The notes under the pieces were generated by a model that made no database searches, was not told the DNA's origin, and worked only from the letters and a program-made list of their open reading frames with translations. A DNA stretch of 43,105 nt, from assembly GCA_003249035.1 (NCBI GenBank), contig QBMK01000033.1, positions 1 through 43,105 of the forward strand, in the 5' to 3' direction. Below, piece by piece: positions 1-43,105 of the stretch. The DNA is from Pseudanabaena sp. (GTDB taxonomy: Bacteria; Cyanobacteriota; Cyanobacteriia; Pseudanabaenales; Pseudanabaenaceae). The first letter of the stretch is position 1, and the number at the start of each line of letters is the position of its first letter. The position numbers and the translations under genes were made by a program.

Positions 1-97
1 ACACTATCTACCAACTTAAATTTGGACTTTTGTCTGATTATTTAAAATCCCAACTCAAGCATCCTTCTATCCCTATGGCTCTTGCGTAAGTCCTAAA

Positions 98-2143
98 CTA
101 ATTTCGCAGATCAGCGATCGCGCTAAGAGCAACATTAGCGATCGCTTGATCGGTAGCCTTTGGTAAATGGTAATACTTTCCACCGCCTGCGGCGGCGAGT
201 TCCTTAGCAAAGCCAGTAGACACAAATTTATTTTCTGTGTCAATTACCAATAGCCCTAAATTCAAAGCACGAACTTTTCGGCAAATATCGATCAATTCCG
301 CTTTAATATCAGGCTTATTTTCTGGATCAATTGGATCGCCCATTGATCTCGCCAATGGCACATTGCCCCGCCCATCAGTAATTGCCACAATCGTTACTGA
401 GCCAACATCACCTGACTGTCTAGCATTCATTGCGACACGCACTGCCTGAGTCAAGCCATGCGCTAGTGGCGAACCACCTCCGCAAGGCATCGTATCTAAG
501 CGACGACGCGCCGCCTCAATAGAACGAGTTGGCGGTAACAATACATCTGCTTTTTCTCCGCGAAAGGGAATTAGAGAAATTTGGTCACGGTTTTGATAGC
601 TATCGGTTAACATTCGCAAAGCCGCACCCTTAGCAGATTGCATTCGATTTAATGCCATCGATCCCGAAGCATCTACTAAGAAAATCGTCAAGGCTCCTGC
701 CTTACGCGCTAGCTTCTTCGCTCTGATATCCACATCCTCAACGATGACTTTGCGATGGGGTTGGCGCAATCTTCTTGCCTTTTGATAGGGTGCGGAGGCA
801 CGTAGGGTCGCATCGACCGCAATGCGATCGCTCTTTCCTTGGGGCAGAACTGGCTTAATATAGCGCCCTCGCTCTTGCGAATAAATTACATTGCGTGTAC
901 CCGATCTCCCCTGCTTTTGCATAGACTGCGCAAAAAATAGCACTTCAGGATCGAGAATTACACCTTCAGGATCGAAGATAAATTCTTCAGGGATTTCGGG
1001 GGATTCATCCTGCTCTTGCTCTTGTTCACGATCCTCTCGATCTTCTTCCTGCTCTTGTTCTCCCTCATCTTGATTTGGAGGTGGGGGTGGGGGAGATTGC
1101 TGTTGCTGTTCGGGTTGTTGTTGATCGGGCGAAAGAGGAGATCTCGGCACGATTACTAACTCCACCGCCTGACGCAAATCGTCAGCATTGACTTGCGTGC
1201 GACTTTCCAATGCCGCCGCTGCCTTAGCCACCCGCAATGCAAATAACTCAGCGCGATGTCCTTGGACTCCACCCCGCACCGCTTCAGCAACTAAATATTG
1301 AATTTGCGCTCTAGAAATGGTGACATCTTTAAGCCATTCTCTCGCTAAAATAATCTGTGTCCGAAGATCATCTATATCCGAGTCATAGCAATTTAAAAAG
1401 GATTCAGGAGAATTGGCATAGTCCAACACCATATCTACTGCTTCGACTCGTTGATCAAGGGAGAGAACTCCATCCGCAGAAAGATTGATTGCAATCCGAT
1501 CCATCAAATGCTCTCCTAATGTCCCCTCTTCGGGATTATAGGTAGCAATTAGCAAAGGCTGACAAGGATGTTGATAGCTAATTCCTTCGCGTTCGACTTG
1601 GTTATATCCTGTAGAGAGAACCGAAAGCAGTAAATTAGAAATCTGAGGATCGAGTAAATTAATCTCATCGATATAAAGAACGCCGCGATGAGCTTCCGCC
1701 AAAATCCCTGGTTGAAATACAGTTTGTCCCTCTCGCACCGATCGACTGACATCCACCGAGCCAATCAGTCGATCTTCAGTAATTCCTAAAGGAATCTGAA
1801 TAAACGGCGCAGGTATGACTTTGGTTTTGATTTCGCTAAGCTCTTTCCCCTGCATTGCTTCAATTAAAGCGTTATCCCATTCGTCAGGATTGGTCGGATC
1901 GCAATTACCTAAAGAGTCAATCGCGACTTCAATGGGAGGGAGTAAGGCATGGATACCACGGGCAAGTACTGATTTTGCCGTGCCGCGTCTTCCTGCAAGG
2001 GCAATACCACCGATCGCAGGATCGATCGCAGCTAGTAGTAAAGCGGTCTTAATCGCTTCTTGACCGACCACAGCCGCGAGGGGAAATGTGATAGGAGTAT
2101 AGGAGATGTTTGTGGTGGGGTTGGCGGGTGGCGAAGATACCAT
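98..2143 (-). CDS. chlD: Magnesium chelatase subunit D (ChlD)
   Basis: ChlD is the AAA+ platform subunit of magnesium chelatase. With ChlI and ChlH it inserts Mg2+ into protoporphyrin IX, the first committed step of chlorophyll synthesis. The 681-residue product has the family's full layout: an N-terminal AAA+ module with P-loop GRRGTAKS (51-58) and Walker B YIDE (157-160), a Pro/Gln-rich then strongly acidic linker (about 340-385), and a C-terminal von Willebrand A domain with an intact MIDAS motif DASGS (491-495). The altered P-loop (AKS instead of GKS) is usual for ChlD, which hydrolyses ATP poorly. The ATG at 2143 fits the conserved N-terminus. The gene stands alone. chlI and chlH are not in the window; chlG, later in the pathway, lies 40 kb away. 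Confidence 0.96.
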
Positions 2144-2574
2144 GCGATCAATTTATATAAAAGTTATGGAATTTATAGATGTCTGACCAATTATAGCGGT
2201 TGTTGAATATAGTCGAGATTGAATTAAGTGTTTTGTGGCGTTAATTTCCTATTTGTTACAGAAAAAGCAAGATTTACGCTTTATCTCAAGTTGACAGTCT
2301 AAGAACTGAAGAGAAATCAAGATTGATAAGTTTTGACGGACTGTCTATTGGCTTGAACCGATTATTTACGCAAAGATTACAGGCTTTACGGTATCGAAAA
2401 AGCACTTTAGTTGTATCTCAAATATCAATTGAGATCATACATGTGTGATTTTATGATTTGAAGTTTATAGCAATCGCATCACAGGAATATTTTTAGAATC
2501 TAGCCAAACATTTAGCAGTTCGGATTCCTATTTGTTTAGACTAAAATAGCAACATATGCAAATCCAATCCTTCA
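2144..2574. other. Intergenic region between divergent chlD and oxidase operon
   Basis: This 431-bp gap separates the chlD start from the start of the oxidase operon, so promoters for both must lie here. It is AT-rich. I see no convincing ORF, RNA gene or strong hairpin. A TTGACA-like hexamer occurs near 2291, but I could not pair it with a convincing -10 box. Confidence 0.5.
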
Positions 2575-3093
2575 TTGAGTATTGAAAATACTATGCTGGA
2601 ATACCTTCCACCTTTAAATGACCATAATTTGCCTTATCCCGACACAATTCACCCGATTGTGGTGCATTTTGTGATTGCGATGGTGTTGTTTTCGGTAGTA
2701 TGCGATGCGATCGGCTACTTCACTCGCAATCCTCGTCTATATGAAGTTAGCTGGTGGAATTACTTTTTTGCCACTATTTCTATTTTTATCGCCATTATCT
2801 TCGGACAAATTGAAGCAGGACTTGCTGAACCTTATAGTTCAGTAGAAGCTACTTTAAACTTACATACCATTATAGGTTGGTCATTATCAGGAATTATCGC
2901 CGCGATTACAGGATGGCGATATGTAATTCGTATTCGAGATCCTAAAGTTTTGCCTGCCTCGTTCCTAGGCGTAGGAGTGTTATTGACAGGACTGGTTTTG
3001 TTTCAAGTTTATTTAGGAGACCTATTAGTTTGGGTTTATGGACTGCATACAGTTCCCGTTGTTGAAGCTTTAAGGGAGGCTAGTTTAAAGTGA
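2575..3093 (+). CDS. DUF2231 membrane protein, first gene of ARTO operon
   Basis: A small integral membrane protein of the DUF2231 family with about four predicted membrane helices. Cyanobacterial quinol-type oxidase operons often carry such genes next to the subunit II, I and III genes; the biochemical role is not established. Histidines lie at H26 and H31 (motif IHPIVVH at the start of helix 1), H97 (start of helix 3) and H158 (after the last helix). The paralogue encoded next has them in matching places. The given start is TTG; the in-frame ATG at 2593 (six codons later) is an alternative. The stop codon overlaps the GTG start of the next gene, so the two are translationally coupled. Confidence 0.82.
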   Translation: MSIENTMLEYLPPLNDHNLPYPDTIHPIVVHFVIAMVLFSVVCDAIGYFTRNPRLYEVSWWNYFFATISIFIAIIFGQIEAGLAEPYSSVEATLNLHTIIGWSLSGIIAAITGWRYVIRIRDPKVLPASFLGVGVLLTGLVLFQVYLGDLLVWVYGLHTVPVVEALREASLK

Positions 3094-3701
3094 ATCCAGA
3101 CTTGATTAATCAATTAGGTAGTCAGTTGGGCGCAAATGGATTACCCTATGCAATTCCAATTCATCCCAATCTTGTTCATATGACTTTGGGATTGTTTATT
3201 GTCGCGATCGGGTTTGATTTTGTCGGTGTGTTTTTTGTTTTGGAAAAGCCCGTATTCAAGTTTCTGGCGATTCCTGCGGCTCGTTCCAACTTTTTTGATG
3301 TCGGTTGGTATAACATGGTCGCTGCTTCGATCATCACCTTCTTCACTGTGGCTGCTGGCTTTTACGAGATCTTGTTAGCTACTCCTGATCCCAATGTGAA
3401 AAGCGCTTGGGGTTTTCAAGCACTGGAAACGATGATCTGGCATGGCGTGGGCGGAGTATTGTTGCTTGCGCTGATTGTGGGCATGACCATATGGCGTGGG
3501 TTTCAGCGCTTTCTCTGGCGCAAGGATATGGGACAACAGGTACAATGGAGTTATCTATTAGCAGGATTAGCAATTTTTGCGATCATGTTTGCCCATGGGA
3601 CTTTAGGAGCGCAACTTGCTTCGGAATTTGGCGTGCATATCACTGCCGATCGCATATTGCGTATGAGTAAAGATGTCGATCTCAATCAGTTACTGAAATA
3701 G
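3090..3701 (+). CDS. Second DUF2231 membrane protein of ARTO operon
   Basis: A paralogue of the preceding protein (203 residues, about four membrane helices). It shares the pattern LPY-x3-IHP-x2-VH near the N-terminus (H25, H30), a histidine before helix 3 (H118) and one near the end of the last helix (H183), plus an extra H169. The GTG start at 3090 overlaps the TGA of the upstream gene. Subunit II starts 8 bp downstream. The position suggests an accessory subunit or assembly factor of the oxidase. Histidines at helix boundaries would suit heme or quinone binding, but that is inference. Confidence 0.82.
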   Translation: MNPDLINQLGSQLGANGLPYAIPIHPNLVHMTLGLFIVAIGFDFVGVFFVLEKPVFKFLAIPAARSNFFDVGWYNMVAASIITFFTVAAGFYEILLATPDPNVKSAWGFQALETMIWHGVGGVLLLALIVGMTIWRGFQRFLWRKDMGQQVQWSYLLAGLAIFAIMFAHGTLGAQLASEFGVHITADRILRMSKDVDLNQLLK

Positions 3702-3709
3702 GGATATCT

Positions 3710-4606
3710 ATGAAACTTCGCACAGTTTTAATTTTAGGTGGAATAGCGATCGCGATCGCCCTGATCAGTCTCTGGATGGGACAACAAGCCTATACGTGGT
3801 TTCCACCGCAAGCATCAGCTGAATCAATTTTAATTGATAACTTATTTAGCTTTTTGGTGACATTAGGAACTTTTATTTTCCTTGGCGTGGTTGGAACCTT
3901 GTCCTATTCGGTTTTGTTTCAGAGAGCTGACAAATATGACTATAGTGATGGGCCACACATTGAGGGCAATGTTAAGTTAGAGATTATCTGGACAGCAATT
4001 CCCTTTGCACTAGTAATTTGGATTGCAGCATATAGCTATCAGATCTATGGTCAAATGTCGGTCTTAGGGCCAATGGAACATGTGCATATGAATGCATCGG
4101 CTGAGGCGGCAACGATGGCGAAGATGGGAGATGGCGAAGACACCGAAAAAATTGATGTATTTGCGCGGCAATGGTCATGGGAGTTTGTTTATGGAAAAGG
4201 CACTAGTGTCGATGTTAGTAGTACAGAATTACATCTGCCGAATAATCGCCGCATTAAATTAGCCTTACATTCCGCAGATGTACTACATGGCTTTTACGTT
4301 CCCGCCTTTCGCCTCAAGCAAGACATCATTCCTGGGCGAGTGATTAATTTTGAATTTACGCCAATTCGTGAAGGCAAATATCGACTGCGGGATTCTCAAT
4401 ATAGCGGCACTTATTTTGCGGCGATGCAAACTGATGTGGTAGTGGAATCTCCTGAAGCCTATCAAAAATGGTTGGCGGATGCTTCTATCGCTACGCCTGT
4501 AGCCGCCTATAATCGTGCATCTAATGAATATGCCAAACGAGCTAATGCAAATAATTGGGCGACGGTTATCCCTGCGGCTCCGCCTGTGGTGAATTATTCT
4601 AATTAA
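3710..4606 (+). CDS. ctaC: Quinol-type heme-copper oxidase subunit II (ARTO; CuA lost)
   Basis: Subunit II of a heme-copper terminal oxidase: two N-terminal transmembrane helices after an initial hydrophobic segment, then a cupredoxin domain facing the lumen or periplasm. In cytochrome c oxidases the CuA ligands follow H...C-x-E-x-C-x3-H-x2-M. Here H193 and M239 remain, but the other positions read D228, Q230, S232 and F236. CuA cannot form, so the complex should take electrons from quinol rather than from cytochrome c or plastocyanin. This is the known hallmark of the cyanobacterial alternative respiratory terminal oxidase. The gene lies between the DUF2231 pair and a pilin-like gene; subunits I and III follow. 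Confidence 0.93.
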   Translation: MKLRTVLILGGIAIAIALISLWMGQQAYTWFPPQASAESILIDNLFSFLVTLGTFIFLGVVGTLSYSVLFQRADKYDYSDGPHIEGNVKLEIIWTAIPFALVIWIAAYSYQIYGQMSVLGPMEHVHMNASAEAATMAKMGDGEDTEKIDVFARQWSWEFVYGKGTSVDVSSTELHLPNNRRIKLALHSADVLHGFYVPAFRLKQDIIPGRVINFEFTPIREGKYRLRDSQYSGTYFAAMQTDVVVESPEAYQKWLADASIATPVAAYNRASNEYAKRANANNWATVIPAAPPVVNYSN

Positions 4607-4622
4607 ATATGGAGGTCAACTA

Positions 4623-5150
4623 ATGTCTGATCTACTCGAAAAAAGTCCCAAAGAAGATTCTCGCAAAAGAAATCCTAAGCGAATTATGGCATTGACCGCT
4701 ATTGGTGCAATCCCTTTGGGTATTGGAATTTGTTTTATTCAAGTTCCGATTGGTTGCGCTTGTGCTGATCCTGGATTATCTATAACTGGTAGCTATCTGA
4801 GGGCTCAACAAGCCTATCATTTAGAGCATCAGACTTTTAGTAAATCTTATGAAACTTTGGGTATTGGCTCGATCCCTGAAAAAACGAAGCGTTATCTCTT
4901 CTCTACAGAAGTAATTAGCGATCGCGTTTATATCTATGCAACTCCAAGGGAAGTGCCAACTGACCTATTTGGTCTAGGACTCACTAAGGCAAAGATATCT
5001 GCTCTTGTCGGTGCTGTTGGCTATGACGAGAAACGGAAAGAGACTGATTCAGTTCTATGTATAGCTGAAGGAAGTACTTTCGATAAGCCACCTAAACCTG
5101 TATTCAATGGTGGGAAATTTACTTGCCCTAGTGGATTTTATGCCAGATAG
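4623..5150 (+). CDS. Type IV pilin-like G/H family protein inside oxidase operon
   Basis: A 175-residue protein with a charged N-terminus (about 1-20), one hydrophobic segment (about 21-40), then a soluble domain. The stretch beginning GSYLRAQQAYHLEHQTF, followed by a conserved-looking SYETLGIG turn, resembles the cyanobacterial type IV pilin-like G/H family, where GSMNRAQQAYYLE is typical. The usual prepilin cleavage motif (G followed by FTLIE) is not seen, so it is probably a membrane-anchored relative rather than an assembled pilin. A strong GGAGG lies about 8 bp upstream of the ATG. It sits between subunits II and I on the same strand, so it is probably co-transcribed. A role in the oxidase is inference from position only. 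Confidence 0.7.
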   Translation: MSDLLEKSPKEDSRKRNPKRIMALTAIGAIPLGIGICFIQVPIGCACADPGLSITGSYLRAQQAYHLEHQTFSKSYETLGIGSIPEKTKRYLFSTEVISDRVYIYATPREVPTDLFGLGLTKAKISALVGAVGYDEKRKETDSVLCIAEGSTFDKPPKPVFNGGKFTCPSGFYAR

Positions 5151-5217
5151 CGATCGGGCTTTGTAATTAATTCAACATCTCATCCGTTCCCACAATTCTT
5201 AGTTAATTTTATTCGTT

Positions 5218-6900
5218 ATGGCAAACATTTCTATTGATGCGATCGCTGGTGTTCAACCGGCGCAGTCTGGTAAGCCTGAAGACTGGCGCAGATTTTTTGG
5301 GTTTAGCACCGATCATAAAGTAATTGGGATTCAATATATTGTTACTTCCTTCTTCTTCTTTTTAATCGGTGGCGTTTTAGCGATGGTGATTCGGGGCGAA
5401 CTACTTACACCTGAATCGGATCTGGTCGATCGCACAGTTTACAATTCCATGTTTACGATGCATGGCACGATCATGCTGTTTCTTTGGACATTTCCAGTGT
5501 TATTAGGGATATCTAATTACCTAGTTCCATTGATGATCGGGGCGCGAGATATGGCTTTCCCAAAGTTAAATGCTGTTGCTTTTTGGATGGTTCCTGTATT
5601 TGGAATTATTCTGATGGCAAGCTTTTTTGTACCTGGAGGTTCTTCGCAATCGGGTTGGTGGGCGTATCCGCCAGTGAGTTTGCAAAATCCTACAGGAAAT
5701 TTGATTAATGGTCAGTTCCTGTGGTTGCTGGCGGTGGCGATTTCGGGTGTTGCTTCGATTATGGGCGCGATTAACTTCGTAACTACGATTTTCAGAATGC
5801 GGACTACAGGAATGACTTGGTTCAAAATGCCTGTGTTTGTATGGACAGTTCTTGCCGCGCAAATTATTCAGTTATTTGGTTTGCCAGCCCTGACCGCAGG
5901 AGCAGTGATGCTGTTATCTGACTTGACTTTTGGCACGAGTTTCTTCGATCCTGCTAAAGGCGGTGATCCCGTTCTCTTTCAACATTTTTTCTGGTTCTAT
6001 TCCCATCCTGCGGTTTATGTAATTATCCTGCCAGTGTTTGGGATTTTCTCGGAGATTTTCCCTGTTTACGCCCGTAAGCCATTATTTGGTTACAAGGTCG
6101 TCGCAGTTTCTTCATTGATTATCACGGGATTGAGCGCTGTAGTTTGGGTTCATCATATGTTCGCCAGTGGCACTCCTGATTGGATGCGGATGCTATTTAT
6201 GGCGACGACGATGTTGATTTCTGTGCCAACTGGAATCAAAGTTTTTGCATGGGTCGCGACGATCTGGGGCGGCAAGATCAAGCTAACCACCGCGATGCTA
6301 TTTGGACTAGGGGCATTGGTGATGTTTGTATTTTCAGGAATCACAGGCATCATGCTTGCCGCAGTTCCTGTAGATATCCATGTGAACAATACTTACTTCG
6401 TGGTTGGACATTTCCACTATGTAATTTACGGCGCAGTGGTCTTAGGAATTTATGCAGGGCTTTATCACTGGTTCCCCAAAATGACGGGACGGATGTATTC
6501 CGAAGGCCTAGGCAAACTTCATTTCATTCTCACCTTTATTGGCACTAATGCTTGTTTCTTTCCAATGCATCCGCTCGGTTTACAGGGAATGCCACGCCGC
6601 GTTGCCTCCTACGATCCTGAATTTGCTTTCTGGAATGTGATTGCCAGTTTAGGCGGATTTCTACTAGGAATATCGACATTACCATTCTTACTCAACATGA
6701 TTGGCTCATGGGTACAGGGAGAAAAAGCTCCCAAAAATCCTTGGCGAGCGATCGGTTTGGAATGGCTAATTTCTTCGCCACCATCCCATGAGAACTTTGA
6801 GGAGTTACCAATTGTAATTTCCGAACCCTATGGCTATGGCAAAGATGAACCCTTAGTTTCTAATCCTGATAAGTTAGAGGTAAATCATGCAACCAGTTAG
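5218..6900 (+). CDS. ctaD: Heme-copper oxidase subunit I (quinol-type, A2-like)
   Basis: The catalytic subunit: about twelve membrane helices holding the low-spin heme and the heme-CuB oxygen-reducing centre, and pumping protons. All metal ligands are visible: H82 and H400 for the low-spin heme, H398 for the high-spin heme, and H263, H312 and H313 for CuB. The Y267 of HPAVY is the cross-linked tyrosine. The D-channel glutamate of A1 oxidases (HPEVY) is alanine, and the preceding residues are YS, giving YSHPAVY (261-267). This is the signature of A2-type oxidases. The length of 560 residues is normal. The 3' end overlaps the subunit III start by 14 bp. Confidence 0.96.
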   Translation: MANISIDAIAGVQPAQSGKPEDWRRFFGFSTDHKVIGIQYIVTSFFFFLIGGVLAMVIRGELLTPESDLVDRTVYNSMFTMHGTIMLFLWTFPVLLGISNYLVPLMIGARDMAFPKLNAVAFWMVPVFGIILMASFFVPGGSSQSGWWAYPPVSLQNPTGNLINGQFLWLLAVAISGVASIMGAINFVTTIFRMRTTGMTWFKMPVFVWTVLAAQIIQLFGLPALTAGAVMLLSDLTFGTSFFDPAKGGDPVLFQHFFWFYSHPAVYVIILPVFGIFSEIFPVYARKPLFGYKVVAVSSLIITGLSAVVWVHHMFASGTPDWMRMLFMATTMLISVPTGIKVFAWVATIWGGKIKLTTAMLFGLGALVMFVFSGITGIMLAAVPVDIHVNNTYFVVGHFHYVIYGAVVLGIYAGLYHWFPKMTGRMYSEGLGKLHFILTFIGTNACFFPMHPLGLQGMPRRVASYDPEFAFWNVIASLGGFLLGISTLPFLLNMIGSWVQGEKAPKNPWRAIGLEWLISSPPSHENFEELPIVISEPYGYGKDEPLVSNPDKLEVNHATS

Positions 6901-7501
6901 TGCTTCTGTTGGCGACAACCCCATTTTGGAGGTTACCCACGAATCTGCTCATAGTGAGCATCCCGACAATCGGCTGTTTGGCTTTATCGTATTTCTGCTT
7001 TCCGAAAGCGTCATCTTCTTGAGCTTTTTCGCCGCTTACATTGTCTATAAAACTACTGCTCTCAATTGGTTGCCTGATGGAGTCACAGGTTTAGAAATTA
7101 AAGAGCCAACGATTAACACGATCATTCTGGTTTCCAGTAGTTTCACGATCTATATCGCGGAGAAATTCCTCCATAAAAAGCAGCTTTGGGGCTTTCGCGC
7201 TTTCTGGCTACTGACGATCGTTATGGGTAGTTACTTCCTTTACGGTCAAGCCGTGGAATGGAGTGGTTTAGCCTTTGGCTTTGGTGATGGTGTATTTGGT
7301 GGTAGTTTCTATTTGCTAACTGGTTTTCACGGCTTGCACGTTTTAACGGGTGTGCTGTTGCAACTAATCATGTTAGTGCGATCGTTCCTTCCTGATAATT
7401 ATGCAAAAGGAGAGTTCGGAGTTGAATCCACTTCACTATTTTGGCATTTTGTCGATGTGATTTGGATTGCGTTGTTTATTCTGATTTATGTTTGGCAATA
7501 A
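6887..7501 (+). CDS. ctaE: Heme-copper oxidase subunit III
   Basis: Subunit III of the same oxidase, 204 residues with about five membrane helices. Family features include the N-terminal LFGFIVFLLSESVIFLSFF helix with its conserved glutamate, the motif TGFHGLHVLTG and the C-terminal YWHFVDVIW-like end (here FWHFVDVIWIALF). It stabilises subunit I and does not bind metals. Translation starts inside the end of the subunit I gene (14-bp overlap). It is the last gene of the operon; a 16-bp perfect inverted repeat begins 20 bp after the stop. Confidence 0.95.
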   Translation: MQPVSASVGDNPILEVTHESAHSEHPDNRLFGFIVFLLSESVIFLSFFAAYIVYKTTALNWLPDGVTGLEIKEPTINTIILVSSSFTIYIAEKFLHKKQLWGFRAFWLLTIVMGSYFLYGQAVEWSGLAFGFGDGVFGGSFYLLTGFHGLHVLTGVLLQLIMLVRSFLPDNYAKGEFGVESTSLFWHFVDVIWIALFILIYVWQ

Positions 7502-7806
7502 AAGAATCATAAAACTTTAGGGGCAAAGCATTCCCACCCCAATCTATAAATTCTTAGATCCCCTTTATTTGGGAATGCTTTGCCCAAAACCTCGCAACGT
7601 AGGGACAATCCCAAAAATCTCTAACACAGAGACAATTTCCAAAACATCAGACGCAGGGAAAATTTAACGGTGAAAGCGAAGAGGGCAGAGCATTTGCGGA
7701 TTGAGATTATTGTAGGGTTTGAAGATTGTGGCGCAAAGGCTCTGCCCCTACAGTTGTTTTACGGTTGTTTTTCTATTTCTAAATTATTTATTTGAGGGAA
7801 AATCCA
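7502..7806. other. Intergenic region with two inverted repeats
   Basis: About 305 bp without a gene. It contains a perfect 16-bp inverted repeat, GGGCAAAGCATTCCCA at 7521-7536 against 7570-7585, which may end the oxidase operon transcript. A second 16-bp inverted repeat with one mismatch, GGGCAGAGCATTTGCG at 7683-7698 against 7732-7747, lies further on. Both resemble the dispersed 'gggcaa...ttgccc' palindromes common in cyanobacterial intergenic DNA. Confidence 0.6.
7521..7585. terminator. Inverted repeat after oxidase operon
   Basis: A perfect 16-bp stem (7521-7536 with 7570-7585) and a 33-nt loop, starting 20 bp after the ctaE stop. It may act as a terminator or be a dispersed palindromic repeat. 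There is no clean U-tract after the stem. Confidence 0.4.
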
Positions 7807-9318
7807 ATGATTATTGATGACAATTATTACGATGTGATTATTGTGGGAACTGGTGCGGGTGGCGGAACCCTTGCCTATAAACTCGCTTCTATAGGTAAGA
7901 AAATCCTGATTCTGGAACGTGGTGACTTTATGCCTCTCGAAGAACAGAATCGTAGCAATATTGATATCTTTCAGCGCGATCGCTATCATGCTCCCGAACA
8001 GTGGTACGACCACACAGGCGAGCCATTTTCACCGCAGACTAACTATGCGATCGGAGGGAATACAAAAATCTATGGTGCGGCTCTCTTGCGGCGGCGCGAG
8101 AAGGACTTTGAAGCAGTCACCCATCAAGCGGGAATTTCGCCAGAATGGAGCGTCAAGTATGACGAATTTGAGCCTTATTATGCGGAAGCGGAAAATCTGT
8201 ATAAGGTGCATGGCGAGTCGCAAACTGACAGTACCGAACCAGCTCACAGCGCTGATTATCCCTATCCTGCGGTCAGTCATGAGCCTGAGATTCAGAAGAT
8301 CTATGAGGCGATCGCAAATCAAGGTTTGCATGCATCAACAATTCCCCTCGGCTTGACCCGTCAAGAGGATGACCCCACTAGCGACTCCGAAGAAAGTTGC
8401 CTTGTCCCTGCCTTAAAGTCGGCAAATGTCACCTTGAAAACCCAAGCCAAAGTGATCAGTTTACATACCAATCCATCGGGGCGATCGGTGAAGGGAGTAG
8501 AAGCAGAGGTGGGCGGACAGTCCTATCTCTTTTTAGGCGATATTGTCGTGCTTGCCTGTGGTGCAATCAATTCGGCGGCGTTGCTGTTGAGATCGGCTAA
8601 TGATTCCCATCCCAAAGGGCTTGCCAATAGCTCCGATCAAGTGGGACGGAATTTGATGAAAAGCCTGTTGTCATCGGTAGTCCAACTCAGCACCAAACCC
8701 AATAATGGCTCCTTCCAAAAGTCGATTTATGTGAATGATTTTTATTGGGGTGATGCGGATTTTCCCTATCCGATGGGACATATTCAGAATTCAGGCGGAC
8801 TGCTCACCGACATCATTTTTGCGGAATCTCCTCCCGTATTCTCCATTGTTGCCAAGCTCATGCCCAACTTTGGACTGAAGCAGTTAGCTACCCATTCGAT
8901 CGGCTGGTGGGCGCAAACAGAGGATTTGCCAGACACGAATAATCGGGTGCGTTGGGAAAATAACAAAATCCATATCGATTACAATCCCAACAATATGGAA
9001 GCTCACGATCGCCTAATTTATCGTTGGACTGATGTGTTAAAAAATATCGAAAAGTCCCTAGATGTTTTCCGTACTGGTTCCCTGCATCCCCGCGCCGAGT
9101 CGCCTTTGCAGGTGGTCGCCAATCAATGCGGAACCTGTCGCTTTGGTGACGATCCTTCAACTTCCGTTTTAGATCGCGATTGCCGCGCCCACGATCTCGA
9201 TAATCTCTACGTTGTCGATGGCAGTTTCTTCCCGTCTAATGCGGCGGTGAGTCCTGCCTTGACGATTATTGCTAATGCTCTAAGAGTAGGCGATCGGTTG
9301 ATTGAGCGATTGCAGTAA
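7807..9318 (+). CDS. GMC-family FAD oxidoreductase
   Basis: A flavoprotein of the glucose-methanol-choline oxidoreductase family (503 residues from this start). The N-terminal Rossmann FAD-binding motif reads GTGAGGGTLAYKLA, with ILERGD as the end of the second strand. The C-terminus has the family block with NQCGTCRFGDDP and VVDGSFFPSNAAVSPALTI, which lines the active site. The substrate (a sugar, alcohol or sterol-like molecule) cannot be read from sequence. The ATG at 7807 is preferred over an in-frame TTG at 7792 because GAGGG at 7794-7798 is well placed as a ribosome binding site. The gene is monocistronic. Confidence 0.9.
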   Translation: MIIDDNYYDVIIVGTGAGGGTLAYKLASIGKKILILERGDFMPLEEQNRSNIDIFQRDRYHAPEQWYDHTGEPFSPQTNYAIGGNTKIYGAALLRRREKDFEAVTHQAGISPEWSVKYDEFEPYYAEAENLYKVHGESQTDSTEPAHSADYPYPAVSHEPEIQKIYEAIANQGLHASTIPLGLTRQEDDPTSDSEESCLVPALKSANVTLKTQAKVISLHTNPSGRSVKGVEAEVGGQSYLFLGDIVVLACGAINSAALLLRSANDSHPKGLANSSDQVGRNLMKSLLSSVVQLSTKPNNGSFQKSIYVNDFYWGDADFPYPMGHIQNSGGLLTDIIFAESPPVFSIVAKLMPNFGLKQLATHSIGWWAQTEDLPDTNNRVRWENNKIHIDYNPNNMEAHDRLIYRWTDVLKNIEKSLDVFRTGSLHPRAESPLQVVANQCGTCRFGDDPSTSVLDRDCRAHDLDNLYVVDGSFFPSNAAVSPALTIIANALRVGDRLIERLQ

Positions 9319-9427
9319 GTATTTATTTAATTGTTTACAGGTTGGGGTGTTTAGCAAAAATCAGTCTACATAGCTAGATACCCTAGGATTCAAAGCAATT
9401 ATAATGTTTCATGATTAATACCTAAAT

Positions 9428-10204
9428 ATGACTATGGCAGGTTTAACCAATCCAGAAATAGCTAAAATTGTTGACCGATACATTGGTGTAAGTGATGGAT
9501 ATCTCGGAAATTTTACTTATCCATCTCATGCTGATTTTTATCCAGAGTATTGTGAGCTTGATATAGATCCTAATAAATATGAAGGAACTACACGCAAAAG
9601 ATTCATAACGATTCTAAAGAGTTTTTCTCCTCACGATTAAGCAAAGATTGTACGTGGTGTTTTAGAAAGATTTCCATTAGACCATCAATATGCCAGACCA
9701 GAGACAAGAACTAAAGAACTTTATGAAGAGTTGCTAAACATAGCTCAAAGGCTAGAGGATACATCACCCATTTTAAGCCCTGATCCTCAAATTAGTAGCG
9801 CAGTTGTTGAACGTGCAATTGCAGATGGAGAACTACTAATTCAAGCAGGTAACGCAGTGAGTGGAGTTGATCGAATTCATACTGCTTTACATGGTTATTT
9901 AATTGCTGTTTGTGACGCTGAGGGAATTGCTTACAATAAAGATCCAAACATGACTGCTTTATTTAAATTACTTCGTTGTCATCATCCTAAACTCCAGAAT
10001 TTAGGTACACGTTCAAACGAGATTGAAAAAATCTTAATATCTTTTGCTACCATCTTAGACTCACTAAATCCAATAAGAAATAAAGCAAGTGTAGCGCATC
10101 CCAATGGAGATCTACTAAACGAAGCAGAAGCATTGCTTGTTATAAATGTGGTACGCACAGTATTACATTATCTCGATTCAAAATTTGTGCCTAACCCATC
10201 TTGA
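9428..10204 (+). pseudogene. Abortive-infection-like (Abi_C) gene with in-frame stop
   Basis: Two open stretches (9428-9640 and from 9641 on) lie in the same frame, separated by one TAA at 9638-9640. Read through, they give a continuous protein of about 258 residues. The C-terminal half (SAVVERAIADGELLI, GVDRIHTALHGYLIAVCD, then NKASVAHPNGDLL) resembles the 'abortive infection C-terminus' domain of AbiJ-like proteins. A single C-to-T change (CAA to TAA) would explain the stop, giving HDQAKIV when restored. No other lesion is visible, so the damage is recent, or the downstream part is translated from an internal start (TTG at 9731). Base composition is AT-rich and HIP1 sites are absent, which suggests acquired DNA. 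Confidence 0.7.
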
Positions 10205-10273
10205 TTTTCTTTGCCCAACCCTGAGAAATATTTAAAAGTAACAATTAGTCAATCTTTAGTAAATCTAACTATC

Positions 10274-10735
10274 ATGAAAGAAATACATCATGTCCCTTAT
10301 CAAGACTCAGACATATGTCCAACGAAAACCGTTATCTATAAAAAGATAGCTGATGAGAATATGCTGTATGCACTTGCATACTTTGGTAGATCTAAAATTA
10401 GAAATTCTAAAGTTGGGCAAACATTTAAGCTCTATGTTGCGACTGAATACGTTACTCTATTTGGAATAAGTATTCCAATTCAAATTCTAACTGCTACGTT
10501 TCGGAACTTGGGGAAATATGATGAAAAAAAACTCTTCGAACACAGATACTATGGTGTTTTGTTTAGTAAGGGCTATCTTACGGGAAAAGATCTTGATAAT
10601 ATTGAAAAAATAAAACGTTTGTGGGACGAAGAAGCTATTGAGATTCATGTCGAAGTTGGTCTTGAGATAAATCCGTTTGCAAAATATAGTGACGAAGATT
10701 TAAAAATAATAAGAAATTGGAATCCAGAGATATAA
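10274..10735 (+). CDS. Hypothetical protein next to Abi-like gene
   Basis: I do not recognise a family. From the ATG at 10274 the product is 153 residues; a TTG at 10211, 7 bp after the stop of the Abi-like gene, would give 174. It looks soluble, with no signal peptide or membrane segment, and is rich in Lys, Ile, Tyr and Glu. The C-terminus, ending with KYSDEDLKIIRNWNPEI, is charged. Like its upstream neighbour it is AT-rich and free of HIP1 octamers, and the two may be one acquired unit. A partner role in a defence locus is conjecture. Confidence 0.6.
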   Translation: MKEIHHVPYQDSDICPTKTVIYKKIADENMLYALAYFGRSKIRNSKVGQTFKLYVATEYVTLFGISIPIQILTATFRNLGKYDEKKLFEHRYYGVLFSKGYLTGKDLDNIEKIKRLWDEEAIEIHVEVGLEINPFAKYSDEDLKIIRNWNPEI

Positions 10736-10760
10736 ATGATAAGTAATAGAAGAATAACCA

Positions 10761-10880
10761 CTCGCGTTTTTTGTGATTGATTGGGCGATCATATTTTTTG
10801 AGGGAATGATTGGGTGATCGCGTTTTTGAGTGATTGATTGGGCGATCGTGTTTTTGTGATTGATTGGGCGATCGTCTTTA
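10761..10880. repeat. HIP1-like short tandem repeat array A
   Basis: About five degenerate units of 24-29 bp built round the core TTGGGCGATCGTGTTTT, with short variable tails such as GTGATTGA or GAGGGAATGA. The last unit runs into the stop codon of the first toxin gene (10878-10880). The same type of array recurs at 11416-11533 and 12067-12204. Not a CRISPR array: units abut without uniform spacers. Confidence 0.8.
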
Positions 10881-11144
10881 AGGGAAAAACTTGTAAATAT
10901 CCTTACGGTGCAAAAATCTTACAAAAATTACTTCATTATCCAAAACTTCTATCCCTATCCTGTAATCACCTAGGCGAACGCGATAAAAACTATCATATCC
11001 CTGCATCTTTTTTAGATTATTGATTTCCCCCAAAGATTCAGCTTGCTTACAGGACAAAATCACCTGCTTCAACCTTGGCAAAAGATTACGATCCTTGACT
11101 AACTTCAAGTCCTTTTCAAACCTAGACTCAAACCTAACATTCAT
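10878..11144 (-). CDS. RelE/ParE-family toxin, copy 1
   Basis: An 88-residue type II toxin of the RelE/ParE superfamily. The C-terminal pattern DSFYRVRLGDYRIGIEV, then VIFVRFLHRKDIYKFFP, is typical of the cyanobacterial StbE/RelE-like group: conserved Arg residues and the RxGdYRi strand. Such toxins usually cleave ribosome-bound mRNA or, in ParE, poison gyrase; sequence alone does not decide. Its ATG overlaps the antitoxin stop by 4 bp (ATGA), so the pair is coupled. A second copy, offset by exactly 652 bp, differs at 9 of 88 residues, mostly conservatively. Confidence 0.88.
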   Translation of the reverse strand: MNVRFESRFEKDLKLVKDRNLLPRLKQVILSCKQAESLGEINNLKKMQGYDSFYRVRLGDYRIGIEVLDNEVIFVRFLHRKDIYKFFP

Positions 11145-11368
11145 GCAACATCACCATCTAGAAGCGCAAAGATATTCTCTTCAGGAACAAACTCATTTTT
11201 TCTACCCTCAGCGATCGCATTCCCCAAACCGACCTCTTCTAAAGCATCTTGGAATATTTCCGCAAAAAGCTCCTTTCTAGTCTTAATCAAATCAATTAAG
11301 ATTTCAGTGAGCATTTCTTTTGTCTTCTCATCGTTAAGGAGTATTTGCATATTCAAACTCTCATTCAT
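11141..11368 (-). CDS. Antitoxin, copy 1
   Basis: A 75-residue protein directly upstream of, and overlapping by 4 bp, the RelE/ParE-type toxin. It is mostly helical and charged, with an acidic C-terminal tail (FVPEENIFALLDGDVA) of the kind that wraps the toxin. I see no clear ribbon-helix-helix or HTH motif, so its DNA-binding fold is uncertain. The second copy differs at only three residues (8, 17, 19); the C-terminal two thirds are identical. The repeat array at 11416-11533 begins 47 bp upstream of its start and may serve as its control region. Confidence 0.82.
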   Translation of the reverse strand: MNESLNMQILLNDEKTKEMLTEILIDLIKTRKELFAEIFQDALEEVGLGNAIAEGRKNEFVPEENIFALLDGDVA

Positions 11369-11415
11369 AAACCAAGTATTTATAATTCTAGCTTAATAAC
11401 ATCAAACAGCTTTTG

Positions 11416-11533
11416 GAGATCGCGTTTTGGTTGGTTGGGCGATCGTGTTTTTGGTGCGTGGTTGGGCGATCGTGTTTTGGGTTGGATGATTGGCGATCGT
11501 GTTTTGGGTGAGTGATTGGGCGATCGCCTTTAA
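11416..11533. repeat. HIP1-like short tandem repeat array B
   Basis: Five units of roughly 23-28 bp around the core TTGGGCGATCGTGTTTT, lying between the two TA copies. It is upstream of antitoxin copy 1 and runs to the stop codon region of toxin copy 2. On the minus strand the interval between array and antitoxin has TTGATG (11400-11405) and TATAAA (11379-11384), a weak promoter candidate. Confidence 0.8.
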
Positions 11534-11796
11534 GGGAAAAACTTGTAAATATCCTTACGATGCAAAAATCTTACAAAGATTAATTCATTTTCCAAAATTT
11601 CTATCCCTATCCTGTAATCACCTAGACGAATGCGATAAAAACTATCATATCCCTGCATCTTTTTTAGATTATTGATTTCCCCCAAAGATTCAGCTTGCTT
11701 ACAGGTCAAAATTATCTGCTTCAACCTTGCCAAAAGACTACGATCCTTGACCAGCTTCAAGTCCTTTTCAAACCTAGCCTCAAACCTAACATTCAT
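11530..11796 (-). CDS. RelE/ParE-family toxin, copy 2
   Basis: The second copy of the 88-residue RelE/ParE-type toxin, in the same orientation and exactly 652 bp from copy 1. It is full length, with the conserved C-terminal block around RIRLGDYRIGIEI and FVRFLHRKDIYKFFP intact. The nine differences from copy 1 are mostly conservative (S7A, N20S, P23A, several V/I exchanges). Its ATG overlaps the copy 2 antitoxin stop by 4 bp. Whether the two pairs cross-neutralise is open, but the near-identical antitoxins make it likely. Confidence 0.88.
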   Translation of the reverse strand: MNVRFEARFEKDLKLVKDRSLLARLKQIILTCKQAESLGEINNLKKMQGYDSFYRIRLGDYRIGIEILENELIFVRFLHRKDIYKFFP

Positions 11797-12020
11797 GCAA
11801 CATCACCATCCAGAAGCGCAAAGATATTCTCTTCAGGAACAAATTCATTTTTTCTACCCTCAGCGATCGCATTCCCTAAACCGACCTCTTCTAAAGCATC
11901 TTGAAATATTTCCGCAAAAAGCTCTTTTCTAGTCTTAATTAAATCTATTAAGATTTCAGTGAGTATTTCTCTTGTCTTCTCATCGTTAAGGAGTATTTCC
12001 ATATTCAAACTCTCATTCAA
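11793..12020 (-). CDS. Antitoxin, copy 2
   Basis: A 75-residue antitoxin, identical to copy 1 except Q8E, K17R and M19I. It is coupled to toxin copy 2 by the ATGA overlap. The third repeat array (12067-12204) lies 46 bp upstream of the start, the same spacing as array B to copy 1, so the duplicated unit is array plus antitoxin plus toxin. Confidence 0.82.
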   Translation of the reverse strand: MNESLNMEILLNDEKTREILTEILIDLIKTRKELFAEIFQDALEEVGLGNAIAEGRKNEFVPEENIFALLDGDVA

Positions 12021-12066
12021 AAACCAAGTTTACATAATTCTAACTCAATAACATCAAACAGCTTGT

Positions 12067-12204
12067 GGCGATCTCGTCTTTTGAGGTAATTGGGCGATCG
12101 TGTTTTGGGTGAGGTGGTTGAATGGGCGTTCGTGTTTTTTGTGGATGGTTGGGCGATCGTGTTTTACTTTTTGGGAAGTGTTTGGGCGATCGTGCTTTTT
12201 TAGG
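12067..12204. repeat. HIP1-like short tandem repeat array C
   Basis: Five units around the core TTGGGCGATCGTGTTTT with more divergent, longer tails (26-33 bp). It lies upstream of antitoxin copy 2 and ends about 8 bp before the IS256 terminal inverted repeat. The IS may have inserted at the edge of the array. Confidence 0.75.
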
Positions 12205-12211
12205 AGATGAG

Positions 12212-13446
12212 GAGACTGTCAAGGAAAATGTGTAAAGTCTAGAAACTAGAGTGAGAGGCGATCCTCGAAAAGGATGGCAAATCGATTAAGAGCAGGTTTC
12301 CAATCACGAATCGGCATTGTCCATTTCTTGGAGATATTCCGCATTGCCAAATAGACCAGTTTGAAAGCAGCCTCATCAGAAGGAAAAATCTGTTGAGACT
12401 TAATCACCTTCCGCAAACTGCTATTCATTGACTCAATGGCATTGGTGGTATAAATCGCCCTGCGAATCTCAGGAGGGAAAGCAAAGAAGGGAATAATATT
12501 TGCCCAATGACTGCGCCAAGACTTAGAGATCGACGGATATTGCCTGTCCCATTTTTCAGCAAACAACTCCAGGTTAAACTCTGTTTCTGATTCTGTCGCA
12601 GCGGCATAAATTGTCTTGAGATCTGCACAAACTTGCTTACGCTGTTGCCAAGGGACAAAAGCGACCGAGTTACGCACCATATGAACAATACATAACTGTA
12701 CCTGAGTTTTGGGAAACACAGTTTCGATAGCATTGGGAAAACCAGTTAAACCATCAACGCAAGCAATTAAAATATCTTTGACTCCACGGTTGTGAATTTC
12801 GGTGAGTACCGACAACCAGAACTTTGCACCCTCATTGGGGGAAATCCACATACCCAATAATTCCTTGTACCCTTCCATGTTTACCGCTAAGGCAAAGTAC
12901 AGGGACTTATTAATTACCCTGCCATTGTCTCGAACTTTGATGACCAGACAGTCCAGAAATACTATCGGATAGACTGCATCTAGGGGACGGTTTTGCCATT
13001 GCTTCACCTCATCGATTACGGCATCAGTGACATTGGAAATGAGCGTTGGTGATACTTCGACACCATACATTTCTTGCAACTGGGCTTGGATATCTCTGAC
13101 ACTCATCCCTCTGGCATACAGGGCAATCATCTTTTCATCTAGTCCTGACAAGCGGCTTTGTCCTTTCTTTACCAGATGCGGTTCAAACTCGCTTTGGCGA
13201 TCGAGGGGGACTGCGATTTCAGCTACGCCAAAGTCGCCTTGGACTTTTTTCTGGCTATAACCGTTACGACTGTTACTTTGTCCTTCTGGTCTGGATTCAT
13301 GCTTCTTGTACCCTTGATGGGTCGATAATTCTGCTTCTAAGGCTCGCTCCACCAACGCGGTGGTTAGTTGTTTGAGGATTCCTCCTTCTCCGAATAAGTC
13401 GGGTGGAGTTTTACATTCTTGCAGCAATTCATCGAGTAGGGGAGTT
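12212..13446 (-). mobile_element. IS256-family insertion sequence, one end missing
   Basis: The left end (3' side of the transposase) keeps a typical IS256-family terminus, GAGACTGTCAAGGAAAATG followed by TGTAAAG, at 12212-12237. The expected reverse-complement terminus beyond the transposase 5' end is absent. At about 13446 the element passes straight into the coding sequence of a CHAT protein. No target duplication can be defined. The element is therefore a remnant, probably not able to move on its own. The right boundary is good to about 10 bp. Confidence 0.8.
12246..13427 (-). CDS. IS256-family transposase, N-terminally truncated
   Basis: A mutator-type DDE transposase. The catalytic residues are in place: D159 (FLDCLVIK), D225 (ACVDGLTGF) and E332 (TTNAIESMNSS), with the C/H pair of LCIVHMVRNS between the last two. 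The C-terminus is complete. The 5' end is not. Upstream of the TTG at 13427 the frame stays open for a few codons (reading STPLLDE) and then meets a stop, with no ATG. The family normally has some 10-20 more residues here. The core is intact, but proper start and right terminus are gone, so activity is doubtful. Confidence 0.88.
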   Translation of the reverse strand: MLQECKTPPDLFGEGGILKQLTTALVERALEAELSTHQGYKKHESRPEGQSNSRNGYSQKKVQGDFGVAEIAVPLDRQSEFEPHLVKKGQSRLSGLDEKMIALYARGMSVRDIQAQLQEMYGVEVSPTLISNVTDAVIDEVKQWQNRPLDAVYPIVFLDCLVIKVRDNGRVINKSLYFALAVNMEGYKELLGMWISPNEGAKFWLSVLTEIHNRGVKDILIACVDGLTGFPNAIETVFPKTQVQLCIVHMVRNSVAFVPWQQRKQVCADLKTIYAAATESETEFNLELFAEKWDRQYPSISKSWRSHWANIIPFFAFPPEIRRAIYTTNAIESMNSSLRKVIKSQQIFPSDEAAFKLVYLAMRNISKKWTMPIRDWKPALNRFAILFEDRLSL

Positions 13447-14718
13447 GACCTTCAACCTTCCGAACAAGGCATCATTGCTCTCGCCAACGAACTAACTGCC
13501 CTCCAACAAAAAGATCGCGAAGGCAAACTCACAGAATCAGAGCAAAAACGCCTCTTCCAACTCGTCCAAGCCGAACAGACGCAAAACGAAAAATTCAACT
13601 CCTTTCTCAACAGCCCCGAAATTCAAAAGCTAACCGAAGAAATCCGCCGCACCGAACAACAGCAAAACGTCAACCTTGCCAGTTACCGCAAACTCCAAAA
13701 AGAAGTGCTATCACAAATGCCCACCGCCGTGATGCTTTATCCACTGATTTTCGACGATCGCTTGGAACTAATTCTCGTCTCGGCAAACACTCCCCCGATC
13801 CGCCGCACCGTCAAAATTAAAAAAGAAGAACTCAACCAATTAATTATTGATTTTCGGGCTGGACTGCGCGACAACGGCTCAGAGGATGTCAAAGAACCCG
13901 CTCGGCAATTATATAAAACCATTATCAAACCCTTTGAATCCGAACTAGACCAACTCAAAATCGACACAATTATCTACGCACCCGATGGACAATTGCGTTA
14001 TATTCCCCTCTCCGCACTCTATGACGGCAAACAATGGCTAATTGAGAAATATCGCATTAACAACATCACGGCTGAGTCACTCACAGGATTTAACCTTAAA
14101 CCGATTTCTAAGCCTCACATCTTAGCTGGAGCATTTGGAGGTAAAGATGGTGACAAGCGATCGGGATTTAGCGGGTTACCAGCAACTTTAATAGAAGTGC
14201 AAAAAATATCCGATCGCTTTGCCAATACCACCACATTAATAGAAGCCGCCTTCACCAAAAACGCCACGGCAACCAAAGCTAATTCCTATACAATTCTGCA
14301 CCTAGCCACCCACGGGTTTCTCTCAGTTGACAAACCAGAAGATTCTTTTATCTTGTTTGGTGATGGCGACAAAGCCACCATTCGCAATATTCAAGACTGG
14401 TCGCTCAAAAACATCGATCTTGTCGTCTTAAGCGCTTGCGAAACAGGTATTGGCAATAAGATCGGCAGTGGGATCGAAATTCTGGGGTTAGGCTATCAAA
14501 TGCAATCTGCTGGTGCGAGAGTCGCGATCGCCTCGCTCTGGAAAGTCGATGACGCAGGCACGCAAGCGCTCATGGAAGCATTTTATAGCGAACTCCAAAA
14601 AGAAAATGTCACGATCTCCGAAGCCTTACGCAGAGCGCAAATAGCTCTCATTCGATCGCCTCAATACAACCATCCAAATTATTGGTCAGCTTTTTTGGCG
14701 ATCGGCAATGGTTTGTAA
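13441..14718 (+). pseudogene. CHAT-domain (caspase-like) protein, 5' part lost at IS junction
   Basis: Encodes the C-terminal part of a cyanobacterial CHAT (caspase HetF-associated with TPR) protein. A coiled-coil-like helical segment (about the first 90 residues) is followed by the peptidase domain with both catalytic residues: His in LATHGF (codon 14311) and Cys in SACETG (codon 14437). The end is complete. The expected N-terminal TPR repeats and start codon are missing because the frame runs into the truncated IS256. An open frame does continue to a GTG at 13360, antisense to the transposase, so a chimeric product cannot be excluded. CHAT proteases act in programmed death and defence in other systems; this copy is probably dead or newly chimeric. 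Confidence 0.75.
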
Positions 14719-14756
14719 TCTACGCCAATCCAAGGATGGAATATTTAAGATTTTTT

Positions 14757-14859
14757 AAGTAGCTATGCATAAGTAACCTTAAAACCCAGAAGTGTAAGTC
14801 GCCCGCTACGCGGGCGACTTACACTTCTGGATTTGGGTTTTAGTTATACTAAGCTACTT
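14757..14859. repeat. Nested inverted repeat, bidirectional terminator or small MITE
   Basis: A perfect 21-bp stem (14786-14806 with 14810-14830, loop TAC) lies inside AAAACCC (14781-14787)/GGGTTTT (14835-14841) and an outer 8-bp pair AAGTAGCT (14757-14764)/AGCTACTT (14852-14859). It lies between the convergent CHAT and kinase genes, so it can terminate both. The nested, nearly full-length symmetry of about 103 bp also resembles a miniature transposable repeat. The inner GC-rich CGCCCGC/GCGGGCG part would be very stable. Confidence 0.65.
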
Positions 14860-14866
14860 AATGCAA

Positions 14867-16459
14867 TTATTGTTGGTAAGGCAAGCAAATTGTGCGCGTG
14901 ATCGTACAATCAGTGCCTTTATATTGCTGACAAACTTGCTTTGCGGTAGTTTCGGCAGCAGCCTGCTCTGCAGACCAGCCTGCGCCAGCCGAACCGTTAG
15001 GACTCTCCGCCAGAGACATACAGGCATTCTTCGTCCACATTAATACTTGACAATCCCCTGACTTGGAAGTACTTTCACATTCACTCAAAGCTCTAGTTTC
15101 GGCTTCTTTTTGGGAAGTGAAGTTCCAAGAGTAGCCTTTGGCTTGTGTTGATGGGGAGCGGGCGATCGCACCAAAACTTGCCATGATGGGATTACTAGTT
15201 GCAACTACAGGTGGCGGCTCTGGAGTTGACGTCGCTGTTTCTATAGGTTCAGGTGTTTCAGGACTTGGAGAACTAGTTGGAGAAGTTGTTACCGTTTTTG
15301 TGACTTCAGTCTGAGGATTATTATCCGCAGAGCGATTGGTTAGTTTTGGTAAAAGCATTGCCGTAGCGATCGCCGCAGAAACTGAGATAAAGCCAGTTAA
15401 GACGATCCATACAACTGGTTGAAAAGAGGGGAAAGATTGTCTAGGAGCAGATACCGTGACATGGGGAGTTGTGTCGGGAGTTTGAGGTTTAGTAGGAGTT
15501 TGAGGTGTAGTAGGGGATGACTCAGGAATAGTTGCTCTATTTGTATTGGTAATTATTGTGGGCGATGAATTTGCTGCAGATGATGGATAAGCGATCACTT
15601 CAGTTGGTGCAATATTGTTATTGATGTTGGTGGCACACAGAGTCTGAACCGCTTGTAAAGCCTCGATCGCAGATTTATAGCGCTGACTAAAATGATAAAA
15701 CACCATCTTTTGTAATACTTCCGCAAAAGGATTACTGACTTCTACGCGATCGCGCCACAAAATCTCACCTGTATTGGCATCTTCTTGCAAGCTATCAGGA
15801 GCAATACCCGTAAGCGCTTGAATACCAATCATACCCACGGCATAAACATCACTGCTGAGTCGAGGTTTTCCCCTTGCTTGCTCGCTAGGCATATACCCTG
15901 GGGAGCCAATGCTGACCGTGACATCTGTATGACCTTGCGAGTCTGTTCCTAAAGCGGTAATGTCTTTAACTGCGCCAAAGTCAATGAGAACAATTTTGCC
16001 ATCTTGTTGACGGCGCATGAGATTAGCGAGTTTGATGTCACGATGGATGACATTATTTTGATGAACAAATGATAGAACTTCCAAGATCTCCATTAACAGA
16101 GTGGTTGTAGCACTTTCTGACAGTCTTTTCCCGATGGGAATCTCTTCGGCTAGACTATGCCCTTCTACAAATTCTTGCACCAAAAAGAATTCATTATTCT
16201 CTTCAAAGTGAGCAAATAGCTTGGGGATCTGTGAATGAGCATTACCCAATTTGTAAAGATACTCCGCTTCCCGTTCAAATAGGCTTTTGGCGATCGGCAA
16301 AACATTTGGGCTAGTATCCTTAGGTTTGAGCTGCTTAACGACACAGGTGGGATTGCCCGGCAGATCAGTATCTTGCGCCAAATAGGTATCACCAAATCCC
16401 CCACTTCCAAGAACTTTGAGGATTTTGTAGCGATTTCTTAATGTTTTGCCTACGAACAT
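14867..16459 (-). CDS. Membrane Ser/Thr protein kinase with C-terminal DUF4189
   Basis: A eukaryotic-type protein kinase of 530 residues. The glycine loop GSGGFGDTY (18-26), ATP-binding lysine (K42 in VVKQL), catalytic HRDIKLAN (D141) and DFG (160-162) are all present, so it should be active. A Pro/Thr-rich linker (about 290-345) leads to one membrane helix (about 348-370). An outer domain at about 427-527 matches DUF4189, with several cysteines (CESTSKSGDC, CQQYKGTDC). This cyanobacterial layout suggests sensing outside the membrane and signalling inside. It is convergent with the CHAT gene. A 13-bp dyad lies about 40 bp upstream of the start. Substrate and ligand are unknown. Confidence 0.92.
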   Translation of the reverse strand: MFVGKTLRNRYKILKVLGSGGFGDTYLAQDTDLPGNPTCVVKQLKPKDTSPNVLPIAKSLFEREAEYLYKLGNAHSQIPKLFAHFEENNEFFLVQEFVEGHSLAEEIPIGKRLSESATTTLLMEILEVLSFVHQNNVIHRDIKLANLMRRQQDGKIVLIDFGAVKDITALGTDSQGHTDVTVSIGSPGYMPSEQARGKPRLSSDVYAVGMIGIQALTGIAPDSLQEDANTGEILWRDRVEVSNPFAEVLQKMVFYHFSQRYKSAIEALQAVQTLCATNINNNIAPTEVIAYPSSAANSSPTIITNTNRATIPESSPTTPQTPTKPQTPDTTPHVTVSAPRQSFPSFQPVVWIVLTGFISVSAAIATAMLLPKLTNRSADNNPQTEVTKTVTTSPTSSPSPETPEPIETATSTPEPPPVVATSNPIMASFGAIARSPSTQAKGYSWNFTSQKEAETRALSECESTSKSGDCQVLMWTKNACMSLAESPNGSAGAGWSAEQAAAETTAKQVCQQYKGTDCTITRTICLPYQQ

Positions 16460-16497
16460 ATTTACCTACTAAGTTACATAGCTTTGGCTTTTGCGGA

Positions 16498-16533
16498 TAG
16501 ATTAAGAGCAATTCATGAACTGCTCTTAATCTA
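16498..16533. promoter_or_regulatory. 13-bp dyad upstream of kinase gene
   Basis: Perfect inverted repeat TAGATTAAGAGCA (16498-16510) and TGCTCTTAATCTA (16521-16533) with a 10-bp centre, 39 bp upstream of the kinase start. The remainder of the gap 16460-16728 holds no gene. The dyad could be an operator or a leader hairpin; no regulator can be named. Confidence 0.4.
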
Positions 16534-16728
16534 ACGATCTAGGCACAATTAAAGATAAAATCTCAAAAACTTTATTGCCAGCTGTGCGAGCGATACAGTT
16601 TTTGGTTCTGTTTTTTTAATTATGCTGAGGTACTTACAATCAAATTAGGATTGCCATAACTTTAAGCTTAACAAACAGAGATATGATTGAGCTACTGTGC
16701 TGAGTTAAATGCTGAATTTAGATATTGA

Positions 16729-17376
16729 ATGCAAAACAAAAAAGCGATTGTGTTAGGGGTTTCTGGGGCATCAGGCATGATTTATGCGGTACGATCGCTC
16801 AAATTTTTATTAAATAATCATTACAACGTCGATCTGGTTGCTTCAAAGGCAGCGATGATGGTTTGGCAATCGGAAAATAATATTGCAATGCCAAGTAACT
16901 TACGATCGCAAGAGCAGTTTTGGCGCGATCGCTGCGAGGCTCAGGACGGCAAGTTAATTTGCCATCAATTTGCTGATGTAGGAGCAACGATCGCTAGTGG
17001 TTCATTTCGGACATTAGGAATGTTGGTGATTCCTTGCAGTATGGCAACCGTTGCCAAGATTGCCCACGGACTAAGCTCAGATTTATTAGAACGCGCCGCC
17101 GACGTGCATCTAAAGGAAGGACGAAGATTGGTAGTTGTCCCGCGTGAAACACCCTTAAGCTTAATCCATTTGCGGAATCTCACCGCTTTAGCCGAAGCAG
17201 GAGCGAGAATTGTACCTGCGATTCCTGCTTGGTATCACAACCCGAAAACGATTGAGGATTTGGTGGATTTTGTAATTGCTAGAGCGCTGGATCAACTAGA
17301 TATTGACGCAGATTTGATTCAGCGTTGGCAGGGTAGAATGCCTTCTAACATTGAAGTAGGAGATTTAGAGCCATGA
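16729..17376 (+). CDS. ubiX: Flavin prenyltransferase UbiX
   Basis: UbiX attaches a dimethylallyl group to FMN, making prenylated FMN, the cofactor of UbiD-type decarboxylases. In cyanobacteria this supports plastoquinone-related decarboxylation. The 215-residue protein has the flavoprotein fold with GVSGASGMIYAV (FMN phosphate and substrate site), the central block TLGMLVIPCSMATVAKIAHG, and VVVPRETPLSLIHLRNL with the conserved REtPl motif. The ATG at 16729 fits the family start. Its end overlaps the next gene by 4 bp (ATGA), forming a two-gene operon with a LapA-domain protein. Confidence 0.95.
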   Translation: MQNKKAIVLGVSGASGMIYAVRSLKFLLNNHYNVDLVASKAAMMVWQSENNIAMPSNLRSQEQFWRDRCEAQDGKLICHQFADVGATIASGSFRTLGMLVIPCSMATVAKIAHGLSSDLLERAADVHLKEGRRLVVVPRETPLSLIHLRNLTALAEAGARIVPAIPAWYHNPKTIEDLVDFVIARALDQLDIDADLIQRWQGRMPSNIEVGDLEP

Positions 17377-17894
17377 CTCGATCGCGGTTTTCACAAACTA
17401 CAAATTCTGCTAATAAGAGACCATCTGGTGCGATCGCGATCGTACAGCTTGCGATCATTGGTCTTGTGATCACCTTACTTGCGGCTATTTTTATTCAAAA
17501 TTTGCAGCCTACCGTTCAGATTTTCTTTTTAGGTCAAAAGACGATTGCAATTCCCTTAAGTGTGACTATGATGGTTGCTTTTGTCGGAGGTGGGATTCTA
17601 GCGTTTGTGATTAATGCGATCGCCTCTTGGCGGCAAAATCTCTTAATTCGTCGGGCGATAATTGCGTCGAGATCTGACAACGATATGGAAGAACAGGTCA
17701 AACCTGAAAAATCTCAGAACAAAGAAGAATTTATCGAGGAAGAAGAGGAAGAGTATGAAGATGATGAATGGGTAGATTACGAAGATAACGATCCTGACAC
17801 CGTTCCCTATGGCGATCGTCCAAATATGAAACCCCAAAATACTAGCCAAAGCAAACAATATCGACCACCTATTGACGCGAAATTTATCAAGTAA
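17373..17894 (+). CDS. LapA-domain (DUF1049) membrane protein
   Basis: A 173-residue protein with two membrane helices (about 21-45 and 63-86) in the LapA/DUF1049 pattern: the first helix ends in AIFIQNLQPTVQIFFLG, where the family usually has N-x2-P-V-x-V/I-x-F-F. The rest is a strongly acidic, probably disordered cytoplasmic tail with runs of Glu and Asp, ending with Pro-rich DAKFIK. The start overlaps the ubiX stop. The function in cyanobacteria is unknown; in E. coli the LapA relative helps LPS biogenesis. A 21-bp hairpin 40 bp downstream probably ends the operon. Confidence 0.82.
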   Translation: MTRSRFSQTTNSANKRPSGAIAIVQLAIIGLVITLLAAIFIQNLQPTVQIFFLGQKTIAIPLSVTMMVAFVGGGILAFVINAIASWRQNLLIRRAIIASRSDNDMEEQVKPEKSQNKEEFIEEEEEEYEDDEWVDYEDNDPDTVPYGDRPNMKPQNTSQSKQYRPPIDAKFIK

Positions 17895-17933
17895 AGTCTT
17901 GTAGTCTAAGATCATATTGAGAACAAACCACAT

Positions 17934-17986
17934 CCAATAATTTTGATAAGAATGTTGCAAAGCATCATTCTTATCAAAATTATTGG
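17934..17986. terminator. 21-bp perfect hairpin after ubiX-lapA
   Basis: CCAATAATTTTGATAAGAATG (17934-17954) pairs perfectly with 17966-17986 round an 11-nt loop. It lies between lapA and the GT39 gene and is likely a terminator or a dispersed palindrome. It is AT-rich and lacks a terminal U-tract. Confidence 0.5.
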
Positions 17987-18024
17987 AACTTAATTTCAGC
18001 GCAAAGCGCTGCTACTAGAGACTA

Positions 18025-19518
18025 ATGCGCTTCCATCTACCCATAACTTTGTCTTTACTGATAGTATTGCGAGGTGTCTTTTGGTTATTTGCACCGCCAA
18101 ATCCCGATGAAGCTTATTACTGGTTGTGGGGACAACATTTAGACTTCTCTTATTACGATCATCCGCCTTTGCAGTCATGGCTGCAAGGATGGATAACAGC
18201 ATGGTTTGGCAAATCTCTACTTACACTTCGATCGTTAAATATCCTAACTAACGGACTCTTTTTCTATACTTATTACCGCATTCTCAAATATCTCTATGGC
18301 GATCGCGCTAGCAGTTATATCTGGTGGGTGATTCTCGCAGTTCTTGCATCACCTTTATATAACATAATGCTTGCCTTTGCTTGGCACGACCATTTGGCGA
18401 TCTCCCTCAGTCTTGTCGGTGCATATTTATGTATTCGGTTTCTCGATGAATATCTAGCAAATGGAAAAGGCACAAGCTGGCGACTATATGGTAGTGCGAT
18501 CGCCCTCTCTCTTGCCCATATCACAAAATATAATTCGCTGTTTATGACTTTGGGTTTATTAACTGCGATCGCCACAGATTCACAATCAAGAAAATTATTT
18601 AGAGATTTACGCTTATGGCTATGTGTAGGTATTGGTGCGATCGCTTTTCTGCCTGTATTTTATTGGAACTATAGCAATAATTTTTTGTCCTTCCGTTTCT
18701 ATGCAAATCGCAGTGTGGATAGCGGCACAATGCTCATGCGCCTGTTAGAACCGTTAGGTTTTATTGGGATTTCGCTATTGATGCTTTCGCCTTTTGTGGC
18801 ATGGCTATTATGGCTAGGTTTTCGGGCTGCAAATGGGCTATATAAAAGAGTGGCTTTTTGGACATTTGTGATTCCCACAAGCTTACTGATGGCAATTTCA
18901 TTTTTTTCTACAGCGCTCTATTATTGGAATATTCATGCTTATCTGCTGCTATTTCCCCTGTTACCATTAGCTTTAGAAGATGATCTTCATTCCATAGCCA
19001 GATCCCAATCTATGAAGGTGACTAGAAATAAAACCCTGAAAATTTTTTATGGAGTAGAAATCTTTGGACTCTTATTCGCCACTCTATTTGTCTGGAACTC
19101 CTGTATATTCCCCATAAGTGCCATATTTGGCGAAGATGGGGATCAAGATGGGCGGATGATTTATGGCTGGCAAGAAGTTTCTGCTGAAGTACAGAAACTT
19201 AGCAATACTCTTTCAGAAAGCCCCCTGCTAATCACCTCCGATTATCGTTCGTCGGCATCGCTAGCCTATGCGATGCAAAACCCTAATGTGACCGCAATTT
19301 CTAAACGAATTAGTCAATTTACTATTTGGAACCTAGAGAATGAAGTGAAACAGGGGGGTAAAAATGCAATTTTGATTTCCGATCAATGGCATCCTCTTAC
19401 TAATGAAGCGATCGCGCATTTCGATAAGGTTACCCCGATTAGTAATGTGAAAATCTCTAGATTTGGGGTGAATTTGAAGACCTATGAAATTGCGATCGGG
19501 CGAAATTACAAACCATAA
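18025..19518 (+). CDS. GT39-family membrane glycosyltransferase
   Basis: A polytopic glycosyltransferase (497 residues) of the dolichyl-phosphate-mannose/ArnT superfamily (GT39, PMT_2 type). It has a short first helix, then the catalytic loop PPNPDEAYYWLWGQHLDF and DHPPL, with the Asp-Glu pair facing outside and the family's HPPL motif. About nine or ten further helices follow, and a soluble C-terminal domain from about 365. Such enzymes move a sugar from a polyprenyl-phosphate carrier to lipid or protein; the acceptor is unknown. The ATG at 18025 starts just before the first helix. Confidence 0.88.
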   Translation: MRFHLPITLSLLIVLRGVFWLFAPPNPDEAYYWLWGQHLDFSYYDHPPLQSWLQGWITAWFGKSLLTLRSLNILTNGLFFYTYYRILKYLYGDRASSYIWWVILAVLASPLYNIMLAFAWHDHLAISLSLVGAYLCIRFLDEYLANGKGTSWRLYGSAIALSLAHITKYNSLFMTLGLLTAIATDSQSRKLFRDLRLWLCVGIGAIAFLPVFYWNYSNNFLSFRFYANRSVDSGTMLMRLLEPLGFIGISLLMLSPFVAWLLWLGFRAANGLYKRVAFWTFVIPTSLLMAISFFSTALYYWNIHAYLLLFPLLPLALEDDLHSIARSQSMKVTRNKTLKIFYGVEIFGLLFATLFVWNSCIFPISAIFGEDGDQDGRMIYGWQEVSAEVQKLSNTLSESPLLITSDYRSSASLAYAMQNPNVTAISKRISQFTIWNLENEVKQGGKNAILISDQWHPLTNEAIAHFDKVTPISNVKISRFGVNLKTYEIAIGRNYKP

Positions 19519-19593
19519 TTCTGTTGGTATTGCATTGAAACATAGTCATTTAATCGATTATGCTTATATTGTCCTGATGCGATCGATAAATAT

Positions 19594-20871
19594 ATGGCGC
19601 ACATTGGTCTAATCTGTGTCCCTGCTACAGGTCATCTCAACCCGATGACAACACTTGGCTACGAGCTAAAAAAAAGAGGTCATCAAATCACTTTAATTAA
19701 TATATTAGATGCTAAGGAAAAAGCAGAGGATGCTGGGTTAGGATTTAAAGTCTATTCTGAACAAACTCGCCCACTAGGATTCACTCCTGATTCTCTAGTC
19801 AAAATGGGTGAATTAAGTGGAATAGATGCATTTCGCTACACAATTGAATTGTTTCAGCAAGGTGCTATTAACATGATGAAAGAAGGGATTGAGTCAATTC
19901 GCAATACTCAAGTTGACCTACTCCTTATTGATCAAGCTTCTTTTGGGGCTTCTAGTGTCGCTGAGCATTTAGGAATTCCCTTCATCAGTGTTAGTTGTGC
20001 CCTGATGTTAAATCGTGATGAATTAGTTCCACCTCTTAATTTCGGATGGCTATATTCGGTGAGCCCTTGGGCTAAACTGCGTAACCAACTTGGCTATAAA
20101 TTGTTAGATAGATTAGTCAAACCAATTACAGAGACTATTAACGAATTTAGGGTGTCGTGGAAACTCCCGCCTTTTACACATGCTAATGATGCCTACTCTA
20201 AACTAGCTCAAATTTCTCAGCAACCAAGCGAATTAGAATTTCCTCGCAAGCAGTTACCGGACTGCTTTCATTTTACGGGAGCTTTTCATAATCCTTTAAG
20301 TCGCGCAAATGTTGATTTCCCTTATGAGAAGTTGAATGGGAAGCCCTTAATCTATGCTTCAATGGGAACTATTCAGAATCGATTGCTTAGTGTTTTTAGC
20401 CAAATCGCAGAAGCTTGCCAAGACTTAGATGCTCAACTAATTATCTCTTTGGGGGGCTCGGCAGAACCCGATAGTATGCCTAAGTTTGCAGGCGATCCAA
20501 TTGTGATCAAATATGCACCGCAGCTAGAAATTTTAAAAAAAGCTCAACTCACAATCACTCATGCAGGACTGAATACTACTTTAGAGTCATTGAGTTGTGG
20601 AGTGCCTATGGTTGCTATTCCGATCGCAAACGATCAGCCAGGTGTAGCCGCGCGAATTGCTTGGAAAGAAACAGGAATGGTTATTCCTGTAAAAAAATTA
20701 ACCATTCCTAAATTGCGAAATGCTATCCAAACAGTGTTAACGCAACCAAAATATAGAGATAATTCTAAAAAGATGCAAGCAGCAATGCAAAAATCTGGTG
20801 GAGTAAATTTGGCGGCAAATATTATTGAAGAAGTTATTGCCACGGGTAAACCTGTTTTGCGCATTCCATAA
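19594..20871 (+). CDS. GT1-family (UGT/MGT-like) glycosyltransferase
   Basis: A soluble GT-B fold glycosyltransferase of 425 residues. The N-terminus reads GHLNPMTTLGYELKKRGH, typical of family 1. The C-terminal nucleotide-sugar site is HAGLNTTLESLSCGVPMVAIP followed by NDQPGVAARI, a good match to the UGT/MGT signature. Bacterial relatives glycosylate small hydrophobic acceptors such as macrolides, sterols and carotenoids. A CrtX-like role in xanthophyll glycosylation is possible in a cyanobacterium but not demonstrable here. It follows the GT39 gene on the same strand at 75 bp and converges on the HerA-like gene. Confidence 0.88.
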   Translation: MAHIGLICVPATGHLNPMTTLGYELKKRGHQITLINILDAKEKAEDAGLGFKVYSEQTRPLGFTPDSLVKMGELSGIDAFRYTIELFQQGAINMMKEGIESIRNTQVDLLLIDQASFGASSVAEHLGIPFISVSCALMLNRDELVPPLNFGWLYSVSPWAKLRNQLGYKLLDRLVKPITETINEFRVSWKLPPFTHANDAYSKLAQISQQPSELEFPRKQLPDCFHFTGAFHNPLSRANVDFPYEKLNGKPLIYASMGTIQNRLLSVFSQIAEACQDLDAQLIISLGGSAEPDSMPKFAGDPIVIKYAPQLEILKKAQLTITHAGLNTTLESLSCGVPMVAIPIANDQPGVAARIAWKETGMVIPVKKLTIPKLRNAIQTVLTQPKYRDNSKKMQAAMQKSGGVNLAANIIEEVIATGKPVLRIP

Positions 20872-20948
20872 GTGGTGCAAAATCCTACAAATTTTGCCAC
20901 GATTTACAGCAAATATTAGATGAAAGCGTCAAAATTCTTAAAACTCTT

Positions 20949-20996
20949 TTGAGATAAGCTAGATGGACATTGTAACCTCCATCTAACTTATCTCAA
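20949..20996. terminator. Bidirectional hairpin between GT1 gene and herA block
   Basis: TTGAGATAAGCTAGATGGA (20949-20967) pairs with 20978-20996 with one mismatch, around a 10-nt loop. It lies between convergent transcription units, and the small minus-strand ORF at 20988-21110 ends inside its stem. Confidence 0.6.
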
Positions 20997-21110
20997 TAAA
21001 TTGTTGATATTGTTGTCAAGTTGTTTCATAAGCGAGATACGTGGTTCCACGATCGCAGATGCATCTAAGTTTTTGTTCTCTATCAGCGGTGTATCAAGGG
21101 TGATATCCAT
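20988..21110 (-). CDS. Possible small ORF downstream of HerA-like gene
   Basis: A minus-strand frame begins at ATG 21110 (MDITLDTPLIENKNLDAS at the N-terminus) and gives 40 residues; an in-frame TTG at 21152 overlaps the herA 3' end and gives 54. The composition looks protein-like, and the stop codon falls in the terminator stem, as expected for the last gene of a unit. No family is recognised. It could also be a frameshifted former C-terminal extension of the HerA-like protein, or chance. Confidence 0.3.
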   Translation of the reverse strand: MDITLDTPLIENKNLDASAIVEPRISLMKQLDNNINNLLR

Positions 21111-21156
21111 AATCTTAGACAAAACTTGCTTAGAGTTAATAGATTGTAGCAATTTC

Positions 21157-22893
21157 TTAAAGTCGCTTAACTTTGCTTTTCAGAACCTTTTCTTCAACCT
21201 CGTTGAATTGGACTTCTCTCAACCTTGTTGCATAGGCAGGGAAAGGAAATCCAACCAGCAAAGGTGATGGAACTTCGGGCTGATGGATAAACATACTGCC
21301 CGATTTTAATAATAGCGATCGCTTCCGACAAGCACCCGTCAAGAAATTATATTCAGGGCGTTCCACTTCGGCGGAGTCAAGACGACCAACCACACGCACC
21401 GCAGCCTGTCCAACCACACGCCGCTCAACCTCTGAGGCAGTTTGTTGTGCGCCGATTAAGATAATGCCAAGAGATCGCCCACGTTCCGCGATTTCTACTA
21501 GCAAATCCTTTATGGGGCTGCGACCTTCTTTTGGTGCGTATTTATTTAACTCATCGAGAACGATAAAGACAACGGGATATTGACCGCGCTTTTCCTTTTC
21601 CATGAAGAGCTTTTGGAGCAAGACACCCACCACAAACTTTTGAGCCTTACTGCCCAGCTTGTTGATATCTGCGATCGTTAATTGATATTCCGCATCAAGT
21701 GGATCGAGTTTATATTTTTGTAATTCTTCCGCAGGCAGATCGCCGCGAATGAGATGCCCCATTTCATCGGCAATTCCCCATAAACGTCGAGTTAGAGCTT
21801 CGGCAGTTGCAGGAGCATTCCGCCCTAGCCATTTCTGATCGGGATTCTCGACTAACTTCTCTTCGAGAAATTCAATCAAATCTCGAAATGTTTCCACCTT
21901 ATCTTTATCTTCTTCCCCATAGGTATCATCTAAGTCCAGACTAGTTCTAGGCATAAATCCTAGCTTCTTATCATATTTGTCATTGTCCATCGCTAATCTG
22001 GCTAAACGTTCTTCGACAATACTTGCCAAAAAGCCTATGTTCCCACGCTCAAGATCGTCTCCTGCAAATAGGAATCTAAATAGGCGATCGCGGCAAAATT
22101 CTCGCATCCCCCAGACATACGCAGAAATATTATCGGAACGTTGATCGAGATGTGGCTCTATCTCTTGTGTATTTTTCTTAGGCGCAACACAAAAACGCAC
22201 ATCTCGAAATGGCTCTACAGGTAGATCGAGAGCATGATAGGTATTGCGATCCTCTTCACGCATTTTATTGTTTGCTTTATCTAGGAAAAACAAGTCTTCC
22301 CCTTTAACATTAAAAATTAGCGCCTTAGTATTCGCTCTTTTAGAACCCAAAGCCGCCGAATTGAAAATGGAATGCAGTAAAAATAAAGCAAAAGAAGTCT
22401 TCGTTGCTACTCCCGAAATCCCAGAAATATTTACGTGAGCACCTTTCGTACCATCGATAAATTCATAGTTCAAATAGGCTGGACTGCCATTTCGCATAAT
22501 ACCTGCGGAGATGCGCTGCTCCATGCCGTCGAAATTCAACGCAAATCTGAGATTCTCATCTTCGGCTAAATAGACAGCATCGCTCGGTTGTGGCGGTAAA
22601 TATTCTTCAGGCTCAATGCGCGTGACTTGAATATGGGCGGCGTAGGATACATTTACAGGCATACTGCCATTGGTAACAAGAAATGTATCCGTATCAAATT
22701 GCGTACCTTCATGGATAGTTCGCACATGATCGACAACCCCATAAAAATTAACGATCCCTTTTTTGTCAGGGCGATCGGTTTTCACTTGTACAACATCATC
22801 GAGACGAAGGACTTTGCCATCACTCACCGCCACCCAAAACTCAAGTGGGGTAGCATCTTTGGTTCCTAATATGTATCCAATCGGCTCGATCAT
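21157..22893 (-). CDS. HerA-like ATPase (DUF87) with atypical P-loop
   Basis: A 578-residue ATPase of the HerA/FtsK superfamily. HerA hexamers pump DNA and work with nucleases in end resection or phage defence. An N-terminal beta-barrel (HAS-barrel, about 1-100) precedes the RecA-like core. The P-loop region reads GISGVATKTS (158-167), one residue longer than the usual GKTGSGKS and without the glycine before Lys. Walker B is FIVLDELNKYAP, followed by a GRSLGIILIGAQQTASEVERRV sensor region and a conserved C-terminus. No NurA nuclease gene is adjacent. The gene is downstream of, and in the same direction as, an SRPBCC gene. From memory, cyanobacterial relatives share this P-loop form. Confidence 0.85.
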   Translation of the reverse strand: MIEPIGYILGTKDATPLEFWVAVSDGKVLRLDDVVQVKTDRPDKKGIVNFYGVVDHVRTIHEGTQFDTDTFLVTNGSMPVNVSYAAHIQVTRIEPEEYLPPQPSDAVYLAEDENLRFALNFDGMEQRISAGIMRNGSPAYLNYEFIDGTKGAHVNISGISGVATKTSFALFLLHSIFNSAALGSKRANTKALIFNVKGEDLFFLDKANNKMREEDRNTYHALDLPVEPFRDVRFCVAPKKNTQEIEPHLDQRSDNISAYVWGMREFCRDRLFRFLFAGDDLERGNIGFLASIVEERLARLAMDNDKYDKKLGFMPRTSLDLDDTYGEEDKDKVETFRDLIEFLEEKLVENPDQKWLGRNAPATAEALTRRLWGIADEMGHLIRGDLPAEELQKYKLDPLDAEYQLTIADINKLGSKAQKFVVGVLLQKLFMEKEKRGQYPVVFIVLDELNKYAPKEGRSPIKDLLVEIAERGRSLGIILIGAQQTASEVERRVVGQAAVRVVGRLDSAEVERPEYNFLTGACRKRSLLLKSGSMFIHQPEVPSPLLVGFPFPAYATRLREVQFNEVEEKVLKSKVKRL

Positions 22894-22932
22894 TTCGTTA
22901 TTTTTTCTGGCTTGAAGATTTGAGAGTCAGAC

Positions 22933-22959
22933 AGTAAGGTGAGCAATGCCCACCTTACT
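22933..22959. terminator. Short hairpin between SRPBCC and herA genes
   Basis: AGTAAGGTG (22933-22941) pairs with CACCTTACT (22951-22959), with a partly paired GC core in between. It is a 'GGTGxGCAATGCCCACC' type palindrome, common between cyanobacterial genes, placed just after the SRPBCC stop codon. Confidence 0.45.
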
Positions 22960-22965
22960 AATTTC

Positions 22966-23667
22966 TTATCTATTTCTATTTGCGACTTCTTGTTTAATCG
23001 CCTGTAATGTATCACCTAAAGCTTCTTTGAAAATTCCATAGAATGCCTCAGTGGGAGTGCCACTTTTAGGTTGGGCATTGACAGTATAAGTAATTAGAAT
23101 TTGATTAGGCGGACGTTTTGGTAGGGATGAGACTGGTTCTATTTTCCAATAGCCTTCCATTTTTGATAAATCGCCATCAACAAGTCGAAAATCAATTTGT
23201 TTGCGATCGGTTTCCTGAACTGCCAGCTTGGTGCGCGAAACAATTGACACTAAAAAGACTTGACGTGAATCCACTTGCTCGATCACCTTGCGGTTGCCAC
23301 GACTTTCAACAATTTTGCTGGAAGTCATATTGGGAATGAATTTGTAGAGATTGGCATAGTCGGTCAAAACTCGCCAAACTAGGTCAGTCGAGGCGTTGAC
23401 AAGCACTCGCGCTACATATTTACCATCGTCACCTGTGACCACTGATTGCCCCTTGCGAAGTGAATCACGCTGCACCGCAGGCAAGCGATCGACAGCCCCA
23501 TCGAATAGAGCAGCTCGGGCGGGAAGAGTTGGGATGCAGCAAGCGATCGCGATCGCCATGCACATTGCCGATCCTGCTGAAATTTTCGTCACTATTTTTT
23601 TGCCTAATTTCTGTCCTAGTTTTTGATGTGATTGCGTGGAATTTGTATAGGATGGATATTCTGTCAT
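22966..23667 (-). CDS. SRPBCC (START/Coq10-like) exported protein
   Basis: A 233-residue protein. The N-terminus has a charged region (1-27) and a hydrophobic stretch (about 31-52, ending IPTLPARAA) that looks like a signal peptide with cleavage after ARA. The rest matches the SRPBCC/polyketide-cyclase fold, with the entry block ASTDLVWRVLTDYANLYKFIPNM and the terminal amphipathic helix EALGDTLQAIKQEV. These folds bind hydrophobic ligands such as lipids, quinones or pigments; the ligand is unknown. The start is 20 bp from the divergent trpF start region, so promoters overlap. Confidence 0.82.
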   Translation of the reverse strand: MTEYPSYTNSTQSHQKLGQKLGKKIVTKISAGSAMCMAIAIACCIPTLPARAALFDGAVDRLPAVQRDSLRKGQSVVTGDDGKYVARVLVNASTDLVWRVLTDYANLYKFIPNMTSSKIVESRGNRKVIEQVDSRQVFLVSIVSRTKLAVQETDRKQIDFRLVDGDLSKMEGYWKIEPVSSLPKRPPNQILITYTVNAQPKSGTPTEAFYGIFKEALGDTLQAIKQEVANRNR

Positions 23668-23687
23668 AGAAGTGCTAGTTGTTGTGT

Positions 23688-24365
23688 ATGTATATCAAAA
23701 TTTGTGGCATTACGAAACTTGAGCAAGCCCAAGAAATCGCTCAAATGGGAGTCGATGCACTTGGTTTTATTTGTGTAGCCTCATCACCACGATATATCAG
23801 CGCATCTGGGATCGGTCAAATCACCTCTAGTTTACTCTCTGTGCAGTCCAAGATTCTAGGGGACTGTCCTAGATGCTCAGAGCTAGATTTGATTGGAGTA
23901 TTTCTGAATTCAAGTGTTAGTGAAATCTGTGAAACAGTGTCTCTAGCTGGACTAAATGCGGTGCAACTACATGGTGATGAATCTCCAGAATTTTGTAATC
24001 AACTGCGATCGCAGTTAAATACTACTAACTCCAAAATCAAGCTAATTAAAGCGCTCAGAGTTAAAGATCAAGCAGGTTTAGAGCAAGCCCATCTTTTTAG
24101 TAATGTTGTAGATGCGGTTTTACTTGATGCTTATGATCCACACATGGCGGGAGGAACTGGCAAAACTCTGGATTGGCAAATGTTGCGCGATTTTCGTCCA
24201 GCTTGTGACTGGTGGTTAGCAGGAGGCTTATCACCTGAGAATGTTGCCGAGGCGATCGCGCTGTTACATCCAAAGGGTTTGGATGTGTCCAGTGGGGTGG
24301 AGCGCTCCGCAGGAGATAAGGATTTGGCTAAAGTTAAAAAATTTATTGCGCTAGCAGAAGTTTAG
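23688..24365 (+). CDS. trpF: Phosphoribosylanthranilate isomerase
   Basis: TrpF converts N-(5-phosphoribosyl)anthranilate to CdRP in tryptophan synthesis, in a TIM barrel. Family motifs are complete: N-terminal IKICGIT with the catalytic Cys, GVDALGFICVASSPRYIS, AVQLHGDES, VDAVLLDAYDPHMAGGTGKTLDW with the catalytic Asp, and the phosphate-binding LAGGLSPENVAEAI and GLDVSSGVE. The ATG at 23688 (giving MYIKICGIT) is preferred over two TTG codons just upstream. It is 225 residues, normal length. The TAG stop coincides with the first bases of a truncated MITE copy that follows directly. Confidence 0.95.
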   Translation: MYIKICGITKLEQAQEIAQMGVDALGFICVASSPRYISASGIGQITSSLLSVQSKILGDCPRCSELDLIGVFLNSSVSEICETVSLAGLNAVQLHGDESPEFCNQLRSQLNTTNSKIKLIKALRVKDQAGLEQAHLFSNVVDAVLLDAYDPHMAGGTGKTLDWQMLRDFRPACDWWLAGGLSPENVAEAIALLHPKGLDVSSGVERSAGDKDLAKVKKFIALAEV

Positions 24366-24485
24366 GGCTGGCACGGGGGCGCAGCCCCTACAGAATCTAA
24401 ATTTTTTGGGTAGGGGCACCCCCCCGTGGTTGCCCTGCCAAGCTACCAGCAAGAGATTCATCATCTGCGTTCCGCGTAATATCAG
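24363..24485. repeat. Truncated copy of the 164-bp MITE
   Basis: This 123-bp stretch matches the right three quarters of the element at 30266-30429: GGGCTGGCACGGGGGC-CAGCCCCTACAG, a variable AT-rich centre, GTGGTTGCCCT, AGAGATTCATCATCTG, and the terminal TCC-CGTAA-ATCAG. The left 40 bp including the left terminal repeat are absent. It fills the gap between the trpF stop and the phrA stop (24486). As in the full copy, the bases directly outside the right end are TTAA. Confidence 0.8.
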
Positions 24486-25958
24486 TTAAATAATTTTGCA
24501 ATCTTTATAAATCTGCTTGAACTTTTGCTGCTGAATATTGTGATCGACAATTGGCAAAGGATAATCGCGTTTTTTGCACTGGTGCGGCGGAATATTGCCA
24601 CTTAAAAGCTCAGCCGTAGTTAAGCCTTGCAGTTCAGGTAACCAACGCAAAATATATTCACCCTCAGGATCATACTTACGGGCTTGCGAAGCAGGATTAA
24701 AGATCCTTAAGGGCTTTGGATCCATGCCACTAGAGGCACTCCATTGCCAACCGCCATTATTTGCTGCCAGATCACCATCCAGTAGTTTCTGCATAAAATA
24801 TCGCTCGCCCCACTGCCAATTAATAATCAGATCTTTGGTCAGGAAACTAGCCACAATCATCCGACAACGGTTATGCATCCAGCCAGTTTGATTAAGCTGC
24901 CGCATCGCCGCATCGACAATCGGATAGCCTGTGCGCCCCTCACACCATGCCACAAATTTCTCATCATCATCATCCCAAGGAAAACTTCGCATTTGTGGGC
25001 GATATGCACCCGTTTCTAGTTCGGGAAAGTAAAACAGCACATGCTGGTAAAACTCACGCCATGCGAGCTCCTGTTGCCATGTGGTGATCCCCGTGGCTTC
25101 TTCTTCACTTCGGACAAGCTGCTCAGCCGCGATCGCCTTTTCCCAGACCCTTCTAATCCCCACAGTCCCAAAGCGCAAATGTGGGCTCAGGGCCGATGTG
25201 CCCGCATGAGCAGGAAAATTACGTTCAGTCTGATAGCGCAAGATCCCATTACCATCACAAAAGGTTTCTAAAAGTGACAAAGCGGCGGCTTCTCCAGATT
25301 TCGGTAGCTTTATGTCATTGATAAATTTGAGTTCACGTAAACTTGGTAAAGAAATTACAGGCAGATTTTCATAACTAACTAAACCCGTTAATTTTTGAGG
25401 TGTATTAAAGGGTTTTGGTTTTGGTTTGCTTTGCCAATTGCGCCAAAAAGGAGTGTAAACCTTGTAAGGTTCACCTGCTTGGGTAGCGATCGCATCAGGA
25501 GCAATCAAACCAATATCAATGAAACTCTGAACTTTAATTCCTAATTCTTGCAAGGCAAGGGTTGAGGCGCGATCCCGCTTAATCGCAAAAGGCTCAACAT
25601 CTTGATTAAAAAAGACATGACTAGCATTAATTGCTTTGGCTAGTTCGCAAATTGAATTAATCGGCTGACCATGCATAAACAATAAATCACTGCCCAACCT
25701 CCGATAGTTAGCTTGCAACTCGCGCAAACAACCAAGCATGAAATCTACCTTGCTCCCCTCAGTCACGCCATCATCAAGAATATCAGGGTCAAAAATAAAT
25801 AACCCCAGCACGATCCCCCGATCTCCAACTTGGGCGATCGCCTCACTCAGCGCAGGATTATCATCAATTCTTAAATCGCGTCGATGCCAGACTAAAGCGA
25901 TCGGTTGTTCCGATGATATATCAGTTTTTTTTTCAGAGCTACTGGCTATTTGAGTCAT
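24486..25958 (-). CDS. phrA: Deoxyribodipyrimidine photolyase
   Basis: A DNA photolyase of 490 residues that uses blue light and FADH- to split pyrimidine dimers. The N-terminal antenna domain starts at LVWHRRDLRIDDNPAL. The C-terminal FAD domain has AGTSALSPHLRFG, TWQQELAWREFYQH, GRTGYPIVDAAMRQL, TGWMHNRCRMIVASFL and GDLAANNGGWQWSASSGMDPKPLRIFNP. The set fits class I CPD photolyases of cyanobacteria, which commonly use an 8-HDF type antenna; the antenna is not proven here. A Gln/Ser-rich N-terminal tail of about 18 residues precedes the domain. Its stop abuts a MITE remnant; it is divergent from the Uma2 gene. Confidence 0.94.
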   Translation of the reverse strand: MTQIASSSEKKTDISSEQPIALVWHRRDLRIDDNPALSEAIAQVGDRGIVLGLFIFDPDILDDGVTEGSKVDFMLGCLRELQANYRRLGSDLLFMHGQPINSICELAKAINASHVFFNQDVEPFAIKRDRASTLALQELGIKVQSFIDIGLIAPDAIATQAGEPYKVYTPFWRNWQSKPKPKPFNTPQKLTGLVSYENLPVISLPSLRELKFINDIKLPKSGEAAALSLLETFCDGNGILRYQTERNFPAHAGTSALSPHLRFGTVGIRRVWEKAIAAEQLVRSEEEATGITTWQQELAWREFYQHVLFYFPELETGAYRPQMRSFPWDDDDEKFVAWCEGRTGYPIVDAAMRQLNQTGWMHNRCRMIVASFLTKDLIINWQWGERYFMQKLLDGDLAANNGGWQWSASSGMDPKPLRIFNPASQARKYDPEGEYILRWLPELQGLTTAELLSGNIPPHQCKKRDYPLPIVDHNIQQQKFKQIYKDCKII

Positions 25959-26000
25959 AACTATTGACGGTTGTATACTTAAATAACATTAAGATTTGGA

Positions 26001-26043
26001 GGTTTGTGAGAGTGCGCCCCGAAGTGGCGCACTCTCACAAACC
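26001..26043. promoter_or_regulatory. 18-bp perfect hairpin in leader of Uma2 gene
   Basis: GGTTTGTGAGAGTGCGCC (26001-26018) pairs perfectly with 26026-26043, loop of 7 nt. It lies between divergent phrA and the Uma2 gene. The 13-mer GATTTGGAGGTTT occurs at 25993-26005 and again at 26087-26099, the second copy supplying the Uma2 ribosome binding site. The segment between may be an inserted or duplicated palindromic repeat. Confidence 0.5.
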
Positions 26044-26104
26044 ATTTAGGATTGCTATATCTATTCTATACAGGCTAAAAACTCACGATTTGGAGGTTTT
26101 TATT

Positions 26105-26749
26105 ATGCCAGTCAAAATTGCAATCGCGCAAATACAACTAAACGAAGGGCAGCGCGTCATCCTTGAAAATATTAATTGGCAAGAATTTGAAGATATTCTG
26201 GAAGATTTGGGAGAACATCGCCATTCACTAATTGCCTATTACAAAGGAGTCTTAGAGCTGAGGATGCCATTACCAGAACATGAACGCGCAAAAGTTTTGA
26301 TTTCGCATTTACTAGTAGTTTTATTAGAAGAACTAGGTTTAGAGTGGGAATCTCTTGGTTCTTCAACATTTAAAAGCAAGAAGATTCAAGCAGGGATCGA
26401 GCCTGATGATTGCTTTTATATCCAAAACTATAGATCGATGATTGGTAAAAAAAGACTCGATCTTGATGTCGATCCATTGCCTGACCTAGCGATCGAAGTA
26501 GACTTAACCTCAATCACGCAAATCAATACATATGAAGCTTTGGCTGTTCCCGAAATTTGGCGATATAAGAACGGGAAATTAGAAATAAGCCTATTTGTTA
26601 ATGGCAAATACGTGAATTCTCCTGTTAGTAAAGCTTTCCCTACTATTGATGCGATCGCGGGAATATCTCTCATGCTAGAAAAAAGTAAGGATTTGCCAAT
26701 CAGTGCCTTGCGTCGCGAATTTCGGCAATGGCTCCAAACTCAATCTTAA
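26105..26749 (+). CDS. Uma2-family (DUF820) putative endonuclease
   Basis: A 214-residue protein of the Uma2/DUF820 family, expanded in cyanobacteria and built on a PD-(D/E)XK nuclease-like fold. The core is visible: INWQEFEDILEDLG at the start, GVLELRMPLPEHE, the acidic catalytic strand PDLAIEVDLTS, and VPEIWRYKNGKLEI. The canonical 'EV-S-S' stretch is slightly altered (EVDLTSI). The ATG at 26105 is chosen because GGAGG lies 8 bp upstream; the open frame begins earlier (25964), but that would run through the 18-bp hairpin. A function in DNA cleavage or transposon biology is family inference. Confidence 0.85.
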   Translation: MPVKIAIAQIQLNEGQRVILENINWQEFEDILEDLGEHRHSLIAYYKGVLELRMPLPEHERAKVLISHLLVVLLEELGLEWESLGSSTFKSKKIQAGIEPDDCFYIQNYRSMIGKKRLDLDVDPLPDLAIEVDLTSITQINTYEALAVPEIWRYKNGKLEISLFVNGKYVNSPVSKAFPTIDAIAGISLMLEKSKDLPISALRREFRQWLQTQS

Positions 26750-26753
26750 TTAC

Positions 26754-26798
26754 CCACAAAAAAAGTAGCTGTTCTTCGTAACTCCATATTTTTTGTGG
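26754..26798. terminator. Hairpin after Uma2 gene
   Basis: CCACAAAAAA (26754-26763) pairs perfectly with TTTTTTGTGG (26789-26798), a few bases after the Uma2 stop. The stem is weak but well placed. The rest of the gap to glgP has no recognisable feature. Confidence 0.4.
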
Positions 26799-26964
26799 AT
26801 AATGTCAGGGAACCATAAATATTGCAATCCCCAAACATAAATTTTCAGTTAAATAAATGCCCAACATCCCATAGTTTGTGCTTGGATAAGGAGAGTAGAC
26901 TTACCCTTCGCCTTAGGGTCAGCAGAACGGCATTAAGACAAAGTAACCATTCAGGAATAATTCT

Positions 26965-29499
26965 ATGCAAACAAATGTTGCTAATCAAACCAGCAATATT
27001 ACGGTAGAAGACGATCGCACAGGTTTAAGTATTGAAACCCTCAAGCGTGCATTTGCCGACAACCTGTTCTACATACAAGGCAAGCTCGCGATCATCGCCA
27101 ACTTCACCGACTACTACATGGCGCTGTCGTACACTACACGCGATCGCCTTTTGCAACGTTGGCTGCAAACCCTCAAGGTCTATCACGAACAAGACATCAA
27201 AACCGTCTATTACCTCTCTGCCGAATTTCTGATGGGGCGACATCTTGGTAATAGCTTAATTAACCTTGACCTGTATGAATCGATCGCCCAAGCAGTCAAA
27301 GAGTCAGGACTTGACCTAACTGAAATCCTAGAACAAGAACCCGATCCCGGACTTGGCAACGGTGGTCTTGGACGCTTAGCCGCTTGTTTTCTAGATTCGC
27401 TTGCGACCTTAGAAATTCCCGCAATGGGCTATGGTATTCGTTATGAATTTGGGATTTTCAACCAAGCAATTCAACATGGTTGGCAGGTCGAAATTCCTGA
27501 CAAATGGCTTAAATGTGGCAACCCTTGGGAAGTCGTGCGCTACGAGTCCACAGTCCAAGTCAAATTTGGCGGACATACCGAAATCTATAACGACGATCGC
27601 GGTCTTCCTCATACCCGTTGGATTCCTAGCTTCACCGTCGAAGGGATTCCCCACGATACCCCTGTTCCCGGATATCAAACCAACACGGTTAATACATTGC
27701 GTCTTTGGAAAGCTGAGGCAGGTGAAGACTTTAACTTCCAAGCCTTTAACTCTGGCGACTATGACGGCGCGGTAGCAACCAAGATCAAATCGGAAACCAT
27801 TTCCAAAGTTCTTTACCCCAACGACAACACACCTCAAGGTCGTCAATTACGACTAGAGCAGCAGTTCTTCTTTGTATCCTGCTCACTCCAAGACATCATT
27901 CGTCGCCATCTCAAAAAATATGGTCGTCTGGACAATCTTGCCGATCATGCCGCCGTTCAGCTCAATGACACTCACCCAGCCATCAGCATTGCCGAAATGA
28001 TGCGTTTGCTGGTGGACGATCATCAAATGTACTGGGATGAAGCTTGGCGAATTACCCAAAGCACCTTTGCTTACACCAATCACACCCTGATGCCTGAAGC
28101 TTTAGAAAGATGGGGTGTACCTTTATTTGAAAGCTTATTGCCTCGCCATTTGGAAATCATTTACGAAATCAATCATCGCTTCTTGCAAGATGTGCAGACT
28201 TGGTATCCTGATGATGATGAGTTGCTATTGCGCCTATCAATTATCGAAGAAGGCGGCGAGAAAAAAGTACGGATGGCAAACCTCGCCACTATCGGCAGTC
28301 ATGCGGTTAATGGTGTTGCAGCTCTACATACCGAGTTGCTAAAACAAGATGTATTAAAAGATTTCTATAAGCTTTGGCCAGAGAAATTTAATAACAAAAC
28401 CAATGGAGTTACTCCTCGCCGTTGGGTATTGCTGGCTAACCCTGCGCTGTCCGCATTTATTACTGAAAAAATTGGTGATACTTGGCTGAAGCATCTTGAT
28501 GAACTTCGTAAGCTTGAGGCGTTTGTCGATGATAAAGATTTTCGCGATCGCTGGAGACAGATTAAACAAGCCAACAAGCAAAAACTTGCCGATTATATTC
28601 GCACTCACAACGGTGTAGAAGTCGATGTTAATTCCATCTTTGACATCCAAGTAAAACGCATCCACGAGTACAAGCGTCAGCATCTTGACCTACTGCACAT
28701 CATTGGACTGTATCTACGGATTAAGCAAAATCCTAGTATTAAGATTACTCCTCGTACTTTTGTGTTTGGTGGTAAGGCTGCGCCTGGCTACTTCATGGCA
28801 AAGTTGATCATCAAAGCGATCAACGCAGTAGCTGATGTTGTCAATCGCGATCCTGATGTGCAAGGTCGCATCAAGGTTGTCTTTCTTGCTAACTTCAGTG
28901 CCTCACTTGGTCAATTGATTTATCCTGCTGCTGATTTGTCAGAGCAGGTCTCGACCGCAGGTAAAGAAGCTTCGGGTACTGGAAACATGAAGTTCACGAT
29001 GAATGGTGCTCTGACTATTGGTACTCTTGACGGTGCTAACATCGAAATTCGTGAAGAAGTTGGCGATGATAATTTCTTCCTCTTTGGTCTGACGGCGGCT
29101 GAAGTTGAGCAGAAGAAGGCTGATGGCTACAATCCTCAAACATACTATCAAAGCAATGAAGAACTTCGCAATGTTCTCGATCGCCTCGGTATGGGATATT
29201 TCTCTCCTGGCGATAAGGACTTGTTTAAGCCTCTAGTGGATTCGCTGATGTATCACGATGACTATATGCTTTTAGCTGATTATCAAGCTTATTCAGATTG
29301 TCAGGCTGAAGTCAGTGCCGCATATCAAGATGTCGAGAAATGGACAACTATGAGCATTCTCAACGTGGCAAGATCTGGTAAGTTCTCTTCCGATCGCACG
29401 ATCAAAGAATACTGTGATGAGATCTGGAATGTTAAGCCCGTGAAAGTGGAGTTAGAGCCCTATGATCCTGCAAGGGCAACGCTCAATGTTGGTGGTTAA
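26965..29499 (+). CDS. glgP: Glycogen phosphorylase
   Basis: GlgP releases glucose 1-phosphate from glycogen chain ends with orthophosphate and PLP, the main dark-time route for carbon mobilisation. The 844-residue product is of usual length. It shows the N-terminal VYYLSAEFLMGRHLGNSL and EPDPGLGNGGLGRLAACFLDS, the central NGVTPRRW, and the PLP site EASGTGNMKFTMNGALTIGT with the cofactor lysine K676. Sites for animal-type phosphorylation are not evident. Upstream the gap of 215 bp has no gene; a strong terminator follows at once. Confidence 0.97.
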   Translation: MQTNVANQTSNITVEDDRTGLSIETLKRAFADNLFYIQGKLAIIANFTDYYMALSYTTRDRLLQRWLQTLKVYHEQDIKTVYYLSAEFLMGRHLGNSLINLDLYESIAQAVKESGLDLTEILEQEPDPGLGNGGLGRLAACFLDSLATLEIPAMGYGIRYEFGIFNQAIQHGWQVEIPDKWLKCGNPWEVVRYESTVQVKFGGHTEIYNDDRGLPHTRWIPSFTVEGIPHDTPVPGYQTNTVNTLRLWKAEAGEDFNFQAFNSGDYDGAVATKIKSETISKVLYPNDNTPQGRQLRLEQQFFFVSCSLQDIIRRHLKKYGRLDNLADHAAVQLNDTHPAISIAEMMRLLVDDHQMYWDEAWRITQSTFAYTNHTLMPEALERWGVPLFESLLPRHLEIIYEINHRFLQDVQTWYPDDDELLLRLSIIEEGGEKKVRMANLATIGSHAVNGVAALHTELLKQDVLKDFYKLWPEKFNNKTNGVTPRRWVLLANPALSAFITEKIGDTWLKHLDELRKLEAFVDDKDFRDRWRQIKQANKQKLADYIRTHNGVEVDVNSIFDIQVKRIHEYKRQHLDLLHIIGLYLRIKQNPSIKITPRTFVFGGKAAPGYFMAKLIIKAINAVADVVNRDPDVQGRIKVVFLANFSASLGQLIYPAADLSEQVSTAGKEASGTGNMKFTMNGALTIGTLDGANIEIREEVGDDNFFLFGLTAAEVEQKKADGYNPQTYYQSNEELRNVLDRLGMGYFSPGDKDLFKPLVDSLMYHDDYMLLADYQAYSDCQAEVSAAYQDVEKWTTMSILNVARSGKFSSDRTIKEYCDEIWNVKPVKVELEPYDPARATLNVGG

Positions 29500-29511
29500 C
29501 ATCTAAATCGC

Positions 29512-29548
29512 AAATAGAAAAGGCTCGCTAAGCGAGCCTTTTCTATTT
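29512..29548 (+). terminator. Intrinsic terminator of glgP
   Basis: AAATAGAAAAGGCTCGCT and its complement AGCGAGCCTTTTCTATTT face each other at 29512-29529 and 29531-29548. The GC-rich core flanked by A- and T-tracts is a classic rho-independent shape, 12 bp after the glgP stop. Confidence 0.85.
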
Positions 29549-29574
29549 GTTTCAAAATTTCTATCTCATTAATT

Positions 29575-30758
29575 ATGAAAATCGCCTTTTTCAATACCAA
29601 GCCCTACGATCGTCAATCGTTTAATTTTGCTAATGATCGACATCAGCATGAAATAGTTTTTTTTGAATGTCGTCTTAGCCATGAGACTGTTTCCCTTGCC
29701 ATAGGTTTTTCTTCTATCTGCATTTTTATTAATGATTACCTAGACGCAGAAATGTTAGAGAAGCTAGCTCAAGGTGGCACTAAATTAATTGCGCTACGAT
29801 CGGCTGGATTTAATCATGTGGACTTAGCTGCGGCATCGCATTTGGGAATGACGATTGTGCGCGTTCCAGCTTATTCTCCCTATGCAGTTGCCGAACATGC
29901 GATCGCTTTAATTTTATCGCTCAATCGTAAAGTCCATCGAGCCTATAACCGCGTTAGAGAAGGCAACTTCTCCATTGAAGGATTACTTGGTTTTGATCTA
30001 CATGGGGCAACAGTGGGCGTAATTGGCACTGGTCGAATTGGTGCAATTTTTGCCCAGATTATGAGTGGATTTGGTTGTAAATTAATCGGCTTTGATGCTT
30101 ATCAGAATCCTGTTTGTTTAGAAATGGGAATGGAGTACGTCTCAATGCCCGAACTCTTCGCTCAGTCAGATATTATTTCGCTCCATTGTCCACTTACTCC
30201 TGACACACATTATTTGATTAATGCCGAAGCGATCGCCCAAATGAAACCTGGGATGATGTTAATTACTGATGTTACGTGGATGGAATACCTACAACCTTAT
30301 AAGTATAGGGCTGGCACGGGGGCACAGCCCCTACAGTATTGAAATTATTGAAGTAGGGGCAATCGCCCTGTGGTTGCCCTATCACGCTAGCAGAAAGAGA
30401 TTCATCATCTGAGTTCCACGTAACATCAGTTAATTAATACAAGTCGCGGTGCATTAATTAATACTCAGGCTGCGATTGATGGTCTCAAGTCAGGCGTGAT
30501 CGCCTATCTCGGTATTGATGTGTATGAGCAAGAAGCAGATTTGTTTTTTGAAGACCTGTCCAATGAAGTTATTCAAGATGATGTATTTCAGAGATTGCTA
30601 ACTTCCCAAATGTGATTGTTACAGGACATCAGGCTTTCTTTACTAGCCAAGCTCTTGCCAATATTGCTGATACTACACTCTCAAATATTACAGAATTTGA
30701 GAAGAGTGGAAATTGTGCAAATGAAGTAAAAATCGAAAATGCGATCGCCACGAAATAA
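29575..30758 (+). pseudogene. D-2-hydroxyacid dehydrogenase, split by MITE and frameshift
   Basis: The N-terminal part (29575-30265) and C-terminal part (from 30430) form a D-lactate-dehydrogenase-like 2-hydroxyacid dehydrogenase when the 164-bp insert at 30266-30429 and one copy of its 7-bp target repeat are set aside. The NAD motif GVIGTGRIG and catalytic region ([17 protein letters not shown]) precede the insert. [16 protein letters not shown] and [11 protein letters not shown] follow it. A second lesion near 30601-30606 (one base missing) takes the frame to a TGA at 30613; in the +1 frame the protein resumes as [14 protein letters not shown], with the catalytic His, and ends at 30758. The enzyme reduced pyruvate or similar 2-ketoacids; this copy cannot. 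Confidence 0.9.
30266..30429. mobile_element. 164-bp MITE inside dehydrogenase gene
   Basis: The termini are perfect 15-bp inverted repeats: CTGATGTTACGTGGA at 30266-30280 and TCCACGTAACATCAG at 30415-30429. A direct TTAATTA flanks it on both sides (30259-30265 and 30430-30436), a target-site duplication. It has no coding capacity. The interior includes the palindromic 'GGGCTGGCACGGGGGC...CAGCCCCTACAG' block. Removing it restores the reading frame [12 protein letters not shown] truncated relative is at 24363-24485. A transposase acting in trans is expected, but none with these ends is in the window. Confidence 0.9.
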
Positions 30759-30809
30759 CACCAACGAAAACCCAATATTTAGTGGTGCGTGGCTCTGCCG
30801 CACTCGGCT

Positions 30810-31655
30810 TTAGTCGCTGTTAAATACAGCGCGATCGCGTCCTTGGTTTTTAGCTAGATATAAGCCTTTGTCAGCAGATTCAATTAGACTTCTTGCATGA
30901 ACGTTCCTATCAGGCATAGTTGTGGATATACCAACACTGACAGACACACATTTTTTCACAAAAGAGGATTCGTGCGGAATATTCAGAGCAGCAATTGCAT
31001 GACAAACCTCTTCAGCGATAAAGGTAGCCCCTTCTTTTAGAGTGTTAGGCAAAATCACCGCAAACTCTTCACCACCATATCGAGCCACCATATCGGCAGG
31101 GCGACGAGTACAAGTCTCGATCGTCTTTGCCACTGCTCGCAAACAGTCATCACCCGCAGGATGTCCATAGCGATCGTTATAGCGCTTAAAAAAATCCACA
31201 TCACACAGTAATAAAGAAAGCGGCATATGCTCTCTAGATGAGCGTTGCCATTCTTGCTCCAATCTTTGGTCGAAAGCTCGACGATTAGAAATCTGGGTCA
31301 AGCCGTCTATGGTAACTTCGCGGGCAAGCGATAAAGCTCGGTCGTAAAGCAGGGCTTCGATCGTATCACTATGGGATGTGGTGGTATCAAGAATGATTTC
31401 TAGATCGTTTTTTTCACTTGAGAGTCGATCTAAAAGCAATCTCAGAGCTGTTTCTGTCTGTTGGCGATCGAGAATTTCAGTTTGTAGCCGATAATTAGCT
31501 TGCGATAGTTGTTCTTCGTGAATAGTTTTTGTGTTTAAAAGCTCTTTTAAGCTGATGCACTGTGCTTGTAACAATTGGATCTCTTGCTCTAAGCGCTCAA
31601 CTTTAGCCAAGAAAAGTTTTTCATTAGTAACTATTTGGTGGTTTTCGGGTTCCAT
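30810..31655 (-). CDS. GGDEF diguanylate cyclase with coiled coil
   Basis: A cytoplasmic diguanylate cyclase of 281 residues, making c-di-GMP from two GTP. Residues about 10-105 form a long coiled coil with no recognised sensor domain. The GGDEF domain (about 116-280) has GGEEF at 194-198 and the inhibitory I-site RPAD at 185-188, five residues before it, so it should be active and subject to product inhibition. The ATG at 31655 is preferred to an in-frame TTG at 31682. It is convergent with the dehydrogenase pseudogene and transcribed in the same direction as ureF, from which a hairpin separates it. Confidence 0.9.
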   Translation of the reverse strand: MEPENHQIVTNEKLFLAKVERLEQEIQLLQAQCISLKELLNTKTIHEEQLSQANYRLQTEILDRQQTETALRLLLDRLSSEKNDLEIILDTTTSHSDTIEALLYDRALSLAREVTIDGLTQISNRRAFDQRLEQEWQRSSREHMPLSLLLCDVDFFKRYNDRYGHPAGDDCLRAVAKTIETCTRRPADMVARYGGEEFAVILPNTLKEGATFIAEEVCHAIAALNIPHESSFVKKCVSVSVGISTTMPDRNVHARSLIESADKGLYLAKNQGRDRAVFNSD

Positions 31656-31796
31656 ACTTTTCCAATCTGTTGGCTTTAGCAATTTTAGAACAGCTTTAAG
31701 AAATTGCCAAACTTACAACTACATATCCAAATAAAGCACTTAAATTTTATTAAAAATGTTGCAAAATAACAGTTTTAATAAAATTGCGCTCAGATA

Positions 31797-31852
31797 AACC
31801 CCATATTAGGGTAAAAATCACGCTTTGCGCATTTTTTATCCAAATATGGGTT
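31797..31852. terminator. Imperfect hairpin downstream of ureF
   Basis: AACCCCATATTAGGGTAAAAA faces TTTTTTATCCAAATATGGGTT across a CACGCTTTGCGCA centre. The imperfect stem spans 56 bp, starts 10 bp after the ureF stop (minus strand), and can end the ureEF transcript. Confidence 0.6.
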
Positions 31853-31861
31853 GATTGTATG

Positions 31862-32593
31862 CTAACTACGAAATAATCGTGAATATTGAGTTTCGTGGTT
31901 AGCGCAAGCTAAACTCACGCCCCAACCACACCACTCTAATTCATTGTCTAATCTCTTTAGAGCTAATTGAGAACTACTGAGAATATCATTGCTAAGCTTG
32001 AAGATGACCTGCTGTCCAGTAGTCTGGCCAAAAGGGACAGACCTCACGGCTGCACTGACTAAATTGGATATCCAACTATAAATATAGCCAACTGTCGTAT
32101 TGCTAGCATTAATTCCTAAGCTTGCTGCGACGATTCCGAAGGCGATCGCATAGTTACAACCTTTCCCTTGAGCATTCTCTTTGGCGGTTGGTAAAAGCTC
32201 TCTAATTGATTCACGGATAGATAATCGATCGTCTTGACTATCTGGCAGTTGCCACCATAACTTTATTAAGGACTGACCCATTTGCCAACTGGCAAGACGT
32301 ACCTCTTCAGATTCTCTAGTTGCCGATAGCCAATTATTCCAGTAGTTTAATGCCGTGATATCGTTAGACATCATTGCTTGATGAGATCGAAGCGCGATCG
32401 CTGCTTCATTAGGAATAAACCCAAAGCTCAATTCTCTTTTTAACCAATCAAAGAGATCTGTCTCAGTTTGAATAATCCCAATGTTACAGAGATATTCGAT
32501 CCCTTCAGAATAGCTATAAGCGCCAACTGGTAAAGCAGGACTGGTGAGTTGTAGCAATCGCAATAATTGCCAAGAATCGGGATTAATGATCAT
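31862..32593 (-). CDS. ureF: Urease accessory protein UreF
   Basis: UreF bridges UreG and UreD on apo-urease and gates GTP hydrolysis during nickel insertion. The 243-residue helical protein has the family's LLQLTSPALPVGAYSYSEGIEYL N-terminal segment, ENAQGKGCNYAIAFG in the middle, and a C-terminal SAAVRSVPFGQTTGQ region. Its start overlaps the end of ureE by 11 bp, so the two are one operon on the minus strand, divergent from ureG. No ureA, ureB, ureC or ureD gene lies in the window. Confidence 0.94.
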   Translation of the reverse strand: MIINPDSWQLLRLLQLTSPALPVGAYSYSEGIEYLCNIGIIQTETDLFDWLKRELSFGFIPNEAAIALRSHQAMMSNDITALNYWNNWLSATRESEEVRLASWQMGQSLIKLWWQLPDSQDDRLSIRESIRELLPTAKENAQGKGCNYAIAFGIVAASLGINASNTTVGYIYSWISNLVSAAVRSVPFGQTTGQQVIFKLSNDILSSSQLALKRLDNELEWCGWGVSLACANHETQYSRLFRS

Positions 32594-33053
32594 GGTGATG
32601 ATGGTAAGCGCCAGACTCAGGCTGAAAAGGTTGAGTTTCGTGAGTTACGGTCAGTCCCATTTGCAGAACCATATCTTCTAAAACTGAATCCGGTGATAAA
32701 CGAAGATAGGTTTCCGTAATTTCCAAAGAAATATGACGATTACCTAGATGATAGGCAGCCCTCAAAAATTCAAGGGGATGCTTAGCGGTGACCGTAACTA
32801 CTGGCTCAGGCTTTGCGACGATAATAGCGATCGCCCGATCGTGCTCATCGGCGAGAATATCGCCTTCTCTTAAAACAGTTCCTCTCTGGAGCTGCAAATT
32901 AATCTCTTCTCCTTCAACAGTCATAAATCGGTGACGACTGCGAGTTCTATCTTCTGCAATGAGTGCAAGTTTTAAGAGTGAGTCTCGATCAACCAATTTC
33001 TCTGTTTCAGTTGCTAAACTTGCTTTCGATAAACGTTTTGTAACAATGTGCAT
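32583..33053 (-). CDS. ureE: Urease accessory protein UreE
   Basis: UreE is the nickel metallochaperone that hands Ni2+ to urease through UreG. The 156-residue product has the N-terminal UreE fold (LALIAEDRTRSRHRFMTVEGEEI), the metal-site segment AYHLGNRHISLEI with its conserved histidines, and a short His-rich tail (AYHHHHDH) for extra nickel binding. It is co-transcribed with ureF (11-bp overlap). The 80-bp gap to divergent ureG carries an imperfect dyad. Confidence 0.95.
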   Translation of the reverse strand: MHIVTKRLSKASLATETEKLVDRDSLLKLALIAEDRTRSRHRFMTVEGEEINLQLQRGTVLREGDILADEHDRAIAIIVAKPEPVVTVTAKHPLEFLRAAYHLGNRHISLEITETYLRLSPDSVLEDMVLQMGLTVTHETQPFQPESGAYHHHHDH

Positions 33054-33067
33054 TAGCTAAAATTAGA

Positions 33068-33107
33068 GTAAAGTAGAGTCGAAGCTTTTTTTCCAAATCT
33101 ACTTTAC
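33068..33107. promoter_or_regulatory. 10-bp dyad in divergent ureE/ureG intergenic region
   Basis: GTAAAGTAGA (33068-33077) and TCTACTTTAC (33098-33107) form a perfect 10-bp inverted repeat in the 80-bp gap between ureE and ureG. It could be an operator for both directions or a leader hairpin. It does not fit the NtcA GTA-N8-TAC consensus, which I looked for. Confidence 0.4.
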
Positions 33108-33133
33108 CCTATTTATAAGCAGGACAAATCCCA

Positions 33134-33727
33134 ATGTCACCATTTCGTGTCGGAGTTGCTGGCCCCGTTGGTTCTGGAAAAACTGCCCTCGTTGATTCTC
33201 TTTGCAAATCCTTGCGATCGCATTTCCAAATTGCTGTTGTCACCAATGATATTTACACCCAAGAAGATGCTCAATTTTTAGTGCGCAGTGAAGCCCTAAC
33301 TCGCGATCGCATTGTCGGTGTAGAAACAGGAGGCTGTCCCCATACTGCGATTCGCGAAGATGCATCGATGAACTTAGCAGCGATCGAGCAATTAGAATTA
33401 CGCTTCACCGATTTAGATTTAATTTTTGTGGAGAGCGGCGGCGATAATCTCGCCTCTACTTTCAGCCCTGAACTTGTAGATTTGACTCTATATGTAATCG
33501 ATGTTGCTGCCGGTGACAAAATTCCCCGTAAAGGTGGCCCTGGAATAACCAAGTCTGATTTGTTAGTAATTAATAAAATTGACCTTGCGCCATATGTAGG
33601 TGCAGATCTGGGTGTAATGGATCGCGATGCTCGAAAAATGCGGGGCGAAAAACCGTTTGTTTTTAGTAATCTTAAAACTCAAGATGGCTTAGCTAAAATC
33701 ACAGAATTTATAATCAAGAAAATGTAG
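33134..33727 (+). CDS. ureG: Urease accessory GTPase UreG
   Basis: UreG is the SIMIBI-class GTPase that drives nickel delivery to urease. In 197 residues it shows the P-loop GPVGSGKT (10-17), [13 protein letters not shown], the Cys-Pro-His metal motif in [18 protein letters not shown], the Walker-B-like [15 protein letters not shown], and the guanine-specificity NKID. All catalytic parts are intact. It is divergent from ureEF. Confidence 0.97.
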
Positions 33728-33857
33728 ATTTGACAAATGTCCTTTACTAATTATTCCCTGAGAAGGGAGGGTGTAGCGTTATAGTGGGAAAAAAATATAG
33801 CGAAAGCTATGCTATTTGTTAAGAAAGACAATTATTGAAGTGAAACCATCCTTGAGT

Positions 33858-36800
33858 ATGGAAAAATATCCTCCTTTAACATCTGAGCAAATTTCTCTTG
33901 AAGATTGGCAAAATACGCCAATAAATGTCAGGTGTCTTGTGGATTCGCTACTTACAAGTGCATCGGAATCAGATCGCGAAATTCTCTTGAGCCAATTTCT
34001 AGAAGCTAATCAAGAGCCCGAACTCAAGCTACGCAATCTTATCGACGAAATTCCAGGGGCTGTTTACCAATTCCGACTTAGTCCAGAAGGGACTTACAGC
34101 ATGATCTTCATGAGTGAAGGGGTTCGAGAATTGGGGGGCATTTTCCCAGAACAGGCTACTAATGACATCCAAGTTATTTGGGACTTAATCTTGCCTGAAG
34201 ATTTGGAGCTTTTACATCAATCAATTAGCCTCTCAGCAGAAACTCTAGAACCTTGGCATTTTGAATTTCGTATTCAAAATGATAGTAAAAAAATTAAGTG
34301 GATTTTGGGAAAATCTCTTCCCAGTCAGCAAGAAGATGGGGCAATTATTTGGAATGGCATTTTGACGGATATCAGCGATCGCAAATTTGTCGAGGAGAAA
34401 TTTAGGGAACAACAAACCCAACTCGATCTAGTTGTAGAGGCATCTCAAATTGGTTTCTATATTTCCGATTTTCGTACTGAAACCTCCATCGTTTCTCCAG
34501 CATACAAAACCCAAATTGGTTATACGCCTGATGCAATAGAAGCCTCTCCCGATGATTGGAGCGATCGTCTTCATCCAGCCGATCGCGAAAGGGCGACTAC
34601 AGCCTTTCGTGCATTTAAGAACAACGAAGCTTCGTATAGCGAAGATTTTCGCTTACTCCATCGGGACGGTAGCTATCGATGGATTTATAGTAATGCTCAG
34701 CTAATTTGTGATAAAGCGGGTACTCCGATCAAAATAGTGGGTACTCATATCGATATCACTGATCGCAAAAAAGCCGAAGAAGATATAAGTCGGTCAGTTG
34801 CGACAAATCAAGCTTTGATCGATGCTCTCCCCGATCTGATTATCCGGATTAGTCGAGAAGGGATTTATATAGATGCAATTCCCTCAGGCAATGTAAAGTT
34901 TGCGGTTCCACCCAAAAAAATGATCGGCAACAGCATTTTTGATGTTCTTCCGATAGAATTTGCACAACAGCGAATGTATTATGTCGAACAAGCATTTCAG
35001 ACTGGGAAATTGCAACTTTATGAATACCAAATTTTGATCGATGGTGAAATCCATTACGAGGAGGCTCGGATTGTCGTCAGTGGTGAGAATGAAGCTACGA
35101 TCCTGATTCGTGATATTAGCGATCGCAAAAAAGCTGAAGAAGATTTACGTCGGGCTGTTGCGACAAAACAAGCCTTGATCGATGCTCTCCCAGATCTGAT
35201 TATTCGGATTAGCCGAGATGGCGTTTATTTAGATGCAATTTCCTCCGCTACTATGAAGTTCTCGCATCCGCCTGACACATTTATCGGTAAATGTATGGTT
35301 GATATCCTTCCATCTGAACTCGCTCAACAGCTAATGTATTACATCGAACAAGCGTTTCAGACTCAGAAAATTCAACTTCATGAATACCAAATTTTCCTCA
35401 ATGGTGAAATCCATTACGAGGAGGCTCGGATTGTCATCAGTGGCGAGAATGAAGCTACAATCTTGATTCGCGATATTAGCGATCGCAAAAAAGCAGAATT
35501 ATCTTTGCGAGAGAGCAAAGAACGTTATCGAGTATTAGCTGAGAACATTAACGATCTTGTCTGTTTACACCATCCTGACGGTCAATATCTCTATGTAAGT
35601 CCATCCTGTGAAGCCCTTTTGGGTTATCGTTACGATGAAATGCTGGGACAAGATCCATATACATACTTTCATCCAGACGATCGCGATCGCATCCGACAAG
35701 TATCTCATGCAGCAGTGCTCGCAGGAAAAGCAACACCAATTACCTATCGGATGCGTCATAAGTCTGGTAACTATATCTGGTTTGAAACCCTGACCACTCC
35801 GATTATGGATGCGACTGGACAGGTTATTCAACTTCAAACTACCTCCCGCGACGTGAGCGATCGCATCCAAGTTCAAAACCAGTTAGAATATGACACCCTC
35901 CACGACACGCTTACAGGCTTGCCCAATCGACATCTCTTAATGGAACGTTTGGACTTATCTCTTCACCGTGCCAAACGCCTTGAGGATTATCATTTTGCAG
36001 TTTTATTTCTCGACCTCGATCGCTTCAAAGTCATCAACGATAGTTTGGGGCATTTAGCAGGCGATAAATTATTGATTGCCATTTCTCGAAATCTGCAAGC
36101 CACTCTTCGAGAAATCGATCTTGTCGCGCGTTTAGGTGGTGATGAGTTTGTAATTCTACTCGATGAAATTAAGGATATTCAAGAAGCCATTCACGCTACA
36201 CAAAGGATTTTTGCAGAGTTGCAAACACCTCTGACCATTGAAGGGCGCGAAGTATACACGACCTCTAGTATTGGTATTGTGTTAGGAACAAAAGACTACG
36301 CTAAAGCATCTCACCTATTGCGAGATGCTGATATTGCCATGTATCGGGCAAAAGCAAGGGGCAAAGCAAGGTATGAAATTTTTGATACTCAGATGCATAG
36401 GGAAGCCCTAAGTCGGATGCATTTAGAAAACGATCTGCGGCAAGCAATCTCCTCTCAGGAGTTTATACTGCACTATCAACCGATTGTTTCTCTAGACAAT
36501 GGACATGTTGTTGGGTTTGAAGCTTTGATGCGTTGGCAGCATCCTAGTCAGGGGTTGAAATATCCAGGCGAATTTATCGCCATAGCCGAAGAGATTGGAC
36601 TGATCTCAATGCTAAGCTCATGGGCATTGAGGTCTGCCTGTCAGCAATTAGCCGCGTGGCAAACTGCTTTCCCAAATCTTACAGAGCTAAAAGTAAGTGT
36701 AAATCTTTCGGCGAAAGATCTCCGACGGTCGGATCTCTTCGCAGAAGTCGATCGGCTGCTTGCTCAAACTCAATTAGATGCCCGTTGTCTGACCTTAGAA

Positions 36801-37202
36801 ATTACCGAAAGTATGTTAATTGAAGATGTTGAGTCTGCAATTAGAGTGTTTAGCCAAATGAGAGAAAGAGGAATTCAAATCAGCCTTGATGACTTTGGCA
36901 CGGGATATTCATCGTTAAACTATCTCCATCGCTTGCCTATGGATAACTTGAAGGTCGATCGCTCATTTGTCAACCAAATGCAGGAAGGTAAAAAAAATCA
37001 TCAAATCATCGAAATGATCGCGACCCTCAGTAAACAATTAGAACTTGATGCGATCGCCGAAGGGATTGAAACATCACATCAGCTAAAACGGTTACAAGAA
37101 CTTGGATATCGATTTGGACAAGGGTATCTATTCTCAAAACCGCTTAGTCCAGAAGCGGCAGAATCACTACTAAGAGATACTAATTTATGTTTATTTCCGT
37201 AA
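33858..37202 (+). CDS. Multi-PAS GGDEF-EAL c-di-GMP protein
   Basis: A large soluble signalling protein (1114 residues from this ATG; an in-frame TTG at 33816 is possible). It has five PAS-type sensor domains in a row, each closed by a 'DISDRKKAE'-like linker, then GGDEF and EAL. The GGDEF motif (760-764) is intact with an I-site REID five residues before it. The EAL domain keeps EAL (888-890), DDFGTGYSSL, KVDRSF and EGIET, so both synthesis and hydrolysis of c-di-GMP look possible. The third and fourth PAS domains are a recent tandem duplication (360-bp period, around 34780-35500). No membrane segment is seen. It follows ureG by about 130 bp but is probably separately expressed. Confidence 0.93.
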   Translation: MEKYPPLTSEQISLEDWQNTPINVRCLVDSLLTSASESDREILLSQFLEANQEPELKLRNLIDEIPGAVYQFRLSPEGTYSMIFMSEGVRELGGIFPEQATNDIQVIWDLILPEDLELLHQSISLSAETLEPWHFEFRIQNDSKKIKWILGKSLPSQQEDGAIIWNGILTDISDRKFVEEKFREQQTQLDLVVEASQIGFYISDFRTETSIVSPAYKTQIGYTPDAIEASPDDWSDRLHPADRERATTAFRAFKNNEASYSEDFRLLHRDGSYRWIYSNAQLICDKAGTPIKIVGTHIDITDRKKAEEDISRSVATNQALIDALPDLIIRISREGIYIDAIPSGNVKFAVPPKKMIGNSIFDVLPIEFAQQRMYYVEQAFQTGKLQLYEYQILIDGEIHYEEARIVVSGENEATILIRDISDRKKAEEDLRRAVATKQALIDALPDLIIRISRDGVYLDAISSATMKFSHPPDTFIGKCMVDILPSELAQQLMYYIEQAFQTQKIQLHEYQIFLNGEIHYEEARIVISGENEATILIRDISDRKKAELSLRESKERYRVLAENINDLVCLHHPDGQYLYVSPSCEALLGYRYDEMLGQDPYTYFHPDDRDRIRQVSHAAVLAGKATPITYRMRHKSGNYIWFETLTTPIMDATGQVIQLQTTSRDVSDRIQVQNQLEYDTLHDTLTGLPNRHLLMERLDLSLHRAKRLEDYHFAVLFLDLDRFKVINDSLGHLAGDKLLIAISRNLQATLREIDLVARLGGDEFVILLDEIKDIQEAIHATQRIFAELQTPLTIEGREVYTTSSIGIVLGTKDYAKASHLLRDADIAMYRAKARGKARYEIFDTQMHREALSRMHLENDLRQAISSQEFILHYQPIVSLDNGHVVGFEALMRWQHPSQGLKYPGEFIAIAEEIGLISMLSSWALRSACQQLAAWQTAFPNLTELKVSVNLSAKDLRRSDLFAEVDRLLAQTQLDARCLTLEITESMLIEDVESAIRVFSQMRERGIQISLDDFGTGYSSLNYLHRLPMDNLKVDRSFVNQMQEGKKNHQIIEMIATLSKQLELDAIAEGIETSHQLKRLQELGYRFGQGYLFSKPLSPEAAESLLRDTNLCLFP
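34780..35500 (+). repeat. Internal tandem duplication of a PAS domain
   Basis: Two consecutive 360-bp units within the PAS/GGDEF/EAL gene code for near-identical PAS domains, for example QALIDALPDLIIRISR and GEIHYEEARIV in both. DNA identity is high at several stretches (such as 34809-34850 against 35169-35210), which shows a recent duplication. The exact edges are approximate. Confidence 0.75.
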
Positions 37203-37221
37203 GAGACATTCAAGGCAAGTT

Positions 37222-38361
37222 ATGAATTCACAGGTTTCAAACAACTTTCCAATTGGAGAAAATGCAGACAAAGATACACAGCACGATCTCTGGATGCAAA
37301 GCTGTATTGATTTGGCTAAAAAAGCGAGAGGTCAAACTGCCCCTAATCCGATGGTGGGAAGCGTAATTGTTAAAAATGGACAGGTCTTGGGTGAAGGATT
37401 CCATCCTAAAGCAGGTGATCCTCATGCAGAAATATTCGCAATTCGAGCGGCGAAACAAACTGGTGAAGATCTGTGCGATAGCACGCTGTATGTCAATCTA
37501 GAACCTTGTAATCATCACGGACGAACCCCTCCTTGCTCAGAGGCAATTATCAAGGCTGGAATTGGTGAGGTTGTCATTGGTGCGATCGATGCCGATCCGC
37601 GAGTATCTGGAACTGGCTGCGATCGCCTTCGAGATGCTGGCATAAAAGTGACTACGGGTATTTTGGAGCAGCAATGTTTGGATCTAAATGAAGCATTCTT
37701 TCATCGCGTCAAAACTAATTTGCCCTTTGGCATTTTTAAATATGCGATGACCCTTGATGGCAAAATTGCGACAACTTCAGGACATAGCTATTGGATTACT
37801 GAAAATGAGGCGCGTCATTTAGTACATGACCTGCGCGTAGAATGTGATGCAATTATTACAGGCGGCAACACAGTTAGACTCGATAATCCCCATTTAAATA
37901 CGCATGGATTGAGTATTCATAGTCCTTTGCGGGTCGTAATTACGCAAAGTTTCGATCTTCCTGAAGAGGCGAATTTATGGAATGTTACAGACAATGAAAG
38001 AACCTTGGTAATTACTCTCCCTAATGTCAATCCTCAACTAAAACAAAAACTACGCGATCGCCAAGTTGAAGTTCTCGAACTAGATGACATATCGCCTGAA
38101 GCCGTGATGCGAGAACTGGGTAAGCGTGGCTGCAATACAGTTCTATGGGAATGTGGAGGGCGCTTAGGTGCAGCCGCAATTAAGGCTAAGATGGTACAAA
38201 AAGTTTATGCTTTTATTGCGCCTAAGTTAATTGGGGGATTTACGGCTCCCAGCCCCATTGACGATCTAGGATTAAATCTGATGACTGATGCTATAAATCT
38301 TTCGCGATCGCAGTTTCAACAAATTGGTTCAGACTTTTTAATTACTGGCTATCTGAAATGA
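37222..38361 (+). CDS. ribD: Bifunctional riboflavin biosynthesis protein RibD
   Basis: RibD carries out two steps of riboflavin synthesis: deamination of the pyrimidine intermediate and reduction of its ribose. The N-terminal cytidine-deaminase-like domain has the zinc site HAE (H68, E70) with PCNHHGRTPPC (C96, C105) and the PNPMVGSVIV entry. The C-terminal reductase domain starts at about 155 (FGIFKYAMTLDGKIAT) with GGNTVRLDNPHLN and the terminal LIGG segment. Length 379 is usual. The stop overlaps the start of an HNH gene by 4 bp. Confidence 0.96.
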   Translation: MNSQVSNNFPIGENADKDTQHDLWMQSCIDLAKKARGQTAPNPMVGSVIVKNGQVLGEGFHPKAGDPHAEIFAIRAAKQTGEDLCDSTLYVNLEPCNHHGRTPPCSEAIIKAGIGEVVIGAIDADPRVSGTGCDRLRDAGIKVTTGILEQQCLDLNEAFFHRVKTNLPFGIFKYAMTLDGKIATTSGHSYWITENEARHLVHDLRVECDAIITGGNTVRLDNPHLNTHGLSIHSPLRVVITQSFDLPEEANLWNVTDNERTLVITLPNVNPQLKQKLRDRQVEVLELDDISPEAVMRELGKRGCNTVLWECGGRLGAAAIKAKMVQKVYAFIAPKLIGGFTAPSPIDDLGLNLMTDAINLSRSQFQQIGSDFLITGYLK

Positions 38362-38609
38362 TCGACAAAACACCACGTATTAAAATTCCAACTGAAGTTA
38401 GAGAAAAGATTTTCGAGCGGAATAATTATCAATGTCAAAGCTGTCAGAAAATAGACATTACAGCTAGAGGCTTGCAAATCGATCATATTATTCCTCTAGC
38501 CCAAGGTGGAACCAATGACATGAGTAATCTCCAAACCCTCTGCGCTAAATGTAACCGAGAGAAAAGTGCCAAACTCGATCCACGCATTCGGAGATTGTAT
38601 AGTGATTAG
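38358..38609 (+). CDS. Small HNH endonuclease
   Basis: An 83-residue protein that is nearly only an HNH nuclease domain. Zinc-binding CxxC pairs (CQSC and CAKC) bracket the motif LQIDHIIPLAQGGTNDMSNLQTL, given here in outline: IDH for the catalytic H, N for the central residue and the following CAKCNREK. Its ATG overlaps the ribD stop (ATGA), so it is translationally coupled to ribD. Such single-domain HNH proteins are common in cyanobacteria; the target is unknown. A bidirectional terminator follows immediately. Confidence 0.88.
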   Translation: MIDKTPRIKIPTEVREKIFERNNYQCQSCQKIDITARGLQIDHIIPLAQGGTNDMSNLQTLCAKCNREKSAKLDPRIRRLYSD

Positions 38610-38636
38610 CAAAAGCGGCGCATTGCACCGCTTTTG
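38610..38636. terminator. Bidirectional terminator between HNH and cax genes
   Basis: CAAAAGCGG (38610-38618) pairs with CCGCTTTTG (38628-38636), with a further short GCA/TGC pairing inside. It sits exactly between the convergent HNH and cax genes and has A and T tracts in the stem, so it serves both. Confidence 0.8.
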
Positions 38637-38637
38637 T

Positions 38638-39720
38638 TTAGACTGGTTGAAAATAGAATGCAAAGCCTAAAATTGCGTATGTCGCTACTAGCAAAGAGCC
38701 TTCTAGCCAATTCGATCGCCCATCGGAACTAATCGAATTTGCAATCAACACCGCTACGACAACCGCCACTAACTCAAACGGATTAAAGTTTAAATCCATT
38801 GGTTGCCCCATAAACCAACCGATAATCACAAGCAATGGTGCAACAAATAAAGCAATTTGCATACTTGAACCCACGGCTACCGAGACCGAGAGTTCCATTT
38901 TATTCTTCATCGCCACTGTAATCGCCGTTGTATGCTCGGCAGCATTACCAATGATCGGTAATAGGATTACCCCAGTAAACAGTTCTGTTAAACCTAATTG
39001 GGATGTAGCTTCTTCTAAAGTCCCAACTAAAAGCTCGGATTCTACAGCAACTAACAGGGTCACTCCAAGCAGAACCGAAATCCATAGTTTAAGGTTGATT
39101 TCTTGAGGATGCCCTTCTTTCTCTTCAGCATCATCTGCTTCAGATTTGCCTACATCATAGAGATAGGCATGGGTTTTCATTGAAAATAGAAGCGTTAGAC
39201 AATAGACAATAATCAGCACGATCGCTACAGCGATCGATAGCTTTTGCAAGATATCTTCGCTAATTCCCGAACTTGTAAAATTAGCAGCCGTCGGCAACAA
39301 AATCGCTACCACTGCCAAATTCATAACCGAAGCATTTAATCGCGCCATCGTTGGCTGAAATTCTTGCTCCTTATAGCGCAGTCCACCCAAAAACATAGAC
39401 ATACCCATCACCAACAATAGATTGCCAATGATTGAGCCAGTGATGCTAGCTTTAACGACGCCAGTAAATCCTGCCTTCAGCGCCACGATCGCAATGATTA
39501 GCTCCGTCGCATTACCAAAAGTCGCATTTAACAACCCCCCCCATGATGGACCAAGCACTACCGAAATTTCTTCGGTCGCGGTGCTGAGCCAACCAGCTAA
39601 AGGCAAAATCGCGAGTGCCGATGTCACAAACACCAGCGTAGAATTCCATCCTTGTAAATGACCGATGACTGATATCGGTATAAATACAAGCAACCCGAAT
39701 GAGAAGATTTTCTTAAACAT
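38638..39720 (-). CDS. cax: Calcium/proton antiporter (CAX family)
   Basis: A CaCA-superfamily H+/Ca2+ exchanger, 360 residues with about eleven membrane helices. The two inverted halves are marked by the ion-binding motifs GNATELIIAIVALKAG (c-1) and GNAAEHTTAITVAMKN (c-2), both with the essential Glu. An acidic loop (EADDAEEKEGHP) separates the halves, as in cation exchangers of this family. It exports Ca2+ from the cytoplasm using the proton gradient. The ATG at 39720 is chosen over the in-frame TTG at 39759 because it directly precedes a hydrophobic first helix. Confidence 0.93.
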   Translation of the reverse strand: MFKKIFSFGLLVFIPISVIGHLQGWNSTLVFVTSALAILPLAGWLSTATEEISVVLGPSWGGLLNATFGNATELIIAIVALKAGFTGVVKASITGSIIGNLLLVMGMSMFLGGLRYKEQEFQPTMARLNASVMNLAVVAILLPTAANFTSSGISEDILQKLSIAVAIVLIIVYCLTLLFSMKTHAYLYDVGKSEADDAEEKEGHPQEINLKLWISVLLGVTLLVAVESELLVGTLEEATSQLGLTELFTGVILLPIIGNAAEHTTAITVAMKNKMELSVSVAVGSSMQIALFVAPLLVIIGWFMGQPMDLNFNPFELVAVVVAVLIANSISSDGRSNWLEGSLLVATYAILGFAFYFQPV

Positions 39721-39902
39721 ATGCTGCCGTTGTATCGTTATGGCTAAATATACCAACAAAAAACAAAAAGTTATGCTAGGTAACTTTGAGAACTGCTCTA
39801 ACTTTTTTGATTTTAATTTTTTCTGAGCATTATGACGCTTACGATAAAATGGTCAGAGATAAAGTAAAGCATCGCTTTGCTGCCACTCAACAGGAACGCT
39901 CT

Positions 39903-40511
39903 ATGTCTGAACTTACCGCCGAACAACATCGCGCTAAAATGCAACGCCGCCAAGAGGTACAACTTCAGCGAGTTGCAGAGCGTAACCTCGAAAAGGGACT
40001 GATCATCATTAATACTGGTGACGGCAAGGGCAAAACTACTGCCGCGTTGGGGATGGTACTACGATCTCTAGGGCATGGATATAAAGTTGCGATCATTCAG
40101 TTCATCAAAGGTGCGTGGGAACCTGCTGAAAAAAAAGTATTTGAAATGTGGCAAGATCAACTCGTTTTTCAGGCACTAGGAGAGGGCTTTACCTGGGAAA
40201 CCCAAAACCGCGATCGCGATATTGCGAAAACCAAAGAAGCATGGGAAGTGGGACTTGGCTATATCAAAAATCCTGAATACAAGCTTGTCCTGCTTGATGA
40301 GGTGAATATTGCCCTCAAGCTAGGCTATCTCGATGTCGATACTGTGATTGCAGGGCTTAAAGAGAAACCGGCGGATTCTCATGTAATTCTCACTGGTCGT
40401 GGTGCTCCTGCCGAACTGATCGAAGTTGCTGACTTAGTAACGAGAATGGAACTTGTCAAACATCCCTTTAGAGAGCAAGGTGTCAAAGCCCAAGCAGGAA
40501 TCGAGTTTTAG
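39903..40511 (+). CDS. cobO: Cob(I)yrinic acid a,c-diamide adenosyltransferase
   Basis: CobO (CobA/BtuR type) transfers the adenosyl group from ATP to cobalt in corrinoid synthesis. The 202-residue protein has the P-loop GDGKGKTT (39-46), YKVAIIQFIKG, the conserved WE and TW(E)T segment GEGFTWETQ and the Walker B YKLVLLDEVNIALKLGYLD. The ATG at 39903 (giving MSELTAEQHRAKM) matches the family N-terminus; an open frame reaching back to 39786 has no support. Divergent from cax; no other cobalamin genes are close. Confidence 0.94.
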   Translation: MSELTAEQHRAKMQRRQEVQLQRVAERNLEKGLIIINTGDGKGKTTAALGMVLRSLGHGYKVAIIQFIKGAWEPAEKKVFEMWQDQLVFQALGEGFTWETQNRDRDIAKTKEAWEVGLGYIKNPEYKLVLLDEVNIALKLGYLDVDTVIAGLKEKPADSHVILTGRGAPAELIEVADLVTRMELVKHPFREQGVKAQAGIEF

Positions 40512-40523
40512 AACCCATTTAAA

Positions 40524-40601
40524 GATCCCCCCCAGCCCCCCTTAAAAAGAGGGGAGAATTAATTAATTCTTCCCCCTTTTTAAGGGGGATTGAGGGGGAT
40601 C
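40524..40601. repeat. C/G-tract palindromic repeat
   Basis: A hairpin of about 78 bp in which GATCCCCCCC, CCCCCCTTAAAAAG and AGAATTAATTAATTCT are mirrored by CTTTTTAAGGGGG and GAGGGGGATC. This 'gatccccc-ttaaaaag-ggggatc' type recurs in many cyanobacterial genomes from memory. It may also end cobO transcription. Confidence 0.6.
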
Positions 40602-40629
40602 TCTCAAAGACTTTAACCTTAGAAAAAAT

Positions 40630-41718
40630 ATGTCAAAAATTGGTGTTGGTATTATCGGAACGGGCTTTGGTCAGATTATCCATATTCCTGCTCTCCAAAT
40701 TCATCCTGATACAGAAGTTGTGGCGGTGCACCATCGAGATCGCCTCAAAGCACAACAAATAGCTGATAAGTTTAATATTCCCCATGCTTGCGAGCGCATT
40801 GAAGATTTACTCGCCCTTCCCGCAGTCCAAGCAGTGACCATCTCCACGCCACCAAGTTTTCATTATGAACAGGCAAAAGCAGCGATTGAAGCTGGCAAGC
40901 ATGTGTTGATGGAAAAGCCTGTGACCATGAATTTCCAAGAGGCGATCGCGCTTTATCGTCTTGCCAAAGAGAGACAAGTAATCACTGCTACCGATTTTGA
41001 ATTTCGTTGTGTCCCGCAATGGCGATATTTCAAACATCTACTAGATCAGAATCATGTCGGCAAAAAAAGACTGATTCAAATTGATTGGCTAGTGCAAGGT
41101 CGCGCCGATCCAAAGCGGGTTTGGAATTGGTATAGTCAAAAGGATTTTGGTGGTGGCGCATTAGGTGCGATCGGTTCCCACGCATTTGATTATGTGCGCT
41201 GGCTATTTGGTGATATCAAAAGTCTGTCAGGTCAACTAAGTACAGGCATTACTGAACGTCCTGATGCAAATGGGGTTCTGCGTCGCGTCGATGCCGATGA
41301 CACATGCAATATTCTTCTGGAACTTACAGATGGAACTCCTTGCAATATTTCTCTGAGTACTGTCACCTATCGCGGTCGTGGGCATTGGCTGACGGTTTAC
41401 GGTGAAAATGGAACGCTTGTATTAGGTAGTTCTAATCAATCAGATTATGTACATGGGTTTAGCTTGCGACAAGGCAAAATTGATCGCACGGAAATGGAAA
41501 TCGTACCGATTCCATCTGAATATGACCTCCCGAAAACCTATACCGATGGTCGTCTCGCGCCTGTGCTAGCAATATGTGATCGCTGGGTACTGTCTATGCA
41601 AACTGGACAACCAATGACTCCTAGTCTCTATGAAGGCGCATGGTCACAGTTACTTATGGATCTTACCCAAGAGTCTCACCAGCAGAAAAAATGGATAGAT
41701 GTGCCTTTATCGCTCTAG
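40630..41718 (+). CDS. Gfo/Idh/MocA-family oxidoreductase
   Basis: A 362-residue NAD(P)-dependent dehydrogenase. The N-terminal Rossmann fold has GIIGTGFGQIIHIPAL, then the signature block TISTPPSFHYEQAKAAIEAGKHVLMEKPVTMN with the catalytic Lys of EKP. The C-terminal alpha/beta domain has GGGALGAIGSHAFDYVRWLFG, typical of the family. Substrates are usually sugars, inositols or their derivatives; biliverdin reductase also belongs to this superfamily, so the substrate stays open. It stands between cobO and chlG on the plus strand. Confidence 0.88.
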   Translation: MSKIGVGIIGTGFGQIIHIPALQIHPDTEVVAVHHRDRLKAQQIADKFNIPHACERIEDLLALPAVQAVTISTPPSFHYEQAKAAIEAGKHVLMEKPVTMNFQEAIALYRLAKERQVITATDFEFRCVPQWRYFKHLLDQNHVGKKRLIQIDWLVQGRADPKRVWNWYSQKDFGGGALGAIGSHAFDYVRWLFGDIKSLSGQLSTGITERPDANGVLRRVDADDTCNILLELTDGTPCNISLSTVTYRGRGHWLTVYGENGTLVLGSSNQSDYVHGFSLRQGKIDRTEMEIVPIPSEYDLPKTYTDGRLAPVLAICDRWVLSMQTGQPMTPSLYEGAWSQLLMDLTQESHQQKKWIDVPLSL

Positions 41719-41720
41719 TG

Positions 41721-41827
41721 TTAGTGTCTTTACTTATTCGCGCTCTATATTATAGCTGTCTGAAACCTTTACGCAGAGGCTATCAATTTTTGAGCTTTGG
41801 GTGAGCGCTAATAATTCATGACACTAA
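41721..41827. repeat. Imperfect terminal-inverted-repeat element upstream of chlG
   Basis: A 25-bp sequence starting TTAGTGTC and ending GCGCTC (41721-41745) recurs inverted at 41803-41827 with four mismatches, spanning 107 bp between the oxidoreductase stop and the chlG start. No clear target duplication is visible. It may be a small mobile repeat, a long hairpin terminator, or part of the chlG leader. Confidence 0.45.
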
Positions 41828-41872
41828 CGCTACGGGCTATAATCAATCGCAAGTCTATAAATTTTTGTAAAT

Positions 41873-42859
41873 ATGTCGTCTCCAACCCCTGACGTACCAG
41901 CGAGCGAGTCTCGCGAAGCCCGTACCCGCCAAATGCTTGGAATGAAAGGTGCGGATGTACAAGGAGCTTCAATCTGGAAGATCCGCCTGCAACTTATGAA
42001 ACCGATTACATGGATACCCCTGATGTGGGGCGTACTCTGTGGCGCAGCCTCCTCTGGCGATTTTACATGGTCGATTGAAAACGTATTTCGATCGCTACTT
42101 TGTATGCTCATGTCAGGGCCCCTACTGACAGGCTATACCCAAACGATTAACGATTACTACGATCGCGAAATTGATGCAATTAACGAGCCATATCGTCCGA
42201 TTCCATCGGGAGCAATTACGCTCAGGCAAGTCATTGCTCAGATTTGGATTTTGTGGCTGGCGGGCATTGCTGTAGCAGCCATCCTCGATGTCACCGCAGG
42301 TCATGCAGACTTTATCATGACGAAATTAGCGCTTGGTGGTTCATTTGTTGCTTATATCTACTCTGCGCCACCTTTGAAGCTCAAGCAAAATGGTTGGCTC
42401 GGAAACTATGCACTCGGAGCAAGCTATATCGCTCTACCTTGGTGGGCAGGGCATGCACTTTACGGGACTCTAAATTGGACTGTGGTAGCCGTTACCCTGT
42501 TCTATAGCCTTGCGGGTTTAGGTATTGCTGTCGTCAATGATTTTAAAAGCGTTGAAGGCGATCGCGAATTAGGATTGAAATCTCTGCCAGTGATGTTTGG
42601 GGTGCAAAATGCGGCGTTGATATCAGCAACTGCGATCGACGTGTTCCAAATTGGCATCGCTATTTATTTAGTTACTGTTGGTGAACAACTATTAGCAAGT
42701 TTAATCGTGCTGTTAGTAATTCCGCAGATTACGTTTCAAGACATGTACTTCCTGCGCGATCCGCTTAAGAATGATGTGAAGTATCAAGCTAGCGCTCAAC
42801 CATTTCTTGTAATTGGGATGTTAGTTGCAGGTATCGCAATGGGACATGCGGGTATCTGA
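41873..42859 (+). CDS. chlG: Chlorophyll synthase ChlG
   Basis: ChlG joins chlorophyllide a to phytyl or geranylgeranyl diphosphate, the last step of chlorophyll a synthesis, in the thylakoid membrane. The UbiA-family protein (328 residues, about eight or nine helices) has the first Asp-rich site NDYYDREIDAINEPYRPIPSG (93 onward; positions 93-101 hold the Asp residues), IYSAPPLKLKQNGWLGN, and the second site VNDFKSVEGDRELGLKSLPV. The N-terminal 35 residues are hydrophilic. The ATG at 41873 fits the family. A strong terminator follows. Confidence 0.96.
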   Translation: MSSPTPDVPASESREARTRQMLGMKGADVQGASIWKIRLQLMKPITWIPLMWGVLCGAASSGDFTWSIENVFRSLLCMLMSGPLLTGYTQTINDYYDREIDAINEPYRPIPSGAITLRQVIAQIWILWLAGIAVAAILDVTAGHADFIMTKLALGGSFVAYIYSAPPLKLKQNGWLGNYALGASYIALPWWAGHALYGTLNWTVVAVTLFYSLAGLGIAVVNDFKSVEGDRELGLKSLPVMFGVQNAALISATAIDVFQIGIAIYLVTVGEQLLASLIVLLVIPQITFQDMYFLRDPLKNDVKYQASAQPFLVIGMLVAGIAMGHAGI

Positions 42860-42863
42860 GCAT

Positions 42864-42888
42864 AAAGGAGGCGCTTAGCGCCTCCTTT
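42864..42888 (+). terminator. Intrinsic terminator of chlG
   Basis: AAAGGAGGCGCT (42864-42875) pairs perfectly with AGCGCCTCCTTT (42877-42888), ending in T residues, 4 bp after the chlG stop. Confidence 0.85.
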
Positions 42889-43105
42889 GTTGTTGAAGAT
42901 ATGGTTGAAGAGAAATAAATTAATTTAGTGATTAAATAAAGTCTTCCAGATTAATGAGAATGGAATTCTCAATTTAGTCGTGATTCTATTGGTTTAGAAT
43001 ATACTCACTTCTATGCATTATTACCAGAATTCTCTTGCGCTTTTAGAATGGTTTCTTGAGCTAAGGAATGAAAATTAAATTACATGTGCATATAAAACCC
43101 AAAAT
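42889..43105. other. Non-coding end of window
   Basis: About 217 bp of AT-rich sequence after the chlG terminator. I see no ORF, RNA gene or strong repeat in it. Confidence 0.5.

Follow-up and report, generated by a model that had tools for sequence, protein, structure and literature searches.

The 164-bp element at positions 30266-30429 of the window, that is, the whole 43,105-nucleotide stretch analysed here, which is contig C26 of a Pseudanabaena genome of 4.55 Mb in 60 contigs (G000), most probably belongs to a Pseudanabaena-wide MITE family that would be mobilised in trans by a 1.13-kb insertion sequence (IS), with an interior that travels as passive cargo, and its insertion interrupted a D-2-hydroxyacid dehydrogenase gene, a pseudogene that also carries a 1-nt deletion. 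From sequence comparison, we put the probability of this reading as a whole at about 0.93. The element itself is a MITE, an ordinary kind of mobile element, albeit one that is resolved unusually fully. The case links a genus-wide MITE family to a likely mobiliser and to a target rule (6-7 bp, TTANTWA).

The ends of the element, CTGATGTTACGTGGA at 30266-30280 (plus strand) and TCCACGTAACATCAG at 30415-30429 (minus strand), match at 15 of 15 positions, or 16 of 16 when the A/T pair at the edge of the target-site duplication (TSD) is counted; by a rough estimate, the chance expectation for a perfect 16-bp inverted repeat within some 300 bp is about 1e-5. The duplication, TTAATTA, lies at 30259-30265 on the left and 30430-30436 on the right. 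Between the ends, two 28-nt palindromes form an inverted pair; both start with GTAGGGGC, and their GTAG tags point inward. Unit 1, which carries its tag on the minus strand (GTAGGGGCTGTGCCCCCGTGCCAGCCCT), occupies 30307-30334, and the related unit 2 (GTAGGGGCAATCGCCCTGTGGTTGCCCT), in the opposite orientation on the plus strand, occupies 30353-30380. The element, read on the plus strand and referred to below as type A, is non-coding, the only listed open reading frame that enters it being that of the broken host gene. The initial annotation had described exactly such an object, a 164-bp MITE with perfect 15-bp ends and a 7-bp duplication splitting a dehydrogenase gene, and we reproduced each of these features at the same positions; its further proposal that the element is non-autonomous is backed by empty sites in relatives, an identical second copy, the duplications across the family and an IS whose ends and TSD lengths agree with those of the MITE.

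The product of the interrupted gene is a D-2-hydroxyacid dehydrogenase (PF02826, PF00389). The 5' part of the gene (29575-30265, plus strand) has a frame that continues into the MITE up to 30342, and the 3' part (30437-30758, plus strand) contains a 1-nt frameshift near 30603 compared with relatives. Homologues at E <= 1e-60 were detected in 14 of the 17 same-genus relatives searched, with open frames of 338-365 aa in all 14; at this threshold, none was found in G001, G006 and G012. The element and one copy of the TSD are absent from every one of these 14 homologues when aligned to the window, so that the check for empty sites in related strains that had been suggested gives the same answer throughout, here by sequence alignment; the finding that had been named as counting against recent insertion, namely, the insert conserved in the dehydrogenase genes of other species, did not turn up in any of the 14 same-genus homologues. 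In the closest of these (G016, protein 95% identical), the site reads ATGATGTTAATTAATACAAG.

When the window flanks are fused at one TSD copy, the frame stays open across the site and is colinear with the relatives. To that extent, the earlier claim that removal of the insert restores the coding frame stands, but it does not extend to the gene, because there is a second lesion, a 1-nt deletion near 30603, at which the window reads LLTSQM-stop where the relatives stay open. The missing base is present in the 4 relatives that were aligned letter by letter, every one of the 14 homologues shows one or more gaps in the second aligned segment, and the C-terminus beyond 30603 sits in another frame, ending at 30756-30758. 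As sequenced, then, this is a predicted pseudogene with two lesions, the MITE insertion and the 1-nt deletion, to which we assign no order and the second of which could be a sequencing error. Two further copies of the dehydrogenase family, 61-62% identical, are found on contig C22 of G000. Could the split be an artefact of assembly or annotation? The related IS lies at the end of several of the 60 contigs of this draft genome, which would make such an error conceivable, but the TSD is exact at the junctions, the flanks are colinear with those of 14 relatives, and many copies of like structure are present in other assemblies, including near-complete ones (G022, 6 contigs); we find an artefact hardly credible.

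Within G000, the MITE has 11 matches at E <= 1e-3. Apart from the window MITE itself, these include a full-length, 100% identical copy at C18:38010-38173, located between two convergent frames and with a 5-bp duplication (TTAGA); the remaining nine matches are 70-84% identical, and six of these are plainly partial. The window itself contains a second, left-truncated family copy at 24358-24485 (plus strand; 84% identical over query positions 36-164), which overlaps the end of a trpF-like frame and abuts a photolyase-like frame (both named by eye). Across 58 genomes, 21 match the MITE; 17 of these are among the 26 genus members and 4 come from outside the genus, and nine of the 26 yielded no match among the candidates scored. 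Scoring covered at most the best 14 candidates in each genome, which makes the counts per genome lower bounds. Three of the four out-of-genus genomes (G030, G044 and G056) were searched again, and all 81 matches listed there fall within query positions 35-121, none reaching the MITE ends (with scoring confined, in two of these genomes, to the best 40 candidates). Exact paired ends 125-155 bp apart occur at 156 places in 16 of the 26 genus genomes, with 42 places in a single genome, compared with 0 for a reversed control pattern. The family is Pseudanabaena-wide.

To characterise the family, we assembled 81 full-length copies from 60 stretches around the best-scoring matches and the loci already known, after removal of matches short of either end, of copies whose flanks were short and of exact duplicates. 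Exact duplications in this set are 7 bp long in 39 copies, 6 bp in 19, 5 bp in one, 8 bp in one and 0-4 bp in 21; an exact TSD of 6-7 bp thus accompanies 58 of the 81 copies, compared with a mean of 2.8 after permutation of the right flanks among copies, and is missing in 23. The copies are not fully independent: in at least two cases, L163/L169 and L162/L170, two species appear to share one insertion. The 7-bp duplications of type A and of a second type of element, type B, described below (n = 51 together), follow the pattern T-T-A-N-T-W-A, and the one in the window, TTAATTA, is the commonest of them (9 of 51). These family-wide target duplications prove that the MITE is mobile. The initial annotation had regarded the one interrupted gene as strong evidence of recent mobility; a single gene is weak evidence by itself, and it is the data on the whole family that establish mobility. 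Recent movement of the window MITE is supported by the empty sites and by the second copy elsewhere in the genome, because that copy is 100% identical. Members of the family seldom disrupt a long frame: among the 60 copies with a duplication of 5-8 bp, frames of at least 300 nt across the joined flanks are absent at 51 and present at 9.

So which transposase could move the element? The genome search with the 15-bp ends, which had been proposed as a test, not only lists copies but also leads to a likely autonomous IS. With up to 2 mismatches, the end pattern occurs at 21 sites in G000 compared with 7 for a reversed control, which means that two-mismatch sites may be due to chance. For six of the 21 sites, the distance to a contig end is 39-88 bases, a position to be expected of a repeated IS, which tends to break an assembly. 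One contig of G000 reaches about 1 kb into the IS and gives a partial open frame of 325 aa, from a DDE transposase, that scores 328.7 bits against the NCBIfam model NF049921 (transpos_IS701_2, cut-off 250); the named records that carry its relatives at the highest identity are Pseudanabaena. A complete IS of 1134 bp is present in G014 (L035). Its two ends are the same as those of the MITE (15/15), its TSD is TAATGA, and its transposase gene terminates in a TAA that falls within the right inverted repeat; judging by length and TSD, L090 of P. biceps PCC 7429 is apparently this very element. The IS of G007 (L038, apparently L088, a MAG) is 1131 bp long, with a left end that is one base off and the duplication ATATTAA, and a P. 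biceps O153 plasmid carries two copies with the duplications TTAGTTA and TAATTCA.

A whole copy of the IS was not seen in the contigs of G000, where we infer three copies at contig junctions. Three left ends and four right ends are present; the right ends match the MITE at 15/15 bases, and the left ends (CTGATGTTACGTAGA) match at 14/15, being one base off. Exactly three of the 12 possible left-right pairings share a flank of at least 6 bp, namely, C21-C5 (TTAATAA, 7 bp), C8-C33 (TTATATTA, 8 bp) and C59-C60 (TCATCA, 6 bp), and the fourth right end, on C55, has no partner among the three left ends. The right end of the IS, CTGATGTTACGTGGAAGGAA, comprises 20 bp that are common to 40 of the 81 MITE left arms; the window MITE is not among these 40. 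Of 61 IS loci fetched, 25 were tested; at seven of them, paired ends are flanked by an exact duplication of 6-7 bp, the other 18 lacking an exact duplication or a proper end pair in what was a crude search. Three of the seven are records named Crenothrix, Methylococcaceae and Gammaproteobacteria, with ends that begin CTGATGTTACGC, apart from one end of L105, which differs by one base. In viral contigs, three stretches matched a pattern and none of them encodes a relative of the transposase.

Taken together, these observations suggest a scenario in which the transpos_IS701_2-type transposase of an IS that resides in G000, with ends that match those of the MITE at 14-15 of 15 bases, moves the MITE in trans. 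The DDE transposase would bind the ends that the IS and the MITE share, excise the MITE and insert it with a stagger of 6-7 bp at targets of the TTANTWA type, and the interior palindrome pair would most likely be passive cargo; the insertion in the window interrupted the dehydrogenase. Two other candidates were considered for the role of mobiliser. The IS256 copy in the window (12246-13427) was set aside once the IS described above, which agrees with the MITE in its ends and TSD length, had come to light. An ISKra4-like fragment on contig C22 (L016) was likewise set aside; its matches listed in other genomes cover the end region only (query positions 5-56), the exception being a single match, at 94%, to its body in G005. 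The short ISKra4-like frame of this fragment (L016, 1240-1515) falls far short of the cut-off of 205 with its score of 17.2 bits and starts exactly at the shared 15-bp end, which supplies its ATG; a capture of the frame by IS ends is possible.

The affiliation of the partner IS is less straightforward than the model score implies. Its transposase passes the IS701_2 model (NF049921) and reaches only 104.8 bits, compared with a cut-off of 250, with NF049925 (IS4_4). The family survey describes, in the sections relevant here, nearly all IS701 members as having an exact 4-bp duplication and a length of 1400-1550 bp, with the Y of the YREK signature kept in only 4 of 27 members, whereas IS4 members keep YREK (PMC2266710). 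In contrast to this description of IS701, the partner IS is about 1.1 kb long, produces duplications of 6-7 bp and retains YREK; the signature (Y-2-R-3-E-6-K) is intact in 20 of 22 IS loci tested and in G000. Overall, the duplications range from 6 to 8 bp (6-7 bp at the seven loci, and 7, 8 and 6 bp at the G000 pairings), and within the IS4 family, for which those sections give 8-13 bp, and 7-8 bp for the ISPepr1 subgroup (PMC2266710), they overlap mainly with the ISPepr1 range. The partner IS resembles ISPepr1, as portrayed there, in YREK, AT-rich targets, 5'-CT ends and, in part, TSD length (7-8 bp in ISPepr1), and differs from it in length (about 1.1 kb as opposed to 1500-1600 bp) and in its ends (CTGATGTTACG as opposed to YT-AA-YTT) (PMC2266710). 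Thus, a group of transposases filed under IS701 keeps an IS4-type YREK and makes 6-7 bp duplications; the IS701 label does not fit neatly, and the family assignment deserves review.

In the interior of the MITE, unit 1 is recognised in 77 of the 81 copies and starts with GTAG in 72, and unit 2 is recognised in 80 and starts with GTAG in 78. Each unit has a complementary stem of its own, GGGCTG/CAGCCC in one and GGGCAA/TTGCCC in the other. Interior-like palindromes without MITE ends occur, among the matches listed, in other genera (G030, G044 and G056), and an origin of the pair from REP-like units is plausible. Type-B elements, 149-151 bp long, have the same ends and duplications as type A, with 6-8 bp duplications in 17 of the 20 copies fetched, but the palindrome that forms their inverted pair, CCCTCACCCC...GGGAGAGGG, is unrelated; the type-A motif GTAGGGGC occurs in 0 of these 20.

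The GTAG tags on both units in most copies (72 and 78 of 81) raise the question whether movement depends mainly on a RAYT/Y1 (HUH) transposase acting on the tagged palindromes rather than on a DDE transposase acting on the ends, all the more as G000 encodes two Y1_Tnp genes amid GTAGGGG-tagged repeats. Movement of the IS200/REP type is not known to leave a target duplication. The exact duplications at the ends of 58 of the 81 copies are not expected from HUH movement, the repeats beside both Y1_Tnp genes have a different body (GTAGGGG[CT]AGAGCATT), and type B does without GTAGGGGC and yet has the same ends and TSDs, all of which makes movement by such an enzyme very improbable. The two RAYT-like genes (L282 on C40 and L283 on C57) have repeats of the GTAGGGG[CT]AGAGCATT type nearby in both orientations.

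A different role for the palindromes, the retention of the MITE as a regulatory or RNA-structured repeat, for instance, a processing or termination hairpin, is suggested by its very stable single-strand fold (z = -6.66 with DNA parameters, TSDs included), by the two internal stems that persist in most of 51 copies and by the alternative complementary stems of the two units. An alignment of these copies, 51 of 74 distinct full-length ones, nevertheless reveals negligible covariation (-0.3 of -27.7 kcal/mol), with a two-sided change of any kind in only 3 of 30 pairs. No Rfam family overlaps the element even below threshold, all 10 matches in 29400-31000 being below the gathering score and outside it; a scan for promoters and terminators gave sites at chance level and none inside the element; and the window copy breaks a gene. 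A conserved RNA structure is not supported, the fold being stable but almost free of covariation, and retention in any such role seems unlikely to us.

The two types differ in their interiors and share their ends, and the arms of some copies vary in a way that suggests hairpin-mediated rewriting. An inverted hairpin loop is found in two of the 81 type-A copies (L154 and L166), and opposite-arm units or half-units are present in the type-A copies L155, L151, L159 and L194. A common type-B insertion site, with identical 40-bp flanks, exists in two related genomes (L251 in G038 and L260 in G040). The arms at this site are symmetric in G040 and asymmetric in G038, a difference that is a candidate template-switch event. 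The birth of the elements by simple fold-back is not supported, because the spacers between ends and palindromes are unequal in the two arms, in types A and B alike (read by eye). One could go further and propose a composite class of mini-transposons, IS ends around inverted REP-like palindromes, that has arisen at least twice (types A and B) and whose arms are rewritten by hairpin template switching. If so, REP dimers, beyond deletion of IS, would build and maintain MITEs. We regard this proposal as tentative and rather improbable: repair of the arms is not general, because the ends are mutually perfect, both being exactly the TIR sequence, in only 40 of the 81 copies, and the novelty of the class is diminished by published cases of REP dimers inside palindromes and of a REP inside a MITE.

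How does the family compare with elements already described? Bacterial MITEs derived from insertion sequences, for example Nezha of cyanobacteria (cited in PMC3733652 and PMC10969869) and MITEAba12 (mentioned in PMC10969869), are likewise short and non-coding, have TIRs and TSDs and lie mostly outside genes, and an IS that shares their ends presumably moves them in trans. Their ends, TSD length and partner IS are not known to be those of the window MITE. Cyanobacteria also possess GTAG-tagged REP dimers, and in Anabaena variabilis, GTAG-15 dimers are reported, in the section on these repeats, to lie inside long palindromes (PMC3733652). By this description, as opposed to unit sequence, the window MITE is similar in having an inverted dimer of GTAG palindromes within a longer palindrome, whereas the longer palindrome could here be traced to the ends of an IS group and is flanked by TSDs. 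A likeness, again by description and from a different host, is seen with QMITE2 of Coxiella burnetii, which the corresponding section presents as a MITE holding a GTAG REP (PMC10969869). No title of a paper on a Pseudanabaena MITE was found among the matches listed in open-licence PMC. The present family is a cyanobacterial case of REP-like palindrome pairs that travel between IS ends, and as such it bears on the spread of both MITEs and REP dimers.

Other features were noted in the window. A direct repeat of 300 nt, at 10851-11150 and 11503-11802 (94% identical), contains in each copy a gene for an 88-aa ParE-toxin-like protein (PF05016), and short GGGCGATCGTGTTT repeats surround the copies. 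The IS256-family transposase gene is divergent from and overlaps a CHAT-domain frame (PF12770) in the region 12246-14718, and this frame looks, by eye, truncated by the IS256 element. Finally, a gene at 9731-10204 has an abortive-infection C-terminal domain (Abi_C, PF14355).
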